From a virus: a DNA stretch of 64,000 nucleotides. A program made the translations under genes and the position numbers. Positions within the stretch are counted from its first letter, which is position 1. The number at the start of each line of letters is the position of its first letter. Location: IMG/VR virus record IMGVR_UViG_3300028275_000304, positions 1 through 64,000 of that record. One strand, written 5' to 3'. The notes under the pieces were generated by a model that worked only from the letters and a program-made list of their open reading frames with translations, did no database searches and had not been told where the DNA came from. Below, piece after piece: positions 1-64,000 of the stretch.

Positions 1-1
1 T

Positions 2-493
2 CCTGAAACACTCTATGCATGGAGTAAGTTTCTGGGAGAGGAGTTTGTAATAAAGAGCAAGGGAGTGGCCCTACGTTATTTCAATGTGTATGGACCAGGA
101 GAAATGCACAAAGGAAACATGGCTTCTATTGCTCATCAATCTTATAAGAAACATCAGCTTGGAGAAGAAGTGATGCTCTTTCCAGGACAACCTGTGAGAG
201 ACTTTGTGTATATAAAGGATGTTGTAGATGCAAATTTGTATGCCTGGCAGCATTACAATGAATTCAAAGGAGGATGGTTTGATGTAGGAACAGGAGAGCC
301 CAGAACGTTTGAGAATGTTCTAGAGATAATGGATATACCATTCAAATACAAGTTCAAGTTTGAAATGCCTGACAACTATCAGATGTTTACCAAGGCTGAT
401 TTGTTTATGCCTGGTTGGGAAGCTAAATACAATTTGGAGAAAGGGCTAGAAGAATACAAAGCAATGCTTAGTCTTTCTTCAGTCCATATCTAA
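2..493 (+). CDS. hldD: ADP-glycero-manno-heptose 6-epimerase-like SDR protein, 5' partial
   Basis: The frame is open from base 2, so the N-terminal Rossmann half lies outside the window. The visible part begins P-E-T-L-Y-A-W-S-K-F-L-G and contains the YxxSK catalytic Tyr-Lys pair of extended short-chain dehydrogenases. RYFNVYGPGEMHKGNMAS and RDFVYIKDV follow; they match the C-terminal half of HldD/RfaD, which converts ADP-D-glycero- to ADP-L-glycero-manno-heptose for LPS inner core. The YQMFTKADL segment also fits HldD. It is the only plus-strand gene at the left end and converges on the minus-strand late block, overlapping the DUF2061 gene by 26 bp. A different nucleotide-sugar epimerase is possible, but the HKGNMAS segment favours HldD. 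A role in modifying a glycan, with the GT9-like gene nearby, is inferred. Confidence 0.8.
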   Translation, partial: PETLYAWSKFLGEEFVIKSKGVALRYFNVYGPGEMHKGNMASIAHQSYKKHQLGEEVMLFPGQPVRDFVYIKDVVDANLYAWQHYNEFKGGWFDVGTGEPRTFENVLEIMDIPFKYKFKFEMPDNYQMFTKADLFMPGWEAKYNLEKGLEEYKAMLSLSSVHI

Positions 494-680
494 TCCATTT
501 ATACCAAATACGCTCATGTAGGTAATATTGTATAGGCTTGTACACTAGCTCAGCTACACCAAATGCAGCTCCTATTTTCACACTTCCTGTCACTAGCCAC
601 ATAATACCAAACCCAATGAGTGTGCTGACAATCCTGTAGCTGATTGTTTTGGCTATATGTCTTTTCTTGCTTACAGTCAT
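468..680 (-). CDS. DUF2061 small membrane protein
   Basis: A 70-residue protein with two hydrophobic segments (roughly residues 15-32 and 36-50) and a basic C-terminus. The pattern KTISYRIVSTLIGF followed by a second membrane span and HERIWYKWIRYG is that of the DUF2061 family of short inner-membrane proteins of unknown function. As I recall, DUF2061 genes in bacteria often lie beside sulfate-activation genes, which would fit the APS kinase two genes upstream. The start codon overlaps the stop of the upstream adenylyltransferase gene (ATGA), so the two are translationally coupled. It is the last gene of the minus-strand block and its end overlaps the convergent epimerase gene. Its biochemical role is unknown. 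Confidence 0.75.
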   Translation of the reverse strand: MTVSKKRHIAKTISYRIVSTLIGFGIMWLVTGSVKIGAAFGVAELVYKPIQYYLHERIWYKWIRYGLKKD

Positions 681-1075
681 AGCTTACCTTCTACTTTCAT
701 TTGCTCACGGATTTTTGTAGCAGATATGTCATGTATCTCCTGAGGGGGTACGTGTTCTATGACATCATAACCAACACCCCTACCAATATTAATAGATTCA
801 ATATCAGGTATAGTAATAACCCTAACTCTTCCTGATTCAACCAAGTCTTTAAGTTCATCGAATAAGTTTAACATCACTTGATGTGCGGTCCAAGGATTCT
901 TCTCATCTGGTTCTACATCTCTTATACAGAGGAGGACATTCTTTCCTTCATTGAGTCTCTGGTCAATTAACCATCTGTGTCCAGCGTGCCAGGGTTGCCA
1001 TCTTCCTATAAACATAGAATATTTCTTGTCATTGGAAGAAGTGGGTCCTGCTGATCTAGCCAAGAAGTTTTGCAT
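677..1075 (-). CDS. GRxQPxHxGH nucleotidyltransferase (small adenylyltransferase)
   Basis: 132 residues. The nucleotidyltransferase core starts at residue 21 with MFIGRWQPWHAGHRW, giving HxGH at 30-33. ISATKIR at 117-123 is the second nucleotide-binding signature of the HxGH/ISxTxxR superfamily. The segment NPWTAHQ near 60-66 resembles the NPFTA segment of NadM-type NMN adenylyltransferases. Its place between an APS kinase and DUF2061 instead suggests an ATP-sulfurylase-like role making APS. It is far shorter than classical ATP sulfurylase. I cannot choose between adenylylating sulfate, NMN or a sugar phosphate from sequence alone. It overlaps the APS kinase gene by 20 bp; Met21 is an alternative start that would remove the overlap. 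Confidence 0.75.
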   Translation of the reverse strand: MQNFLARSAGPTSSNDKKYSMFIGRWQPWHAGHRWLIDQRLNEGKNVLLCIRDVEPDEKNPWTAHQVMLNLFDELKDLVESGRVRVITIPDIESINIGRGVGYDVIEHVPPQEIHDISATKIREQMKVEGKL

Positions 1076-1499
1076 GTGTCATTATTTTAGTTATACAGTC
1101 CTCTATGGATGTTGTAGAAGTGTTCAGACGAAGAACACGTTCATCATCTCCAGGCTCTTCAAAATCCTTTACATGAAATGATTCCCTGCCTCTAGGCTCA
1201 TCATATGTCAAATAAACCCAATAGACAGAGTCACACAAGCTGTTGAGGTAGTCTCTAGCTTCCTTATATGGATATACGAGAGATAGGATGATGTCATCCC
1301 CAATAGTGCTCATGAACGTAGCAATATCACTAGCCCTGTTCAGATTCTTGATTCTCCCCTCTCTGCTGTAATCTTTGTTCACAAATATCTCTCTGAGCTT
1401 GTCTCCATCAATGTTTACAATAGTAAACCTTTCCTTTATAAGCGCATCAGCCAATGTGGACTTTCCACAATTAGGCTGTCCAAATAACACTATAATCAT
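1056..1499 (-). CDS. cysC: Adenylylsulfate (APS) kinase
   Basis: 147 residues, slightly shorter than bacterial CysC (about 200). It has a P-loop GQPNCGKST (7-15), then the DGDKLRE motif (31-37) and the DYSREGRIKNLNRASDIA stretch typical of APS kinases. IILSLVYPYKEARD corresponds to the family's substrate-binding segment. The expected reaction is phosphorylation of APS to PAPS, the sulfate donor used by the sulfotransferase encoded immediately upstream. Start and stop overlap the neighbours (4 bp with the sulfotransferase, 20 bp with the nucleotidyltransferase), so the three genes form a tight translational unit. Other small P-loop kinases are less likely because of the DGDxxR/S-x-x-x-R combination. 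Confidence 0.85.
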   Translation of the reverse strand: MIIVLFGQPNCGKSTLADALIKERFTIVNIDGDKLREIFVNKDYSREGRIKNLNRASDIATFMSTIGDDIILSLVYPYKEARDYLNSLCDSVYWVYLTYDEPRGRESFHVKDFEEPGDDERVLRLNTSTTSIEDCITKIMTHAKLLG

Positions 1500-2317
1500 T
1501 TTGAATATCTAAAATAGTCATAAAACCATTTGTAGTTGTTGTATATCCAATCAACTACATCTTTCCCTAACAATGCTTTTGCTCTAGAAGGAACAGGCTC
1601 TAGCTTTGTTCTAATGACATGATCACCAAATGCTCCATACACTTCATCATCCTCCTTAGTAATTTGCTCAATGTTATCAAAATCATGGTGGTAGTGTGGT
1701 ATACCAAGGTATTGATATATCCTTGTCATCTCTGTTTCTGGATAGAGACATAGGTCTTCAAATTTAATGAATAATATTTTAGTATTAATACCTAGTCTAA
1801 ATATCTCAGCTAGTCTTTCAATAGCTAGTCCTACAGGAGGATTCTGTGACCAGATATCAATACGCTTTGGTACAGTAGTACCTTGACCTTTAGACCAATC
1901 CAAAATGTCTGATTGCTTCTCAGGATGCTTTCTGAAGTTGTTCTCCATAGAAGCAAATACATCACGTAGGTCTCTAACCATGCAAATGATTTTAGGTTCA
2001 CCACCTTGTACAAACTGTAAGAAATCATAGTGAATACCCCATCCACGAGACTTATCTATCACATATTTTTTATCTGTAACAGCATTGTAGAATGCATCCA
2101 TTCCAGCTTTAGCAAATGCTTGCCATCCTGTTTTCATTAACTCAGGATCTTGAGCTTTAAACTCTGCTGAGTTTGTATAGTTAGCACGTGCACCAAATAT
2201 AAGTTCTAACACACCACTTGTAGGTGTAGCGTATATATCAGGATTTTGAGCTAGTATGTTTTGTAATAATGTACTTCCTGCTCTAGGCAATGAGCTTTGA
2301 TAGAATATCTTTTCCAT
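1496..2317 (-). CDS. PAPS-dependent sulfotransferase family protein
   Basis: 273 residues. The N-terminal SSLPRAGSTLLQN (8-20) is the 5'-phosphosulfate-binding loop of sulfotransferases. MVRDLRDVFASMENNFRK (113-130) is the 3'-phosphate-binding motif, with Arg115 and Ser123 in the expected places. The rest (YLGIPHYHHDF and a C-terminal helix) fits bacterial glycan or small-molecule sulfotransferases. It would transfer sulfate from PAPS to a hydroxyl of an unknown acceptor. Together with the APS kinase it makes a coherent donor-plus-transferase pair. The acceptor could be host LPS, capsule, or a glycan on the virion; the sequence does not say which. Confidence 0.82.
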   Translation of the reverse strand: MEKIFYQSSLPRAGSTLLQNILAQNPDIYATPTSGVLELIFGARANYTNSAEFKAQDPELMKTGWQAFAKAGMDAFYNAVTDKKYVIDKSRGWGIHYDFLQFVQGGEPKIICMVRDLRDVFASMENNFRKHPEKQSDILDWSKGQGTTVPKRIDIWSQNPPVGLAIERLAEIFRLGINTKILFIKFEDLCLYPETEMTRIYQYLGIPHYHHDFDNIEQITKEDDEVYGAFGDHVIRTKLEPVPSRAKALLGKDVVDWIYNNYKWFYDYFRYSK

Positions 2318-2323
2318 GTTGGT

Positions 2324-3190
2324 TTATTTTAAGGAGTTAATTACAGCATCTACATTAAATATTTCAGACTCTTTGTTGTAAGGAAACTCAATAGGGTCAC
2401 CTCCAATATTATACTTACTTAGATAGGCATTTCTTAATTCTGGACTAATTGTTCCTGGGTTAGCTACAATGTTTGTATGTAAGTCATATCCAAACACCTT
2501 AGGACTGTTAGCAACCCACAACACTGTAGAAGGTTTATTCAAAGCTGCAGCTGCATGTTGTCCAAAGCTATCCATTAACAATCTCTTTTCACTAAGGCTT
2601 ATAAGAACAATCAATGCTCTGAAGGTATCAGACACAGCAAATGTTCCTTCATAACCTATCTGATCTTCTCTCTTTATATGAACAATGTTATACTTCTCTC
2701 TAAACTCATGTATAACATTCTCTACTATATAGCTAGGAATATCTCTAGCCCAAGAGTATTTCTGTTCTGTCTCAGCACCACCATTAGTTTGCATCAAAAA
2801 AATAGGCTTATCAGAAACAAATTTTTTGCTAAAGAAATCTATTTCTCTCTGTGTAAGAAATAGCTCTCCAACAGTCTTTGTTACTGGTAAACCGTACAAA
2901 TTACACCATGTTTCAATAAGGTGTTCATCTTGTTTAATGTGCTTTGCTTCCAAGTATGGATCGTGTGCAAATACCATAATCTCTTGATTCTCAATGTATT
3001 CCTTATAGAAATAAGCCTGTTGTCCAAAAGCGTATGCTCTGTCAACATTCTTATTACCTAAGAATACATCTGGATAACCAGAGACAACAATAAGTTTACT
3101 ATCAGGATACTTAGCCTTGATAGAAGCACAAATGGCGGTACCAGCAATCACCTTGCCAATACCGCCATTAATTTGGAATATTATATTCAT
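2324..3190 (-). CDS. Glycosyltransferase family 9-like (heptosyltransferase-like) protein
   Basis: 288 residues with a Rossmann start MNIIFQINGGIGKVIAGTAI, the Gly-rich opening of GT9 (ADP-heptose:LPS heptosyltransferase) proteins. The C-terminal half carries LLMDSFGQHAAAALNKPSTVLW, which matches the SxxxHxAxAxxxPxVxLF donor-site region of the family. It is shorter than classical WaaC/WaaF (about 320-350). A well-formed Bacteroidota-type promoter lies directly upstream (3210-3240), so this gene heads the surface-modification operon (3190 to 468). The HldD-like epimerase nearby would supply the matching sugar nucleotide. Donor and acceptor are inferred. Confidence 0.68.
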   Translation of the reverse strand: MNIIFQINGGIGKVIAGTAICASIKAKYPDSKLIVVSGYPDVFLGNKNVDRAYAFGQQAYFYKEYIENQEIMVFAHDPYLEAKHIKQDEHLIETWCNLYGLPVTKTVGELFLTQREIDFFSKKFVSDKPIFLMQTNGGAETEQKYSWARDIPSYIVENVIHEFREKYNIVHIKREDQIGYEGTFAVSDTFRALIVLISLSEKRLLMDSFGQHAAAALNKPSTVLWVANSPKVFGYDLHTNIVANPGTISPELRNAYLSKYNIGGDPIEFPYNKESEIFNVDAVINSLK

Positions 3191-3209
3191 GTATGGTTGA
3201 TTTTACCTC

Positions 3210-3240
3210 CAAAGGTAAACCAACTATTTTGAATAACAAA
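3210..3240 (-). promoter_or_regulatory. Bacteroidota-type promoter for the glycan/sulfation operon
   Basis: On the minus strand TTTG (3237-3240) is followed after 19 bp by TACCTTTG (3210-3217), an exact fit to the Bacteroidota vegetative consensus TTTG-N19-TAnnTTTG. The predicted start is about 15 nt before the GT9-like gene. It would let the host RNA polymerase transcribe this cassette independently of the fibre genes upstream. Confidence 0.65.
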
Positions 3241-3244
3241 ATTT

Positions 3245-3466
3245 TTATTCAGCTTTTAATTGAGCTAAACGAGCTTTATGCTCATCAATTTTAGCTTGCA
3301 ATTCTGCTGCTTTTTGCTCAGGAGTTTTTGCTGCCTCAGCTGCTGCTGCTGCTTCTTCCTCAGCTTTTCTTTGTGCAATAAATGCTTGCATTTTAGCTTT
3401 TCTTGCTAATTCAATTTCTAATTGAGTTGCTCTTAATTCTGCCTCTAAGGCTGTTAAATCTGCCAT
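3245..3466 (-). CDS. Small Ala/Glu-rich coiled-coil protein
   Basis: 73 residues, almost entirely helical heptad-like sequence rich in Ala, Glu, Lys and Gln (RKAEEEAAAAAEAAK in the middle), with no Cys and no membrane segment. It lies directly downstream of the S74-chaperone fibre gene and ahead of the glycan cassette. I do not recognise the family. Its position suggests a fibre assembly chaperone, trimerisation helper or small structural protein, but this is inference. Confidence 0.6.
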   Translation of the reverse strand: MADLTALEAELRATQLEIELARKAKMQAFIAQRKAEEEAAAAAEAAKTPEQKAAELQAKIDEHKARLAQLKAE

Positions 3467-3485
3467 AATATTTATTTTTTTATGT

Positions 3486-6458
3486 TTAAACTAAATTGTT
3501 TCTTTTGATTATATCCTCTAAGGTAGCTATTTTTTGTTCTTGAGCATCAAATTTAGCACTTAATTCTTGTAATGCTTTAGTAAGAACTGGAATTATTTTC
3601 TCTGGACTTAGAGACATTTCATCACTCTCTGCACTTCTACCTACTGCTTCTGGTATAATTGGTTCAACCTCTTGAGCTATGAAGCCAATTTGTCTATTAC
3701 ATCCTCTAGTTTCTCTTGCTGTTTCATTCCAGTCAAAGCTAACAGGGTTCAGTTTTTTAACATCACATAATCCATAAGAAAGACCACAGATGTTTGTTTT
3801 TAAACGTATGTCAGAGCTATTTCTAACAATCACACCATTTGTTCCAACACATAAAGCAACTGTTGTACCTACAAGATTACAAGCCCACAATTGGTTTGAT
3901 GCAAAAGAACAAGCAATACTGTTAACAATACAACATCCAAATACTCCTGAATAATTTCCAGAGGCTGTATTACCCATACCTCCTAGGATTACTGATTGGC
4001 TACAACAAACCGTGTTAAAATAACCACCTCCAATAAATGAACCATCACCGTCTACTATATTACTACCACCTCCAACTACTGCAGAATAGTATCCACGAGC
4101 AGCATTCTGGTATCCATTACCAATAAATGATGAGTAACCACTAGCACTATTTGCACATCCACCAACAATAGTTGAGTATTGATTACTAGCAAAGTTAGAA
4201 GTACCGCCTCCAATAAATGTATAATATGCACTAAATGAGTTGTTGTAATTAGGGGCAATACAGTTACCAGTACCACCCACAATAGTTGCAGTATTTGAAT
4301 ACCCATCTATTATGTTATAACTTCCTCCACCTATAAATGAACGCTTAGAACAAACTGTATTATTACACCCACCTACTATTGCTGAATAAGCTGGATGAAT
4401 TGTATTACTACGGCCACCTACAATATTTGAATTATTTGAGCAAACTGTATTATACTGTCCACCTCCTATAAATGAGTTTGAAGAACCTATACTTCCAGTG
4501 ATGGTTGTAAAATCACAATAGAAAGAGGAGCAAGTCGTTGCAATTACAGTGGCAGGTATCCAGCCGTAGTAGTTACTCACAGTAACCTGTCCTGTCATTA
4601 GACCATAAGTGGCTGAGTTCATCGTTACTGTAGAACCATTTGGGAACATTGATGTAACATCTCCGTAAGAGCTATTTAATTGCAAATAGCCCATTCCATA
4701 TAAATTGGAATTTGTTATATTATATGTACAAGACACATATTGTGCTGCTGTGTTATTTGTACCTCCTACTATACTTGTAGCTAATCCTCCGTTTGTATTA
4801 CATTGTCCACCACCTGCAAAGCTATAATCTCCACATGCAGTATTACTAACTCCACATCTAAGTGTAGAATTACAACCTGCACCTGCAACCATAATTCCAC
4901 CACCACCTGCAGTGTATGGAACTAACATTCCATTTGCATCAGTACAAACAGCACAACCAGCAGTTGCTAAGTTAGCTGCAATTAATCTATTGGCTTTGAA
5001 TGAACAAGCTACAGAGTTAGTTAATCCGCAGCCAAATACTGCACTATATGGAGCAGATGCTGTATTACCCCTACCACCTAATACTACTGAGTTATAACCA
5101 CTTGCTGTATTTAATAAACCGTTAACAATTGCTGAATAAGATCCACACGCTTGGTTACCATCTCCTCCACCAACAGTTGAGTTTTGTCCATAAGTATAGT
5201 TATAAGTACCACCTGCAATAGATGAACAGTCTCCTCCATTCACATTAAACCTTCCTCCACCAATAAATGAATAATTTGAAGATATAGTATTATATTGTCC
5301 ACTTACTATTGCTGAATGTATTCCACAAGCTGTATTATACATACCTGCTCCTATAAATGATTCACCAGCGCCAGCCGTATTAAACGCTCCTGTACCAACA
5401 AATCCTCCATAATATGCTACGTTGCAATAACCACTACTAACAGTTGAATAACCAATACCAGCAATATTACACTCACCACCACCTATAAATGCGGAATATC
5501 CTCCTGATATTGTATTATATCTTCCGCCAACAATAGCAGATGAGAGTGTATTACATGTTATGTTATTATTATATCCTGATAGTATGGTAGATGAACCAGC
5601 TGAGTTTGGATTCCAACAGTTGCTACTAATAGTATTACAGAATCCTGATAAAATACTTGAATTTTGTGAACAAACAGTATTAGTATTTCCTCCACCAATA
5701 AAAGCATTTGTGGTATACATGCCGCTTATGGTGTTATAGTAACCTCCAGAAATAGTGTTTGTATTATAATCACTACTAATAGTATTACAGTTACCTCCAC
5801 CAATAAAGTGAGCTTGGGCTGTTCCATATGTTCCAGCAGTAATAGTATTATAGTTACCTCCAGAAATTGTATGAGAAGAACCACAAATTATATTATAAGA
5901 TCCTCCACCAATAAAGCTCCAACCCTCATAGCCTGATAATGTTAAGATTTGATTACACTCTCCTCCAGCTATAGTAGAAAATCTAGTTTGATTTATATTA
6001 AATTTTCCACCTACAATTGCTGAGTTACATGTACCATTACTATTACTGATTATATTTAGATATCCACCACCAACAAATGAGTGACACCCACCAGCTGTAT
6101 TACATTGACCACCTCCAGCAAAACTATAATCACCTGGTGCTGTATTATTAACACCACATCTAATAGAAGAACAAGTACCAGAACCAGCAGTAAAGATTCC
6201 TATTCCACTAGTTCCACTTGGGCCAGGGATGCCAGATAACGTGATGGTCCAATTAGTTATAACACCTGCGTCTCCACAAAATTGACAAGGTTTAAGAACT
6301 AGTTCTCCAGTTCCACTATTATATGAAACAATTTCACCCCATATGTAAGAATTAACACCATCATACAACTGCACAAAGTCGTTTGCATTGAATGACAATC
6401 CTGTTTGGGTAGTAAGGGTTATATTGTCATAACATCCACAAGGAGAGCAATTAGGCAT
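3486..6458 (-). CDS. Tail/head fibre with YadA-like head repeats and C-terminal S74 intramolecular chaperone
   Basis: 990 residues. The N-terminus (1-85) is Cys-rich followed by a small beta domain ending in IPGPSGTSGIG. The body consists of many 14-20-residue repeats built on S-x-I-x-G-G-G-x-x-N-T, like the left-handed parallel beta-roll heads of trimeric adhesins. The last about 115 residues are a Peptidase_S74 intramolecular chaperone: SSDIRLKTNI, then LNPVSFDW, IGFIAQEVE and a C-terminal coiled coil. S74 domains trimerise fibres and then self-cleave, with the Ser and Lys of the SDIRLK segment being the expected dyad. The repeat body occurs twice: residues near 480-560 resemble the region just before the chaperone. 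An insert at about 575-650 interrupts the repeats. Likely a receptor-binding fibre. Confidence 0.85.
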   Translation of the reverse strand: MPNCSPCGCYDNITLTTQTGLSFNANDFVQLYDGVNSYIWGEIVSYNSGTGELVLKPCQFCGDAGVITNWTITLSGIPGPSGTSGIGIFTAGSGTCSSIRCGVNNTAPGDYSFAGGGQCNTAGGCHSFVGGGYLNIISNSNGTCNSAIVGGKFNINQTRFSTIAGGECNQILTLSGYEGWSFIGGGSYNIICGSSHTISGGNYNTITAGTYGTAQAHFIGGGNCNTISSDYNTNTISGGYYNTISGMYTTNAFIGGGNTNTVCSQNSSILSGFCNTISSNCWNPNSAGSSTILSGYNNNITCNTLSSAIVGGRYNTISGGYSAFIGGGECNIAGIGYSTVSSGYCNVAYYGGFVGTGAFNTAGAGESFIGAGMYNTACGIHSAIVSGQYNTISSNYSFIGGGRFNVNGGDCSSIAGGTYNYTYGQNSTVGGGDGNQACGSYSAIVNGLLNTASGYNSVVLGGRGNTASAPYSAVFGCGLTNSVACSFKANRLIAANLATAGCAVCTDANGMLVPYTAGGGGIMVAGAGCNSTLRCGVSNTACGDYSFAGGGQCNTNGGLATSIVGGTNNTAAQYVSCTYNITNSNLYGMGYLQLNSSYGDVTSMFPNGSTVTMNSATYGLMTGQVTVSNYYGWIPATVIATTCSSFYCDFTTITGSIGSSNSFIGGGQYNTVCSNNSNIVGGRSNTIHPAYSAIVGGCNNTVCSKRSFIGGGSYNIIDGYSNTATIVGGTGNCIAPNYNNSFSAYYTFIGGGTSNFASNQYSTIVGGCANSASGYSSFIGNGYQNAARGYYSAVVGGGSNIVDGDGSFIGGGYFNTVCCSQSVILGGMGNTASGNYSGVFGCCIVNSIACSFASNQLWACNLVGTTVALCVGTNGVIVRNSSDIRLKTNICGLSYGLCDVKKLNPVSFDWNETARETRGCNRQIGFIAQEVEPIIPEAVGRSAESDEMSLSPEKIIPVLTKALQELSAKFDAQEQKIATLEDIIKRNNLV

Positions 6459-6525
6459 GTTGATATATTAAGGTTGTTTTGTAAATTTAATTATATTGGT
6501 TGAGTTGTTGTAGTGGTTGTGGTAC

Positions 6526-6565
6526 ATGTACCAATTTGTGTCAACATATACCAATTTGTGTCAAC
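6526..6565. repeat. 20-bp tandem duplication at the end of the collagen-like fibre gene
   Basis: Bases 6526-6545 and 6546-6565 are two head-to-tail copies differing at one position. Reading the minus strand, the first copy encodes TQIGIC and then runs into a TGA stop. With one copy removed the frame would read on through TQIGTC and a Thr run to a TAA at 6491. Because 20 is not a multiple of three, the duplication shortens the protein. Confidence 0.85.
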
Positions 6566-9258
6566 GTTGTACCATTATCAGCATAAGGATTTCCTACAGA
6601 ATCACAGTTACAGAATTGACCAGTTGGGTCACCACTGCTTAATGTAATTGTTTGAGGATCACCAGTATAACAGTTGTAATAATGAATCACATCACCTCCT
6701 TCAGGAATAGTTGCTCCATTATACTCCCAATTTCTACAGTTGGCACATACAAAAGCGGTAGTAGTAGTGGTTGTTGTACATTCTACCAAAGGTAGTGTGA
6801 TTGCACTTGAGCTTGTACCAACATACACTGAAGACGCACCACTTGTTCCACTAGTACCGCTTGATCCACTTGTACCTGAACTTCCATCCACACCAGATGT
6901 TCCGTTGATTCCTGAGGTTCCAGATGAACCAGATGTGCCATCAACTCCAGAAGTACCTGATGTTCCATCCACACCACTTGTACCTGAAGTTCCACTAGTA
7001 CCATCAACACCTGATGTTCCTCCTGTTCCATCAGTACCTGATGTTCCACTTGTTCCACTAGAGCCTGCTGTGCCTGAACTACCAGAGCTTCCAGAAGACC
7101 CAGACGATCCACTAGTTCCTGCAGTGCCAGAGGTTCCGCCACTACCGTCAGTACCACTTGTACCAGCACTGCCACTAGATCCAGAAGATCCAGATGTTCC
7201 ACTGGTTCCCCCACTACCATCTGTTCCTGAGCTACCTGCTGTACCGCTTGTGCCTGAAGATCCAGCTGTACCACTGCTACCAGATGATCCAGAGCTGCCA
7301 GAACTTCCACTCGTACCTGTAGTGCCACTCGTACCACTGGTTCCTCCTGAACCATCAGTGCCGCTAGTGCCTGATGTACCTGATGTAGCGCTTGTTCCAC
7401 TACTACCAGATGTACCTGTGGTGCCAGACGTACCAGATGTACCATTAGATCCATTAGTACCAGATGTACCTGAAGTTCCAGATGTAGCACTTGTACCAGA
7501 TGTTCCAGTGGTTCCTGAGGTGCCTGAGGTGCCTGTAGTTCCAGACGTGCCATCTATTCCACTTGTACCAGATGTGCCACCAGTACCTGATGTGCCTGTT
7601 GTACCACTACTACCACTTGAACCAGAAGTTCCTGTAGTACCAGACGTACCTGCTGTAGCAGACGTACCACTTGTTCCAGAAGTACCATCTGTACCGTTAC
7701 CACCTGTAGCACCATCTAGGTTCACTTCCCAAGATGAATATGTACCAGAGCCAGTTTGTCCAGTCACTTGGAAGCTTAAGCTACCAGTGTTTGGATCATA
7801 TGATGTAACGACTGCTTCATTGTGTTTGAAAGCATCGCCTGAATAAGTTATAATGATTGATTGCCCCAGAGTGTATGCCAGTCCTGTACCCACTGTAATA
7901 GTGCCTGTACCAGGAGGGGCTTGTATTGTATATGTGGTGGAGGATGTTGTAGCAAATCTATCACCACTCAAACCTGAAGATCCTGATGTACCTGTAGTAC
8001 CACTTGTTCCAGAAGTGCCTGATGTAGCACTCGTACCACTGGTGCCGCTTGTTGCACTTGTACCAGATGTACCGCTTGTACCTCCAGATCCGTCTGTTCC
8101 ACTGGTTCCTGAAGTGCCAGAAGTACCACTTATGCCAGTGGTTCCTGATGTGCCACTTGTTCCTGCAGTGCCACTAGTACCAGACGTACCTGCTGTACCA
8201 TCTGTACCACTGGTTCCAGCTGTACCACTGGTTCCTGATGTACCTGTTGTACCAGCAGTTCCACTTGTGCCTGACGTACCTGATGAACCTCCTGTACCAT
8301 CAGTGGCAGATGTACCACTTGTACCACTACTGCCAGATGTTCCTGTAGTTCCGCTTGTTCCACTTGTACCTGTAGTACCTGAAGATCCAGAAGTCGCACT
8401 CGTACCACTTGTACCTGAAGTTCCTCCTGTTCCATCAGTTCCAGAAGATCCTGATGTACCAGAGGTGGCAGAAGTACCTGACGTACCACTGGTACCACCT
8501 GTACCATCTGTTGCTGACGTACCTGATGTACCACTTGATCCACTTGTTGCAGACGTACCACTTGTAGCACTTGTACCGCTTGTACCTGTGGTTCCACTAG
8601 ATCCTGAGGTAGCTGATGTACCAGACGTGCCTGATGTGCCGCCAGTACCATTTGTACCGCTTGTGCCTGATGTTCCACTGGTTGCACTCGTACCACTCGT
8701 ACCAGTGGTACCAGAAGTACCTGTTGTGCCGCTTGTACCAGAACTACCAGCTATGCCACTAGTTCCACTCGTAGCGCTTGTACCACTGGTCCCACTGGTC
8801 CCACTGGTTCCTGAGCTACCGCTTGTACCAAACGTTCCATCTGCACCTGAAGTACCACTGGTCCCACTGGTTCCAGAAGTTCCAGAAGTTCCAGAGCTTC
8901 CTGCCAAACCATTGGCAAAAGCTGCTTCTATTTTCTCAATGACTGTCTGAACATTATCGTTGGTGTTAATTTTTGTATAGATCAAATTGGGTCCTTCATA
9001 GAACACACAAGTGGCGTTCAATATAATTGGACAAGGGTTAGCAGCACATATGACTGGGCTGGTTGTAAAAGAATCATTTTGGCTATGATTGCCAAAGAGT
9101 TTAGATATGAACGGTACTTTGTCTGAATCATTAACTGGTTCAGGATCAGGCACATAGGTATATATCGGTGTATTATCTACACAGTCAGGAGTTGACTCAC
9201 CTGAAGTACCAGATGTGCCACTACCCCCATATTGGAGTATATTAGGAAGTACGTTCAT
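6541..9258 (-). CDS. Collagen-like (Gly-Thr-Ser repeat) fibre protein
   Basis: 905 residues. The N-terminus contains CVFYEGPNLIYTKIN (near 79-93) and a D-x-x-x-x-x-I-x-K-I continuation, an anchor-like module shared with three other proteins here. Residues about 120-430 and 515-815 are Gly-X-Y triplets dominated by GTSGTS and GSSGTS, a proline-free collagen-like rod. A beta domain sits between them (about 432-515). The C-terminal about 80 residues form a Cys-rich module that starts after a short Thr run, contains C-x-N-W-x-Y-N-G, and ends in TLTQIGIC. A similar module ends the 174-residue protein at 35081-35605. The end appears truncated by a 20-bp tandem duplication. It is probably a trimeric virion fibre. 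Confidence 0.8.
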   Translation of the reverse strand: MNVLPNILQYGGSGTSGTSGESTPDCVDNTPIYTYVPDPEPVNDSDKVPFISKLFGNHSQNDSFTTSPVICAANPCPIILNATCVFYEGPNLIYTKINTNDNVQTVIEKIEAAFANGLAGSSGTSGTSGTSGTSGTSGADGTFGTSGSSGTSGTSGTSGTSATSGTSGIAGSSGTSGTTGTSGTTGTSGTSATSGTSGTSGTNGTGGTSGTSGTSATSGSSGTTGTSGTSATSGTSATSGSSGTSGTSATDGTGGTSGTSGTSATSGTSGSSGTDGTGGTSGTSGTSATSGSSGTTGTSGTSGTTGTSGSSGTSGTSATDGTGGSSGTSGTSGTAGTTGTSGTSGTAGTSGTDGTAGTSGTSGTAGTSGTSGTTGISGTSGTSGTSGTDGSGGTSGTSGTSATSGTSGTSATSGTSGTSGTTGTSGSSGLSGDRFATTSSTTYTIQAPPGTGTITVGTGLAYTLGQSIIITYSGDAFKHNEAVVTSYDPNTGSLSFQVTGQTGSGTYSSWEVNLDGATGGNGTDGTSGTSGTSATAGTSGTTGTSGSSGSSGTTGTSGTGGTSGTSGIDGTSGTTGTSGTSGTTGTSGTSATSGTSGTSGTNGSNGTSGTSGTTGTSGSSGTSATSGTSGTSGTDGSGGTSGTSGTTGTSGSSGSSGSSGSSGTAGSSGTSGTAGSSGTDGSGGTSGTSGSSGSSGSAGTSGTDGSGGTSGTAGTSGSSGSSGSSGSSGTAGSSGTSGTSGTDGTGGTSGVDGTSGTSGTSGVDGTSGTSGVDGTSGSSGTSGINGTSGVDGSSGTSGSSGTSGTSGASSVYVGTSSSAITLPLVECTTTTTTTAFVCANCRNWEYNGATIPEGGDVIHYYNCYTGDPQTITLSSGDPTGQFCNCDSVGNPYADNGTTLTQIGIC

Positions 9259-9266
9259 GTTCTAAA

Positions 9267-9662
9267 TTAATGTACGATTTTCAATACGTCACCTGTACGG
9301 TACACTTGACCTTGGAGTAAACCACCCAAAATGGCAGCAGCATTATCAGCATATTCAGGGGCTCCTGTGTAAGGAACAGAAAGAAGAATCCTCCAGTCTA
9401 AGGCTCCTGTGCCTGTAGTTTGGGCATAATAAAGATTCTTGGGTCCACTGGTTCTTAAATAGAGCTGTCCCAAGTAGATGGCTCCAGCTGTAGGAGCACC
9501 AGATCCTGTTACAGGAACCAGATTGTCATTAATCTTCTCTAACGCAACCTGTAAAGAGTCTAGGGGGTTTACGTCAATGTTAGTCAAATAGTCACCGTTA
9601 TAAAGAACGCACAGAGCATTCTCATAGGTGGCACATGTTGGGCAAATTGCAGCAGTACGCAT
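9267..9662 (-). CDS. Small fibre-associated protein with anchor module
   Basis: 131 residues. It begins with two CxxC-like Cys pairs and CVLYNGDYLTNID, followed by D-S-L-x-x-A-L-E-K-I, the same module as in the collagen-like fibre. The middle segment (AGAIYLGQLYLRTSGPKNLYYA) and the C-terminal LQGQVYRTGDVLKIVH are found, in my recollection, in short phage tail-fibre tips. It sits 8 bp upstream of the collagen-like fibre gene. It may be a fibre cap or an adaptor that seats the fibre on the virion. Precise function unknown. Confidence 0.65.
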   Translation of the reverse strand: MRTAAICPTCATYENALCVLYNGDYLTNIDVNPLDSLQVALEKINDNLVPVTGSGAPTAGAIYLGQLYLRTSGPKNLYYAQTTGTGALDWRILLSVPYTGAPEYADNAAAILGGLLQGQVYRTGDVLKIVH

Positions 9663-9667
9663 ATAAG

Positions 9668-9698
9668 CAAAATTAGTTGTTAGTAATGTATTTTCAAT
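9668..9698 (-). promoter_or_regulatory. Possible Bacteroidota-type promoter before the fibre genes
   Basis: On the minus strand ATTG (9695-9698), 19 bp and TAATTTTG (9668-9675). The -7 box is perfect but the -33 box has one mismatch. The transcript would start almost at the start codon of the 131-residue gene, which makes it less certain than the other sites. Confidence 0.35.
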
Positions 9699-9729
9699 GA
9701 GTTATGAAGAAATAAACGACATAATATAG

Positions 9730-12700
9730 CTATCGTATACCATAGTTCTTTTGCATCTTTATACCCAGGTCTTTGGCAGCATCTGGGTAGAACATTGGGA
9801 GGTAACCAACCATCTGATTGGTGAATGGGAAGGTACGCATCCAATACTTGATAACATATGTATCTTTTACAGTTTTCTCATCACCTTCTATAAGAGCCCA
9901 GTTTTCTACAAAGAAGTTACCCAGTCCCTTTCTGAAGTTCTCAATCAGGGAGATGGCTGGGAATATGTTTCCAGATACAGTTTTGAGGATGGCTGTAGGA
10001 TCGTAGAAATAGCTAATCTCATCCTTAAACTTATCAGCCATCTTTACAAGGAACCTATATTGGTTCTTGACAGAAGGATCTTCCTCATCATCTGGAAGGT
10101 TCTTTATGCCTGCCACAAGGATGAGTAGGCTTACGTAGAATATTACGTCTATTATCTGAGACCTAATGTTTCCTCTGACAAGATCTATAAACTGTGCCTC
10201 TGTCATATCTAGTTCCTTGCCTGTGTCCTTCTTATATTCATCCCTCTTCTTTTCATAAAGCTGTCTCATGAATTCAACCCCTCTCTCATTAGCCACTAGA
10301 GATCCATGGAGATTACCTAACATTCTGAATAGGTCTTCCTTGATAATCCTAAACACCATTCTTGTTCTTCCCCATTCGTAGGCATCAGAGGCTGAATTGT
10401 ATTTAACATTACCAAATCTTACATCAATCAGACGAGGAATCCAGTTTTTAAACACCATGAATGACTTACCATATACACTCATGTTTATCATTCTGAGATC
10501 ATCTTCTGACAAGTTACCAAGCGCAGCTTTGCTCAGACTTTGTACGTTCCTTCTGAGATCAACAACACTTTGTGACTGTTGCTCAACACCAGGTATAACT
10601 AGTTTATTATCAACGATTTGTGAAACTTTTAATACACCCTTCTCTTCAACAAGTTTCTTAACATCCTCCTCAAATTGATTCTCTAGGCTTTTTCTTTGCT
10701 CCACCCCACCAGCATATATGTTTGCATATTTAGGCTGAGACCTTAGGTATTCTCTAGCATTCACCACTTCTCCATCTTGAACAATAGTGTTCTTGAGGAA
10801 GGAAAGGAAGTTGGCAGTTTGTACATTCCAGTCAGACTTTCTCATAAGGAACATCAGCCCATCTTGTAAACTCTCCTGTGTCAATGTGCTGAGAGAAAGC
10901 TTCTTTGCAAACTCCCTGTTATAGTTTTCTGTCAGAGGGAGGAAGTATTCAAGAGCAGCTATTATTTTCTTTTGGTTAGGAACATTGAGCTTCTGTGTGA
11001 ATATCTCAAGCTCACTAGCCAGATAATCACCCTTGGTGAAATACTTACCAGAGTTGATGATAGACTGAGCATTACCACCAAAGAAGTTGGAAGATGCTGA
11101 CAGGAGGTTTAGTCCAAGAGCACTCAGCTGGAATGTGCTGTTCAGATTGTCAATAACCTTATTAACACTCACTTGTCTTTCAGACAGACCCTCTGGGAAT
11201 ACGTTTATTCCAAGCTTCTTGTTCAATGTCTCACCCCAATTACCAAGCTTTCCAAGCAGCTGATCAAATGTCTCACTTGTAACATATCTCTGACCATATA
11301 TGATGGATTTCATCATATCATCGTAGAGCTTGGAGTTTTCATTATTGTCTGGAGTGTATTGGAGAACATCATCTTTGTATTCTGTTTTTCCAAATATAGA
11401 GGTGGCAATTGCCTTCTTGTTCCTCTCAACACCAGACACAAGTCTCAACTGATCCTCCATCTGTTTCAAATACTTATATCTAATGGCTGCCTCATTATAG
11501 AAAGCCATTGTCCTGAACAGGTCTTCGCTCACTTCTCCTTCTATAGGAGATGTGAAATACTTAGGGATGACATTGATGGGTTTGCCTGACAATGGATCAG
11601 TTTGACCATATCCTATATCTCCTTCATCAATAGATATGCTTCTGAAGAACTGTTCACCAAGTCTAACGTTTCCTCCCATTACAAGTTTCTCTGTAAGGGT
11701 TTTTCTTACAAATGGCAGGAACACCCTAGCGCTGTCTCTTCTTATATATCCAAGATCTCTGTATTCTTCGTTCTTGTCTCTAATGTAATTATAGAAATCA
11801 AGAGCAGCTTTGTTCTTTGGATCGTTCAGCTCTTTCCATTCTTTAGACACCCATTTCTCTGCTGCATGTTTCTTTACAAGATCATAAAGCAACCATCCTG
11901 GAGATTCTGTAGTGGTTGTGTTGTATAAAGCTCTAGCCTGGTTTATTTCATATTTAAGCTCATTTGGAAGATCTGCAGGATTCTTTGTCTCCTCATATCT
12001 CTGCATTCTTGCAGCTTCTTCTTGGTTCTCAAACACCCTAGGTCTGTCAATAATTCTTTGTATCTCTTCCTTGAGCTTCTCAGAAAGGTCTTTGTTGTAT
12101 TCAGCAACATTGATGTTAGCTCTCACCCAATCATAATCCTTAGCCTCTATCTTCTTCTTAAGGGTGGAGAAGAACTCAGGATTGAACTCATCAATAAGCT
12201 CGTTCTTTCCTTTCTTCTTGATAATATCAAAATAGCTTTTTGCTGTAAGTCCTTTAGATCTTGCCCATTTATCGTAGGCTTCCTTTATAGACAGCAGTCT
12301 TTTGTTCTCGTTGATTGCCTCCATTCCAGAATAAGCAAACGCTTTGTTTGCCTTTTTGTAAAGGATTTGTATAGCTCTTGTCTGTAATGTTGATGTGGTT
12401 CCAAAGAGTTTTGTAAAACCTTTTATTATTTTCTCTGGAGACAACAAGGAATCTATTCCTTCAGACTTAGCAACTATTTCAGAAGCAAAGTTGTTTATAA
12501 CACCATCCTCACCTTCTAGCTCATTCATAAGAGATCTGGCAGCATCTGCTGTCTTTCTTAAGTCTTCATTAAGCTTTGCATCCTCTTCTGACAGTTCTTC
12601 TGGGAACAGAAATCTCAAATCCACATCAAGATTGGTGTAGGTTCTCAAAGACTCCTGTGCTGTAATAAGATCTGCAGCAAACTCACTAACCTGTTGGTCT

Positions 12701-14742
12701 GTGAAAGACTTAGGATCTTTTCCTTCAAACTCATTCTTATATCTCTGTAGGAGCTTCTTTATCTGTATGTTTAATATCTTAGCTTGTCTAAGTAGAGGTC
12801 TCACCTCTCTCTTCATCTGAAGATGTCTGATTGCCTGGAACAGTGAGTTGAGCTGTTCTCTTTTGCTCAATGTTTCAGAAGGCAACACTCTTCTCTCAGA
12901 AAACTTTTTGTATACAGCATTGAGTTTTTCAAGAATGCTGTCAAGCTTTTTGCTACCTGTTTTCTCATCAATCAAAGCAAGAGGTAATAAATAATCTTCA
13001 TCAATGTTGTTCACCACAACATCTCCAATCCTCACCTTCTCAAGCATTGGAAGAACACCAGACCTTGCATCCCCTCCTGTGTAAATAGCCTGTATAGGAA
13101 TCATCCTAGTCTGTTCAAAGTTTCCAGGCTTAACACCATACACGCTCTTTAGGATGAGCTTATACTGGTCCATTTGTATTCTCCAGCTATTGACATTATA
13201 CCAAGGAATCTCTTGGAATTGATCTGTCTTAATAGCCATGAACTTCCAGTCAAGAACATATGTATTTCCTTCTGGTGTAATAGCAAGGAAGTCCACTGTA
13301 CCAGCTATAGATCTGTTAGGATCGTAGATGGTCACCTCACTAGCAAATCTCACCTTACCACCACCCTGAGCATTGATCACTCTAATTCTTTCTTGTAGAT
13401 TGTCCTTCAGAACACTAAACATAGACCTGTCTGAAGCAGGCACCTTGGCTAATGCTACATCCTCATCCAAAGGAACATCTCTTACAAATCCGTTCTCATC
13501 TATGAACATGCCAAATGCAAGTTCTAGATATTTATGGCCAGCTGTACCCTTCTCTTTCTTAAGTTCATCAAGTGCCTTTTGGTAGTCACTCTTTGTTAAA
13601 TCCTTCTGGTCACGCTGTCTGGAATACCAATCTTTAGAAAGATCTGTCACCCTTCTTCTGATTTGCTTTCCATCTATGAAGTATCTCTCAACTTCCTCAC
13701 CATCCTCTATAACAGTTTTTTTCTCTATCTTAGAATCCACCTCTTTTATTTTATTAAAGATGGTGGTCTGTGGATCATTTGCCTGCTGAAGGAAAGCTAA
13801 ATCTATATCAGCTCTGATGTCATCCGCTGTACCTATTTTCTTTCCAGAGATGATGTCCATAGCTGCCTGGTCAAATCCACTCTTTGTGAATAGTCCTTTG
13901 AGCCATTCCATAATCTTTCCCCACCAACCAAGTGCTTTCTCAAGGTTCTGAGGATTGTCCACAGCTCCCTCACGGTTCTTAATAACCACCTCAGCCAACA
14001 CCTTTGCTATAGCCTCGTCTTTAAGTTTGAGGACATCTGGCTTACCATCCTTTGTCTGATAGAGAGGATCAGACGCATAGTCAGCAAACACTTGCTTTAA
14101 TATCCTATAGTTGTTTATCTCACTCAACAGCTTCTTGTAAAGGGCTGGGTTTGTTTGCTTTATAATCTCAACAGCAAAGTGCATTGCTTCCTCAGGAAGA
14201 GCTTCAGCCTCTTTACCCTCTACCACCTGTATAAGCTTCTGCATAATAAGAGCTACACCATTTGCATTCTGCTTCTCACCATTTACAACAATCTGTTGCA
14301 TAGGTTTGATGTTAACACCAATACGATTGAGGAAGTCTTTTATCATGGCCACAGTGGCAGGAGAAGCTTTTGACATATCTAAGTCTTCCTTCTGTAACAT
14401 AGCATTCTTAGGATCTGTCTTTTGTTCTTCAGGAAGTCTATTGTATTCGTGTTCTACATAATTAGGATTGACATCCAGAGTTATTGTAACTGGATCATAA
14501 TCAGAAACGTTTGTAACATATCCAGTTACAGCATTATTAAATGACTTTCTAACTTGTGCCAGCTTTCTTTTAGCTATATTCAAGGCTTGAGTTCTACTCA
14601 AAGCTTTTGTCCCAGCAGCATCCACTTTACCATTTATTCTTATGGTGTCATCAGATATACGGGAATAAGTGTACCTACCTTCAAACATTTCGTTGAAAGC
14701 TTTGTCCAATATTGCCTTTTTAACATCTAGTCTACAAGCCAT
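9730..14742 (-). CDS. Giant virion/cargo protein with PD-(D/E)XK nuclease domain
   Basis: 1670 residues. A PD-(D/E)XK nuclease-like core is visible near 440-530: Asp484 in GTVDFL, then Asp498-Trp-Lys500 in VLDWKF, and a downstream QMDQYK helix. This is the RecB/Cas4-like arrangement. The remainder is mostly long charged helices. A single strongly hydrophobic stretch (IFYVSLLILVAGI, about 1530-1546) could be a membrane segment. The gene overlaps the vRNAP-fusion gene by one base (TAATG) and lies in the block that encodes ejected cargo proteins in crAss-like phages. It may be delivered with the DNA and act on host DNA or during membrane passage; both are inferences. Confidence 0.75.
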   Translation of the reverse strand: MACRLDVKKAILDKAFNEMFEGRYTYSRISDDTIRINGKVDAAGTKALSRTQALNIAKRKLAQVRKSFNNAVTGYVTNVSDYDPVTITLDVNPNYVEHEYNRLPEEQKTDPKNAMLQKEDLDMSKASPATVAMIKDFLNRIGVNIKPMQQIVVNGEKQNANGVALIMQKLIQVVEGKEAEALPEEAMHFAVEIIKQTNPALYKKLLSEINNYRILKQVFADYASDPLYQTKDGKPDVLKLKDEAIAKVLAEVVIKNREGAVDNPQNLEKALGWWGKIMEWLKGLFTKSGFDQAAMDIISGKKIGTADDIRADIDLAFLQQANDPQTTIFNKIKEVDSKIEKKTVIEDGEEVERYFIDGKQIRRRVTDLSKDWYSRQRDQKDLTKSDYQKALDELKKEKGTAGHKYLELAFGMFIDENGFVRDVPLDEDVALAKVPASDRSMFSVLKDNLQERIRVINAQGGGKVRFASEVTIYDPNRSIAGTVDFLAITPEGNTYVLDWKFMAIKTDQFQEIPWYNVNSWRIQMDQYKLILKSVYGVKPGNFEQTRMIPIQAIYTGGDARSGVLPMLEKVRIGDVVVNNIDEDYLLPLALIDEKTGSKKLDSILEKLNAVYKKFSERRVLPSETLSKREQLNSLFQAIRHLQMKREVRPLLRQAKILNIQIKKLLQRYKNEFEGKDPKSFTDQQVSEFAADLITAQESLRTYTNLDVDLRFLFPEELSEEDAKLNEDLRKTADAARSLMNELEGEDGVINNFASEIVAKSEGIDSLLSPEKIIKGFTKLFGTTSTLQTRAIQILYKKANKAFAYSGMEAINENKRLLSIKEAYDKWARSKGLTAKSYFDIIKKKGKNELIDEFNPEFFSTLKKKIEAKDYDWVRANINVAEYNKDLSEKLKEEIQRIIDRPRVFENQEEAARMQRYEETKNPADLPNELKYEINQARALYNTTTTESPGWLLYDLVKKHAAEKWVSKEWKELNDPKNKAALDFYNYIRDKNEEYRDLGYIRRDSARVFLPFVRKTLTEKLVMGGNVRLGEQFFRSISIDEGDIGYGQTDPLSGKPINVIPKYFTSPIEGEVSEDLFRTMAFYNEAAIRYKYLKQMEDQLRLVSGVERNKKAIATSIFGKTEYKDDVLQYTPDNNENSKLYDDMMKSIIYGQRYVTSETFDQLLGKLGNWGETLNKKLGINVFPEGLSERQVSVNKVIDNLNSTFQLSALGLNLLSASSNFFGGNAQSIINSGKYFTKGDYLASELEIFTQKLNVPNQKKIIAALEYFLPLTENYNREFAKKLSLSTLTQESLQDGLMFLMRKSDWNVQTANFLSFLKNTIVQDGEVVNAREYLRSQPKYANIYAGGVEQRKSLENQFEEDVKKLVEEKGVLKVSQIVDNKLVIPGVEQQSQSVVDLRRNVQSLSKAALGNLSEDDLRMINMSVYGKSFMVFKNWIPRLIDVRFGNVKYNSASDAYEWGRTRMVFRIIKEDLFRMLGNLHGSLVANERGVEFMRQLYEKKRDEYKKDTGKELDMTEAQFIDLVRGNIRSQIIDVIFYVSLLILVAGIKNLPDDEEDPSVKNQYRFLVKMADKFKDEISYFYDPTAILKTVSGNIFPAISLIENFRKGLGNFFVENWALIEGDEKTVKDTYVIKYWMRTFPFTNQMVGYLPMFYPDAAKDLGIKMQKNYGIR

Positions 14743-17700
14743 TATTTACATTTTTCGTCTTTAATGTCTAGATCTTTATTAGGAAACTCTTTAGCAGATA
14801 TCTCTTCATTTCCTTTTCTATAGTCACTCACTCTTTTTGAAGCACTGGTCAGATCATTCACAATATCATTAATTGCACCTCTTATAGCTTTAGCAGGTGA
14901 TTTATCATATATGTTTTCATAATGAAGCCATATCATTTTTGCCAAAAGAGTTTCATTATCAATACTAGCATCTACAACATTTCCATCTTCATCAAACTCA
15001 CGAGGTGTTGGAACCTTATTCAAAAACTCAAGAGCTTCCTTGTTTTTACCTTCTGCAATTAATCTTTCACCCTTGTCAATGTTTTCTTTGTAGGTCTTGA
15101 AATCTTCAAATACATAATTCAATTTAAACTCATTATCAATAAGACCTATCTCATAAGCTTCACCTACTGTTGAATTTTCTTCAGCCAAGTTTATTGTAAT
15201 TAACTCATTTATATCTGTGTCACTAACTTCTTCATCAACTAATTGTGAAGGTACAACTTGTTTTTCAGCTTTAACAACGCCACTAAAATAATTTATAATG
15301 TCCTCATCAGGAATCTCATTATCAATCTGAACAGTTCCATTGTTGTATATAGAACGTCTGTTGTCAGCATAGTATTCAGAAGCACGGTTGCCATCTCCCA
15401 ACAGGTTTACAAGCTTGTATACATATTCTCCCTTATATGTTGTTACAGGATTACCCAAAGCATCTCTCACCTTCTGATAGCCATACACATTATCTACAGA
15501 TAGGTCTCCTGACTTTCTTCTGTTGTAGACAGCTGCATTTGTTATGGTGAGACCTGTTTCCATGTCAACCAATTCTCCAAGGTTTTCAATGAGTGTGATT
15601 CTACGAACCTTCAAAAACTCGTATTGTGCATCTGAAGAGTTAAACTTAGGATCAATCAACATTATTCTCCTGTCAAGGTCATCTTTGATTCCCAATTCTT
15701 TTATTGCCCCAAATGATGGAGATTTATATCTGTAATATTGATTGCCATATTGGTCTTCAAAAGGTGCTACACTTTCATCTTCAAACAGCTTTATCTTAGC
15801 TACAGGCATCACATTATCATCGTTCCAGTTGTTCTTTTGGAAAGCTCCTTTAGAGAACAATTGTACATCCAATGTTGGAGCCAGAGAATCAATAATAGGC
15901 TTCACCTTCTCAGAATACTTCTCTGGAGGAATAATGTTCTTTATGGATATAGAAGAGTCATAAACTCCCTGTATCAGAGCCACCTTAACAATGTTGTTGA
16001 AGAGGTCAGGATCAACATCATTCAGCTCTCTCATCATCTCTGTGTAAATGTTCTCATCTACAGGATCTGTTATCTTCACTCTAGTTTTGATGCTTTGAGC
16101 ACCTCCCTCTCTATCACCAGTTACAACTTGGAGCTCGTTAAGTATTCTCAATGTTGGGTATTTCTTCTTTGCCTGCTCAAGCTGTTTAGCTACAGAGTTG
16201 TCTCCAAGTGTTAAGCTTGCAAGCTCCTCATTTAGATTGGTCTTGGTTTGAATGATGTAATCAATGAAGCTAGCCTTGAGTTTACTTGCCACCTTCTCAA
16301 AGTTCTCATCTGCCATAAAGTCCACTTCTTCATAAGGTGTTAATACTGAGTCAGTTATCACTCTAAACTTGTCTTGCTCAGTCTTAATTATCTCTCCCAT
16401 AGAAGACATCATCAAGTCAATCAAGTCTCTTTGGTTACCTATAAAGGAAGCATTGAGGATTTTCTCTGCACAGCAGAAGATGTTTTTCTGTTGAGCAATT
16501 CCTGTTTTGGTTTGCTTCCTTGAGAAGGAATCTGAGTTTCTTGACTTAGATGTGTCATAGTTGATGGCTTGTGTAAGTTTGTAACTATACTGAGCCATCT
16601 TGGCATATTTCAAAAACTCATCAAGGATGTTATGCTGTTCAGCATTCTGTTCACTCGTGAGACTTTCTTTTGCGTATTGTTCAATATTATTATCAAAGTT
16701 TTTTATATCTATACCCACTGTGTAAGTGAGTGAGGATGTAGTGGGGAAGAAAGCTTTGACAGCTTTTACGTTTGCAGAAGAGAACAATCTCTTGTCTCCT
16801 TTTCCTTCCAGATAAGAAATGTACTTTCTGATGATGGGCTGGTTAATAAACTTAGAAACGTATGCACCTGATCCAATTCTCTCAAGGAACATGGTTGGAC
16901 TTATCAGCAAATCTGAATAGATGATATCCATGATGAATCTATCCTTAGACACATCAAGAACAGCTGTACCATATCCAGCAAGTCTGTCAGAAATGTATTG
17001 ATTGTTTCCATCAGCAGTTTTAGATCCAGACAATGAAAGACGTTCTATTCCATTGATATTCACAGTGTTATGTGGAAGAACTATACTACCATTTCCAATA
17101 ATTGACCTCTCAAAGTCAGACAACTGTGACAGTTTTAAAGGATCTAGATGAGTTTGGGTTTTTTGGAATAGAGAATGAGAAGTGATGTTTGTAGCAACAA
17201 TACCTATCCATGCCTTACCTGTGATGAAGTCATTTCTAAGTGTGGTCATGTATGTACCATCCAGAAGTCTGTTCTTCACCTTATCAGTATCTATTCCTCT
17301 AAGTCTGTTTATTTCATTTGCCACTTCCTTCAAACCAGCATCATTGGTAGGAACAAGTCTTCTATCATAGTTGCCAGGAAGGGTGAGCATATTCTCAAGA
17401 GTTTGGAAGTATTCATTCTCAAGAGCACGGTTGTACATGTCGTTCACATATCTATCTCTCATAGTAGCTTGGAGATTTGCATCTCCTAAACTTTCAAGTT
17501 CCTTTATAAGGACATCAGCACGATCTTCTGCTGTAGCATCTTCAAGAAGCAAATCCAGAAGGTCTGAGTATCTTTCTACCAGATTGTTTGGATCTTCAAG
17601 TCCCAGGTCAAGGATTTGCAGAGCATCCAATATCTCAGCTTTATTCACCTTCTTCTTCTCAAGTCTATCATCAAACACCTTACCAAAGAAATCCTTTGTA

Positions 17701-20700
17701 GCTTCTTCAGAGCCAAGGTATTTAACCAAACGAACATTACCATTCTTGTCTACATATATAGACTTGAGGTAGGTGCTCATCTTATCAAAGTCAAAGTCAA
17801 GACCTGCTTTTGTTGTAAGTTCTGAAGGAACAATTACAACATCTCCCATGAATTCTGGAAGGAAACCTTTTATTCTATATGTGTCAATCTTATTCTGTGC
17901 ATCACAAGGAACACGGAAAGCAACACCCTGTATTATTTGTTTGCCCTCTGGAGTGCTATTCAGGTATTCTAGAATAGACTCATCTGTTGGGAATCTTCTC
18001 TTATTAAACTTGCTCTTATACTTATAAGGAAGCAATATCTCAATATATGGATCGTCCTTTGTATAGAACTTAAGTTCTGGGTTTGGAGCATTTGGATCTC
18101 TCTTTCCTTTCTCCCAAAGAGTGACAGATGACATAGCCTTAGGCCCACCGTTCAACTTAGGACTCACCAAAGACTTATTCACCATTGAGTAGAGAATGTC
18201 CTTAATCTGCGTGTAGTGTGTAGATGCTTCAAAAGGAATAGGGAACTGTTTGTTCTCGTCCAACTGGATAGCATATTTCACATTCTCAGAAAGTTGTCTT
18301 CTGAAGAATTCACCCTCAAGAGTTTCTGCAACAGCCACAGGATCAACAAGTTTAAATCCATCTCCCAAATCTTTAAGACCAAGCTTGTTTAGAAGCTGCT
18401 GATACTTATTGTCATGATACCTCTTGGTAGCATCTATGTAATCTTTGTATGCCTTCTCAGCACCAGCTATAGCCTCTTTACCATTATTGAAGAAGTCCAT
18501 GCTAGATATCTTTGAAGGCTGAGATCCCCACGTTTGATCCTTAGGATTCTCATAAGAGTTTTCCACCTGAATACCAAGAGCTTTCCAAGGCACCTTAACA
18601 AAGTTGTCAAATGGAGCATCGTTAAACTGATTGTTGGCATAGAGGTTCTGAAGCTTCTCAGCACCCAGCTTTCTACCACTAACCATTACAGCATAATCAA
18701 CCTTCTCCTTCCACATCTTAGTGTAAAGCTTCTCAAGGTTTCTTCCCTGAACAGCTTTGTAATATATAGGAAGCTGTGCAAACTTATCAACTACGAGATT
18801 AATGTTTGTTGAAGCAGCTTTGGTTCCTGTAGCAACTGGCTTAAGCTTTTCAAGCACAAACAAAGGCTCAGGCTTCTTAAGACGTTCTTGATCAAGCTTT
18901 CTTAATTGCTCATTCTTATACTCATAGCCTGGCATATTCTGTCTGGTGTAAGCCATTTGCCATTGATGCCATTCTTCAGCTTCTTCTGGCCACTGTGCAT
19001 TCTTGAGCTTAAGCTCTCTGTATGCTGTATCCATCAGCCAAGAATCAGCATCTGCCTCATTCACTTCTTTATACAGTGGAGTTGAGAACTCAATATCCTT
19101 CACCGTGATGGTGTTAGCGTAGTCTTTGTGTAAATGATAACCAAGTTCTTCAGGATCCAAGGACACATCACCCACCTTGTTATACTCATCATTCAATGAG
19201 CTGTTATACTCAGGAGTGTCAAATGTCACTCTTCTTGGAGAACCAAATGACTTCACACGTTTGGTTTCATCAAGAATGTTATCCTTTATCTTGAACTGAT
19301 ATGGATCACCAAATAGAATTTTGTGGAACTCTATATTAGCAATCATATAGTTCATCCTGGCAAACGTTAGAATATTATTAACACTTTCTTCTGAAAGTTT
19401 AAATTTATTCAAAGAAACATTCTTGCTATTAGTGAAACTATCATCAAGCTTTGGATAGGCATACATGTTTGGATCATCTTGCTCACGTTTAGAAAGCAGA
19501 ACGATCTGGCTTTCTGACATAAGAGCTTCTCTGGTTCTAGTTACATTTTCTTCAACAGATATTTTAACCATCTCATTGATCTTCTCTGTAACATCCTCAC
19601 GATCTATGTATTCTTTTATTTGGTCAATAGACTCTCCTGCTTCAATTCTTTTGTTTATTTCGTTGAGTACAGCTGAAGGAACCAGTTCTCCAGCGCTGTT
19701 ATATGTTGAGAGTATATCCTTGAAGAAACGAAGTTCTTTTGCTTTGTTTCCAATGTTCCTAATCTTAGACCTGTTCTCCCAATCCAAAGCAACATTTATG
19801 TCATCTATCAAATAGCCCTTGAACACCTTGTAAAGTCTGTTCCAAGATCTGCCATTCTTGATGTCATCAAATGTAATATAGTTGCCCATGTTCATCATCC
19901 ACTCTGTAGATGAATCTGCAGGGAGCATTATATAGTAGTTTCCTTTTAGGTTCTGGTTGATCTCTTGGGTCATTCTTTGTCCAAGAGGTAAACTGTTGGT
20001 TGTCTTACCAGTGTTTGTGTTGTTGTTCTTCTCACCCTGTATGTACGAAACCTTGATTAGCCTCATCTTTGTACCATCAGCCTTGTAGAACAGTCCATTC
20101 TTCATTAGAGAAATGCTGTTCTTAGAGAAGATGTCTTGGAGTTCTGGTCTCATAGAAATCAAATCCTCAAGAGTTTCTGCCTCATTGAATTCATTTTCAA
20201 ACACAGAGAAGTAGTTGTTCTGTGTATAGGTTTGAAGTCTTGATCCATCCACACCAGGATAGGTGCTATCGGTGAGAGGATTGGTTGATTCTATCAAAAG
20301 GTTGGCTAGAGCAGATACATAAGAATTGATACCTAGTTCTTTTCCACTCACTATACCTATCTCTTTTGTTCGTTTCAGATAGGTGTATATGTTTCCTACA
20401 GCTTCTGAGAACTCGTCTTTACCCTCATCCTTTAGATTAGCATAGTCACCTAGAGTGAATGTAATGCCAATCTTAGACAAGAACTCAATCTGGTCTTCAG
20501 GATTCTTTGGCATGCTTGTTGGGTAAACTTTCTCATTCGTATTAACCTCGTACGTTTTCTTCTCCTTGTTCCATTTTACAATTGAGTTAGGATCTTTGGA
20601 CAACGTTTTGATTCCCTCATACCATCCGTATTCAATTTCTTTTGCAGCAGTGAACTGATTGGCAGGAGCTGTATAAACCTGACTTCCTGTTATATATTGT

Positions 20701-23700
20701 GCAAGTGCTTCAGGCTTTTGCAAGCTGAATGTCTGGAAGAAGTTGATGAACAATCTCCAGTCAGCATCTTTAAAGTTTGTGAAATCCACTTCACCTGTGT
20801 CCAGATTACCACCAACGTATTGGAAGAATCTAACAAAGTCAGCATCATATTTGGCTAGGTCAGAAAGCTTCTTACCCATCAATTTAGGATTGGTGGTGTT
20901 AGCCAGCTTACTGAATAGCGTGCTGAATACCCTTCCATATCCTGCCATCTTAAATCCTAGCACACTAGATGTGATTTCTCTTTCTGGGAGTTTTAAGGAT
21001 GTAGAGTTTTGCTGGTTGGTGGGTTTTGTCTTAGGCATAACATATGCCAAGAACTTTATAGGGAATGGAGAACTCTTCTTCCAATTGACAGAGAATGGTT
21101 CTGGGGCATAGGCAAGTCCTGTAGTTCCCTCAGAGTTGATGTTTAATAGATCCTCTTCGTTATAGTTGATTCCTATTGTACGAAGACTGTCTATTGTTCT
21201 CTTCTTGAGCATGTTCCATGTAACATCAGACATCTGCTGTCTTTTATTCTCCCTGATGTATTCTTGCTCAATAGTGTTGAACACTTCTCTACCAGTGATT
21301 GGGTTGAGTTTGAATATGGATTTCTTGCTTCCTCCAAATAGGATTCTGCCAGAACGAATTATCATGTCTTGTACAAAGTCATATGCCTGAGTTTCTGTAA
21401 GTCCAGGAATACGCATATATTCAGGAATGTCTCTTTGCACTCTCTCAGGAACCTTGAACTCTTTAAACTTGCCAGATTCAATTGCTTTGAACAACTGTTC
21501 CTTCATAGAAGGTTTCTGTACAAATTGCTTGAAGAATTCTATAATGCTTCTGAAGAATGCTAACACTCTTTCTCCCAGAGACTTGGCTTTTATCTTACCA
21601 GCTCTGAACTCAGCATAGTCATCCAATATTCTTTCTTTAGCCTGCTGGTCTGTAGCATCAGCATAGTAGATTTTCTTTCCTGAAGCTCTGTCTGTAAACT
21701 GACCAGACTTAGCTTTGAACTCCTCTAACAATAATTGTCTTTGCTCAGGAGTGAGGAATGCTTTCCACACACCTTCACCTATCTCATGATAAGGGGTTGT
21801 AGCAGGAGCAAGTTTGTGAAACTTAGCCACACCATTCTCAAATACACCAAAAGCTTTTTCATTGTCGTGTGTTGTAACAACATTGTCCAACACCTCAAAT
21901 GGAATACCTGGAACTTTTTCTGCATGAAACTGTTTGAACGCTTCAAACTCAGCATCTGTCATTGGGGCAGCACCCTCAGTGACACCCACCCTCATGTATT
22001 CATCTGAAGGAGGAAGTGCATCGTTTGCATTAAATTTCTTTTCTTCAGTGGGTTTAACTTCTTCTTCTTCTTTTTCTTCCGCAACTGGGGCTTCTTTCAT
22101 TGCATACAACTGACCCATCACTCTATATCCTGCCCACTTTTTAACCAATGAAATATCATCATCTGATTCATCAAAGTCCTTCACTTGCTTAAGTGTAGGA
22201 ACCACTGTCTTCTCAACAAACTCAGCATCCTTTGCAATCTTAAGGATGGTGTCATTGTCCTTAACATCTACATCAATTACATCCTTTCCATCTTTTTTCG
22301 ATATGGTGCCTGTAAAGTCTATAGGTCCAAGTGTGGATGGGTAGGTGTTCACCTTCTCTCCACCCATATCATATTCTCCTATCATAGGAACACCTGCAGC
22401 TGAAGGTTCAGCTTTTGATGCAGCTACAGCAGGAAAATCAAAATCAATTAATGTAGAATACTTCTGTTCAAAAGAATATGGAACAGCTGGTGTAGGAGGA
22501 GCTACGTTTGTCAAATAAGGGGTGTCTTCAGTGCTTCTAGACTTACCGTCTGGATACTTTGAAGAAAGCAGATATGATTGGTAGTTAGGCCATTCTATTT
22601 CCTTCAGAGATCCATCTTCATAGCTATACTCGTAGAAAGGAGAATAGAAGTTGTCCTTTAGTGTGAATGAGTTTAGGTTGTGGTAGATTGATCTAAGCTG
22701 TTCTACCATCTCCTTCTCATTGTTTTCAATCTCATCCAGCTTATACACTTTACCGCCTAGAGAGATGGACATGTTTGCTGTATCTATAAAGAACTGATTG
22801 CTGTCTGCTTTAACAACACCTGTCTTACGTAGATATAAAACATTTTGCAAATATGTCATGTAAGCCTGATTGAGGGATATACCCTTACCAGACTCATACT
22901 GTTTCATTGTGTCAGCAGCCAAAGCTTTTATCACCTGATAAATAGAGACAGCTTTGTTTCTGCTAAACCTACTATTATTGATGTATTCAAGAGTGTCACC
23001 AAACTGAACTGCTGGAGAACCAATAGGCCATCCAATGTTATCTCCTTGGTGTGTAATGAATCCTTCTTTGTTTATCACAATCAATCCTTCCTGCGTACCT
23101 ATCTTGTCTTCAGGAAGAATGGTGCTACCAACATGGCTTCTTACAAAGTTACCATCTATTTTATTTGTCTTTGCAACACCTCTTGATATGTTAAACTTAT
23201 ACAGTTTGATAGGAAATGCAGGAGCTTTAAAAAGTCCTATTCTAGCTTGTTTCCAGCCATTAGCATATTGCTGGAATATTTCCTTCTCACCATCTCTATA
23301 TTTAGGAACTGGATTACCATTCTTGTCTTTATAGTTATAATAGATCTCAGTGGTAGGCATTGCCTTGAATACAACCCTACTCATATCAGTAGGTTGACCA
23401 TTCACTTCACTGATGCGCTCACCCTTCTCATCTACAAAATACAACTTACCAGCATCTTCCTCAACATACACCTGTGCAACAAGTCCCAAGTCTACATTAT
23501 CTGCATTTGGGATGTCTGACAAAGGAGTGTTTAATGGAAGGTTGTATTGCATTTGGATTAGTCCAGTGAGACCAAGACCAGCCAATTGATTTGGTGTAAC
23601 TAGGAAGGCTCTAAGTTTGTTTCTGTTTTTGAAGTTTTTAGCATTGTTCAAAAACACCCTAGAGCGAACCACCTGTGGAGAAAGCTGTGTAGGATCTTCA

Positions 23701-26700
23701 GCAGCCTCAGAAGGACCTGTACTTGAAGCAAAGAATCTTCTAGCTGCCTTCAGCTTACCCTCACTTGAAGGGGGTGGAGGAGCTGTTGTAGACTGTTGTC
23801 CTACGTTTATATCACCACTCCTCTTCTCAAGTTCTTCCTGTTGTCTGTTTATATCACCTGCTGCTTTTGAGAACTTCTCTTCTTTTGTTTCCACTCTCTC
23901 ATATCCAGCAAGTCTAGATGGTTGTATATTGAATATATCTCCTTTCAGGTTTTCCACCTTAACAGAGCCATCCTCATTAAACTCCAACACTCTCACCTTC
24001 TGCAGATTGCCCAGTTCATCATTGATGTCATCAGCAGCAAGTTTAGCATCTTCCTGTGTTTTGTAGAATGTTGTAGCTCCTCCAGGGTAGCTTACACTCC
24101 ATCTGTCATCAGCCAGCTTTTTTACAGAAGCTATCTTAGCCTTTGGGATTTGGTATTCTCTGTTCTTTTCAAGTTTTTCTTCTACACCAGCTACATTTTT
24201 GTATACAGGTTCTTTCTTTTCTTCAACAGGCTTTACTTCTTCCTTTTCTGCTTCCTCTTTATCAGCAGCTATCTGTTCAGCTTGTTCGTAGTATTTCTCA
24301 AATCCTTCTTTTGTAGAAAGTTTATCAAAAGCGTCAGCTGCTATCTTCTTTCTCTCAAGGTTTCTGTTTATGTCAAAACCATAATCACGAAGCTTCTGAA
24401 CCTGTGCCAAAGGAACAATGTTTTCCTTTGTAGCATCTTGGTTATTCATCTCAAAGTTGAGAAGGTCTTCAAACAATTTGTCTGTAATCTTACCCTCTCC
24501 AAGAGCCATAGATATTTTCTCAGATCTTGTACGAAGAGCTTTCACTTGGTTCTTGATGGCTATCTTCTCCTGAACAGGTGTAAGTTCTGTTACAGTGGAA
24601 TTGAGCATGTTTGCCTTTTGCTCATACATTTCACTCAAGGCTTTCAAGCCACTCTCACTGGTGAGCTGAGACAACATGTTATTGCTCACTCCAGGAACGA
24701 TGTTAGTTACATCTTGTTGAATAGATGAAAGTCTTCTATTCACCTCTGGAGCAATTGAAGCGTAATAAGCCAAATCAAGCTTATAATCTTCAAAGGTGTT
24801 ATAGTTGTCAGCTTCTATCTGACTTGCTACATCACCTTCCTTAGGAGCATTCTTGAATGGATTTACAAACGTCTGATTAATTGCATCAGATGTTTTCTTT
24901 ATTTCGTTAGCCTTGTTAATAAGAGCATCTACATACTCACTAACTGTAGCTTTGTTTGTTTCATTGAAGTCTAATTGGAACATCTGCTCAAATTGTTCTT
25001 TAGACAAATCCTTGAGCATGTTAAGCTGTTCAACCGTAACATCGTGCATTCCATAAGGAATACGAGATTGTACAAAGTTGAAGAATGCATCTGACTGAAG
25101 GTTCTTGTATCTGAATACATCATTGGACTTTGCAGCTTCCTGCATATCTCTCAGAATACCAGCCTGTGTCACTGTATCATCGTATTTCCTCTGAAGGGTG
25201 TTGGTCATACCAAACCTGTTCAAGATGTTTAAGGCAGTTCCTGTTCTAGCTTTCTCTCCTATTCCTTTCTTCTCCTCATACAGGTTCTGAACCTTTCCAA
25301 CAATCAATCCAGTGAGACCTCCTATCAACATGTTCTCTATACCTTCAACACTACCAAACTGTTCCTTCATTCCGAAGGTGGTGGATTTAATCAACTCATT
25401 TAGATCATCCCATGTTCCTTTATACTTATCGCTTTTATACTTTCTTGTATAATAATCGTAAGTTCCTCTTTCTGCAGCAAACTGTCCACCTTCTTCAAAC
25501 ACACCTTCTCTGAATATATTACCTACACCAGGCTTAACACTATCCCAAACCTTACCAGCAACTGTCTTAGCTCCCTGCTTTTCAAATACATCTAGAGATC
25601 CCTCTGCAAGTCCTATCTTTCCAATACCTTCAAGCTGAGTGACAGCACCTCTTGCAGCAGTCATTGATCTGAATAGGTTACCAAACTGCAGGGTGTTTGA
25701 TGCTGTAAGAAGAGCCATGTTTATACCAAATCTGGCATTCATAGCATTTGTTGCATAGTTTTCTATTTCTTGTGCAGCAGCAAAATCTGGTTCTTTACCA
25801 TTCTCAGCAATATATTGTCTTGTAAGTTCATCCTTCACCTGTGTGTATGCACCTCTACTTTCAACACCAGATTCAGTCATAGAGGCTCCTGCAATTGCAG
25901 TTCCATATCTAAACCCACTTCCCACCTTTGCAGCAGCAGCAAGTTCTCCAAGTCTTTTCACGTTTAGAAGCTGTTGCTCTGTTTTACCAAGAGCTCTTCC
26001 AGCTTCAAGAAGTCTGTCAAGTTTGGTTTCAGAACTGAATAGTCTGTTTAAGTAGAGAGCAGCTTTTCCCACTTGAGATGCAACAAGAGGAATCTCTCCA
26101 AGTCCTTGTGTAACAGCACCAATAGCAATATCTTGTAAAGCAGCACCGCCTACAGCACCCACCATAAATCCTATGTTAGGCAAGAACTTCTCTCCCCACC
26201 AATATGCAGATCCTCTTGTAAAAGGAATTGCTGAAAGGAACGGATGTTCTCTAGAATACTGACTTGCATAGTTAGGAAGAACATCATTCATGTCCCTCAT
26301 CCATTTATCTATAGTTCCTTCATATCCATTAGGATCACCAGAGAGCTTTGATGCTTCTCCATTCTTTATTGCAGATATTGTATTAGGGATGTTTGTTAAA
26401 GACTGGGCAAATGTACCTATGGCGTTTATACCAAGCTTGGCTACACCATTACTAAGTGTTTGATACCATGGTTGTTGCAATGCATATATTTGCTCCAAAT
26501 CAACACCTCTTTCATAGACAGGGTAGCGTTGGTTGGCAAGAAGTTCAGACTCAAGAGCAGCAGGGAACAATTGATCAAAACCTTTCGGACCAGGGGTTCC
26601 CTGTATTGCTTTTATTTCTTTGAGACTAAGTCCCACCTTACTACTAGGAGCAAACAATGCACCTCGACCAAAAGCATTCATATCAACTTTAGTTCCAGCA

Positions 26701-26783
26701 AAAGAACCAAGTACAGGAGTGGGTCCTTTCAAAGACCCATCCTCATGAACATTATCAATAAGCTCTTTGTCAAAAATTGGCAT
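14742..26783 (-). CDS. 4013-residue cargo/virion RNA polymerase fusion protein
   Basis: The C-terminal half contains KAGLDFDFDKMSTYL with Asp2996, Asp2998 and Asp3000, preceded by RIKGFLPEFMGDVVIVPSE. This is the DFDxD metal-binding signature and flanking sequence of crAss-like virion RNA polymerases, such as phi14:2 gp66 (about 2,200 residues), a two-barrel single-chain enzyme. The N-terminal third is unlike a polymerase. It has Gly/Ala-rich hydrophobic stretches (about 200-235 and near 480), long coiled-coil helices and a Pro-rich linker near 1006. Residues 1662-1780 resemble a zincin-like domain, but the expected HExxH is HEIGE at 1666-1670. The protein is probably packaged, ejected and used to transcribe early genes. 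It overlaps both neighbours by one base. A proteolytic maturation step is possible but not shown. Confidence 0.82.
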   Translation of the reverse strand: MPIFDKELIDNVHEDGSLKGPTPVLGSFAGTKVDMNAFGRGALFAPSSKVGLSLKEIKAIQGTPGPKGFDQLFPAALESELLANQRYPVYERGVDLEQIYALQQPWYQTLSNGVAKLGINAIGTFAQSLTNIPNTISAIKNGEASKLSGDPNGYEGTIDKWMRDMNDVLPNYASQYSREHPFLSAIPFTRGSAYWWGEKFLPNIGFMVGAVGGAALQDIAIGAVTQGLGEIPLVASQVGKAALYLNRLFSSETKLDRLLEAGRALGKTEQQLLNVKRLGELAAAAKVGSGFRYGTAIAGASMTESGVESRGAYTQVKDELTRQYIAENGKEPDFAAAQEIENYATNAMNARFGINMALLTASNTLQFGNLFRSMTAARGAVTQLEGIGKIGLAEGSLDVFEKQGAKTVAGKVWDSVKPGVGNIFREGVFEEGGQFAAERGTYDYYTRKYKSDKYKGTWDDLNELIKSTTFGMKEQFGSVEGIENMLIGGLTGLIVGKVQNLYEEKKGIGEKARTGTALNILNRFGMTNTLQRKYDDTVTQAGILRDMQEAAKSNDVFRYKNLQSDAFFNFVQSRIPYGMHDVTVEQLNMLKDLSKEQFEQMFQLDFNETNKATVSEYVDALINKANEIKKTSDAINQTFVNPFKNAPKEGDVASQIEADNYNTFEDYKLDLAYYASIAPEVNRRLSSIQQDVTNIVPGVSNNMLSQLTSESGLKALSEMYEQKANMLNSTVTELTPVQEKIAIKNQVKALRTRSEKISMALGEGKITDKLFEDLLNFEMNNQDATKENIVPLAQVQKLRDYGFDINRNLERKKIAADAFDKLSTKEGFEKYYEQAEQIAADKEEAEKEEVKPVEEKKEPVYKNVAGVEEKLEKNREYQIPKAKIASVKKLADDRWSVSYPGGATTFYKTQEDAKLAADDINDELGNLQKVRVLEFNEDGSVKVENLKGDIFNIQPSRLAGYERVETKEEKFSKAAGDINRQQEELEKRSGDINVGQQSTTAPPPPSSEGKLKAARRFFASSTGPSEAAEDPTQLSPQVVRSRVFLNNAKNFKNRNKLRAFLVTPNQLAGLGLTGLIQMQYNLPLNTPLSDIPNADNVDLGLVAQVYVEEDAGKLYFVDEKGERISEVNGQPTDMSRVVFKAMPTTEIYYNYKDKNGNPVPKYRDGEKEIFQQYANGWKQARIGLFKAPAFPIKLYKFNISRGVAKTNKIDGNFVRSHVGSTILPEDKIGTQEGLIVINKEGFITHQGDNIGWPIGSPAVQFGDTLEYINNSRFSRNKAVSIYQVIKALAADTMKQYESGKGISLNQAYMTYLQNVLYLRKTGVVKADSNQFFIDTANMSISLGGKVYKLDEIENNEKEMVEQLRSIYHNLNSFTLKDNFYSPFYEYSYEDGSLKEIEWPNYQSYLLSSKYPDGKSRSTEDTPYLTNVAPPTPAVPYSFEQKYSTLIDFDFPAVAASKAEPSAAGVPMIGEYDMGGEKVNTYPSTLGPIDFTGTISKKDGKDVIDVDVKDNDTILKIAKDAEFVEKTVVPTLKQVKDFDESDDDISLVKKWAGYRVMGQLYAMKEAPVAEEKEEEEVKPTEEKKFNANDALPPSDEYMRVGVTEGAAPMTDAEFEAFKQFHAEKVPGIPFEVLDNVVTTHDNEKAFGVFENGVAKFHKLAPATTPYHEIGEGVWKAFLTPEQRQLLLEEFKAKSGQFTDRASGKKIYYADATDQQAKERILDDYAEFRAGKIKAKSLGERVLAFFRSIIEFFKQFVQKPSMKEQLFKAIESGKFKEFKVPERVQRDIPEYMRIPGLTETQAYDFVQDMIIRSGRILFGGSKKSIFKLNPITGREVFNTIEQEYIRENKRQQMSDVTWNMLKKRTIDSLRTIGINYNEEDLLNINSEGTTGLAYAPEPFSVNWKKSSPFPIKFLAYVMPKTKPTNQQNSTSLKLPEREITSSVLGFKMAGYGRVFSTLFSKLANTTNPKLMGKKLSDLAKYDADFVRFFQYVGGNLDTGEVDFTNFKDADWRLFINFFQTFSLQKPEALAQYITGSQVYTAPANQFTAAKEIEYGWYEGIKTLSKDPNSIVKWNKEKKTYEVNTNEKVYPTSMPKNPEDQIEFLSKIGITFTLGDYANLKDEGKDEFSEAVGNIYTYLKRTKEIGIVSGKELGINSYVSALANLLIESTNPLTDSTYPGVDGSRLQTYTQNNYFSVFENEFNEAETLEDLISMRPELQDIFSKNSISLMKNGLFYKADGTKMRLIKVSYIQGEKNNNTNTGKTTNSLPLGQRMTQEINQNLKGNYYIMLPADSSTEWMMNMGNYITFDDIKNGRSWNRLYKVFKGYLIDDINVALDWENRSKIRNIGNKAKELRFFKDILSTYNSAGELVPSAVLNEINKRIEAGESIDQIKEYIDREDVTEKINEMVKISVEENVTRTREALMSESQIVLLSKREQDDPNMYAYPKLDDSFTNSKNVSLNKFKLSEESVNNILTFARMNYMIANIEFHKILFGDPYQFKIKDNILDETKRVKSFGSPRRVTFDTPEYNSSLNDEYNKVGDVSLDPEELGYHLHKDYANTITVKDIEFSTPLYKEVNEADADSWLMDTAYRELKLKNAQWPEEAEEWHQWQMAYTRQNMPGYEYKNEQLRKLDQERLKKPEPLFVLEKLKPVATGTKAASTNINLVVDKFAQLPIYYKAVQGRNLEKLYTKMWKEKVDYAVMVSGRKLGAEKLQNLYANNQFNDAPFDNFVKVPWKALGIQVENSYENPKDQTWGSQPSKISSMDFFNNGKEAIAGAEKAYKDYIDATKRYHDNKYQQLLNKLGLKDLGDGFKLVDPVAVAETLEGEFFRRQLSENVKYAIQLDENKQFPIPFEASTHYTQIKDILYSMVNKSLVSPKLNGGPKAMSSVTLWEKGKRDPNAPNPELKFYTKDDPYIEILLPYKYKSKFNKRRFPTDESILEYLNSTPEGKQIIQGVAFRVPCDAQNKIDTYRIKGFLPEFMGDVVIVPSELTTKAGLDFDFDKMSTYLKSIYVDKNGNVRLVKYLGSEEATKDFFGKVFDDRLEKKKVNKAEILDALQILDLGLEDPNNLVERYSDLLDLLLEDATAEDRADVLIKELESLGDANLQATMRDRYVNDMYNRALENEYFQTLENMLTLPGNYDRRLVPTNDAGLKEVANEINRLRGIDTDKVKNRLLDGTYMTTLRNDFITGKAWIGIVATNITSHSLFQKTQTHLDPLKLSQLSDFERSIIGNGSIVLPHNTVNINGIERLSLSGSKTADGNNQYISDRLAGYGTAVLDVSKDRFIMDIIYSDLLISPTMFLERIGSGAYVSKFINQPIIRKYISYLEGKGDKRLFSSANVKAVKAFFPTTSSLTYTVGIDIKNFDNNIEQYAKESLTSEQNAEQHNILDEFLKYAKMAQYSYKLTQAINYDTSKSRNSDSFSRKQTKTGIAQQKNIFCCAEKILNASFIGNQRDLIDLMMSSMGEIIKTEQDKFRVITDSVLTPYEEVDFMADENFEKVASKLKASFIDYIIQTKTNLNEELASLTLGDNSVAKQLEQAKKKYPTLRILNELQVVTGDREGGAQSIKTRVKITDPVDENIYTEMMRELNDVDPDLFNNIVKVALIQGVYDSSISIKNIIPPEKYSEKVKPIIDSLAPTLDVQLFSKGAFQKNNWNDDNVMPVAKIKLFEDESVAPFEDQYGNQYYRYKSPSFGAIKELGIKDDLDRRIMLIDPKFNSSDAQYEFLKVRRITLIENLGELVDMETGLTITNAAVYNRRKSGDLSVDNVYGYQKVRDALGNPVTTYKGEYVYKLVNLLGDGNRASEYYADNRRSIYNNGTVQIDNEIPDEDIINYFSGVVKAEKQVVPSQLVDEEVSDTDINELITINLAEENSTVGEAYEIGLIDNEFKLNYVFEDFKTYKENIDKGERLIAEGKNKEALEFLNKVPTPREFDEDGNVVDASIDNETLLAKMIWLHYENIYDKSPAKAIRGAINDIVNDLTSASKRVSDYRKGNEEISAKEFPNKDLDIKDEKCK

Positions 26784-29449
26784 TACTTAAATGTTTTAAT
26801 TGCATCATTAATACTAATAGGACTAATGAGTTGCATTTTCAATAAAGCATCTGCTGATGAAACATATCCATCACTTAGATAGTCACCTTTCCATGTACCA
26901 GTTTTAGGATCTGGTACATACATAATCACTGTGAATAAGTCTGTCTCAGGATTACCTGTGTTACTCAAACTACCTTCAACGTCCAGTCTCACCTTTGATT
27001 CATATCCAGTGCCTTTGAGTTGAGGAAGTTGGTACCCACTAATCTTTGCATTTACAGCTGTGCTACCAGAACCAGGAACAAATCTTTGATTTGCAGCATT
27101 TGTTGTACGATCTGGTGAAGTTAGTATTATGTCATTTATGTCAGAGAAAGGATTTTTAACTGCCACCTCTGGAAAGAATCTAGCCACCTCAGAAGCAGTT
27201 GCTGGTATCACTTGTTTAGATCCCTTTGCTCCAAACATAATAACATTTGCACCACCGTCTCTACGTTTTTCTATTTGGAAGCTAGAACCTTCTCCTGTTC
27301 TTATTGATGTAGCAGTGGTTGGATTGTAATCTCCCAAGTCTTTTGTAGCGAGCGCACCCTTGCTTTCATACTGTGCTCTTTTCTCTGCAAGGAAGTCATC
27401 AAGGTCTCTAGCTTTATTTGGATCCTTTATATCAATCCTAGCTCTTTGTACAGCATAATTAGGGCTGATTGAAGCAATGTATTTTGATGTGGCTTCTGAA
27501 ACCTCAGATTGTAAATTTTGTAAAGGAACTTTTGAACGTGTCATGAAATTCATCAACTGTTCATCATCACCAGTCATTCTCTTAAATGGACTTTTATCTC
27601 TATCATATGCTTGCCACATTTGATAAAGCTTACCACCTTTATATGTTTTATAGAAATTGTCAGCAGCTTTTGTATCAAAATATGGAGATGCAGAAGGAGC
27701 ACCACTCATACCAACTGATACACCCATTTTGTTAAACTTGTTTACTGTGGCATCAAAGTCTGCAGCATCATCTCCTGTATAGGTCTTTCCTGCAACAGTG
27801 ACAGTTTGAGCACCTATCTTCTCAGCTACATATTTCTTCTTGAAATCTTCTTCAAACTTAATAGCAGAATTGTATGTATTGATTGTTTTTGAAATGTTGT
27901 TCTCCATTTCTCTATACTGCTCCAGATACAGCTTTTGATCTGGCGTAAGAGTCATATTAGGATTTTGTCTATATTCTGAAGATTTGATACCAAGAGCTTT
28001 CACCTTCTCATCTAAGGTCATGTTCTTATACAAAGGATTGGTACTTGGATAGAAAGCTTCTGCAATTCTGGTTTGCTCAGCACCAAATGCCTCAGCGCTG
28101 GTGGTCATGTCTTTAAATAAATCTTGTGTTGTAGGAGCTTCTATATCTGTTCCCCAATCACCAGGACTCACTCTGTACCCCTTAGCTATTTTTTCCTCAA
28201 GATCTTTTTTCACTCTATACTGAAACTCTCTTTCAAGTCTTCCCTCTGTTGTTTTCCATCTGTACATATCATTAGCTTCCTTGATCTGATCAAACTGAAA
28301 CTTCTGTCTTGCAAGGTTTGCTTGTTCAGCGGGATTGGCTTTCCTCTCCTGTACATAGCTTTTATATGAGAGATCTTTTGCTAGATTTGTTAAATGGTTT
28401 TGTGTATACAGCTTGTATTTGAACTCTTCTAGATTTCTAGGATTTTGAAGTTCTGCAAGATCACTAGCTAATTCTTTATCTAGTACATTATTGTCTATCT
28501 GGTTATTAATATCTGCAAGTTCAGCTACAAGTCTATCTTTAGCTGGACCTGTGATTGATGGGTTTTGGATTTTTACAGCCAAGTCCACCTTTTTTTGAGA
28601 AAGCATTTCTTTCTTATTCTTATATGAATCCTCTATATCCTTTCTAAAAGACTCAGGACCAGCGCCTCTATAATGTGCCCAGCTATTTATTCTTAGCTGT
28701 CTAATGTCATTTGCATCTAAGCTATCATAGAAGTTGTTAAGAATTCTTTCTGCAGGAAGTCCCTTCACCTTAATGCTCAACATATCTAGGTCTAGTCTTT
28801 TCTCTCCTTTTGAAGGATCTGTAGAAGCCAAGGTTTGTCCTGTCTTAGGATCTTTATAAAAGTAGAGGGTTTCTCCTAGCTCATTTCTCATGTAAGGATT
28901 CTCAATACCTATCTCATCTTCTTTCAGCTTGCTTGTTAAATCCCTAAGCTTGGCATCCACATCCTTGTATTCAATAAACTCGTCTGTGAATGGTTTGGAA
29001 AGATCAGCATCGTTCAACCACTTGTTATACCTATCGTAGTAAAAGTCTTCGTTGTCTACAGATGACTTACCTGCCTTCTGAGCAGCTTGAATATTTTCTT
29101 GCTCCTTTCTAGCATGTTGTGTAGATCTTACAGCATTCTGCACTATAGGATCTCTAACAATCTGAGCTGTCATTCCAGATACAGAATTAACAAGCTGAAA
29201 GTTGGAGAAGTCACCAGCAGCTACTATTTTGAGGTTGTTACCAAGTTCATTCAGCTTAGATTGCAAATATGCCTTATGGCCAGGTTTACTGATGTCTAAC
29301 CCACCAATCTGATCTATCTGAGACTGAATCTTTTGTATACCCTCGTCATAGCGCTTCTGTTTCTCCATGCCCACAGTCACCATAGCGTCCACAGGGAGCT
29401 GCTGGATATAGGGGTTAAATTGCGGTATGAGGTCTGTAAATGAAGCCAT
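26783..29449 (-). CDS. crAss-like cargo/ejection protein
   Basis: 888 residues. The N-terminus (SFTDLIPQFNPYIQQLPVD, then VGMEKQKRYDEG and LQSKLNELGNNLK) is a conserved opening I recognise from crAss-like virion cargo proteins. Most of the rest is charged helix with coiled-coil tendency. The last about 200 residues look more beta-rich (YVPDPKTGTWKGDY). No enzyme motif is visible. It starts 12-15 nt after a host-type promoter and is the first gene of a one-base-overlap chain with the vRNAP fusion and the nuclease protein. Together these three would form the packaged set. Confidence 0.75.
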   Translation of the reverse strand: MASFTDLIPQFNPYIQQLPVDAMVTVGMEKQKRYDEGIQKIQSQIDQIGGLDISKPGHKAYLQSKLNELGNNLKIVAAGDFSNFQLVNSVSGMTAQIVRDPIVQNAVRSTQHARKEQENIQAAQKAGKSSVDNEDFYYDRYNKWLNDADLSKPFTDEFIEYKDVDAKLRDLTSKLKEDEIGIENPYMRNELGETLYFYKDPKTGQTLASTDPSKGEKRLDLDMLSIKVKGLPAERILNNFYDSLDANDIRQLRINSWAHYRGAGPESFRKDIEDSYKNKKEMLSQKKVDLAVKIQNPSITGPAKDRLVAELADINNQIDNNVLDKELASDLAELQNPRNLEEFKYKLYTQNHLTNLAKDLSYKSYVQERKANPAEQANLARQKFQFDQIKEANDMYRWKTTEGRLEREFQYRVKKDLEEKIAKGYRVSPGDWGTDIEAPTTQDLFKDMTTSAEAFGAEQTRIAEAFYPSTNPLYKNMTLDEKVKALGIKSSEYRQNPNMTLTPDQKLYLEQYREMENNISKTINTYNSAIKFEEDFKKKYVAEKIGAQTVTVAGKTYTGDDAADFDATVNKFNKMGVSVGMSGAPSASPYFDTKAADNFYKTYKGGKLYQMWQAYDRDKSPFKRMTGDDEQLMNFMTRSKVPLQNLQSEVSEATSKYIASISPNYAVQRARIDIKDPNKARDLDDFLAEKRAQYESKGALATKDLGDYNPTTATSIRTGEGSSFQIEKRRDGGANVIMFGAKGSKQVIPATASEVARFFPEVAVKNPFSDINDIILTSPDRTTNAANQRFVPGSGSTAVNAKISGYQLPQLKGTGYESKVRLDVEGSLSNTGNPETDLFTVIMYVPDPKTGTWKGDYLSDGYVSSADALLKMQLISPISINDAIKTFK

Positions 29450-29464
29450 TTTAAGTCAAGTTAG

Positions 29465-29495
29465 CAAATGTAATATGAATAATTATATTTTCCAA
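29465..29495 (-). promoter_or_regulatory. Bacteroidota-type promoter for the cargo/vRNAP operon
   Basis: On the minus strand TTGG (29492-29495), 19 bp, then TACATTTG (29465-29472). The -7 box matches TAnnTTTG exactly and the -33 box keeps TTG. The start would be about 12 nt ahead of the 888-residue gene. It lies in the largest gap of the cargo block (87 bp). Confidence 0.55.
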
Positions 29496-29536
29496 GAGGA
29501 ATAACGAGTTTTGGTAATTCGCTCTAACTGAACTAG

Positions 29537-32500
29537 TTAGAGATTTTTCATAGACTTTACAATGGAGCTATTAAGAGCTTTTTTTCTGTCTATCTTTTTA
29601 CCATCCTTAACTACAGGAAGACCTGTATAAGTGTCTTGAACATTTGGTATATTCGCTTGGAATAGAGGGTTCATGTTTATAGCCCTGAATCTAGGGTCAT
29701 AACGATAGTTGTACAAGTTCTCGTACACTTGTAATGTCCTGTTTTCCAACTTGTTCTGAGCATATTTGGCAGCAATAGAATTAAGAGCAGCCTGTGTAGT
29801 AGCCTTGGTTTTACTTTTAGCTTCCTGCTGTCTAACATATTGCTGGTCCAGAATACCCAGGTTTTGAAGCTGTGACTGGTTCAGAAGATCCCTGTTCTCT
29901 TTATAGATTTGATTTTTCAGAGCCTGGTTCATACGGAATTGCTCACCAAGCACTCTCTGGTTAGCAGAATATTTCTGGGCATTCAACTGACTTTGTAGAG
30001 CAGGATTGTATCCAAACATCCTCTGTTGAGATCTGTAGGTAGCTTCGTTCTCATTTAGTATATCCTGAAGAGATATGTCATATGGGACAGATAGCTGAGG
30101 TTGGAAGGTTTGAGCTCTTACAGGCTCTAACTGATTGGTAGCCAATGCATACATCTCACCAGCAAGCTGGTTTGCATCTAGTTTTTCAGCATCACTTGGT
30201 CTCACATATGGAAGCACCTGGTTTAGAACATCCATCCATGGTAAACGTTTGCTTTGAACAATCTCAGAAATTTCAAACTTCTTTTCCTCTGGTGTCTGAA
30301 GTGGAATGGTGGTTTGAGGTGTGGTTGTTACAGGAGTTACTATCTTAGGTGTTTCTTTATCATATTCCACTTTAGAGCTCACTGTCTGTTCTCCTAAGAG
30401 CTTATCCTCTACAAGTTTAGTAGGACTTCCAATAGCTTTAGAAAGCATATTGAATGCCTGTTGGAACTTAAGAACATCTGCCTTGCTTTTAGGATTGAAT
30501 CCTTTCCAATCATACCAAGGATTGTTCTTTTTCATATCCTCAATATCTTGCAGGGTAACCTTTCCATAAGCAATGTCTGTTTCTTTCTGTCCTTTAGGAA
30601 CTTCTGCTAGAGCAGACATTGATTTTGGTTTCTTTGTGCCATCTTGAGCTTTTGTAATGAGCATTCCTTTTTTAGCTTTAATTGTTCCTCTGTCTGTTGT
30701 CTCAAGTCCAAACTCTTCAATGGTGTCATTCATAGCTGTCTGTAGAGCTGCAGCATCCATCTTATCCTGAGCTATCTTCTTAAGCTTTGCGTTTCCACCA
30801 TCTATCTGTGCTTGTAAAGTGTTGAAAGCCAATTGATCATATGGTGTAATGACATCCAATTCATCAACAGACGTAACAGCTTTACTAATCATTTTATTTG
30901 TTTTGTCTTCATTCTTGGAAAGCTCTGATACATATTTCTTGAAGTTCTTACCATCAGCACCAGGAAGCATACCCTTAGGCACCTTCAGGTTACCAAACAC
31001 TACAAGACTGCTATCGCCACCAGATCCATCTCTCATCTTCATAGCAGGCTCACCTCTTTCCACTTCTACAGGATTGTCACCATATGTAATGCCAATGCCT
31101 GTGTTTCCTTTTCCATCAGACTCATCGTGAGACTGTCCTTTGAACATTACAGTTTCTCCTCCCTCAGGAAGGTATGGATTGTAGGACATAGGTTCTGCAT
31201 ATCCACCCCAGTGTGTTTGGAGTTCTCCACCCATTTGAAAGTCTGGTCTTTCTGTAGACATAGCTCTTGCACTAGGAGGTGTGTATTCTTTTAGATGACC
31301 ACCAGCTCTTAGCATATCTGCATCCTTAGGAGGTCTAAGAAGATCGCTCACTTTGTGCTCTCCAAAGGTGGTTATCACCTGTGGTTGCCATGTATGGCTC
31401 ATCCATTTGTAAGGAGAGGTGGTGCCACCATCTTGCATGAAGGATGTATATTGTTGTTGTGCTCCTTGAATACCTGACTGAAGAGCTGTAGCTTGAATGT
31501 TCTTTTGTGTAGCTTCTTTAGCTGCTTTAATCTTCTGAGGTTTCTTATCTAGCAATGTGCCAATAAGCTGTCCTCCCACCTGACCAATCATTCCTCCAAC
31601 AGGGCCTCCAATTATTGTTCCAGCTGTTTTACCAATTGTTCCACCAATCTGACCACCAGCATTCTCTCCAGTGATTCCTGTAAGAAGCTGACTTGTTATA
31701 TCTCCACCACCAGCTTGAGCAAATGCTTCAAACCCACTCTGAGCTACATGCATCTTACCACCATGGTAGAACTGCTTATATCTCTCGCTCTCATTCAGAG
31801 GCTCATATCCAAGATTGTCATAAAGTGTATTGGGAGCATATGTGTTCATGATTTCTCCACCACCAACAGAAGCTCCATTCCTTGCAAGCACATTTGTACC
31901 TACACCATATATTGGGAAAAATTCTTCTCCTGTGTTTACAATATCCTCAGGACGAACATATCTACGTTGGGTTTCTTCAGGACGTGTTTCAGCAGCTTGT
32001 TTTACAACATCACTAACTTGTTGCATCTGCTGAGCTCTTTGCAAAGCTTTCTTTTCTTCTTTTGCCTGTTGAATACCTTGTATAAGTTTTCCTGCAGCAG
32101 GAGCATATTGACCAATAGTTTTACCAATATTAGATCCTGATATTTCTTGTATATCAGGAGAAACTTGTGCATCGTAAAACTGCTTAGTGATGTCCTGATC
32201 TGCTTGTGTAACTAATGTAGGGTTGGGTATAGATAATAGTCCACTTGTAGAGCCCACTTGGAGCTTTGAAAGTTTCTTTCCTTTCTTAGCACCACCAAAA
32301 GCACCTGTAATGGCTTGCATAGCTTCTGGGTTTTGGAGCATGCTGGCAACATTACTAAGTGGATTACCACCAGATCCAGTTTCCTTCTGAGCAGCAGCCA
32401 TTTGTGACTGTCTGAGTTGCTCATCTCTGCGCATCTCATCTGTCATTCCAGTGATAGTGTAGTCAGCTTGGTCATACACATCTTGGAAACTTATGGGCTG

Positions 32501-32656
32501 AAACCCACCATCTGATTCACCACCAATGTAGCTACCTATCTGTGCCTTCTTGAAAGCCTTACCATGTTTAGCCATGAATGCTTCTTCTGTAGGAAACTTC
32601 TTGTAGAATTCCTTTTCAGATTTGACACCAGCGATTTTAAGCATCTGTTTTTTCAT
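29537..32656 (-). CDS. Virion cargo protein with peptidoglycan-binding-like segment
   Basis: 1039 residues. Residues about 727-759 (VLKFQQAFNMLSKAIGSPTK, then LVEDKLLGEQTV) resemble the PG_binding_1 repeat, in which a helix is followed by LVEDGKLGPxT. The centre (about 345-375) is a Gly-rich hydrophobic stretch (GGTIGKTAGTIIGGPVGGMI) that could insert in a membrane. Several short motifs of the type A-Q-x-G recur: KAQIGS, VAQSGF, FAQAGGG, KAQDGT and QDGGTT. The same kind of motif occurs in the 514-residue protein upstream. The C-terminal third is Gln-rich helix. It is probably an ejected or internal tail protein that contacts the cell wall. The stop codon sits inside an 8-bp inverted repeat with no T tract. 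Confidence 0.65.
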   Translation of the reverse strand: MKKQMLKIAGVKSEKEFYKKFPTEEAFMAKHGKAFKKAQIGSYIGGESDGGFQPISFQDVYDQADYTITGMTDEMRRDEQLRQSQMAAAQKETGSGGNPLSNVASMLQNPEAMQAITGAFGGAKKGKKLSKLQVGSTSGLLSIPNPTLVTQADQDITKQFYDAQVSPDIQEISGSNIGKTIGQYAPAAGKLIQGIQQAKEEKKALQRAQQMQQVSDVVKQAAETRPEETQRRYVRPEDIVNTGEEFFPIYGVGTNVLARNGASVGGGEIMNTYAPNTLYDNLGYEPLNESERYKQFYHGGKMHVAQSGFEAFAQAGGGDITSQLLTGITGENAGGQIGGTIGKTAGTIIGGPVGGMIGQVGGQLIGTLLDKKPQKIKAAKEATQKNIQATALQSGIQGAQQQYTSFMQDGGTTSPYKWMSHTWQPQVITTFGEHKVSDLLRPPKDADMLRAGGHLKEYTPPSARAMSTERPDFQMGGELQTHWGGYAEPMSYNPYLPEGGETVMFKGQSHDESDGKGNTGIGITYGDNPVEVERGEPAMKMRDGSGGDSSLVVFGNLKVPKGMLPGADGKNFKKYVSELSKNEDKTNKMISKAVTSVDELDVITPYDQLAFNTLQAQIDGGNAKLKKIAQDKMDAAALQTAMNDTIEEFGLETTDRGTIKAKKGMLITKAQDGTKKPKSMSALAEVPKGQKETDIAYGKVTLQDIEDMKKNNPWYDWKGFNPKSKADVLKFQQAFNMLSKAIGSPTKLVEDKLLGEQTVSSKVEYDKETPKIVTPVTTTPQTTIPLQTPEEKKFEISEIVQSKRLPWMDVLNQVLPYVRPSDAEKLDANQLAGEMYALATNQLEPVRAQTFQPQLSVPYDISLQDILNENEATYRSQQRMFGYNPALQSQLNAQKYSANQRVLGEQFRMNQALKNQIYKENRDLLNQSQLQNLGILDQQYVRQQEAKSKTKATTQAALNSIAAKYAQNKLENRTLQVYENLYNYRYDPRFRAINMNPLFQANIPNVQDTYTGLPVVKDGKKIDRKKALNSSIVKSMKNL

Positions 32657-32657
32657 G

Positions 32658-34202
32658 TTATTGATATTTATCTAACCACCCACCCTTGGTTGGTTTGTTA
32701 TAGTTTGTAAAGTTAAGCAATTGATCTAACTTTTTAATAGGTTGGGCATCAGCTTGGTTCACACTGATTCCACCTTTAGCAACAGGATATTCTGTAACAT
32801 AGTCTCCCTCAAACACATAATTTTTTCCAGGTTCCATGTATTGAACATCTCCTTCATCAGACACACCAACCAATGGTTCATATACATCTTCCATTGTGAT
32901 TTGATTGGAAGGAATAATTACAGGTTTTCCCCAGTTGTCTGGATTCCAATATCCATCAGGATCAATCACTGTACCATCTTGACTAATAGTCTTAGGTTTG
33001 AAATCAAGTCCTGCTTGATAGTATTTCATCTCCATTCCATTCTGTGCACTAGCCTTGGTCTTCTTAGCATAAGGACCATTGCTAGGAGCAGCTCCCACTG
33101 TGCGTGCGTATGTGAATCCTACAGCACCAGGGATAGATCCACCCATAGCAAACTGACCACCCCATGCAGGGCTGTAGTTACGTCCAGTGATGTCATACTC
33201 CCATCCTACGAATCCATCAGGATAGGTGGCTTTATCATCATTAACGTTTGGCTTTGTGCCATAGTTATCTGTTTTCTTTTGCTTCAACACCAGTCCTCCT
33301 TGCTCATACTTATCCAACCATCCACCTTCTTCTTTTTTCTTTGGTTTAACTTCTTTATACCCTCTAAGCCAGTTAGGTTCATAAACCTGAAACTTACTTG
33401 CGTCAAATGTTTCTTGAAGAGGAACCATTGCTCTTCTGTTACCAGCATAACTTTCCACTAATGCTTTTGAAGGTTTACCCATTATGATGGTAGATTCTCC
33501 AGCTGGTGTAAATGTCCCCTCTGGGAAGTTTTTTGGGTCAGCTACAATTAAACGTTCTTTGCCTGCTTTTGGACGAGACTTACCATACCATAAGTTACCC
33601 TCAGAAAAGTAAGGCATCCTGTATCCACCAGCATCGTCTACAGTAGAAACTGTTTTGAATTTTTCTCCAGTAGAGGTATACATCTCTCCCACCTTTGAAG
33701 GATTCCTTTGAGGAAACAAAGCATGGTCAACTAATTGTTGACTAGGTTCAACACCTGGTCTGGTTGTAGGTCCGTATTTCTGAAAGTTCTCTAATGCCTC
33801 TTCTCCAAATATCTGCCTATACATCATTCCTGGCTTAGGTCTAAATTTAACAGCCTGTCTCAAAGCACCAACACCTGTGACTAAATTTACAGGATCAAGA
33901 AGTATGTCTGTAGCAATGGCACCAGCTTTATTCTTGATTCCCATAGCCTGAGAAGGGGTTTGATATTTCCCTGTTACAAGTTTTGTTGCAGCTTTTTGAG
34001 GCACAGAAAATAAATCAAAGAACCTTGAAACATCTTCTCCTGTAATTGGTTGAAGAAATGATCCAAACTGAGCTTTATAAGGTTTAGCACCTCCAGCAAT
34101 AGCACCAAAGAATCTTCTTTGCTTGTCTGTCAAAGGATGTCCATGCACGCTCTTGTCGTGTAGGATTTCTCTTGCTTTGGATGATGTTAACTTCTTTGCC
34201 AT
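32658..34202 (-). CDS. Virion protein with PLTxKQRRFFGAIAGG motif
   Basis: 514 residues. Near the N-terminus, REILHDKSVHG and HPLTDKQRRFFGAIAGG form a motif I know from many phage structural proteins of unknown function. Residues about 190-290 look like a folded alpha/beta domain. GGWLDKYEQGG appears mid-protein and GGWLDKYQ forms the exact C-terminus. AQFGS, AQNGM and YQAGL give further A-Q-x-G type motifs. It is separated by one base from the 1039-residue protein and overlaps the upstream 288-residue gene by one base. The shared motifs suggest that these two proteins are processed or docked by the same partner. No enzyme signature is visible. Confidence 0.6.
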   Translation of the reverse strand: MAKKLTSSKAREILHDKSVHGHPLTDKQRRFFGAIAGGAKPYKAQFGSFLQPITGEDVSRFFDLFSVPQKAATKLVTGKYQTPSQAMGIKNKAGAIATDILLDPVNLVTGVGALRQAVKFRPKPGMMYRQIFGEEALENFQKYGPTTRPGVEPSQQLVDHALFPQRNPSKVGEMYTSTGEKFKTVSTVDDAGGYRMPYFSEGNLWYGKSRPKAGKERLIVADPKNFPEGTFTPAGESTIIMGKPSKALVESYAGNRRAMVPLQETFDASKFQVYEPNWLRGYKEVKPKKKEEGGWLDKYEQGGLVLKQKKTDNYGTKPNVNDDKATYPDGFVGWEYDITGRNYSPAWGGQFAMGGSIPGAVGFTYARTVGAAPSNGPYAKKTKASAQNGMEMKYYQAGLDFKPKTISQDGTVIDPDGYWNPDNWGKPVIIPSNQITMEDVYEPLVGVSDEGDVQYMEPGKNYVFEGDYVTEYPVAKGGISVNQADAQPIKKLDQLLNFTNYNKPTKGGWLDKYQ

Positions 34203-35068
34203 TATTTGTAAGAGATTTGAGCTGGTGTGTAAATAAACTGAGAAACTAGATGTGCATCTGATCTATTATCTAGGATGTGTCTCACCCTTAAATCTTTTGC
34301 TCTTAGAGGTTCCTTCTTAAAGGATCTCTTGCCATAGTCCATATTAGGTTGATTAACCACCTTGTCCAAAGACAAAGACTCGCACGTGCGTACGAAGAGA
34401 GGTTCTTGTTTGTTCTTCACCAATGACCAGAAGGTGTTATATTGATAGAAGTTATCTGATTTTGTGAATGTAATTGTCTTAGAATCAACATTATATAAAG
34501 GATATTTCAAGTATTCCTTCAAGTTGTTGATTGGTTTTGGAACCAGTTCCAACACACCAGAAGACTGTTGACCATTGTACAACACTGCCTTATTAAACCA
34601 GGCATTATCAGTTTCTATCTTGCGGTTGTCATCTGATACACCATCCACATCAGGGAAATATCTGTATGCCTTTGTGTAGTCTTTAACACTCTGAAGGATT
34701 TCGTCAAAGTATTGGTAGGCAAAAGGATACTCGATGATGTATGGCTCTATGTTTCCATAGAACGTATTATATATCACTGGATTCTTCAGATGCCTCCAGA
34801 TACAAGCTGTTGTGATTTGTTTATAACTGGAAGCTGCTATTTCTACAGGATTTGTCACACCGATTGGGAATGTTTTCTTGCTTTTACATTTACCAGTGGA
34901 CTCAATGGTCACCATTGTCACATCGTCTGCAACACTGTAGCTAACACCATCAATCAGACTTTCTTTGGAAACACCAGTTGCTATGATGTTTCCAAATTCA
35001 TCAGTGATGTTAAAGGGACCTGCACTTGGTCCTGAGATAGTCAGCTTTATGATAATTGTTTTACTCAT
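34202..35068 (-). CDS. Tail hub-like structural protein with N-terminal GPF beta module
   Basis: 288 residues. Residues 1-75 (IIIKLTISGPSAGPFNIT, then GVSKESLIDG and STGKC) form a beta module that is clearly related to residues 1-75 of the upstream 174-residue protein. The remaining two thirds (many Tyr, Lys and Asp; YFDEILQSVKDYTKAYRYFP) are not shared. The gene lies between the muzzle region and the cargo genes, where crAss-like phages encode tail-hub components. A tail-hub role is inferred from position and from a general resemblance to crAss-like tail proteins. Confidence 0.6.
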   Translation of the reverse strand: MSKTIIIKLTISGPSAGPFNITDEFGNIIATGVSKESLIDGVSYSVADDVTMVTIESTGKCKSKKTFPIGVTNPVEIAASSYKQITTACIWRHLKNPVIYNTFYGNIEPYIIEYPFAYQYFDEILQSVKDYTKAYRYFPDVDGVSDDNRKIETDNAWFNKAVLYNGQQSSGVLELVPKPINNLKEYLKYPLYNVDSKTITFTKSDNFYQYNTFWSLVKNKQEPLFVRTCESLSLDKVVNQPNMDYGKRSFKKEPLRAKDLRVRHILDNRSDAHLVSQFIYTPAQISYK

Positions 35069-35080
35069 TTATTAAACGCA

Positions 35081-35605
35081 TTATGGACATGTACCCACTT
35101 GACTTATAATAGATAAACTACCTTCTAGAACATTTGGTGTTTGACCATCACACAAACATCCGCTTCCTGACTCACCTTCATTCAACACTGATGTTTGGTT
35201 GTTACCATTACAATCTGTCCATTGTACAATTGCTCCTGTTCCACCTGCTGTAAAGTTCCAGTTGAAGCAACCAGCTCCTGCACCAATAGACTGACAATAA
35301 GTTGTAGTGGTGGTGGATGTGGTTGAAATAGTGGTGCTCGTAGTGGTGGTTGTACTACTAGATGTTGTGGTGGTTGTGGTTATACCAAAAGGAATATCTA
35401 TGTAGTTTGTACATACACCATTAGACTTCACTCTGATTATGGTTGCACCATCAGGGACAAGAAACGAAGTGTACCCAGCTTCAAGAGCTGCCTTAGATAC
35501 ACCAAGTTCAAACGGTGTTACAAATCCGTCCACATTTGAATACAGGCTAAAGGGGCCTGTGTTAGTTCCTGCTGTGGTTAATACTATTAATACTGTCTGT
35601 GCCAT
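35081..35605 (-). CDS. Two-module Cys-rich virion protein (GPF module, Thr linker, terminal Cys module)
   Basis: 174 residues. The N-terminal module LIVLTTAGTNTGPFSLYSN, followed by LGVSKAALEAGYTSF and VKSNGVC, pairs with that of the 288-residue neighbour. A linker of about 25 Thr/Ser residues (TTTTTTSSSTTTTTST) follows. The C-terminal 60 residues contain CFNWNFTAGGTG, a CLCDG pair and end in SQVGTCP, resembling the C-terminus of the collagen-like fibre. The leader AAAAGGATAAACTT resembles that of the capsid gene. Likely a tail-tip or fibre-attachment piece built from exchangeable modules. Confidence 0.6.
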   Translation of the reverse strand: MAQTVLIVLTTAGTNTGPFSLYSNVDGFVTPFELGVSKAALEAGYTSFLVPDGATIIRVKSNGVCTNYIDIPFGITTTTTTSSSTTTTTSTTISTTSTTTTTYCQSIGAGAGCFNWNFTAGGTGAIVQWTDCNGNNQTSVLNEGESGSGCLCDGQTPNVLEGSLSIISQVGTCP

Positions 35606-35617
35606 AAGTTTATCCTT

Positions 35618-38600
35618 TTATAAAGGTGGTGATGAACAATAATCCAAATTACTTCCTGTATAAACTGGGTAGCTATTTGTAATTGCTGTGATGCAATCCA
35701 TAGTTGTTGTGTTCTGTGTACATGAGAATGCATCTGGATCACCACAGTTGTCTGTTATTTGTACGTCATATATGATGTATCCACTTGAACTTCCGTTTGG
35801 TATTGATATAGTGAATGGTACAGTACCAGGACTACATCCTGTTACATTAGCATCTATGTCTACATCCACTGCATATCCTAAATTGTTTGTAAAGGTATTT
35901 CCATATTGATCCTTCAACGTGCAAGTCACCTTACCCTGTATATAATCGTATGTTCCGCTACTACCTGGGTTTATATTACTTGTACATGCCAAGCTTGTTG
36001 TGCTATATGCATTATCATCAACTACTAATATACTAGACAAAACTAATGCAGCTGTAGTGGTAGTGGTAGTAGTTGGTGGCTCAGTTGTTGTTGTAGTGGT
36101 GGTAGGTGTTGGTGTTGTTGTAGTGGTTGTGGTGACAGGGGCTTCTGTTGTTGTGGTTGTTGTAGTTACACAGGCACTTTCTGCATTTAATACACCACCA
36201 GGACTACCTGCTATTGTCCAACATGAAACTCCGTTGGAATAATATCCATTTGGAGCTATTGTTGTTAGATTATAGTCTGTATAAATTGTCGTACCATTAG
36301 CCAATGGATCACCAGTTGCTGCGTAATATGTAGAGCAATTCGAACATGGAGGTCCATATCCTGCACAAGCTTCTGCACAACCAACATCGCTATAGTTTAG
36401 TGTATATTGTTCTGGAGGTGGTGCAGTGGTGGTGGTAGTTGTTAAAGAAGGACACGAATCACAATCTGCATAAGCTGTACCGAATGCAACAGCAGCATAA
36501 TCAGCAGGTCCTTCAACTGATAAACTTTCAATATACCAGCAAGTAGCTCCATCGAATGGTGATCCACCGTTATTTAGTAAAAATGCTTGTCCCACCAGGG
36601 TTGGTACATCACCAGTACCGTAAGTTATCTTGTATGGACCAAAGTCATCTGAGCAACGTCTAACACTATAAATTGGTTCAGGTGGAGCGGTAGTCGTTGT
36701 AGTGGTTGTGCTAGATGTGGTGGTTGTGCTAGATGTGGTGGTTGTGCTAGATGTGGTGGTTGTGCTAGTACTAGATGTGGTGGTTGTAGTGCTTGTACTA
36801 GATGTAGTGGTAGTAGTTACAGGAGTTGCTGTTCCTTCCAAATCACAGTTGTAAAGATACACAATACCTGCAAGAGCACAATCAAGTGTTGTAGTTGTGG
36901 TGGTGGTTGGAATAGGTCCAATTGTACCAACAAGCACATCAAAGTCATCACAGCATCCGTTGATACCAGAATAGAAGAAGTTGTTTTCTCCAATATACCA
37001 ATTAGGCAGATAGCTATGGAAGCTTATCCAGCTCTTTGTATTGAAGTTGAAAGACACTGTCCAGCTCTTGTTACAGAAGTATTTTTCATCAGATACAGAT
37101 ATAGGTATTCTGATTATAAGACCATTCACTTCTTTAACATCATAAAATGTCCTTGTATTTTCATCATACATGATGGAATTCACCTTAGGAACATAATCAA
37201 GCTTTGTAATAAGCACACGGTCATACTTGCTGTCATACACACCATGTAATCCAATCCCTGTGAAGTTGTTGTCTGTGTTCACCTTAGGGAAGTAACGCAA
37301 GATTTCAAATGCCAGATGGTCTGTAAAGAACCTGTTAAGACCAGATCCAAAACCAGACAAATCTACAGCCTCTGTTCCAGCTATTAGGAACACCTGACCC
37401 CTCTTAGCATCCACACTCACTTGTCCTTGTGGAATCTTCAATAACATCTTGTTTTGAGTTCCTACATATCCCAAATCAGTTTCTGCGAAGTCAATTGGGG
37501 GTGCTCCTCTAAACAACCTTGGATTGCCTACATAGGCAGCCTGAGGGTTACTTGTATCTATTGTAAGGAGGTTGTTATACATGAGTGTCTTGTTCTCAAA
37601 ACGAGCAAGAACAGCTCTGTTCTGAATTCCATCTAGAGACACAAGATCTCCAAAGTTCTGAGGGAAATCATAATAGGAGATGGCTCTGTAAATCAACCAG
37701 CTATTCACTCTGTTGTCAGCATCTATGTTCTGGCTATCAGAATAGATGGCTCTGAATGGATAGTAGGTGTAACAAGGTTTGTCCCAGTCGATAGGCAAAT
37801 GGGTGAATGTATTCTCCCTGTTTTGCTTAGAATAGCTCACATTGTAATAGTAGGTGTTATCCTGAGCAATAGGTACAAAGCTTTGCTGCACCCAGTCATC
37901 AGGAATACCTGTGCTCACGTGAGGCCAGAAATCACCCTCTCTATTATTGAACGCCTGACGCAGGTCAATATTGTAAGAGCTTTCACAATAGAAGTTGGGA
38001 ATACCATATGCAAACAGATAGAAATATCCATCATAGTATGTCCTGTTTGGATTGGTTGAAATAATGGTGCCTTGTAAAATAGTGGTGGTTGTGGTAGTGG
38101 TGATTGAAGGCGTAACAATAACACCCTGATCGTTAGGGCAATCAAAGTTGTGAGCCTTATAAGATATGATGTTGGTTAATGTTCCTCCACTACTTACATA
38201 ATCCTTCAGAATAGATCTGGCTGAGTGCCAGTATTTTGGATAGGCTATATTACCAATCTCATCATAGAATATATCACTGTCATCAGGAGCGTTCACCCTA
38301 TTATCTATAAAGAAAGGAAGCTTGCTCTTGAATGCAAATCTACTGATGAATGTATCACCACCAAACACTGTACGTGGTTGGTCAACACTATTTATAATTG
38401 CCTGATAACCAGTGTCTACAGTGTCATATGAATAGATCTGTCCATATTGATTTGGGAAGATGTTCTTCATAGAAGCATAATAAGACACAACAGATATGTC
38501 TTCTTCCTTACCAGGAACATCACAGTTACCAATCTCTGATATGGTGAATCTAGACTTGTCTGTAACCAAAGGACTTCCTGAAGACACCATGTTAGGACTT

Positions 38601-41398
38601 TGGTCTGGGAAAGGAAGCGCTGGTCTGTCTAGATCAGTTCTCAAATATACAGATGATTCCCTCTGGAAGTTGTTGATGTTGTATACATCACCAACATTCT
38701 GCACACCAGGAATCAAATATCTAGCAATGTCTAAGTTTCTCTGCTTTATACCAAGGTTGTCAGGAACTCCAACACCATAGTTGTAATCAGCTACAGAGTT
38801 GAAAGAATAAGCATAGTTTTTTCTGGTGATACCGTTTACATAGATTGTCAAATATGCCTGATATGTGGTGAACATAGCAGTGGCACTAAACGGTGTGGTG
38901 AGAGCACCTAGTTTATTAGAACTGTTAAGAGCATCCACCTGAGCTTGTTCTGTCAAGAGCTTGTATTTAGCATTGCTCTTCACCTCAACAAAATGGGCCT
39001 TGCCACCACCAAACATTACACTCTCAAGCTTCAGAATACCACCTAAGAATGGCTGTCCAAAGGAAGTTTCAGGAGAGTTGAATATCTGTCTGTACTTCTC
39101 TGTTACAGCGTGCTGTGGAGTTTCTATTTTACAATTAGGACCAGTGACACGTGTAGGACCAGTGAAACATATATTATCAGGTGTTCCTTCTATCACCTTT
39201 GGGATTGTTCCAGGAACTGCATTGAATGTAAATGTTTCTACATTTGGCCATCCTGTTATCCATTCTGTAGAAGGTCCGTTGTATATATCAACCCATTCTA
39301 TCCTATTACCTGTCTTTAAAAATGTAGGAGGACATATTGTTGCCACCCAAACATCATATGTAGAAAGTCCTGTTCTTCCTGTTGCAGGGGATAACACCAA
39401 AGGCTTGCTTGTAGAACATAAATGGTATGTTCCTGTAGAATAATATTTCTGTGTACCCTGTTTATTACTGTTGCAATCTGTGTATAACACCTCTGCACAG
39501 TTGGCACCACCATCAGAGCATGGACCAAGAGACGATATCTCTATTGTGTAATCATCACAAATCTGTGTCCAGGCATTGTTGTTCTCATTAAGGAATGGAT
39601 CTACATTAAGATCGTTGTATGGATAGTTGGGATAGAAGTAGGTTTGCTTCTCTCTTTCATACGTATTCACATTCCTAAGGATGCCCTTTGCTACAATAGA
39701 TTTGTTTGTGCCACGGTCTGCACGTATAATCTTGAATCCAACAATATCACTTTTCTGGTCATCTGTCAAACTAGATGACTGAATGAGAGCCTCCACTTGC
39801 TGTATATCCAGATGTACACCAATAGGGAATACAGCATCATTTCCCTGCACCATTGCTGTAGGTCCTAAGAAAATCTTAGACTCATATGCAGCACTGATGT
39901 TTATATCTGGGAACTTGTGATGTCTAATTGGTTGACCAGCCAAATCACCCCAAACATCTGCATTACAAGGATAGGTGTCTGTAGATTCCCAATATGCAAA
40001 CTGACCATATTGGTATGGTCCTTTGTAGTCATCAGCAGGGGAATATTCAGGAGCAAATCCTGTAACAGATGCTGTGTTGTATATCTTCCAATATGGACTG
40101 GTTCCTGTAAAAGGATCAGGTTCTCCAATGAAGTCATCATTTGCTGGAGAAACTGGTGTTAAGTCAAAGCTTGTTGCTATCCTACCAGGAATATGGAATC
40201 CATCTGTTTGCTTGCCATTCTTAAGCAAGAATACTATTTCAAATGCATACACTTCGTCCCTCAGATAACCTCTAAGGTTGGTGGCATTCAATTCATCTGC
40301 GTAATTCTCATTAGCAGGAATTCTCCAGCTTTCCCACTGAAGATTGATTTGATTTGCAATGCTTTGATAGTTGATACGATCAATGGATGTAAGATTGTCC
40401 CATATAAGAATATCTTGAGCTGTTGTCAGGTCTTGTGCAATATCATAATAAGGGAATTTCTCAAATATATCATTGATGGTAAGACGGATTTGTGTAACGT
40501 TCTGACCAGTGTATGTGATTTGCTTTTGTACATTATCAATGTAATATGTACCCACTAGCTCCACAGAAGTGATATCATTCACTGTTCTGATCACCGCCAA
40601 GTTGAAATATTGGTAGAGCCCACTGTCCTCAAGATTGCTGATATTAAGGATGATGGATTTACCAACAGGATAGTTGAAGTTCACTGATGTAATAAACTCA
40701 TCAGCAATAGGTGTTGGGTTGGTAACAGAATAATAGGATGTGTAAGGATTGCCCTGAGGATCAGAGTATTGTATAGCAAACTGGTATGTGCCAGCAGTGA
40801 GATTTCCTGTGCTAGTGACATCTGTTACATCCAGTTGAGGAATCTTGAAATTAGGCTGGAGTTTGAGTTGATTACAGTCTAGATCGTCTGTATACTCAGG
40901 ATGGCAGAAAGGAGTGCCAGACTTCAACACCTTAGGAATGTTGTCAATGTCTAGGTATCTTCTGGGATTGTAACCATCTGTCCAATATATCTCAGTGGTG
41001 CAGTTGGTAATCTTGTGCGCCACCTTTTGTATGGGATAGCTAGTGTTAAAGTTGAGACATGGAGCATTTACAAGTACACGATAGACGCAATCATTGTTTT
41101 CCATATATCCAATCTGACTAGCTCCAGTGTCTGGATTGGTGATGAAGAATACATGTTTGTTTCTTTCTTGGATGAAATGATTACCTATAAGTACAAAGCC
41201 AGAAGGGAATGTAACACACAGTTCATTCCCTGGCTCATTCTGATAGTTTACAGAATTAGAGTCAAAGTTTTCAACAGCAGCGTTTAATGCATACGTAAGT
41301 TTCCCCTTCTGTATTTGATTAGGGGTTTGGTCCATGTTAAGACCAGTGGTAGCATTATTATATTCCTGCCTAATATTACCTTGTTCCTGTTCAGCCAT
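35618..41398 (-). CDS. Muzzle-like giant tail protein with poly-Thr/Cys-rich C-terminal extension
   Basis: 1926 residues. The N-terminal region (MDQTPNQIQKGKLTYALNAA, then NEPGNELCVTFPSGF and IYWTDGYNPRRYLDIDNIP) is a conserved signature of the large crAss-like protein that closes the tail, called muzzle in the crAss001 structure. Residues 1 to about 1480 look like this family. The last about 430 residues are an extension of Cys-containing beta modules separated by Thr runs near 1523-1569, 1653 and 1743-1780, e.g. TTTTTTEAPVTTTTTTT. Such linkers could be O-glycosylated. The extension also has VTCTLKDQYGN, an Ig-like strand pattern. It lies between the ring proteins and the tail-hub-like genes. 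Exact domain boundaries are estimates. Confidence 0.8.
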   Translation of the reverse strand: MAEQEQGNIRQEYNNATTGLNMDQTPNQIQKGKLTYALNAAVENFDSNSVNYQNEPGNELCVTFPSGFVLIGNHFIQERNKHVFFITNPDTGASQIGYMENNDCVYRVLVNAPCLNFNTSYPIQKVAHKITNCTTEIYWTDGYNPRRYLDIDNIPKVLKSGTPFCHPEYTDDLDCNQLKLQPNFKIPQLDVTDVTSTGNLTAGTYQFAIQYSDPQGNPYTSYYSVTNPTPIADEFITSVNFNYPVGKSIILNISNLEDSGLYQYFNLAVIRTVNDITSVELVGTYYIDNVQKQITYTGQNVTQIRLTINDIFEKFPYYDIAQDLTTAQDILIWDNLTSIDRINYQSIANQINLQWESWRIPANENYADELNATNLRGYLRDEVYAFEIVFLLKNGKQTDGFHIPGRIATSFDLTPVSPANDDFIGEPDPFTGTSPYWKIYNTASVTGFAPEYSPADDYKGPYQYGQFAYWESTDTYPCNADVWGDLAGQPIRHHKFPDINISAAYESKIFLGPTAMVQGNDAVFPIGVHLDIQQVEALIQSSSLTDDQKSDIVGFKIIRADRGTNKSIVAKGILRNVNTYEREKQTYFYPNYPYNDLNVDPFLNENNNAWTQICDDYTIEISSLGPCSDGGANCAEVLYTDCNSNKQGTQKYYSTGTYHLCSTSKPLVLSPATGRTGLSTYDVWVATICPPTFLKTGNRIEWVDIYNGPSTEWITGWPNVETFTFNAVPGTIPKVIEGTPDNICFTGPTRVTGPNCKIETPQHAVTEKYRQIFNSPETSFGQPFLGGILKLESVMFGGGKAHFVEVKSNAKYKLLTEQAQVDALNSSNKLGALTTPFSATAMFTTYQAYLTIYVNGITRKNYAYSFNSVADYNYGVGVPDNLGIKQRNLDIARYLIPGVQNVGDVYNINNFQRESSVYLRTDLDRPALPFPDQSPNMVSSGSPLVTDKSRFTISEIGNCDVPGKEEDISVVSYYASMKNIFPNQYGQIYSYDTVDTGYQAIINSVDQPRTVFGGDTFISRFAFKSKLPFFIDNRVNAPDDSDIFYDEIGNIAYPKYWHSARSILKDYVSSGGTLTNIISYKAHNFDCPNDQGVIVTPSITTTTTTTILQGTIISTNPNRTYYDGYFYLFAYGIPNFYCESSYNIDLRQAFNNREGDFWPHVSTGIPDDWVQQSFVPIAQDNTYYYNVSYSKQNRENTFTHLPIDWDKPCYTYYPFRAIYSDSQNIDADNRVNSWLIYRAISYYDFPQNFGDLVSLDGIQNRAVLARFENKTLMYNNLLTIDTSNPQAAYVGNPRLFRGAPPIDFAETDLGYVGTQNKMLLKIPQGQVSVDAKRGQVFLIAGTEAVDLSGFGSGLNRFFTDHLAFEILRYFPKVNTDNNFTGIGLHGVYDSKYDRVLITKLDYVPKVNSIMYDENTRTFYDVKEVNGLIIRIPISVSDEKYFCNKSWTVSFNFNTKSWISFHSYLPNWYIGENNFFYSGINGCCDDFDVLVGTIGPIPTTTTTTTLDCALAGIVYLYNCDLEGTATPVTTTTTSSTSTTTTTSSTSTTTTSSTTTTSSTTTTSSTTTTTTTAPPEPIYSVRRCSDDFGPYKITYGTGDVPTLVGQAFLLNNGGSPFDGATCWYIESLSVEGPADYAAVAFGTAYADCDSCPSLTTTTTTAPPPEQYTLNYSDVGCAEACAGYGPPCSNCSTYYAATGDPLANGTTIYTDYNLTTIAPNGYYSNGVSCWTIAGSPGGVLNAESACVTTTTTTTEAPVTTTTTTTPTPTTTTTTTEPPTTTTTTTAALVLSSILVVDDNAYSTTSLACTSNINPGSSGTYDYIQGKVTCTLKDQYGNTFTNNLGYAVDVDIDANVTGCSPGTVPFTISIPNGSSSGYIIYDVQITDNCGDPDAFSCTQNTTTMDCITAITNSYPVYTGSNLDYCSSPPL

Positions 41399-41403
41399 TA
41401 GTG

Positions 41404-42375
41404 TTAGTTATTGCGTCTCCAACCATATCTATTGGTACGGTTAGGTAGTTCATACATGTTAAACCTATTAAGATCGTTGATTATTCTGCGTTGCTTGGTC
41501 CAAGGATCTTGTTTCTTAATCTCAATATCAGCCATAATGAACGCCTCATCAGCCTGCTGTTTGTAGAAAGCTAGCTTTTGTTGAAGCTGATTAAATGTCT
41601 CATCATTGGTCTGATTGGTGAGCGTTTCAATCACTTTATACTTAATGAAGGCTTCCACAAACTCCCTGATACGATAGTTGTCAGGAATCAATTGGTTACC
41701 CACTTGGTCATATTCTGTTGCATAGAAAAGCAGATGCACTACACCATTGCGGAAGTTAGTAACAAACTTATTGTCTCTAATATCAAATGAATCATACCAG
41801 GAGGAACCAGGTGTAAACTCGTTGATAGGAGGTGCCTCTTGATAGAATTCCCAGTTGTTGGTATAATCTACACCACAGTTACCCTGTGCAGATATATTAC
41901 CAGGCTTGAGAAGATATTCCTTTCTATAGAGTACAGGTGCTTGATTATTTGTCTTATATACAGCTTGCACCAAATCAGGCATACACTTAGGACAAAACTG
42001 TTGACCACAATTACCCTCTTCACAAGGATTACCATACACAATCACAGGGCTCACTTGAATAGTTGTAGAGCTAGCTGCTTGTGAATAGAACGAGTTGGCC
42101 TGCTGATATGGAAAACCATTTACAGCTGTACAAAGCCAAGCTTCACGAACAGCGTAGAAATTATCTGGGAGTCTTGCTTCATAGTCACAGATGTGAAGAA
42201 TCTCTTGAGAAATCACATAAGTGGTTCTTCCCAGCTTTCTGAGACATTTGTCTAGATAGGTGGGAAACATCAAATCATCTACAGCTCCTGTATCAAAATA
42301 GCTTTTAAACTCTTCCTTGACGATAGAGTAGATAGGCTCAGGAGTGACGAAATTATATTTGTAATAGTATGCCAT
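41404..42375 (-). CDS. crAss-like tail ring/connector protein
   Basis: 323 residues. The opening YYYKYNFVTPEPIYSIVKEE and the segment YLDKCLRKLGRTTY are conserved in a crAss-like neck/ring protein (tail-tubular-like) encoded next to the muzzle gene. A Cys cluster (CEEGNCGQQFCPKC, about 118-131) suggests a structural metal or disulfide site. The C-terminal helix ends with QRRIINDLNRFNMYELPNRT. It is separated by 5 bp from the muzzle gene and abuts the IHF-like gene, which keeps the neck proteins in one unit. Confidence 0.7.
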   Translation of the reverse strand: MAYYYKYNFVTPEPIYSIVKEEFKSYFDTGAVDDLMFPTYLDKCLRKLGRTTYVISQEILHICDYEARLPDNFYAVREAWLCTAVNGFPYQQANSFYSQAASSTTIQVSPVIVYGNPCEEGNCGQQFCPKCMPDLVQAVYKTNNQAPVLYRKEYLLKPGNISAQGNCGVDYTNNWEFYQEAPPINEFTPGSSWYDSFDIRDNKFVTNFRNGVVHLLFYATEYDQVGNQLIPDNYRIREFVEAFIKYKVIETLTNQTNDETFNQLQQKLAFYKQQADEAFIMADIEIKKQDPWTKQRRIINDLNRFNMYELPNRTNRYGWRRNN

Positions 42376-42858
42376 CTATAATGCTTTTTTCCATTCTTGA
42401 TATAAATGTTGGTATTTGTCATCAGCTCTCAGATAGTGGGAGAGAAGCCTAGACGTGTTCCTGGAAGGTTTGAAATACCACAGCGGTGAGTGTTTAAACC
42501 TAGCTGTTAATTTAAACCACATCCATCCAAAGAAATAACCCTCTGTGTGAAAGTTGAAATTGTATATACGCTTACCTTTTTCTTTTGTCTTCTTCCAATC
42601 AATAGGAAGATTGACAAACTCTTTACCATCTATTCCTTTTATCTTCCTGCGCTTCTTCTTGCTTATTGAGAACTCACCAAACCCAAAGGGCAGCTTTGCT
42701 CGTTCTCCTGTCTCAAGAATATATTCTCTAAAGGCATCATTAAAAGAATAGATGATGTTTCTCCACTGATCAAATGTAAGCTTGATGGACGGATGTTTCT
42801 TACAGAAACTGTTGTAGTTATCTTTGCTAGCGCTTCGCCAGTCTATCTTTACTCTCAT
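42376..42858 (-). CDS. IHF/HU-fold neck protein
   Basis: 160 residues, strongly basic. Residues 25-75 (TFDQWRNIIYSFNDAFREYI, then LPFGFGEFSISKKKRRK) match the HU/IHF-type pattern of two helices followed by a G-F-G-x-F beta hairpin. Predicted IHF-like proteins are encoded in the crAss structural block, and in virion structures some ring proteins have this fold. The basic C-terminus (FKPSRNTSRLLSHY) may bind DNA passing through the neck. Whether it binds DNA or only reuses the fold cannot be told here. Confidence 0.6.
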   Translation of the reverse strand: MRVKIDWRSASKDNYNSFCKKHPSIKLTFDQWRNIIYSFNDAFREYILETGERAKLPFGFGEFSISKKKRRKIKGIDGKEFVNLPIDWKKTKEKGKRIYNFNFHTEGYFFGWMWFKLTARFKHSPLWYFKPSRNTSRLLSHYLRADDKYQHLYQEWKKAL

Positions 42859-42859
42859 A

Positions 42860-43588
42860 TCATCTCAAGTTTGGAGCGTTAGGTGCTTGACCATCAACGC
42901 CATCACTTGTGATGTCTGTCTTAAGTTTGAAATACGTAGTGAGAAGCTTCTGAGAAGTGAGCTCTAACACCTGCTTTTCTAGGTAGCCAGGCACTGGAGA
43001 TTCTTTATCTAAAGGATTTACACACAGTTGCTCTGGTGTATAGCTAGGAGTTCCACATCCACATTCTGGATACATTATCTCATTTGGAACATCTTCCTCG
43101 AAAAGAGCAACTAGTCTGATTGCTTTTAGCAATGGGTTGTTTACATACAGATACCCATTTGAAATCCAATAGTATTCTTCCTTCTTAATAATTGGAAGCT
43201 TGAGCAAATTCACGTATCGGTTGATGGTTATTTCCTTAAGTTTCTTTCCCTGTCCACTCATGGCGTTAATTGAATAAACACCCTGAATTACATACTGATA
43301 GTTACCCTCTGTAATCCTAGGAAGCTTAAACTTCGTTCTAGAGACCGTGCAAGGATCAGCATAATCACAGCATTCAGAAATAGGAACTTCCACCATCTCT
43401 AGACAAGGAATGGTGGTAAAAACTGTATCGGTTGCCCATAACTTCCTCAGATTAGTCTCACGCTTTATCAAGAGGAAGGCATTGTTCTTAATCTCAGACA
43501 TAATAGCTCTATCTGTGATCAAGTTGTCTGTGGAGAGCAACTTGTGCATAGAGCGCGCATCTGAAACTAACTTCCTAAAAGTTGACAT
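42860..43588 (-). CDS. crAss-like neck/stabilisation structural protein
   Basis: 242 residues, a mixed alpha/beta protein with a Cys group (ECCDYADPC) and a second one (ECGCG) near the C-terminus. The segment NRYVNLLKLPIIKKEEYYW, followed by YLYVNNPLLKAIRL, is a conserved block that I associate with crAss-like phage structural proteins. It shares its start/stop base with the metallophosphoesterase gene. It is probably a ring component at the portal-tail junction; the exact ring cannot be assigned. Confidence 0.6.
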   Translation of the reverse strand: MSTFRKLVSDARSMHKLLSTDNLITDRAIMSEIKNNAFLLIKRETNLRKLWATDTVFTTIPCLEMVEVPISECCDYADPCTVSRTKFKLPRITEGNYQYVIQGVYSINAMSGQGKKLKEITINRYVNLLKLPIIKKEEYYWISNGYLYVNNPLLKAIRLVALFEEDVPNEIMYPECGCGTPSYTPEQLCVNPLDKESPVPGYLEKQVLELTSQKLLTTYFKLKTDITSDGVDGQAPNAPNLR

Positions 43589-44838
43589 TATAAATACTGT
43601 TTGAATATATTTGTTATTCCATTATCATAGTCTATCAAGAATCCTGTCACTTCACCTTTGGTTATTGTGTACCCATTTTTATCATCCCATCCACTCTTAG
43701 CTGTGGAGAAGGCTGGAAGCTGATAGAACTTAATACCATTGAAATCTAAACTCATTTCATGGTGTTTATCACCTGTAAATATGTAGAAATTATCGTGGTC
43801 TGACCATGCAAATTTGAACTCCATTGGGAACAGATGCGCAAGTTTTGCAGGCTTAAGAGCATCTCCGTGGTTGAACATCATTGCAGAACTTCCATAACTT
43901 ACGTACTTCCTATACCTTGGAGATATGTCAAAATGCACACGATATTCTTTTCTGTAATAGGTTTTCAACCAACTGGCTAAATGCCATCCTACATACTCAT
44001 CATGATTGCCAGCTACAAATATCACCTCCACTTCTTCACCCTTCTGAAGGAGAAGGTTTATCACACTCACTTCATGATCACAGATAGCTTGGAAAGCATC
44101 GTGATAGGACAAGATGTTTTGTTGGGGTGTACCCTTTGTAGTGGTGTTGGTAAACTCACTATTGAACTCATCAGAACCAATGATGTATTTGATATCTGTG
44201 AGATTGTTGGCTAGAGAGGCTTGGTCTAGGATGATCTCCACCCTCTGTATGAAATCACCAAAACGCTCGTCTATATCGTTATCCCCTGCTATATCTAGTT
44301 TGTTTAAATGGGCATCCTGTTTGTTGATAATAAGGCAAGCATCTTGTCTGCCTGCATCATACTTAGGAGCCACTATCTCAGGCGAAACAGGTGTATATGT
44401 CTCAAGAAATGTGATGAAATTATCTTGAAAAACTTGTTCTCCTTTCTTCTTGCCCAGCCATGCTTTCACTTGGTAGTGAGGCTGCTCAGCATTTCCCCAG
44501 TAGTTTTGTACGTATTTAGTTATTTCCCATTTCTCTGTATCAATCTTGCACTTCTCAATGAGCTCATCTAAACTTTTGATTTCCTCTTTAGAGTTGAAGA
44601 CCACTTCTCCAGTTCCCCTTTGAACGTCTTCATAAAATCTTACTATCTGATCTTCTAGCTCCCCAATGTAGTTCCCTATCTCTGCGTCATCCTGTGCCAT
44701 CTGCGAACTTCGCAGCTCCTTTATCAAATCATCCACTTCGCTTTCTGTAATGTTGAGTTTGTCTGCATAGAACTTTTTGCTCTTTTTCCAGTGAAGCATA
44801 TGCTCCATCTGTTGCAGAAGAGATTGATTTTCAGGCAT
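43588..44838 (-). CDS. Calcineurin-like metallophosphoesterase
   Basis: 416 residues. Residues 1-45 look like a helix-turn-helix (KFYADKLNITESEVDDLIKE). The C-terminal domain carries the metallophosphoesterase signature set: D175-x-H177, GSDEFN (221-226), GNHD (277-280), NHGD (near 328) and a GDKHHE segment (near 358). Such enzymes use two metal ions to cleave phosphodiesters or phosphomonoesters. Substrate is unknown; candidates are nucleic acid, cyclic nucleotides or nucleotide signals. It has its own promoter and is separated from the head genes by a strong terminator, although it then runs into neck genes. An enzyme here may act in DNA processing at packaging or in counter-defence. Confidence 0.8.
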   Translation of the reverse strand: MPENQSLLQQMEHMLHWKKSKKFYADKLNITESEVDDLIKELRSSQMAQDDAEIGNYIGELEDQIVRFYEDVQRGTGEVVFNSKEEIKSLDELIEKCKIDTEKWEITKYVQNYWGNAEQPHYQVKAWLGKKKGEQVFQDNFITFLETYTPVSPEIVAPKYDAGRQDACLIINKQDAHLNKLDIAGDNDIDERFGDFIQRVEIILDQASLANNLTDIKYIIGSDEFNSEFTNTTTKGTPQQNILSYHDAFQAICDHEVSVINLLLQKGEEVEVIFVAGNHDEYVGWHLASWLKTYYRKEYRVHFDISPRYRKYVSYGSSAMMFNHGDALKPAKLAHLFPMEFKFAWSDHDNFYIFTGDKHHEMSLDFNGIKFYQLPAFSTAKSGWDDKNGYTITKGEVTGFLIDYDNGITNIFKQYL

Positions 44839-44866
44839 TTACGTTTTAGTTTGATTAAAATTGGCC

Positions 44867-44899
44867 TAAAGGTACGAAAGTTTTTTCATATTTTCCAAA
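44867..44899 (-). promoter_or_regulatory. Bacteroidota-like promoter for the phosphoesterase-neck-muzzle operon
   Basis: On the minus strand TTTG (44896-44899), 21 bp, then TACCTTTA (44867-44874), one mismatch from TAnnTTTG. It lies just after the terminator that ends the head operon and about 25 nt before the metallophosphoesterase start. Confidence 0.5.
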
Positions 44900-44943
44900 T
44901 TATTTTAACCAACTTCATTATTGTTACTAACTAAGTTAGTTAG

Positions 44944-44979
44944 AAAACAAAAACTCCCCAGGGCCATAGCCCCAGGGAG
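44944..44979 (-). terminator. Strong intrinsic terminator ending the head operon
   Basis: On the minus strand CTCCCTGGGGC, loop TATG, GCCCTGGGGAG: an 11-bp stem with two G-T pairs (44954-44979). It is followed by TTTTTGTTTT (44944-44953). A second hairpin (ATCCCTG/CAGGGAT, 44981-45006) faces the plus strand with its own T run, so the site may stop transcription both ways. Confidence 0.88.
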
Positions 44980-45014
44980 GATCCCTGAAAACCAACAAAC
45001 AGGGATTTTTAACT

Positions 45015-45269
45015 TTATGAAGGTGTGCAACAATCGTCTATTTGACTCTGAAGGTTTACGATTTGTTGTTTCAGTATACAAATTTGTTCGTCTATTTTTT
45101 GAAGAGACACAGTCACTGTATCACATGTATGAATCTGTGTACATGGAAGGTTTGGACCACTGTATGACACACTATTCGTTGGAATAGGCTGTGCTGTACA
45201 AGGTTCACACGCAGCATAAACAGGAGTGACTACAGGTGTGCAGCATGGGTTTTGTGGAAGAAATATCAT
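45015..45269 (-). CDS. Small Cys-rich anchor-module protein
   Basis: 84 residues with ten Cys. After a Cys/Pro-rich start, the module VSYSGPNLPCTQIHTCDTV followed by VSLQKIDEQICILK matches the Y-x-G-x-x-L ... D-x-x-x-x-x-L-x-K-I pattern shared with three fibre proteins. A coiled-coil segment (IDEQICILKQQIVNLQSQID) closes it. It is therefore almost only the anchor plus a trimeric or dimeric helix. It is the last gene before the terminator. Likely a fibre base or a decoy or competitor subunit; function is inferred. Confidence 0.6.
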   Translation of the reverse strand: MIFLPQNPCCTPVVTPVYAACEPCTAQPIPTNSVSYSGPNLPCTQIHTCDTVTVSLQKIDEQICILKQQIVNLQSQIDDCCTPS

Positions 45270-45290
45270 TTTATGTAAAGAGTTTAGCTA

Positions 45291-46388
45291 TTAAGGAATA
45301 TACATGATGTAGTAACATCCAAGACCAGGTTGATAGTTGTTATGACCTAGTCCTCCTCCTGTAGAGCCAATAGTAACACTTACGGAGATTCCTGTACTTG
45401 CTGAGTTAGTAGTTGCAGAAGAACTCTTTGTACCAGCTTGATCCATATAATCAGCAACAGCACCCGCTTCATCTGGATCAGATTTACCAGGAGCGTAAGC
45501 AAGTGTATGTGTGTGTCCAGGATCAGTTACAGATGATGTAGCTGAGTGTGAGTGTGCAGGTATTTGGTTGGTAGCAAGAGTCACTGTATTAGAACCAGCT
45601 GTTCCCAGAAGAGTGTAGTTAGGGTTGCTTGGCACAGCAGGATCCACTGCAGGGCTCATAGCTCCACCTCCCATACCTGTTGTCACTCCCACTGGAACAC
45701 GTCCTCTTTTATCAGGCGTTCCATTTTGACCATTACAGAGGTAGATTTTCTCCCAGTCACCAATACCAGCACCTGTACCATCAAACTTACCTGTAAGAGA
45801 GCCATAGTATTCTACAGCTACATAAGGTATCATTTTGTTATAATACTTGGTGCTTGTACCAATACTGTTTAGGTAAGCCTGAATTAATGCGTTGAGATCA
45901 GCAAGCTTGACATAGTTTGTATCTACATCAAGAGCTAGCGCTGCAAGGTCCACTTCTATATCACAAATCTTATTGATGGCTGCCTGAAGGATGGCATGTG
46001 TTCCAGAAGAACCAGTTACACCATCAAGACAACCCACTGTATATGCTCCCTCTAGAGCAGCAAAGTCAGCCTCAAGAGCAGTGAGTCTTGTGTCAAGCTC
46101 ACATATGGCCTTTATTAATGCATTGATAACATTTATGAGTGTGAGGTCTTCACATTCTACAAGATTCTTGTTTACAATCTCACAGATAATTTGAGGGTCA
46201 ATTGGTAAAACTATACCACTTCCATCAAGTGTAGATACAAGAAAAGTAATCAATGCTTGTTCAACATACGAAAGAGAATCTCCTGTTTGAATTCCCAAAA
46301 CGGGAACATCCACTCCTGTATATCTCACACATTGATCAGAAATTGTTTCTGCACAACCGTTATAGCAATTTGAACAAATGTTGGACAT
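45291..46388 (-). CDS. Fibre protein with phage tail-collar domain
   Basis: 365 residues. The N-terminus has Cys pairs and CVRYTGVDVPVLGIQTGDSL, the anchor module. A helical region (about 75-175) follows. The C-terminal domain is a Phage Tail Collar type: GDWEKIYLCNGQNGTPDKRG, then IPAHSHSATSS (H279xH281), DPGHTHT (H292xH294) and YQPGLGCYYIMYIP. In the T4 short tail fibre the paired HxH motifs bind metal ions in a trimer. In crAss-like phages, fibres of this type are encoded with head genes and can be head fibres. It is preceded by Cys-rich small genes and probably sits on the capsid or collar. Confidence 0.78.
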   Translation of the reverse strand: MSNICSNCYNGCAETISDQCVRYTGVDVPVLGIQTGDSLSYVEQALITFLVSTLDGSGIVLPIDPQIICEIVNKNLVECEDLTLINVINALIKAICELDTRLTALEADFAALEGAYTVGCLDGVTGSSGTHAILQAAINKICDIEVDLAALALDVDTNYVKLADLNALIQAYLNSIGTSTKYYNKMIPYVAVEYYGSLTGKFDGTGAGIGDWEKIYLCNGQNGTPDKRGRVPVGVTTGMGGGAMSPAVDPAVPSNPNYTLLGTAGSNTVTLATNQIPAHSHSATSSVTDPGHTHTLAYAPGKSDPDEAGAVADYMDQAGTKSSSATTNSASTGISVSVTIGSTGGGLGHNNYQPGLGCYYIMYIP

Positions 46389-46655
46389 TTATTTATATTT
46401 TAAAAGTTTAACTCTGCTCGCAATCATATTCACTGTATAACAAGCAGCATAATCGGGATTACAATACTTGTAGACAAGTATTCTTCTGTAGTTTATGAGT
46501 GCCAGCATTACCCCTCCAGGTACAGGCTGGTTCAACATAAACACAACATTATTGTACAAATTGTTTCCAAGGGCTGCCAGTTTACAATCTATCTCAGCGA
46601 TAAGATTGGGAATACTAGCGCACTCTGGACAATTTGTAAGCCTGGGTGATAACAT
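46389..46655 (-). CDS. Small conserved virion-region protein
   Basis: 88 residues beginning with NCPECASI, a Cys pair, then a helix (IAEIDCKLAALGNNLYNNV) and KYCNPDYAACYTV. It overlaps the upstream 50-residue zinc-ribbon gene by 41 bp in another frame and abuts the collar-fibre gene. I recognise the type from crAss-like head-gene neighbourhoods but not a function. Expression in lockstep with the fibre is likely. Confidence 0.6.
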   Translation of the reverse strand: MLSPRLTNCPECASIPNLIAEIDCKLAALGNNLYNNVVFMLNQPVPGGVMLALINYRRILVYKYCNPDYAACYTVNMIASRVKLLKYK

Positions 46656-46767
46656 TTCCTATAATTTTTCTTCCTTGTTTTACAGCAGAATTGCATGCAG
46701 CACAAAGACCGTTAATCAATTGACATCCACATCCAACCTTAGCTCCACATTTTTTACAAGCAGCCAT
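46615..46767 (-). CDS. 50-residue Cys-rich zinc-ribbon-like protein
   Basis: Starts ATG at 46767 and ends TAG at 46615. The sequence begins MAACKKCGAKVGCGC and continues with LCAACNSAVKQG, giving six Cys at 4, 7, 13, 15, 22 and 25. Two CxxC pairs suit one zinc site; the tail is basic. It fits exactly in the gap after the 187-residue gene (1 bp) and overlaps the next start by 41 bp, which supports it as a real gene. Role unknown. Confidence 0.65.
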   Translation of the reverse strand: MAACKKCGAKVGCGCQLINGLCAACNSAVKQGRKIIGNVITQAYKLSRVR

Positions 46768-46768
46768 A

Positions 46769-47332
46769 TTAATAAAAGTTTATAATGTAGTTGTTTCCAG
46801 AACATCCACAATTGTTCTTCAAGAAGTTGTTCAGCATCATATCTGCCTGATTGTACATTTTTGTTGCTTCAACATCAGCACAGTTGTTGGCAGCAGCTAA
46901 AGCTCCCTGTATAAAGAAATTTATAGTGTTCAAATCTACAAACGCTTGTGTTTTTATAGCTCTATCACATTCCATCATATCAAGCTTCATAAATGCTCCA
47001 TCAAACTTCTCTTGTAGCTGTTCAATACGCATGATTGACTTCTCTACATAGTTTAAGTATGCAGGAGCCACAGAATATTTTAAACGATACACACCATCAG
47101 GAAGTGGCTGATCCACACCTGGAGGAGTGATTCCTAAGTTTGATGTTGTAAATATGTTGAAGTCATTAACACTAAAAGGTTTGAAGAATGTGCCAAATCC
47201 AGGAACTGTGATTTCAATTGTAGCACCAGAAACAACAGGTGGATTAGTTGGATAGGTAGAGGCATCAGCAACCCCAAGTGTGGTTACATTATATGTAGGG
47301 ATTACCAGTATGTCTAGTTTTAAATCTGCCAT
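46769..47332 (-). CDS. crAss-like head-region structural protein
   Basis: 187 residues. The first about 100 are beta-rich (TIEITVPGFGTFFKPFSVND). The rest is helical and includes MRIEQLQEKFDGAFMKLDMM and a Cys-containing end (NNCGCSGNNYIINFY). The helical part with LDMMECDRAI occurs, in my recollection, in several phages of Bacteroidota. A 13-bp hairpin lies between this gene and the preceding major structural gene. Probably a head-fibre base or head completion protein. Confidence 0.55.
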   Translation of the reverse strand: MADLKLDILVIPTYNVTTLGVADASTYPTNPPVVSGATIEITVPGFGTFFKPFSVNDFNIFTTSNLGITPPGVDQPLPDGVYRLKYSVAPAYLNYVEKSIMRIEQLQEKFDGAFMKLDMMECDRAIKTQAFVDLNTINFFIQGALAAANNCADVEATKMYNQADMMLNNFLKNNCGCSGNNYIINFY

Positions 47333-47347
47333 GTTGTCTTAAATAAT

Positions 47348-47390
47348 TAAGCCAGAGGATTGAGTTTTAAATCCTCTCACCTCTGGCTTA
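47348..47390 (-). other. Intergenic hairpin with alternative pairing
   Basis: The minus-strand RNA has AAGCCAGAGG, GAGGATT and AATCCTCTGGCTT in order. The third arm can pair fully with either the first (10 bp) or the second (7 bp), or with parts of both leaving a 7-nt bulge. No T run follows. It could protect or attenuate the mRNA between the abundant 390-residue protein and the 187-residue protein. Confidence 0.6.
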
Positions 47391-47421
47391 GGTTAATATA
47401 ATCTAGGTTATTCTCCTACTA

Positions 47422-48594
47422 TTACGGAATCAAAGTTGTAGTAGTAGAAGTAGAAGGCCATACAGTGGTTGTTGTAGAAGTGGTAGTTACACAAACTCCA
47501 TTCTCATCAGCCACAGCACCAAGACCAGCTACAAGAACAGCCTCAATTGCAGCTTCAGCAGCGCTATCTTTTTCAACAGCAATGATTACAGTGCTATCTT
47601 CTTTGATATAATCGCCCCAGCTGTAAACAGACTTGTCATACTCATTGAACTTGATGTAATAGGTGGTGTAGGTTGTACCATCGCTCACCCAAGATTCAAA
47701 GTTCTCGTTGTAGCCATTCATTCTGTAAAGATGCTTCAAGTAACCAGCTTGATAGCTGTAGAAGTTCTTTTCTAATTGTGCAATCTCAGCAGAAGTACCA
47801 GTGGCGTAAGAAGAACGCTGTACAACTACAGGATCAGCAACAACGTTACAAGGATCGTACACAATGAAGTCAGCAGTTGTTGCTGGACCACTGTACACGA
47901 ATGTACGGAACCACATTCTGTCATACTCGAAAGGAAATGCTGCAACGTCACAAGGCTGACCATATTTAGTCAATGGTTTACCAGTGATACGCAAGAATGC
48001 GTTTGCATCATTACCAATTCTTTGGAACTGATAGAAATCAGACAAAGTGATGTTGTCAGGGTTGTTACCTGGAGCTTGCAAATTCAAATGATAGATTACA
48101 TCATCAATGAATGCAGGAACATCAACAGCAGCACAAGGGTTACCGTCACACTCACAACAAGGAGCATTTACAGTGACTGAACGAGTGAAACCGTTAAAAT
48201 ACAAAGTGTCTAAATAGCTAGAGTGAGCACGAAGTGTAAGGGTTACCACCTCACCACATTGTACATTCCAGTTTACTACATCAGTGATTTGAGTCAATGG
48301 TGTAGGACAACCGTTCACTTTATACCATTCAGTTACGTTGCTTTTGCAACCAGATCCTGAAGGACAACCTTTAATCTTATCAGAACGCTTAGAGCCTTGC
48401 AGATAAGTGTTGGTACGGCCCTGCGCAATATAGAAATAAGGAGAAGCAGCAATGTTACCAGCTGTGGCAACAGAGTAGTCAGCACGGTAGATACCCACCT
48501 GACCTGCTGTTAGGTCTTGCGTAGATCCAGAGCTAGGGAGCGCAGTTTGCCCTACTGGTACTACGAAGAGCGTAGTTAATGAAAAATCAGCCAT
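47422..48594 (-). CDS. Cys-rich major structural protein (auxiliary capsid candidate)
   Basis: 390 residues, beta-rich, with Cys groups GCPSGSGCK, CCECDGNPC and others, ending in a Thr/Ser run (TTTSTTTTVWPSTSTTTT). N-terminus: DFSLTTLFVVPVGQTALPS. No enzyme motif is visible. Its position three genes after the major capsid gene, in the region where crAss-like phages encode auxiliary capsid and head-fibre proteins, suggests a capsid decoration protein. The Thr-rich tail mirrors the linkers in the muzzle protein and may be a glycosylation site or tether. Assignment rests on position and composition. Confidence 0.6.
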   Translation of the reverse strand: MADFSLTTLFVVPVGQTALPSSGSTQDLTAGQVGIYRADYSVATAGNIAASPYFYIAQGRTNTYLQGSKRSDKIKGCPSGSGCKSNVTEWYKVNGCPTPLTQITDVVNWNVQCGEVVTLTLRAHSSYLDTLYFNGFTRSVTVNAPCCECDGNPCAAVDVPAFIDDVIYHLNLQAPGNNPDNITLSDFYQFQRIGNDANAFLRITGKPLTKYGQPCDVAAFPFEYDRMWFRTFVYSGPATTADFIVYDPCNVVADPVVVQRSSYATGTSAEIAQLEKNFYSYQAGYLKHLYRMNGYNENFESWVSDGTTYTTYYIKFNEYDKSVYSWGDYIKEDSTVIIAVEKDSAAEAAIEAVLVAGLGAVADENGVCVTTTSTTTTVWPSTSTTTTLIP

Positions 48595-48622
48595 TTTGCT
48601 TTATTTTTAGTGATTAAAAAAC

Positions 48623-49354
48623 TTATTCGTTTGTCTGTATCCTGAACTGTGCACTTTGAACAGCGGGTGCGTTCTCTGTATACATAGCTAGGTTTTGTAC
48701 TGTTAAGTCTACCAATTCATCCTCTAGATAGAGTTCAAGTTCGCAGTCTTGGTTGTAAGATGGTTCTCCGTCAAGCATTATATATCCTTCTTTATTGATA
48801 TAAACTGGATATCTCATGTAAGACATGTAGATTTTGCTTGGGGTGAATGTCCCATCGGTGAAGATGCTTATTTCATCTGTCGAAAGGAAGTTGAAAGTCT
48901 CTTGGTATTCAAAGCTTGGTCTGTAATGGTCGTTGTTCAGAATGAACTGAAGGTCACCATGTTTAGCCAAATCTCTGTTTATCCAGATCTTTCTGTCCTT
49001 ACACACTCCTTTGTCAGCCAGTACATAACTATCAATATAGAACATGTACTTGGGAACTAGGAGATGCAGATTAGCAAACCATTGATTTAGTTCCTTGTTC
49101 TTGAGTTTGAGCTCAAGAGGTTGGTGGTTGTAAGTGATCACCAAACTTTGGAGGTCCTCGTAACGCTTCTTAAAAGCGTCAAGTCCCATTCCACTTATCA
49201 CACTAAAACCATCAACCTTTTGTTTTATCAGCTTTATCTGAGCCTCATTGAGGGCTAGTATCTTGTCTTCTAAGTTTATCTGCTGGTGTACATTAGTTGA
49301 TAGTTTATTTAGTTTCTGATCTATCTTGTATAATAAACTATCTACTGGTATCAT
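48623..49354 (-). CDS. Putative head/neck structural protein
   Basis: 243 residues. The N-terminal 60 are coiled-coil (YKIDQKLNKLSTNVHQQINL). The C-terminal part has TFTPSKIYMSYMRYPVYINK, a segment seen in connector or ring-type proteins of related phages, followed by an acidic stretch. It overlaps the upstream 322-residue gene by 4 bp (ATGA), so expression is coupled. Role inferred: head-to-neck connector. Confidence 0.55.
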   Translation of the reverse strand: MIPVDSLLYKIDQKLNKLSTNVHQQINLEDKILALNEAQIKLIKQKVDGFSVISGMGLDAFKKRYEDLQSLVITYNHQPLELKLKNKELNQWFANLHLLVPKYMFYIDSYVLADKGVCKDRKIWINRDLAKHGDLQFILNNDHYRPSFEYQETFNFLSTDEISIFTDGTFTPSKIYMSYMRYPVYINKEGYIMLDGEPSYNQDCELELYLEDELVDLTVQNLAMYTENAPAVQSAQFRIQTNE

Positions 49355-50319
49355 ACTGCAGCTAATTTCTTAGTTTTCAACTTTCCTTCGAGAGTCAAGA
49401 GCAAGTCTTGATTGTCATCATCAGAGAGTTGTTTAATCAAATCATCTTCGTCCTTAGCTATTTCAAATTCACCTTCATAGATTTTACCATTTGGCTTAGA
49501 TCTGTATATTGAATGTGTGATGGCTTGTTTCACTAAGTCTTTGATATGGAGTAAGTTGTCTTTCATATCTGCAAAGCGTGTGAACACTTCAACAGGATTC
49601 AACCCCTGATACTTACCGTTTTTAAACTCGGTTTGTTTGAGGACATTGTCTACAAGGTTGTAAACTGCTTCCTCTTTAGTATCATCAGTTACAGGTAGGC
49701 CCAACAAACGTGCCACTTTTCTTTTTCTCTCAGGAGTCATTCCATCAAACTTGACAATAGCTTTGTTGATGAGTTGCTTCTTCTTGAACAGAACAGCATT
49801 TTCAATTTCATCATCAGCTACGTAAAACTGTGTGTCAGCTGGATATTCACCACGCTCCCAAGCTTGATATGAGCTTGCGATGGTTGGATGAACACGTAAC
49901 CAAGAAAAAGCTAGTTCCTGTAGAGGAATTGCAAGATCGAAGAAGTTGTCACCATCCAGAAGTTTAACAGGCTGAACATGCATTCCATCTTGTGTAGATG
50001 TAGACAATCCATAGTTCCAAAAACTAGAACGAGGACCTAAGTCAACATCACCAAGAGCAGCTTGCAATTTAGCTTTCAGTTTTGTAACACGCTCAATCTC
50101 CAAGTCTCTTTCTAGAGGATCAGAAATTCTGCGGATGTAAGCAGCTTCAGTATCAAGTCCTGTTCTGTATTTACCATCCAATTCCTTATAGGGATATTTA
50201 AACACCCCTGTTCCAGGAATACGCGTTAAACCTTTTAAAGCAAGTCCACCTTGCATTGTCTGAAGTTGTGAGTTATTATACTCCTTCTTAATTGTTGAGA
50301 TTTTACCTAACTTACCCAT
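49351..50319 (-). CDS. Head-associated protein downstream of the capsid gene
   Basis: 322 residues, mostly helical and charged, without Cys and without recognisable enzyme motifs. LTRIPGTGVFKYPYKELDGK is a distinctive N-terminal segment and the C-terminus is acidic (AKDEDDLIKQLSDDDNQD). It is the first gene after the major capsid gene and is separated from it by 190 bp of strongly structured sequence. It may be a head-completion or internal protein. I do not recognise a family beyond its place in the crAss structural block. Confidence 0.55.
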   Translation of the reverse strand: MGKLGKISTIKKEYNNSQLQTMQGGLALKGLTRIPGTGVFKYPYKELDGKYRTGLDTEAAYIRRISDPLERDLEIERVTKLKAKLQAALGDVDLGPRSSFWNYGLSTSTQDGMHVQPVKLLDGDNFFDLAIPLQELAFSWLRVHPTIASSYQAWERGEYPADTQFYVADDEIENAVLFKKKQLINKAIVKFDGMTPERKRKVARLLGLPVTDDTKEEAVYNLVDNVLKQTEFKNGKYQGLNPVEVFTRFADMKDNLLHIKDLVKQAITHSIYRSKPNGKIYEGEFEIAKDEDDLIKQLSDDDNQDLLLTLEGKLKTKKLAAV

Positions 50320-50347
50320 ATGTAGTTTATTTATTTGGTTTTATTCG

Positions 50348-50405
50348 CAGAGTGATTCCCATCGAAGGGATAGCGATTGGGAGACACCCCAGTCCAACCA
50401 CTCTG
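50348..50405 (-). other. 58-nt folded element downstream of the capsid gene
   Basis: A 7-bp closing stem (CAGAGTG/CACTCTG) encloses two possible inner hairpins, TCCC-TTCGAT-GGGA and GGGG-TGT-CTCC. The shape is reminiscent of a shrunken tRNA (7-bp acceptor, T-loop-like TTCGAT), but it is too short for a cloverleaf and has no anticodon arm. It is followed by A-rich leader and the next gene. Confidence 0.5.
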
Positions 50406-50411
50406 TAGTTT

Positions 50412-50455
50412 GAGAAGAGCTCCCCCACAGGGAGTGTGGGGGGCATTCTCTTCTC
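50412..50455 (-). other. Large GC-rich hairpin after the capsid gene
   Basis: Nested inverted repeats: GAGAAGAG with CTCTTCTC outside and CCCCCAC with GTGGGGG inside, about 55 bp after the capsid stop codon. There is no T tract on the minus strand, so it is not a standard intrinsic terminator. It may act as a 3'-end stabiliser that keeps capsid mRNA abundant relative to downstream genes. Confidence 0.65.
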
Positions 50456-50509
50456 GATTTTATGAAGACTAGGATGCTGATCTTACGGGTAGCATCACTA
50501 GTACGGTCA

Positions 50510-52063
50510 TTAGAATTGTGGAATCTCTTCGATCAAAACTGTACGAGACAAGTCTTCGATAAAGACATCACAACGGTCTTTCATCCAGATTTCATATCCT
50601 GGGAATTTGTTTGCAGAGCTCATACCCTGAGATTTGGCAAATCCCAAATGGTGACGAGTTCCATCAATATATCCCCAAGTCATAGAAGGTGCACCCTTCA
50701 TACGAACTTCACGGATGTTGTTAACCATAGAACCATCAGACATTGGAGACACGTCAAATACCATGAATACAGGAGTGCTCTTCTTGTTCTGACCAAATTC
50801 TAAGTTAGTTTGAGGCAAATCCAATTCTTTCAAATGGATGAGCTCAACACGACCAGTTTCACGTGTAACCATTGCATCGAATGCAAAGTTGTAAGTGATG
50901 TGCTGGCCTTCGCCTTGCAAATAACGGTTACCGCTATCAGCCATGAATGTCAAACCGCTGTTCAAAGCGTCATTCTTCAAAGCTTGTTGGAACACGTCAA
51001 ATCCAGCTTCGTTGGTGTACATTTTCACTCTACGATCTTTAACATCCACCCTTCTGTAGAACAAGTCTCCAAAAACAGAACGGATCAAGTTCGCAGTGAA
51101 TTCACCACGGTTGTATTGTACCAAGTTACCGTTGTTACGCATTCTGTGGTAAACACCAGCAGATGTACGCTTCAATTCTTGCTTGCTACCATTTGTTTTA
51201 ACAGTGCCTGGGCGAGACCAAATCATACGCTTAACTTTCAACTCAAGCATAGACTTTCTCATCCAGAACTCGATGAATGGCTCCCATTTAACATCGTTAC
51301 GAGTTAAAGGAAGTTGGTTACGTCTTTGAGGAGCGTAAACCAAGATATCCAAAGGATTACCTTTGCTATCTCTCATCATTTTGTCATCAGCCCACTCAGT
51401 GATTTTGTGCTCAAAACCATATGCAGAACCCAAAGATTCAAACATTGTGATTTGCTCACCCAAACGAGGAAGACCTAACAAGTCTTGGTCAAATTCACCA
51501 ATCGCAGCGTCAACTAGTTCAAGTTCAATGCCCACTTGCAAGAACACAGGACTAACGAAGTCTACAGTTGGATTGTCTGTAACCAAAGTGAAGCTATAAA
51601 GGAAGCCCATGTTCCAAGGAACTGGATCCTTAATAACGTAAAAGCGAGGACCATATTGGCGAGAACCAACAGAAACGATAGCGTTCTTAGAGAACTCGTT
51701 TGTGTCAATTACCAATTGGAACTCTTGACCATCAATACCAGGCTTGCTCAACTCAAGAGTGGAAGCAGGGATGTCGATGATTTTAGGGAATTTGTACGGA
51801 ACAGCTACTTGCCATTTCCAAGCATCGCTATTATTATCAATGTAATAAGGCGTGCTTTTGTTGATCATGTCTAGGAAGTCGTTGCTGTAAAGAGAGCTCT
51901 GTGTATAGAGGCTGATGATTTTCTTGTCGTAATCAGCAGGCTCAGTTGAGTGGAAGCTCTCCAGGTGGTTAGCGTCAGTTAGCTTACCAACAGCACGCTT
52001 GTCCATAGATGCGACACGAGCATACGTGAAGCCAGTTAGACCTGGGATTGTTTGAATTGCCAT
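50510..52063 (-). CDS. Major capsid protein (crAss type)
   Basis: 517 residues, close to the roughly 500 typical of crAss-like major capsid proteins (HK97 fold). There is no Cys-rich region, unlike the decorating proteins. Segments such as PGLTGFTYARVASMDKR, EWADDKMMRDSKGNPLDI and QYNRGEFTANLIRSVFGDLF fit that family. It follows the Glu/Gln-rich scaffold gene with a 26-bp gap. The leader contains AAAAGGATAACAAA, one of the few purine-rich ribosome-site-like leaders here, consistent with very high expression. Strong hairpins follow the stop codon. Confidence 0.85.
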   Translation of the reverse strand: MAIQTIPGLTGFTYARVASMDKRAVGKLTDANHLESFHSTEPADYDKKIISLYTQSSLYSNDFLDMINKSTPYYIDNNSDAWKWQVAVPYKFPKIIDIPASTLELSKPGIDGQEFQLVIDTNEFSKNAIVSVGSRQYGPRFYVIKDPVPWNMGFLYSFTLVTDNPTVDFVSPVFLQVGIELELVDAAIGEFDQDLLGLPRLGEQITMFESLGSAYGFEHKITEWADDKMMRDSKGNPLDILVYAPQRRNQLPLTRNDVKWEPFIEFWMRKSMLELKVKRMIWSRPGTVKTNGSKQELKRTSAGVYHRMRNNGNLVQYNRGEFTANLIRSVFGDLFYRRVDVKDRRVKMYTNEAGFDVFQQALKNDALNSGLTFMADSGNRYLQGEGQHITYNFAFDAMVTRETGRVELIHLKELDLPQTNLEFGQNKKSTPVFMVFDVSPMSDGSMVNNIREVRMKGAPSMTWGYIDGTRHHLGFAKSQGMSSANKFPGYEIWMKDRCDVFIEDLSRTVLIEEIPQF

Positions 52064-52089
52064 TTTGTTATCCTTTTATTTATGAAAAT

Positions 52090-53379
52090 TTATAAGAACC
52101 ATGAATTTTGTTTAGAAGGCTGTGCACCACCCACTGCTGACTTAGTTTTTGTAACCTGTCTAGCCACTTCCCCAAACAGCTCGTTTGATTTCTTTGAAAC
52201 GCCTGTTCTTTGGATGGTAGATAATGTAGGGTCTTTTTCTAAGATTTTAAGCAGGAGAGCAACTTTCACCTTTGTTGCATGGTTCTCAGGTCTCTTCAAT
52301 TCCAAGATGGTCTTGTCGAAATCAGTGAGGGTCTCACCGTTTGCTGTCTTATACTTATCTACCAGCAGGAAGTCTTGTAGTTCGTTTGCCAACTTGGGAT
52401 TGATGGGTATACCATCAAACTCCTTAGATTTCAGCTTGTCGTTAAGAACTTGCTGAACATTCTGGATGTATTGGTTTTTGATTGCTTGCTTTTGTTGGAG
52501 TTCTTGTTCAGCTCTTTGCTCCATTTGTTGGAGTTTTGCAGCTTCCTTTTTAACCAACACTTTATGGTGCTTTGTAGCAACGCTTTCCAAATCACCGTAG
52601 TTTTTGAGTCTTTCAACCTCTGTGTTAATGTCTTCAGTTTCAAAACCCTGATCAGCTAGTGCTTGTTTTATCACTGCCACTTGATTATTCTCTTGTGACA
52701 AATCCATTTCAGCAAAGCTGGTCACGTTATTATATGTACCAAAGTAGTCCTTTGGATTAACGCCTTTTACGAATATAGCATCAAACGCTTGTTGATAATC
52801 TTCCCCAAACTGACCAATGAAGCTCTGCACCATTTCAACAGCTCCTTTCTTCTTCTCATTTTGGAAGCGCTCAAGGAAAGCTTCAGGTGTAGAGATGTCA
52901 GCATCTTCTTCATCTTCATCCTTTGAAAAGACACCAAGTTTGAATAGGTCACGAGAAAGTGCGGTGAATTGACTCACTTGTTCTGTCTCCTCATCTTGTG
53001 ATTCCTCTTCAGCAGCAGGAGCAGCTTCAGCAGGTTTTGCTTCGCCAGCTTTCTTCTTAACTGGTTGAGGATCAACAGGTTGTGTTTCTTCCTCTTCTTC
53101 ATCAGTGTTGTCACCAAGGAAGTTTGAAATCAAGTCCTGAGCAGAAGGTTCTTTACCATCTTGTTGAGGAACGATTTCTTTTCCTTTAGGCACCTCAGGT
53201 TTTGGAGCAGGAGCAGGATCTTCTACGTTCTTTACAATCTCTTGAATCTGATCAGGATTGCTTGTAGAAGTTTCAGGAGAGAGCAAGTCATTAAGAAGCT
53301 CTGCACCTCCAGGTCCCATTTCCATAGTATTTTCAATACTAAAGTTGCCAAATGACGGGGTATCAAGGTTCTCAGCCAT
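52090..53379 (-). CDS. Scaffold protein
   Basis: 429 residues. The N-terminal half is acidic and low-complexity (DNTDEEEEETQPVDPQPVKK, APAAEEESQDEETEQ). The second half is coiled-coil (QMEQRAEQELQQKQAIKNQY). The C-terminus is basic and Gly/Ser-rich (GGAQPSKQNSWFL). Composition and its position directly before the capsid gene are typical of capsid assembly scaffolds that are lost or degraded during maturation. No protease gene is obvious nearby. Confidence 0.75.
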   Translation of the reverse strand: MAENLDTPSFGNFSIENTMEMGPGGAELLNDLLSPETSTSNPDQIQEIVKNVEDPAPAPKPEVPKGKEIVPQQDGKEPSAQDLISNFLGDNTDEEEEETQPVDPQPVKKKAGEAKPAEAAPAAEEESQDEETEQVSQFTALSRDLFKLGVFSKDEDEEDADISTPEAFLERFQNEKKKGAVEMVQSFIGQFGEDYQQAFDAIFVKGVNPKDYFGTYNNVTSFAEMDLSQENNQVAVIKQALADQGFETEDINTEVERLKNYGDLESVATKHHKVLVKKEAAKLQQMEQRAEQELQQKQAIKNQYIQNVQQVLNDKLKSKEFDGIPINPKLANELQDFLLVDKYKTANGETLTDFDKTILELKRPENHATKVKVALLLKILEKDPTLSTIQRTGVSKKSNELFGEVARQVTKTKSAVGGAQPSKQNSWFL

Positions 53380-53413
53380 ATGTAGTTTATTTTAAGTTTG
53401 GTTTATACGTTTG

Positions 53414-53444
53414 TAAAAGTAATCAGAGTATATTGAATAGCAAA
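53414..53444 (-). promoter_or_regulatory. Bacteroidota-like promoter before scaffold and capsid genes
   Basis: On the minus strand TTTG (53441-53444), 19 bp, TACTTTTA (53414-53421), one mismatch from TAnnTTTG. It sits in the 123-bp gap between the SPFH and scaffold genes, about 30 nt from the scaffold start. Confidence 0.5.
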
Positions 53445-53502
53445 GAGTTATGCATTTGTGTGAATGTTTTTCCCGTATAATATAGCATTAATATAATTCA
53501 CT

Positions 53503-54033
53503 CTAATCAAGTTTGTTTGTAATCGTGTCATTTATGAGTCTAAAGCTTCTGATAGGGGCTATATCTGTAAGCGTAACCTGTTGAATGTCAACTCCCCATT
53601 TCTTAGCTTCAACCCTCACCTTCTTAGTAAGTGTATTGTCTATTTCTGGATCTATACACTGTTCTAGAGGTAGGGATATGACGATGTTCTTGATGATAGA
53701 CTGGGTCATATCAGCCAAGGCATCCTGAGCATCAAATACTTCCAGGAGGAACACTTTGACATCAGATATCTTATATTTGACAACACCTTTAACAACTATG
53801 TTTTGTTTATCCTTTGTATATAGCGACTGGGCAGAAAGGCTCAACGTTGTTACAACAGCATGCTGCTGTATCACTTCATCTATAACAGGGAGTTTCACGT
53901 GGAACCCTGGTTTCAATACCTTCTTGAACTTACCAGCCCTTAGCAAAACAGCTTCCTCATAGTCTGGTATGATCACTGCTGGCATCAAAAAATTCCACCA
54001 ATGAGTTATTAGGTCTATGAGTTTATCAAACAT
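53503..54033 (-). CDS. SPFH/Band 7 (stomatin-prohibitin-like) protein
   Basis: 176 residues. The N-terminal hydrophobic stretch (HWWNFLMPAVIIP) is followed by the SPFH core: YEEAVLLRAGKFKKVLKPGF, KLPVIDEV, SLYTKDKQNIVVKGVVKYKI, and D-x-x-x-F at the end of the beta part. Bacterial SPFH proteins (HflK/C, QmcA, stomatins) are typically 300 or more residues with a long C-terminal coiled coil; this one stops soon after the core. The one-base overlap with the portal gene puts it in the head-assembly operon, an unexpected location. It may bind membrane or a host protease, or act as an assembly oligomer. Confidence 0.8.
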   Translation of the reverse strand: MFDKLIDLITHWWNFLMPAVIIPDYEEAVLLRAGKFKKVLKPGFHVKLPVIDEVIQQHAVVTTLSLSAQSLYTKDKQNIVVKGVVKYKISDVKVFLLEVFDAQDALADMTQSIIKNIVISLPLEQCIDPEIDNTLTKKVRVEAKKWGVDIQQVTLTDIAPIRSFRLINDTITNKLD

Positions 54034-56615
54034 TATTTAGGTTTTTTAGCTCGATTTCTAGCGTTCACCTTTGCTATTTCGAGATCGTTCTTTTGGTTCT
54101 CTCTAGCCACCTTCAGCTTTTCTCTTTCGATTTCCAGCTTCTGTAAACTTTGAGAGTTCTTAGACTGAATGTCTGCCATCTTCATTTCATATTCTCTGCC
54201 TGTACGTGACTGTTCAGCTGCAATCTTCTGAATTTCCAGAACATCAGGAGCTCCACTCTTGTCTATATCTGTAAGAGGACCCACCTTAGCTTCAGCATTT
54301 ATCAGAGCTATTTCTTTTTTATTGATTCTATCAAGTTCATTCTGATAGTTCTCATTAGCCATATCTTGTTCCTTCTGGAACTGAGCCTGTTGCAATTGAG
54401 ACTGAGCAATCTGAGCTTGTTGATCAAGTTGTTGCTGTTTCAACTGGAGCTCACTATTTTGTAGATCCATTTGTCTGTTTCTCAAGTCTTTAAACACTTT
54501 CTTCATTGCTCTCATAGACTTGGTACTGTAAAGTTCAATTACATCATACAATGTACCACCATTCTGGATGATAGCCTGAGAAAGACCTCTAAGCTCGTCA
54601 AACATTTGCTTATCTTCAGGACGATTTGTCAAGAATACTTTCAAATCTCTAAACTTGAGATCAGATCCATTTACAGAAACAAATGCTGATTCACCTTCAC
54701 TGGTGATATAACTTAGTGTAGACTGAGGCTTCTTGGATTCTACATATAGGGCAGCATCAATGATTGCTTGATAGAGCTGACCCATAATATATTCGTGAGC
54801 TACAAATAATGGTTCTGTTTGAGAATAAGATTGTTGTACAGCTGTGTTTACACCTGTAGCAGATTCACTGGATGTAATAGATCCCATACGTTGTCTGCTC
54901 ATTCCCACAAGTTCCCAACATTCGTTCTTGAGCTGTTGAGCCAGTGTGTAACGAGATTGTATTTCCTGTGTACGTGTAAGATCAATGTCTCTAAACTGAT
55001 TGAATGAGCTTGGACTCTTTAGATTCTCAGGGCTGTCGTCAATAAATACAACACCACGATTACGAGCTTCCATTTCCCAGATGTCTAGTGCATCTTGTGC
55101 ATCACCATCCTTGGGAACGGGAATGTGCCTGATGGATGTCAAGTACACCTTACCCACTTCCTTCTCAAGGAGCTTGTAAAGCTGGTTCATACAAACATTG
55201 TAGAGCACCTGGAAAGGCTTCATTAAGTCTACAAGACTCTTAGCCTCTGTGTTCTTCACCTCAAATGTTGTACCAATGATGGGACAATAGTTGAGAAGAT
55301 TAAACGGTTTGATGTGGTAGATGTCTGGACCAATCTTTGTTCCTTGATACCACTGATTTATCCATCCCCATTCTAGAGACTGCTGTGTAGGAATGGTGTT
55401 AGATTTGTAATTCTCATCTACCAGGACAGACTGCTCATTTCCCAATTCATCCAGGTAAATGACCTTACCGATCTTCTTCTTACTAATCCAATAAGAACGG
55501 ACAACAACATACTTGTATCCAAAAGAGGAAACATTTGATGTGAGTCCTAAGAAGTCTTTCAGCCCATCGTTGTTCTCCTTCATTTCTGATTCAATAATCA
55601 TACGTGTCTGAAGAACAAGAGGATCATATGTGTCGTACATTACAGAATCAATACCAGGAATCGCATCAGGATTACCTAGATTGGATTCACGTACATTAAT
55701 AAGTCCGTAGTCTTGAAGAGATGAACGCAGGTGATCTATCTCCTCTTTAGTGAGATCAGGAATGCTCTCAATGATCTCTGAAAGCTCCATAACTTGAACA
55801 GTACCAGCAGCATAAGCACCTTGAGCTCTCCCTGTAGGGTCGCTAATCCACTTTCTATCAGGCGTTGTGAGAAACCATGTATTCTTTGGGTTAGCCACCT
55901 CAATGTTAAATCCAAGCTTTGAATTATCTTCATATATGTGATAGAATTCTCTTCCTGATATAAGCATGTCACGAAATGCATCTTCTGATTTCTCCTTTAG
56001 ATTGAACTCTGCCTTTTGACATGTCAATACATGGTTGGCCCATTTCTCAGCTACAGATGTATAACTGTCAAGCACATCTTTCACTTGCTCCATTGTCATT
56101 TGTTCTAGTTCCTCTGGATCAATCTCTTGACCAGTCATTGCGGCTTGCTGAACAATCTTTTGCTTGGCTTGACTAATTACGTATTGTTGTAGAATGTCTG
56201 TTTTAAATTGCAGCTCTTCAGCTTTGCTGTCATCATCAAACGCTTTCACCCTGAATGTATCAGGACGCTTTGTGATTTCACCAACCAGCTCATTCACTGG
56301 TGTAGTCATGATGGAATACATCTTCACATATGCAGGAAGCTGTAAGTCAGCTGTCATGATGTCTGTAAATGATTTCACCTGTGGTTCTTGATAGAAGTCT
56401 TCCATACGAAGAATACCTTTTATCAAGTCGTAGTTTTTGACAAATGTATCACGGTTCTTTACATACTCAGCATAAGACTTGTTTGCAAAGTAGTCCATCG
56501 TGTTCTTTATCCAACTCTCATCCTGCTTCTCTTTGTCAGTTTTAAACTGATCAGGGAATATGTTTAGATAGGCATATCTAATCGTAGCATCCTTGGTATA
56601 TCTAATGATAGCCAT
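54033..56615 (-). CDS. Portal protein
   Basis: 860 residues, consistent with the large portals of crAss-like phages. The body shows the usual mixed portal pattern, e.g. YFANKSYAEYVKNRDTFVKN at the N-terminus, ADLQLPAYVKMYSIMTTPVN, and a central QSYSQTEPLFVAHEYIMGQL helix. The last about 170 residues are a Gln-rich coiled coil (QLKQQQLDQQAQIAQSQLQQ) ending in basic residues. It sits between TerL and the scaffold region and shares one base with each neighbour. It is expected to form the dodecameric DNA channel. Confidence 0.82.
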   Translation of the reverse strand: MAIIRYTKDATIRYAYLNIFPDQFKTDKEKQDESWIKNTMDYFANKSYAEYVKNRDTFVKNYDLIKGILRMEDFYQEPQVKSFTDIMTADLQLPAYVKMYSIMTTPVNELVGEITKRPDTFRVKAFDDDSKAEELQFKTDILQQYVISQAKQKIVQQAAMTGQEIDPEELEQMTMEQVKDVLDSYTSVAEKWANHVLTCQKAEFNLKEKSEDAFRDMLISGREFYHIYEDNSKLGFNIEVANPKNTWFLTTPDRKWISDPTGRAQGAYAAGTVQVMELSEIIESIPDLTKEEIDHLRSSLQDYGLINVRESNLGNPDAIPGIDSVMYDTYDPLVLQTRMIIESEMKENNDGLKDFLGLTSNVSSFGYKYVVVRSYWISKKKIGKVIYLDELGNEQSVLVDENYKSNTIPTQQSLEWGWINQWYQGTKIGPDIYHIKPFNLLNYCPIIGTTFEVKNTEAKSLVDLMKPFQVLYNVCMNQLYKLLEKEVGKVYLTSIRHIPVPKDGDAQDALDIWEMEARNRGVVFIDDSPENLKSPSSFNQFRDIDLTRTQEIQSRYTLAQQLKNECWELVGMSRQRMGSITSSESATGVNTAVQQSYSQTEPLFVAHEYIMGQLYQAIIDAALYVESKKPQSTLSYITSEGESAFVSVNGSDLKFRDLKVFLTNRPEDKQMFDELRGLSQAIIQNGGTLYDVIELYSTKSMRAMKKVFKDLRNRQMDLQNSELQLKQQQLDQQAQIAQSQLQQAQFQKEQDMANENYQNELDRINKKEIALINAEAKVGPLTDIDKSGAPDVLEIQKIAAEQSRTGREYEMKMADIQSKNSQSLQKLEIEREKLKVARENQKNDLEIAKVNARNRAKKPK

Positions 56616-58642
56616 TATGTAAAAAGTTTACTTTTTTTCCTTTTATTAAATAACCCACGAGATTCTGTGAACAACACATTCTTCTTATTGGGTTTGAATA
56701 TCGCGCTCACTCTAGGATCACTGGATCCTCCCACCTTACCAAGCACAGGATCCATCTTAAGAGCCTGAGCAATAGCAAGTTCTGCAGCCACAATACGGTC
56801 AAAGTTACCTTGATCGTTGTATTGGATGATTTCTTCCAACAGCACAGGATCAAATATCTTTGATACACCTGTCACTTCTTTCACTATCTTTCCGTCATCA
56901 TCCTTCTCAGAATACACCACTTCCTCCATATACTTCTTCAGACAGTTGTGTAGATAGTCTCTGATTTTCTCAGAAGAACGGTGTACACCATAGTCACGTT
57001 TCACTGTTGTTCCAGGCACCACTTCCTTCAACCAATCAGGTTGCTTCTCTAGGTAGTGTGCATCTCCTTTTGCTTTCATATATTCTATGAAAGATATGTC
57101 ATCGTTCTCACAAAGTGTACGTGCATTGAAATACTTGATGAGAAGTCGTGCCTGTTCTTCCCAGGTGTCTTTCTTATCAGGTCTTGCACAATACGAAGCT
57201 ACGAACATATCCTGATATTTCTCTCCTGTAATATCATGCATTCTTTTATAAATGTACACACTACCAAGAGATGTAGAATACGCAGCTTGTCCTTGTCTGT
57301 ATGGGTCAACCCCTGCTACATAGAGTCCGTATGGAGGATTCTCGATAGGGAATTCGTATATAACAACAGGAGCATCTTTTAAGTCACTGTTCTTTAGAGG
57401 GAAGTTGGTTATTGGTTGTTTGTCCGTAAACTCGTGACAAATCTTTTCACCGTCATTAAACAGAATAACAGGAGTGCCCGTACGCCCCTGCATAAGCAAC
57501 CTACTCTTTTGACGTTTGGCTGCTTCTATATCAAATATGTTTGTGTCCTCATTGAGGAAGATGTCATCCACTTCAATTGGATAGTACATCTTCTCTTTCA
57601 AATAAGCCACTCTGTCTCCAGCCTTCTTTAGTCTTTCTAAATTGTTTGTGGTGATTTCAAGAGCTTTGTCTTCATTGCTCACCAACATCTTAACATTATA
57701 CAAGTCACTGTCAACAGGCTGTTCCAAAAACTCACCGAGCGTGCTTTCTTCTTTTGCCTCCATGCGATACTTATATGAGATAAATAACCCATGAACGCGC
57801 GTGTCATCTTTCTCATTGTTATAACTTAGGAAGTTAAAATTGTCTGCATCAAACATCAAGGATTTAGCATCCATGAATTTCTTCATATCACCACCTGTAC
57901 CTGTAAGCAAAGGAGAACATCCCCAACCATAAGGTGTGGTGAAACCAGGCACAGCTGCCTGAAAACCTCTAAGGAAATTTCCCTTACCAATCTCATCAAT
58001 AATTAGTTTACGTGGTTTTGTACCTGCAATAGCTTCCTCGTTATTACCTTCATCCAAGTTACGGATGAGGATTTGGGAGAACGGTATACGTTCCCCTCCA
58101 CGAGTCTTGATACCTAGGGTGACTTGGTTTTTCCAATTATCCTCCACTCTCTGCCATCTCCATGCTTCAGGCAAAAAGTTGAGGCCCTTGTCCAGCTTAT
58201 CTGTGATCAGCTTTATATCGGGGGCATTTAACCCAGCGATCACATTCTGGGAATTTTCGTCAAACGTTGCGCCCCACCCTATGTAAGAAGCCTCTAAAAC
58301 AGACTTGGCAAAACGTCTAATTCCTAGGATGACCAAGCCCTTTTTTTCTTGTTGTGCCCTGTCGATTTCATTTGTCACTATCCATTCGTTATCACGCAAC
58401 AGGGGATTGGCATATTTCTGATATATTCTTCCACGCTCATCAACAACATCCACCTCTGTATGCCACATGTTCAGATGCCAGTATAAAAATGGGTTGATGT
58501 ATACACCGCCCATCATGCAACCATTGAGACAAAGCTCTTTGTGAAAGTCATAGAACTGTTTATACTCCTCTGACTCACGGTCAGGCAGACGCCCCTGGTT
58601 AATAAACCAGTCTTTGTAGTCTATGCTTTTAAGCTCGCCCAT
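56615..58642 (-). CDS. terL: Terminase large subunit
   Basis: 675 residues. The ATPase has a deviant Walker A, GIRRFAKS at 107-114, and Walker B LIIDE with Asp216-Glu217. The nuclease half starts with YVAGVDPYRQG (Asp446), the first RNase H-like acidic residue. The order ATPase then nuclease and the length are as expected for a packaging motor. The upstream gene ends on the same base as its ATG, suggesting coupled translation with a small subunit candidate. Confidence 0.9.
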   Translation of the reverse strand: MGELKSIDYKDWFINQGRLPDRESEEYKQFYDFHKELCLNGCMMGGVYINPFLYWHLNMWHTEVDVVDERGRIYQKYANPLLRDNEWIVTNEIDRAQQEKKGLVILGIRRFAKSVLEASYIGWGATFDENSQNVIAGLNAPDIKLITDKLDKGLNFLPEAWRWQRVEDNWKNQVTLGIKTRGGERIPFSQILIRNLDEGNNEEAIAGTKPRKLIIDEIGKGNFLRGFQAAVPGFTTPYGWGCSPLLTGTGGDMKKFMDAKSLMFDADNFNFLSYNNEKDDTRVHGLFISYKYRMEAKEESTLGEFLEQPVDSDLYNVKMLVSNEDKALEITTNNLERLKKAGDRVAYLKEKMYYPIEVDDIFLNEDTNIFDIEAAKRQKSRLLMQGRTGTPVILFNDGEKICHEFTDKQPITNFPLKNSDLKDAPVVIYEFPIENPPYGLYVAGVDPYRQGQAAYSTSLGSVYIYKRMHDITGEKYQDMFVASYCARPDKKDTWEEQARLLIKYFNARTLCENDDISFIEYMKAKGDAHYLEKQPDWLKEVVPGTTVKRDYGVHRSSEKIRDYLHNCLKKYMEEVVYSEKDDDGKIVKEVTGVSKIFDPVLLEEIIQYNDQGNFDRIVAAELAIAQALKMDPVLGKVGGSSDPRVSAIFKPNKKNVLFTESRGLFNKRKKSKLFT

Positions 58643-58977
58643 TATCGTCTGCTCTTAAGGAAGTCCTCAGCCATGGAGCTTAGTTCTCCATTGCCTCTGA
58701 TTTCCACTTTAGCTTCTTCCTTCTCTCTTAGTTTCTCCACCACCTCTAGAAGAGCCAAGTAGTTCTTCATTGTTTCCTGTATAAACTTACCTTGTGCTTC
58801 GATTGATGCAATCACCATGGGAAGCATGCCTCCTTTGGCTGTAGGTTTCCACTCAATCCTATCTTTAAGTTCATGCAGGGGATTGGCATCAACATACGCC
58901 TTCCAGGAGGAAAGCTGTTGTTCTGCCCAATCAAGCTCAGCATTTACGTATGTAGTTTTTTTAATAGTCTTCGCCAT
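58642..58977 (-). CDS. Small helical protein before TerL (small terminase candidate)
   Basis: 111 residues, helical and charged: NAELDWAEQQLSSWKAYVDA, then a second coiled helix LALLEVVEKLREKEEAKVEI. There is no clear HTH. Its position and one-base overlap with TerL make it a candidate for the TerS role or a packaging cofactor. The evidence is positional only. Confidence 0.5.
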   Translation of the reverse strand: MAKTIKKTTYVNAELDWAEQQLSSWKAYVDANPLHELKDRIEWKPTAKGGMLPMVIASIEAQGKFIQETMKNYLALLEVVEKLREKEEAKVEIRGNGELSSMAEDFLKSRR

Positions 58978-59242
58978 CTTCTTCTTTTAATATGTTCTCC
59001 AGATTCATCCCCTCCTTTATAATCTGATCAATTTCACTCTCGTCTGTATGGGGCACGTCCATGTCTAGCTCAGCCTTGTATTTATCAAGAGCAAACAACA
59101 GCTCTCTGTCAGTGAGTCCCCACACATCTCCATATTCATCTAGCGCAGTGGCTAGGTGTCTACCCATATTGTAATTAGGGTAGCTTACATGTAATTGTTG
59201 TAAGAGTGCGAGCACTCTGTAATAATCATTGGGTCTTCCCAT
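58961..59242 (-). CDS. Small acidic helical protein
   Basis: 93 residues. MGRPNDYYRVLALLQQLHVS opens a helical N-terminal domain; the C-terminal 30 residues are acidic (ESEIDQIIKEGMNLENILKE). It overlaps the next gene by 17 bp. Members of the packaging-gene leader in related phages look like this, but I cannot name a family. A DNA- or TerL-binding role is possible. Confidence 0.55.
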   Translation of the reverse strand: MGRPNDYYRVLALLQQLHVSYPNYNMGRHLATALDEYGDVWGLTDRELLFALDKYKAELDMDVPHTDESEIDQIIKEGMNLENILKEEDGEDY

Positions 59243-59251
59243 GTCTACAAT

Positions 59252-59431
59252 TTAGGCAATAATCCCAGCTGAACTTGCAGACAGCTTGTTTAGTCCAGGC
59301 GTAATTACATCCTTTATAAGCTTAGCAATCTGTTCGTTGGCCAGTGTTTTTACATCTTCTGAAATGCCTGGTGTGGCAACAAGTGCCCCCAGCTTTTCAA
59401 TTACTATCCATGCTTCCACTACAGGGTTCAT
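59252..59431 (-). CDS. 59-residue hypothetical protein
   Basis: ATG at 59431, stop TAA at 59252. The start overlaps the stop of the 84-residue gene as ATGA, and the end lies 9 bp before the next start, so the fit in the operon is tight. The sequence is helical and neutral (MNPVVEAWIVIEKLGALVAT ... LANEQIAKLIKDVITPGLNK). No known motif is seen. Confidence 0.6.
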   Translation of the reverse strand: MNPVVEAWIVIEKLGALVATPGISEDVKTLANEQIAKLIKDVITPGLNKLSASSAGIIA

Positions 59432-59682
59432 ATTAATTGGTTTAAATCTTCGTCTGTCATATCTTCGTCTTTCCTTTCATCCAGCTCCACATCTATTTCA
59501 AACTCATCCTCAGGATTGACATTCATATATTCTTCCTTTATGGCTATAGCAATGTTGTCTTGCACCTCGTTGGCTGTTCCCATGATGTCAACATAGTCAG
59601 CCCCCTTGTTCCAAGCGTCATGAAGAATGTCTATCAACACCTTCAACGGAATTTTCTTCAATATTACTTCGTTGTTTTCCAT
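59428..59682 (-). CDS. Small acidic hypothetical protein
   Basis: 84 residues. A short helical N-terminus (ILKKIPLKVLIDILHDAWNK) is followed by an acidic tail (PEDEFEIDVELDERKDEDMT). It overlaps the zinc-ribbon gene by 65 bp in another frame and couples to the 59-residue gene. Acidic small proteins in packaging operons may mimic DNA or bind basic partners; this is speculation. Confidence 0.55.
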   Translation of the reverse strand: MENNEVILKKIPLKVLIDILHDAWNKGADYVDIMGTANEVQDNIAIAIKEEYMNVNPEDEFEIDVELDERKDEDMTDEDLNQLI

Positions 59683-59962
59683 CGTTTTTCATTTGCTCTT
59701 CTTGTTCTTGTGTCACCACAGCTGTCCATTTCTTTAGAGGACATTCACATGAGAGACACTTGGTTTTAGCAGACAGGGTGCATCCACATTTTGTGCAATG
59801 CTCATCGAGACGTAGGGTTTTATATCCCCACCTGTTAGATGAATGATAGTCACATTGCTTACAAATGCTAAGCCTCGAAAGGCTCGTCTCCTTTATAATC
59901 GTCTTCAGCTCCTCTGAGGGAAACAGGTTGTTCTTCCATCCCTCGTAAATCTGTGATAGCAT
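59618..59962 (-). CDS. Zinc-ribbon protein
   Basis: 114 residues. Cys at 34 and 37, then 56, 59 and 61, and 69, 72 and 74 form paired CxxC knuckles (ICKQC, HCTKCGC, KCLSCEC), enough for one or two zinc sites. The N-terminus (MLSQIYEGWKNNLFPS) is helical. The C-terminus is polar and overlaps the next gene. I recognise this type as a small late-operon zinc-ribbon protein found upstream of packaging genes in other phages. Nucleic acid binding is likely. It overlaps the IHF-like gene by 95 bp. Confidence 0.65.
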   Translation of the reverse strand: MLSQIYEGWKNNLFPSEELKTIIKETSLSRLSICKQCDYHSSNRWGYKTLRLDEHCTKCGCTLSAKTKCLSCECPLKKWTAVVTQEQEEQMKNDGKQRSNIEENSVEGVDRHSS

Positions 59963-60341
59963 ACATTCTTGGTTTTAAATCTCTTATGCAATCTTTAGCA
60001 ATCTGTAATTTGAGCTCCAGCGACTTCCTTTTCTGTTCCGTCAGTGCATCGTCTTCCAACATCTTAGAGAACAGCGCCACCTGACTGTGATGTTTCTCCA
60101 TCTGCCTGACAGCCTTCCCCTCATTGAAGAAGAATTTCCCAAACCCACTTATCTCCAAGCTCTTTACATTCTTCAGCGCCTCATTAGCTCCCTGAAACTG
60201 GTGGTTGACAACAGCCTCAATCGTCTTCTCACTGAGCAACATCTTAGGAGCCAGCTTTCTTATTATCCAATCCTTGACGGACAGACTCATTGGCTTATTG
60301 TCCGTGAACAAGTCTGATTTCAAGGGTGACATCATTTTCAA
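59868..60341 (-). CDS. IHF/HU-like DNA-binding protein
   Basis: 157 residues. Residues 18-85 (SVKDWIIRKLAPKMLLSEKT, VVNHQFQGANEAL, VKSLEISGFGKFFF) have the HU/IHF layout of helix-helix-strand with the G-F-G-K-F turn. The second half is a charged coiled coil (KMLEDDALTEQKRKSLELKL). Together with the neck IHF-like gene it gives two predicted IHF-fold proteins on the late strand, as in other crAss-like phages. It may bend DNA at packaging or transcription sites. Confidence 0.6.
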   Translation of the reverse strand: MKMMSPLKSDLFTDNKPMSLSVKDWIIRKLAPKMLLSEKTIEAVVNHQFQGANEALKNVKSLEISGFGKFFFNEGKAVRQMEKHHSQVALFSKMLEDDALTEQKRKSLELKLQIAKDCIRDLKPRMYAITDLRGMEEQPVSLRGAEDDYKGDEPFEA

Positions 60342-60642
60342 AGTTTAATACTATCCTAGGATTCACCTTCACCTTCGTCCCATCCTTCACTAATACGCCC
60401 ATCTTCTTCAGCCTAGAAATAATGTTATTTATAGACGGATTGGTGGTGCCATACTTCTCACAAAAATCCTTCCTTATATTAGCATAAGAGATGTTACCTC
60501 TTATAGCTGCATAGGCTATAAGCTGTATTTCCCTCTGTGTAAGCTTCAAATCATTAATAGAAGAAAGGATGGTGTAATACCTCTCTGCTAACAGATAATC
60601 GTCCTTCTCTTCCTTCTTTAGTTTTTGTAATATCACTCTCAT
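60295..60642 (-). CDS. Winged helix-turn-helix protein, first gene of the late block
   Basis: 115 residues. YYTILSSINDLKLTQREIQL and RGNISYANIRKDFCEKYG, followed by NPSINNIISRLKKMGVLVKD, form a winged-HTH arrangement with a recognition helix near 66-80. It is the promoter-proximal gene of the minus-strand block, with a leader of about 12 nt after the promoter at 60657-60688. It could be a late regulator or a DNA-recognition small terminase subunit. The fold assignment is fairly sure and the role is not. Confidence 0.65.
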   Translation of the reverse strand: MRVILQKLKKEEKDDYLLAERYYTILSSINDLKLTQREIQLIAYAAIRGNISYANIRKDFCEKYGTTNPSINNIISRLKKMGVLVKDGTKVKVNPRIVLNFENDVTLEIRLVHGQ

Positions 60643-60656
60643 TATGTAGAATGGTA

Positions 60657-60688
60657 CAAAGATACAATGTTATTCTAACATGTTCAAA
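60657..60688 (-). promoter_or_regulatory. Bacteroidota-type promoter at the head of the late block
   Basis: On the minus strand TTTG (60685-60688), 20 bp, TATCTTTG (60657-60664): an exact match to both boxes. It faces the wHTH-to-TerL genes and implies that host RNA polymerase transcribes the packaging genes. Confidence 0.68.
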
Positions 60689-60874
60689 TACAATCTTTTA
60701 GCTTATTGCTATATTATGCTCTTTTTTCCATCTCCCAGACCATTCCATCCACCACTTACACCCATTTAACCACATTCTATCTATAGGACCAGACTTATTC
60801 TCTCACCCCACCCTCCACCCCAAAGTTACAAACCTTCCTCCATATAAGCCAAATTTATTTTTGTAAACCTATGG

Positions 60875-60924
60875 CCTGACAAAACACCCCCCTATGTCAA
60901 CTCATATCCTGACAAGCCCCCCTA
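60875..60924. repeat. Direct repeat with C6 tract in the divergent region
   Basis: CCTGACAAAACACCCCCCTA (60875-60894) and CCTGACAAGCCCCCCTA (60908-60924) are spaced 33 bp apart, about three helical turns, which suits a protein-binding pair. Confidence 0.6.
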
Positions 60925-61207
60925 CACTTGTAAGTGCCCCTAGGTATTATGTGTATAGGAGGGGAGGGTACTCCATTTCAAAACCCCCAGCCTGTCTTGC
61001 AATGTTGGGGCTACCCCCCATCAATTGCTACAGAATGGGCGATTTTGCCAGGTAAAACGTTCTGGAAATCTTTTCTAAAGGACAGCAACAGTTCAACGGT
61101 CTGCCACAAGTTCATTGCTGCATTCTAAAGGAATAGATTAATTATGGAGAATTAAGCCACTAAGAACGGCAGACACATCATGGGAAGACCAGTTCTTCCC
61201 TTGTCCT

Positions 61208-61230
61208 CATTCCATCCCAAAACCATTTAA
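61208..61230 (+). promoter_or_regulatory. Recurring early leader motif, copy A
   Basis: CATTCCATCCCAAAACCATT lies about 20 nt before the ATG at 61251. The core CCAAAACC recurs in the leaders of the next two genes. No TAnnTTTG box is nearby, so it is a candidate phage-specific promoter. Confidence 0.5.
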
Positions 61231-61250
61231 CAGCCTTAAAATTAAACGTT

Positions 61251-61451
61251 ATGCTAGTAACAACAACAAGCCAATTGACAGGCAAACAACACACAATGGA
61301 GCTAGACATTACAGAAGAACAGATTGATTCCTACTTAAGTGGTGCTAAGGTGCAGGATGCATTTCCTCACCTCAAGCCACATGAAAGGGAGTTCATTCTA
61401 ACAGGAATGACACCTGAAGAGTGGGATGAATTAGTTGCATTCGGAGAATAA
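61251..61451 (+). CDS. Small early hypothetical protein
   Basis: 66 residues. LDITEEQIDSYLSGAKVQDA is followed by FPHLKPHEREFILTGMTPEE and WDELVAFGE, a compact acidic helical protein of a type common in phages of Bacteroidota but without known function. It has its own leader motif and its own terminator, which begins at the last base of the stop codon. Early expression and host takeover are inferred from position on the plus strand. Confidence 0.65.
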   Translation: MLVTTTSQLTGKQHTMELDITEEQIDSYLSGAKVQDAFPHLKPHEREFILTGMTPEEWDELVAFGE

Positions 61452-61475
61452 GCACGCTCAATGCGTGCTTTTTTT
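61451..61475 (+). terminator. Intrinsic terminator
   Basis: AGCACGC, loop TCAAT, GCGTGCT, then a run of T. It starts on the final base of the stop codon of the 66-residue gene. Confidence 0.88.
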
Positions 61476-61480
61476 ATTCA

Positions 61481-61496
61481 TTCCAAAACCATTAAA
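61481..61496 (+). promoter_or_regulatory. Recurring early leader motif, copy B
   Basis: TTCCAAAACCATTAAA sits immediately after the terminator and about 20 nt before the ATG at 61517. It shares CCAAAACCATT with copy A. Confidence 0.5.
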
Positions 61497-61516
61497 CAAC
61501 TATAAATCAATACATT

Positions 61517-61831
61517 ATGTTTAAAGTTACAGTTATTCTTCACATTGACAAGACAATGAACATTTGCCAGAACATGTTTGGAGAAATGTTCTTCCTGCCT
61601 GAATTAATTAGTGGTTCATTGAAAACACCATTCTATGCTGTAATCTCTGACCAAATGAAAGATATAAAAGACTTCAGCCCACTGTGGGGAGAAGATATTA
61701 GTGGGTCATTCAAGGTGATTGGTGCTGCCTTCCAAAGGAAAAGAGACATGCTGGATTGGTTGACAATACCAGCAATGAAGAGTTGTGAGCAATATGAACC
61801 AGACGCAGAATGGCTTGAGTTAGTAAGTTAG
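61517..61831 (+). CDS. Small early hypothetical protein
   Basis: 104 residues, mixed alpha/beta: KVTVILHIDKTMNICQ, FFLPELISGSLKTPFYAVIS and KVIGAAFQRKRDMLDWLTIP. There are two Cys and no motif I recognise. It is a single-gene transcription unit bounded by the leader motif and a terminator. A role in early infection is inferred. Confidence 0.65.
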   Translation: MFKVTVILHIDKTMNICQNMFGEMFFLPELISGSLKTPFYAVISDQMKDIKDFSPLWGEDISGSFKVIGAAFQRKRDMLDWLTIPAMKSCEQYEPDAEWLELVS

Positions 61832-61835
61832 CAAT

Positions 61836-61859
61836 AAAGGGGAATTGCTCCCCTTTTTT
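61836..61859 (+). terminator. Intrinsic terminator
   Basis: AAAGGGG, loop AATTGCT, CCCCTTT followed by T residues, just after the 104-residue gene. Confidence 0.8.
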
Positions 61860-61870
61860 CCCATCATCCA

Positions 61871-61888
61871 TCCCAAAACCTTTTATCG
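61871..61888 (+). promoter_or_regulatory. Recurring early leader motif, copy C
   Basis: TCCCAAAACCTTTTATCG, following CATCATCCA, shares CATCC and CCAAAACC with copy A. It again follows a terminator, here about 50 nt before the ATG at 61933. Confidence 0.45.
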
Positions 61889-61932
61889 GATATAGGTTTA
61901 TTATTTATTATTAACTTTAAAAACAAAAACAG

Positions 61933-62337
61933 ATGAACAAGAATTATGTCATCAACAATGGAGCATTCACAGCAAGCGGTAATTTCTCAGGCTACACAGC
62001 ACTCGGAGACAGAATCCATTTGTTCAAGCGTCAAATGCAGGCTCTTGGTTGGGAAAGTCAAACAGACGTTAAGTTCCCATTCTATTGCATTGCTACGATT
62101 AAGCAGATTGGACAGCTTGATTTGAAAGGCAATCCTGTTGTTGATGAGAAAGGTCTTCCTGTGACATCAGACAGGCTTACAGCTCTTAGTGCGTTCAAGA
62201 CACGCGATGAAATCAAGCAGGCTCATGCTGACGCAAGCTTGTTAGACATTGAGATTGCTCAAGAGATTCGCACACAGGCTAGCTCTGCTGGTCTTACAGA
62301 AGAATCTCTCAAGGCTCTTGCAAGCTCACCGTTCTAA
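61933..62337 (+). CDS. Early hypothetical protein
   Basis: 134 residues. An N-terminal beta part (YVINNGAFTASGNFSGYTAL) is followed by RIHLFKRQMQALGWESQTDV, FPFYCIATIKQIGQL and a helical C-terminus (LDIEIAQEIRTQASSAGLTE). There is no Cys cluster or enzyme motif. The A-rich leader (AACTTTAAAAACAAAAACAG) is typical of strong translation in Bacteroidota. It has a GC-rich terminator of its own. A ssDNA-binding or replication accessory role would suit an early abundant protein but is unsupported. Confidence 0.68.
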   Translation: MNKNYVINNGAFTASGNFSGYTALGDRIHLFKRQMQALGWESQTDVKFPFYCIATIKQIGQLDLKGNPVVDEKGLPVTSDRLTALSAFKTRDEIKQAHADASLLDIEIAQEIRTQASSAGLTEESLKALASSPF

Positions 62338-62345
62338 ACTAACCA

Positions 62346-62380
62346 AGAAAGGCTCTCACCCACGGGAGTCTTTCTTTTTT
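62346..62380 (+). terminator. Intrinsic terminator
   Basis: AGAAAGGCTC pairs with GAGTCTTTCT (one G-T) across a loop of about 10 nt, followed by TTTTT. It ends the 134-residue gene. Confidence 0.85.
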
Positions 62381-62556
62381 CCCATTGTATATATGGGTGG
62401 GCAATGGTGTTTTGTTGCGTAGGGTGGGTGTAATCAATTGATTCTCAGTGTGTTAGAGAGATGCAGTGTGACCCATAGACACTTATAAGGGGTAAATTGA
62501 TAATAGGACACATCGGCCAAATAGGACATAAATATAGCATTAATCAACCATTTTAT

Positions 62557-62658
62557 GCAGCTGGCTCTCTAATGTATGGAAATGTAAAAGATAAGGGAGA
62601 GATGCCATGTTTACGTGGTTAATACCAGGAAATGAGGGTTCGAGTCCCTCCAGCTGCA
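62557..62658 (+). tRNA. tRNA-like element, non-canonical (anticodon undetermined)
   Basis: A perfect 7-bp acceptor stem (GCAGCTG/CAGCTGC) and a perfect T arm (GAGGG-TTCGAGT-CCCTC), directly stacked, are followed by A as discriminator. CCA is not encoded. The span is 102 nt. The 5' CTCTC can pair with GAGAG but over a 27-nt loop, and the centre (GCCATGTTTACGTGGT) does not give a 5-bp stem with a 7-nt loop. A 4-bp hairpin TGGT-TAAT-ACCA could be a variable arm. It may be a decayed tRNA, a tRNA with an insertion, or a tRNA mimic. Confidence 0.45.
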
Positions 62659-62688
62659 CACACTATTTATTCATTTAAACCATGTATT

Positions 62689-62847
62689 ATGACCAGACAA
62701 CAACTTATTGATTACATCCTTGACAACACAACATGGAAGCTTGAAGAACTTGAGACGTATACAGACGAACAAGTGGCTAAATTAGCTGCTGATATAGAGG
62801 AAGGATATAGGCTATTAAAACAGGGAACATATGGAAGAGAATCTTAA
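62689..62847 (+). CDS. Small acidic hypothetical protein
   Basis: 52 residues starting MTRQQLIDYILDNTTWKLEE, acidic and helical. The ATG at 62689 is chosen because the upstream in-frame extension would translate the T arm and acceptor of the tRNA-like element. It overlaps the HTH gene by 17 bp, so both are probably co-translated. Function unknown. Confidence 0.6.
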   Translation: MTRQQLIDYILDNTTWKLEELETYTDEQVAKLAADIEEGYRLLKQGTYGRES

Positions 62848-63049
62848 TATATATGACATGAAGGTGCGTATTGTCAAGAAATGTTGGTATGACATAAATA
62901 GGTTTCCAACAATGAAGGACATATGTAATGCTACAGGGCTTACAGAAAGAACATTACACAGGTTTGCTAGGGATAATGATTTGCCTAGGAGGACAAGAGG
63001 TAGGATGAGGGAGCTGATGGTAGCAGAATACATTAAAAATAATTCATAG
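62831..63049 (+). CDS. Small helix-turn-helix protein
   Basis: 72 residues. FPTMKDICNATGLTERTLHR is a clear HTH with the recognition helix ERTLHRFARDN, followed by a basic stretch (LPRRTRGRMREL). It resembles AraC/Fis-like or transposon-type HTH units. It could be an early transcription regulator or a small DNA-binding subunit. A terminator lies about 110 bp downstream. Confidence 0.7.
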   Translation: MEENLNIYDMKVRIVKKCWYDINRFPTMKDICNATGLTERTLHRFARDNDLPRRTRGRMRELMVAEYIKNNS

Positions 63050-63160
63050 GATATTGGTTGATGGTCGTACATCTCATGCTAGGATACATTGAGTCTTAGC
63101 TAATAACTAGGGGACAGATCCCAACAGTTGTTTTGGTTGACTATTTCATTTTTAATGAAC

Positions 63161-63192
63161 GCTCCTGTATGTCTATACGGGAGCTTTTTTTT
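63161..63192 (+). terminator. Strong intrinsic terminator
   Basis: GCTCCTGTAT, loop GTCT, ATACGGGAGC (10 bp, one G-T) and then eight T. It ends the HTH-gene transcript. Confidence 0.9.
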
Positions 63193-63193
63193 A

Positions 63194-63225
63194 TTTGGTG
63201 GTTTGGCTATTTATTGCTATATTTA
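63194..63225 (+). promoter_or_regulatory. Bacteroidota-like promoter, plus strand
   Basis: TTTG (63194-63197), 20 bp, TATATTTA (63218-63225), one mismatch from TAnnTTTG. It directly follows the terminator and lies about 40 nt before the 49-residue gene. Confidence 0.5.
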
Positions 63226-63265
63226 TGCGACAAAGTATTTATTCACCCTTCAAATACAAAGCAAA

Positions 63266-63415
63266 ATGAAAACCGTAAAATTTACAGACGTAAAAGATTT
63301 TAGGAACTTCCAGAAATTAGCTAATCAGCTTCGCATCTTCTTTGAATGTACTTATTCAAAAGGAGACATATTGGTGATAGCTGATGCAGCATTTCTAGAA
63401 GGGTTGGGTTACTAA
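63266..63415 (+). CDS. 49-residue hypothetical protein
   Basis: The start is ATG at 63266 after an A-rich leader (CAAATACAAAGCAAA). A longer frame from 63128 would run through the terminator and promoter, so it is not used. The sequence MKTVKFTDVKDFRNFQKLAN continues with FFECTYSKGDILVIADAAFL: small, mixed alpha/beta, one Cys. No family is recognised. It is a one-gene unit bounded by promoter and terminator. Confidence 0.6.
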   Translation: MKTVKFTDVKDFRNFQKLANQLRIFFECTYSKGDILVIADAAFLEGLGY

Positions 63416-63428
63416 GTGCTGTAACTCT

Positions 63429-63461
63429 GAAGCAGCTCTGCAATATGGGCTGCTTCTTTTT
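63429..63461 (+). terminator. Intrinsic terminator
   Basis: GAAGCAGC, 12-nt loop, GCTGCTTC followed by TTTTT, 14 bp after the 49-residue gene. Confidence 0.88.
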
Positions 63462-63475
63462 GTTACATTTTTAAG

Positions 63476-63566
63476 TACGTAAAAGTGTAACAGAATGCAC
63501 TTTTAAGCAGTAATATCATTCATGAGGAACAAATTATACGTAAAAGTGTATAATAATGCACTTTAT
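63476..63566 (+). repeat. Two direct copies of a dyad (operator-like)
   Basis: TACGTAAAAGTGTA at 63476-63489 and again at 63537-63550, each followed after about 8 nt by TGCACTTT. Each copy is itself an inverted repeat (AAAAGTG/CACTTTT at 63481-63504; AAAGTG/CACTTT at 63543-63564). The 61-bp spacing and dyad symmetry suit a dimeric repressor or an origin-binding protein. Confidence 0.7.
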
Positions 63567-63676
63567 GATGAAATTATATGCAAAAAGCACCATCAAGCAC
63601 GGTTTGTGTTGAATAATGTGTCATAAAACGCACATTTTGCGGTGTATTTGTCCCATATAAGTCACATTATAGCTCA

Positions 63677-63710
63677 TTTGGCTGAGTTTTGTAGCTCATA
63701 ATCAGCCAAA
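63677..63710 (+). repeat. 9-bp inverted repeat
   Basis: TTTGGCTGA (63677-63685) and TCAGCCAAA (63702-63710) form a perfect dyad. TAGCTCAT occurs directly before it (63670-63677) and again inside it (63692-63699). Confidence 0.7.
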
Positions 63711-63722
63711 TCAGGAAGTAAA

Positions 63723-63751
63723 TGCATGACATTTTCGGTAAAATTCATGCA
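63723..63751 (+). repeat. Near-perfect hairpin with AT-rich stem
   Basis: TGCATGA-C-ATTTT, loop CGGT, AAAAT-TCATGCA: a 12-bp stem with one bulged C. No T run follows, so it is not a terminator. It lies about 35 nt before the last gene. Confidence 0.65.
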
Positions 63752-63786
63752 AATTCATCACATAATCAATTGTAAATCAATTATAT

Positions 63787-64000
63787 ATGAAATCAGAAAC
63801 TTTAGAACGTACATTGACAGCTATAGCATTTATAGGCATAGTGTACATCGTTATTAATCAGAACATCACATTGAGAAAGATGGAAGCTGATTGTATGATT
63901 GAGGGTGGTGATATAGCTAAAGACAGCCTAATACAAGAGCTTACACGTTATCAACTAGCTCTAGACATGCTCAAGGATGAAGATCCAAAGGCTGCAGATG
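63787..64000 (+). CDS. Small membrane-anchored protein, 3' partial
   Basis: Only the first 71 residues are visible. After MKSETLERTL comes a single hydrophobic segment (TAIAFIGIVYIVI, about 11-23), then a charged helix (EADCMIEGGDIAKDSLIQEL) with coiled-coil tendency. This N-in, single-span layout is seen in i-spanins and other small inner-membrane phage proteins, but nothing proves a lysis role and no lysis genes are adjacent. The 370-bp dyad-rich region lies upstream, so it may be tightly regulated. Confidence 0.6.
   Translation, partial: MKSETLERTLTAIAFIGIVYIVINQNITLRKMEADCMIEGGDIAKDSLIQELTRYQLALDMLKDEDPKAAD

Follow-up and report, generated by a model that had tools for sequence, protein, structure and literature searches.

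A putative minimal ATP sulfurylase in a sulfate-activation and sulfotransfer cassette of a crAss-like phage

ATP sulfurylase is the entry point to nearly all biological use of sulfate. Two kinds of the enzyme are named in the available text of PMC3779200, where the sulfate of Sat is held by the Gln and Arg of a QXRN motif. According to passages of PMC10914622, freshwater phages carry cysC and cysH, and phage APS kinases are transcribed. Unlike the cassette described here, these genes are treated there as part of assimilatory sulfate reduction, and the terms "sulfotransferase" and "nucleotidyl" occur zero times in the main text of that study in its available form. A phage CysH-type gene is the subject of PMC10434257, as the accessible portion of that paper indicates. 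Among the papers listed from the open-licence PMC literature, neither a small ATP sulfurylase other than Sat and CysDN nor a crAss-like sulfotransferase was found.

The DNA analysed here, referred to as the window, is a stretch of 64,000 nucleotides (positions 1 to 64,000 of the IMG/VR virus record IMGVR_UViG_3300028275_000304). An earlier note on this DNA had placed a four-gene cassette at 468-2317. All four open reading frames are present, and their Pfam families agree with that description. The features of the cassette and its surroundings are as follows:

2..493, plus strand: ADP-heptose 6-epimerase-like gene, C-terminal part, cut by the contig end (heptose_epim, 3.4e-29)
468..680, minus strand: DUF2061 small predicted membrane protein, 70 aa (PF09834)
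677..1075, minus strand: minimal nucleotidyltransferase, here called ATase, 132 aa, a putative ATP sulfurylase (alignments, model, genome context)
1056..1499, minus strand: short APS kinase, 147 aa (APS_kinase profile, alignment, predicted fold)
1496..2317, minus strand: sulfotransferase, 273 aa, first gene of the cassette, PAPS-dependent by family and motifs
2324..3190, minus strand: possible glycosyltransferase, weakly GT9-like (RfaQ, 14 bits, under the cut-off)
3486..6458, minus strand: tail-fibre-like protein with beta-roll repeats and a C-terminal S74 chaperone (Peptidase_S74, 1e-13; LbR_Ice_bind, 3.1e-9)

The 4-bp ATGA overlaps reported for the cassette occur at two of its three junctions (1496-1499 and 677-680); the kinase and ATase genes overlap by 20 bp instead (1056-1075). 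The phage is crAss-like (Crassvirales), as had been proposed. It has a crAss-type major capsid protein (Crass_capsid PF23898, 90.9 bits, cut-off 27), and the window also matches portal and terminase PHROGs. Portal matches occur in 137 phage records, and the 15 of these 137 that were listed are mostly gut phages with names of the form "cr...", which we take to denote crAss-like phages. No match to the cassette was found in the phage collection by a DNA search set for distant similarity, nor to the window region 47425-48594 by a protein search.

The first gene of the cassette encodes a protein that matches Sulfotransfer_3 (5.3e-17, 63.2 bits, cut-off 27), Sulfotransfer_1 (4.6e-12, 46.3 bits, cut-off 22) and PHROG 27463 (1e-42), with a NoeE-like profile far under its cut-off at 34.8 bits. 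SLPRAGST begins at residue 9 and RDLRDVFAS at residue 115; the two stretches match the PAPS-binding motifs 5′-PSB and 3′-PB, in line with the earlier observation that both are present. Patterns for the two motifs match 33 and 34, respectively, of the 36 viral-cluster sulfotransferases, partial members counted. Relatives with 26.7-30.5% identity are found in cyanophages and marine viruses. The region 6440-7030 of locus L053 was considered as a further sulfotransferase and rejected; Pfam gave only a weak DUF1796 match for it.

The product of the second gene matches the APS_kinase family of Pfam (1.4e-10, 41.9 bits, cut-off 21.1). It has the P-loop, DGDxxR, RxxN and predicted fold in common with the CysC APS kinases and also keeps YPY. 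The residues G12, K13, D31, G32, D33, R36, R49 and N52 are invariant or nearly so in an alignment of 33 sequences. The phage form differs from CysC in its short length, in its shortened lid and in a score under the cut-off of the TIGR00455 equivalog-domain model (40.5 vs 138.7 bits). The canonical lid, RDPKGLYKKA...FTGI, is shortened in the aligned phage kinases and complete in many bacterial partners. The AlphaFold model of the kinase has a pLDDT of 94.0, and its best Foldseek matches are APS kinases, with 7yq1, solved with APS, at the top (TM 0.88). The Asn of RxxN is missing from a branch formed by SAR11 and Stenotrophomonas-phage kinases, and this branch may therefore have another function. 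For the phage studied here, families and motifs support the proposal that kinase and sulfotransferase would form a pair making and using PAPS.

The third protein, ATase, is assigned by Pfam to CTP_transf_like (1.2e-4, 22.7 bits, cut-off 21). In alignments of 18 and 50 sequences it is characterized by GRxQPxHxGH, R52, P61, GRGxGY and SATxxR; H30, H33, T120 and R123 are invariant among the 50, and SAT replaces the SGT of the Sat type. ATase shares with Sat/Met3 and with PAPS synthase the proposed reaction, the HxxH and SxTxxR motifs and a G-R motif between them. The HxGH and S(A/G)TxxR motifs common to ATase and Sat are typical of the wider HxGH superfamily. It differs from Sat/Met3 in its size of about 115-160 residues and in the QXRN sulfate-binding residues, which are not conserved and are replaced by GRWQP at that position. 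Sat carries a PUA domain, which ATase lacks. At E up to 1, ATase gave no match to PF01747 (Sat), PAPS_reduct or CysD. CysDN consists of a PP-loop protein and a GTPase, fold families unrelated to ATase; what ATase appears to have in common with CysDN is its genomic role, the supply of APS to CysC.

The structure prediction suggested in the earlier note bore out an APS kinase fold for the kinase; for ATase it gave a NadM/PPAT-like fold (pLDDT 89.1). VIA-align of the ATase model returned PPAT and NadM chains (Z 9.1-10.0), with no Sat chain among the matches listed. An alternative reading would make ATase an NMN/NaMN adenylyltransferase and the kinase a riboside/NMN kinase, the two forming a NadR-like NAD salvage pair next to an unrelated sulfotransferase. 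NadM proteins are the closest solved sequences (E 1.3e-9; 28% identity with 1m8j over 80 columns), the best NCBIfam match is the NadM-type PRK01153 (37 bits), and the only two Foldseek matches with E < 0.001 are both NadM-type. The likeness, including GRxQPxHxGH, is however confined to the N-terminal half. The NadM model TIGR01527 gives 31.5 bits vs cut-off 181.2 and is covered from 2 to 82 of 167 positions; the match ends at about NadM residue 83, and the stretch from there to SxTxxR takes about 22 profile positions in ATase vs about 46 residues in NadM. The gene neighbours also differ from those of NadM. A salvage role would suit the three of 15 tested ATase genomes, two of them archaeal, that gave no NadD match, but the other 12 already have NadD, and the kinase is closest to APS kinases in both sequence and model. 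Such a pair would also leave unexplained the pairing with full-length CysC, the absence of CysD and the APS-reductase-like neighbours described below. We regard this reading as highly improbable; the half-length match, the presence of NadD and the gene context disfavour the NMN enzyme that had been named as the refuting alternative. ATase is also judged unlikely to be an HldE-type heptose adenylyltransferase, because one locus (L027) has a separate HldE-type gene beside it.

Conservation of the gene order was assessed in 81 viral loci found by ATase, the window included. In 79 of them the kinase gene lies upstream of ATase in the same orientation, and in the two exceptions (L047 and L065) ATase is less than 1.9 kb from the contig end. 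The gap between the two genes is at most 100 bp in 62 loci, about one gene in 11 and 2.3-2.6 kb in six. With other genes allowed between, kinase, ATase and DUF2061 follow in order in 59/81 loci and all four cassette genes in 30/81, so the order is kept in many relatives, as the proposal of a cassette had predicted. Limiting every gap to 100 bp leaves 62 loci with kinase and ATase, 30 with DUF2061 as well and ten with all four genes; these ten include the window and L002, which have identical ATase and sulfotransferase. The association of the cassette genes is not due to chance. The cassette is not confined to crAss-like phages, since 36 of the 81 ATase loci have a contractile-tail-sheath-like gene (identified by eye only). 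Stenotrophomonas phages and seven bacterial loci encode kinase and ATase as one fusion protein, and ATase in this respect resembles PAPS synthase. Human PAPSS has the same kinase-first order as these fusions. The fusion of the Stenotrophomonas phages corresponds to PHROG 10255, annotated as "kinase"; it differs from the cassette in its divergent-type kinase and in having no sulfotransferase annotated beside it (two loci).

Genes of the type found at 2324..3190 occur in 41/81 ATase loci and 35/40 sulfotransferase loci and often adjoin the sulfotransferase; one of three relatives examined matches Glyco_transf_9, at 14.8 bits and thus under the cut-off. On the other side of the cassette, the heptose_epim match spans positions 164-310 of the 316-position profile (residues from base 65 on), and L027 has a full-length epimerase-like gene within an ADP-heptose gene set. 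The 70-aa protein matches PF09834 (DUF2061) at 9.5e-18. Of 56 genomes from one order that carry DUF2061, at least 36 have it less than 4 kb from CysC or CysD, and in four loci (L137, L138, L155 and L162) DUF2061 is fused to full-length APS kinase. DUF2061 is linked to sulfate activation by this co-location.

Fifty bacterial and archaeal genomes were chosen for having ATase. Neither CysD nor Sat is matched in 41 of them. Sat (eight genomes) or CysD (one) is present in the other nine, among them all three Nitrospira-type genomes with an APS-reductase-like gene, so ATase is not the sole source of APS there. Canonical CysC with the full lid motif is encoded beside ATase in 16/50 genomes, 14 of which lack both CysD and Sat; in L111 this partner is full-length and scores 285 bits. 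In the three Nitrospira-type loci ATase lies beside an APS-reductase-like protein. The CysH of L106 is of the APS-reductase type (TIGR02055, 271.9 vs cut-off 235.3) and does not reach the PAPS-specific TIGR02057 (164.7 vs 254.2), though it also scores over the cut-offs of NF002537 and TIGR00434, two general models of PAPS reductase. A sulfite reductase stands in the same gene row, and L109 and L112 show the ECC(R/K)IRK motif of the L106 protein just upstream of ATase. Among the 43 ATase-positive genomes without CysD or Sat, PF01507 (the CysH/CysD family) is found in none; Sulfotransfer_3 is present in 29, which would point to a use for PAPS there, and gave no match in the other 14.

These neighbours bear on the possibility that kinase and ATase make another 3′-phosphorylated donor, an adenylyl- or cytidylyl-X, and that the "sulfotransferase" moves X rather than sulfate. 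The model for this is the Campylobacter phosphoramidate pathway. The missing Sat-type sulfate residues, the short lid of the phage kinase and the SAR11-type kinases without the RxxN Asn would all agree with such a donor, but full-lid CysC in 16/50 genomes, APS-reductase-like genes in three loci and both PAPS motifs in the sulfotransferase do not, and we consider this explanation improbable.

Within one Flavobacteriales order, 296 genomes contain canonical CysC in 106 cases, CysD in 183, Sat in one and strong ATase (>130 bits) in seven. CysD is present in 97 of the 99 genomes that have CysC and no ATase, and in 0 of the seven that have both (Fisher p 1.5e-9, without correction for descent). The seven also lack Sat, have NadD, and have ATase adjoining CysC in every case; six score 163-168 bits and one 131, and they may represent few lineages. 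The two genomes with CysC and neither CysD nor ATase are G225, whose CysC fragment is under the cut-off, and G317. In a Chitinophagaceae replicate, ATase was found in 1/127 genomes, the query genome itself, and the replicate is therefore uninformative. The replacement of CysD and the adjacency to CysC support the conditional claim of the earlier note that the small adenylyltransferase would make APS. ATase might alternatively be an accessory, for instance a regulatory or reverse-direction enzyme, with APS coming from host CysDN or Sat and the phage only boosting PAPS. The nine of 50 genomes that keep Sat or CysD would allow for this, but 41/50 ATase genomes and all seven CysC- and ATase-positive Flavobacteriales genomes have no known ATP sulfurylase, which makes an accessory role quite improbable.

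We propose that ATase represents a minimal ATP sulfurylase distinct from Sat and CysDN, with which the phage would turn sulfate and ATP into the PAPS used by its own sulfotransferase; on the comparative sequence evidence we consider this quite likely. Against it stand the loss of the Sat residues that hold sulfate, the short lid of the phage kinase, the nine ATase genomes that keep Sat or CysD, the two genomes with CysC and neither CysD nor ATase, and the 14 without a Sulfotransfer_3 match. In the first step, ATase would transfer the AMP part of ATP to sulfate, so that APS forms and pyrophosphate is released. The short APS kinase, judging by its family and predicted fold, would then phosphorylate the 3′-OH of APS to give PAPS, from which the sulfotransferase, by family and motifs, would move the sulfuryl group to an acceptor. 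The acceptor is probably a glycan of the host surface or virion, as the glycosyltransferase-like, ADP-heptose and tail-fibre neighbours suggest, and its sulfation may affect receptor access or superinfection, as the earlier note proposed. The DUF2061 protein may assist at the membrane, perhaps by helping to supply sulfate. It is likely that ATase, whose core of about 115 residues is related to the N-terminal half of NadM, founds a third kind of ATP sulfurylase and that the phage carries the path from sulfate to sulfated product in 1.85 kb. The same reading would probably have this kind spread over phages, marine Bacteroidota, Marinimicrobia, Nitrospira-type bacteria and marine archaea, hidden under NMN-adenylyltransferase-like scores. 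If this is true, ATase would supply the step that is missing from the predicted metabolism of those marine bacteria and archaea in which APS kinase occurs without a recognised ATP sulfurylase, and a very small enzyme would be available for PAPS production. Phages would then carry complete sulfation pathways, with which they would probably remodel surface or virion glycans.

The cassette lies at positions 468–2317 on the minus strand, and its genes were assigned from open reading frames and Pfam profiles:

1496–2317, minus strand, sulfotransferase
1056–1499, minus strand, short APS kinase
677–1075, minus strand, 132-aa nucleotidyltransferase (ATase)
468–680, minus strand, DUF2061 protein

The genes were described in the earlier note as overlapping through ATGA sequences. 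Overlap is found at all junctions; it has the ATGA form at two of them and spans 20 bp at the third. The assignment to a crAss-like phage is confirmed by the capsid protein, which matches Crass_capsid with 90.9 bits (cut-off 27), and by the portal and terminase, which match the phage portal and terminase families. The whole virus record comprises 78,117 bases. From position 63001 onward, apparent replication genes and no further sulfur genes were seen among ORFs of at least 90 aa judged by eye. The window's ATase and sulfotransferase recur with 100% identity on a 110-kb contig, IMGVR_UViG_3300024354_000013 (110,063 bases; loci L256 and L295). Since residues 1–32 of the sulfotransferase are repeated at both contig ends with 100% identity, this contig may represent the same phage as a complete, circular genome.

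The scan of viral sequences with the ATase returned 562 relatives, the best 80 of which were retained and, with the window locus, gave 81 loci. When intervening genes are allowed, the kinase gene is located upstream of the ATase gene on the same strand in 79 loci, the order kinase–ATase–DUF2061 is found in 59, and all four genes are in order in 30. With every gap limited to 100 bp, the respective numbers are 62, 30 and 10. In both loci without a kinase the ATase lies no more than 1.9 kb from a contig end. The kinase–ATase gap measures about 350–420 bp in 11 loci, and in the one inspected (L015) it holds a HAD-like gene; in six loci it measures 2.3–2.6 kb and is filled by ADP-heptose genes, as checked in L027. 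With the sulfotransferase as query, 40 loci on 39 contigs were obtained, with the kinase–ATase order in 32 and all four genes in order in 26. The gene order recurs in many relatives. Carriers include crAss-like contigs, one of which, 3300044730_000313, was retrieved by the capsid search as well as by the cassette search. A tail-sheath-like gene was identified by eye in 36 of the 81 ATase loci, and records of about 320 kb are also among the carriers.

Several viral loci contain additional genes. The ADP-heptose set of L027 (3421–6013) is split and consists of HldE kinase and adenylyltransferase parts, HldD epimerase, HAD phosphatase and a cupin. It separates the APS kinase from the ATase in six phage loci (L027, L021, L028, L034, L052 and L074), the families being verified in L027 and the other five carrying similar clusters. 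In L046, a short protein that begins with a sulfotransferase-like NSPRTGST motif is encoded between ATase and DUF2061 (6399–6995); it gave no match in a Pfam profile search, and a member of the same cluster occupies this place in L060. In L077–L081, three of whose five records are about 320 kb long, the kinase–ATase pair is followed by an N6/N4 DNA methylase, and no DUF2061 or sulfotransferase was recognised near the pair.

The alignment of 50 ATases from phages, bacteria and archaea contains 13 invariant columns (G24, R25, Q27, H30, G32, H33, P61, G98, R99, G102, Y103, T120 and R123). The predicted model (pLDDT 89.1) aligns with NadM over about 80 columns in Foldseek, and with PPAT and NadM chains in VIA-align (Z 9.1–10.0, 81–119 residues, rmsd 2.9–3.9). 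Sequence similarity to NadM extends to about NadM residue 83. The distance from there to SxTxxR is about half as long in the ATase; in NadM this stretch contains NMN-contacting residues. Pfam and NCBIfam profile searches gave no match of the ATase to the Sat or CysD families. For Sat, PMC3779200 lists the motifs QXRN, HXXH, GRD and SGTxxR. All of them except QXRN have a counterpart in the ATase (HxGH, GRG or GRD, SATxxR), and the counterparts keep the Sat order; this resemblance is no more than suggestive.

The earlier note had considered that the small adenylyltransferase might make APS, and the genomic distribution of the ATP sulfurylases favors this. In the order of the L111 genome (Flavobacteriales according to the record title), 296 genomes were searched for CysC, CysD, Sat and ATase with a completeness of at least 80% requested. 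Canonical APS kinase was found in 106, CysD in 183, Sat in one and a strong ATase (above 130 bits) in seven. CysD is present in 97 of the 99 genomes with CysC and without ATase versus none of the seven with both (Fisher p 1.5e-9, a value that ignores shared descent). In all seven, the ATase adjoins CysC, and NadD and Sulfotransfer_3 genes are present. Weak ATase matches of 19–26 bits in 22 other genomes, and a second one of 27 bits in G024, were dropped as other nucleotidyltransferases. Fifty genomes were chosen by their ATase (from 80 loci): neither CysD nor Sat was matched in 41 of them, eight have Sat and one has CysD; these genomes were unfiltered for completeness, and absent genes may be gaps. 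Where a canonical CysC stands beside the ATase, 14 of 16 genomes have neither CysD nor Sat. Production of APS by the ATase would account for this pattern of gene content.

The partners of the ATase in cells were studied in the best 80 of 431 bacterial and archaeal loci. With our own gene calls and profiles, the ATase was recovered in 77 and a kinase in 69, in many cases a full-length CysC with a complete lid (285 bits in L111, 265 bits in L117). Kinase and ATase form a single protein in seven of these loci, as in the Stenotrophomonas phages. In L111 the gene row continues with three sulfotransferases. In L106, no kinase was found, and the ATase follows a CysH-type protein, itself preceded by a sulfite reductase–TusA protein. 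The CysH-type protein scores 271.9 bits with the APS reductase model TIGR02055 (cut-off 235.3), also passes general CysH models, and does not reach the PAPS-specific TIGR02057; its ECC(R/K)IRK motif also occurs just upstream of the ATase in L109 and L112. APS would be the common factor of both partner types, APS kinase and the APS-reductase-like protein. As judged by eye, the pair adjoins SAM synthetase and S-adenosylhomocysteinase-like genes in L103, L117 and similar loci, which come from marine group III archaea and marine Bacteroidota.

The midpoint-rooted FastTree phylogeny of 158 ATases has three parts. The first contains SAR11 and two Stenotrophomonas phages; the second, ATases whose kinases are canonical or fused (from Flavobacteriales, Nitrospira-type bacteria, Acidobacteria and others); the third, Marinimicrobia, others and all 79 metagenomic viral sequences, including the window. 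Within the viral part, the ATases of L093 (titled bacterium TMED217) and L099 (Marinimicrobia) stand beside canonical CysC, which ties this part to APS fairly directly. The P-loop of both CysC proteins lies just upstream of the originally called start; neither CysD nor Sat was matched in the genome of L099, and Sat is present in that of L093. The proposed APS-making role is not extended to the SAR11 part, where the kinases lack DGD and the Asn of RxxN. The SAR11 (Pelagibacteraceae) pairs (L140–L142, L144–L154, L156–L161, L163 and L164), whose kinases lack the same residues where aligned, have methyltransferase and one-carbon genes nearby and possibly act on a different substrate. In the Stenotrophomonas phages DLP_6 and Bhz60 (L082, L083), the kinase half of the fusion is divergent, and no annotated sulfotransferase is near it; in Bhz60 it is flanked by a NADAR protein and a DNA methyltransferase.

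The model of the phage kinase (pLDDT 94.0) is best matched by APS kinases, first by 7yq1 with bound APS (TM 0.88), and much of the lid is absent. DUF2061 is found in all seven ATase-containing and in 49 of the 289 other genomes of the order. Since no more than 4 kb separates it from CysC or CysD in at least 36 of the 56 carriers, and since it is fused to APS kinase in L137, L138, L155 and L162, it is linked with sulfate activation; in the seven ATase-containing genomes it is not near CysC.

The presence of cysC in phages is described in PMC10914622, and phage sulfotransferases are annotated in cyanophage records. Among the papers listed in searches of an open-licence library, neither the ATase as an ATP sulfurylase nor the complete phage cassette was found.

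In many ATase-containing cells, PAPS seems to serve sulfation and not assimilation, because PF01507 (the CysH/CysD family) has no match in 43 genomes (the 41 without CysD or Sat and two more), 29 of which have Sulfotransfer_3. The phage cassette likewise implies PAPS for sulfation. In the window it is flanked by a gene with weak similarity to glycosyltransferases and by an ADP-heptose epimerase-like gene. Two further neighbours, at 3486–9258, are a tail-fibre protein of 990 aa with a beta-roll and an S74 chaperone, and a collagen-like protein of 905 aa with collagen repeats. The neighbours in relatives include the ADP-heptose set, FkbM methyltransferase, carbamoyltransferase and GT25 glycosyltransferase. 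A glycan-decoration neighbourhood of carbamoyltransferase, FkbM methyltransferase and GT25 genes is seen at L014:3904–5457, L045:4779–5573 and L038:3814–5136. Judged from gene content, the acceptor of the sulfate is most likely a decorated glycan, either on the host surface or on the virion.
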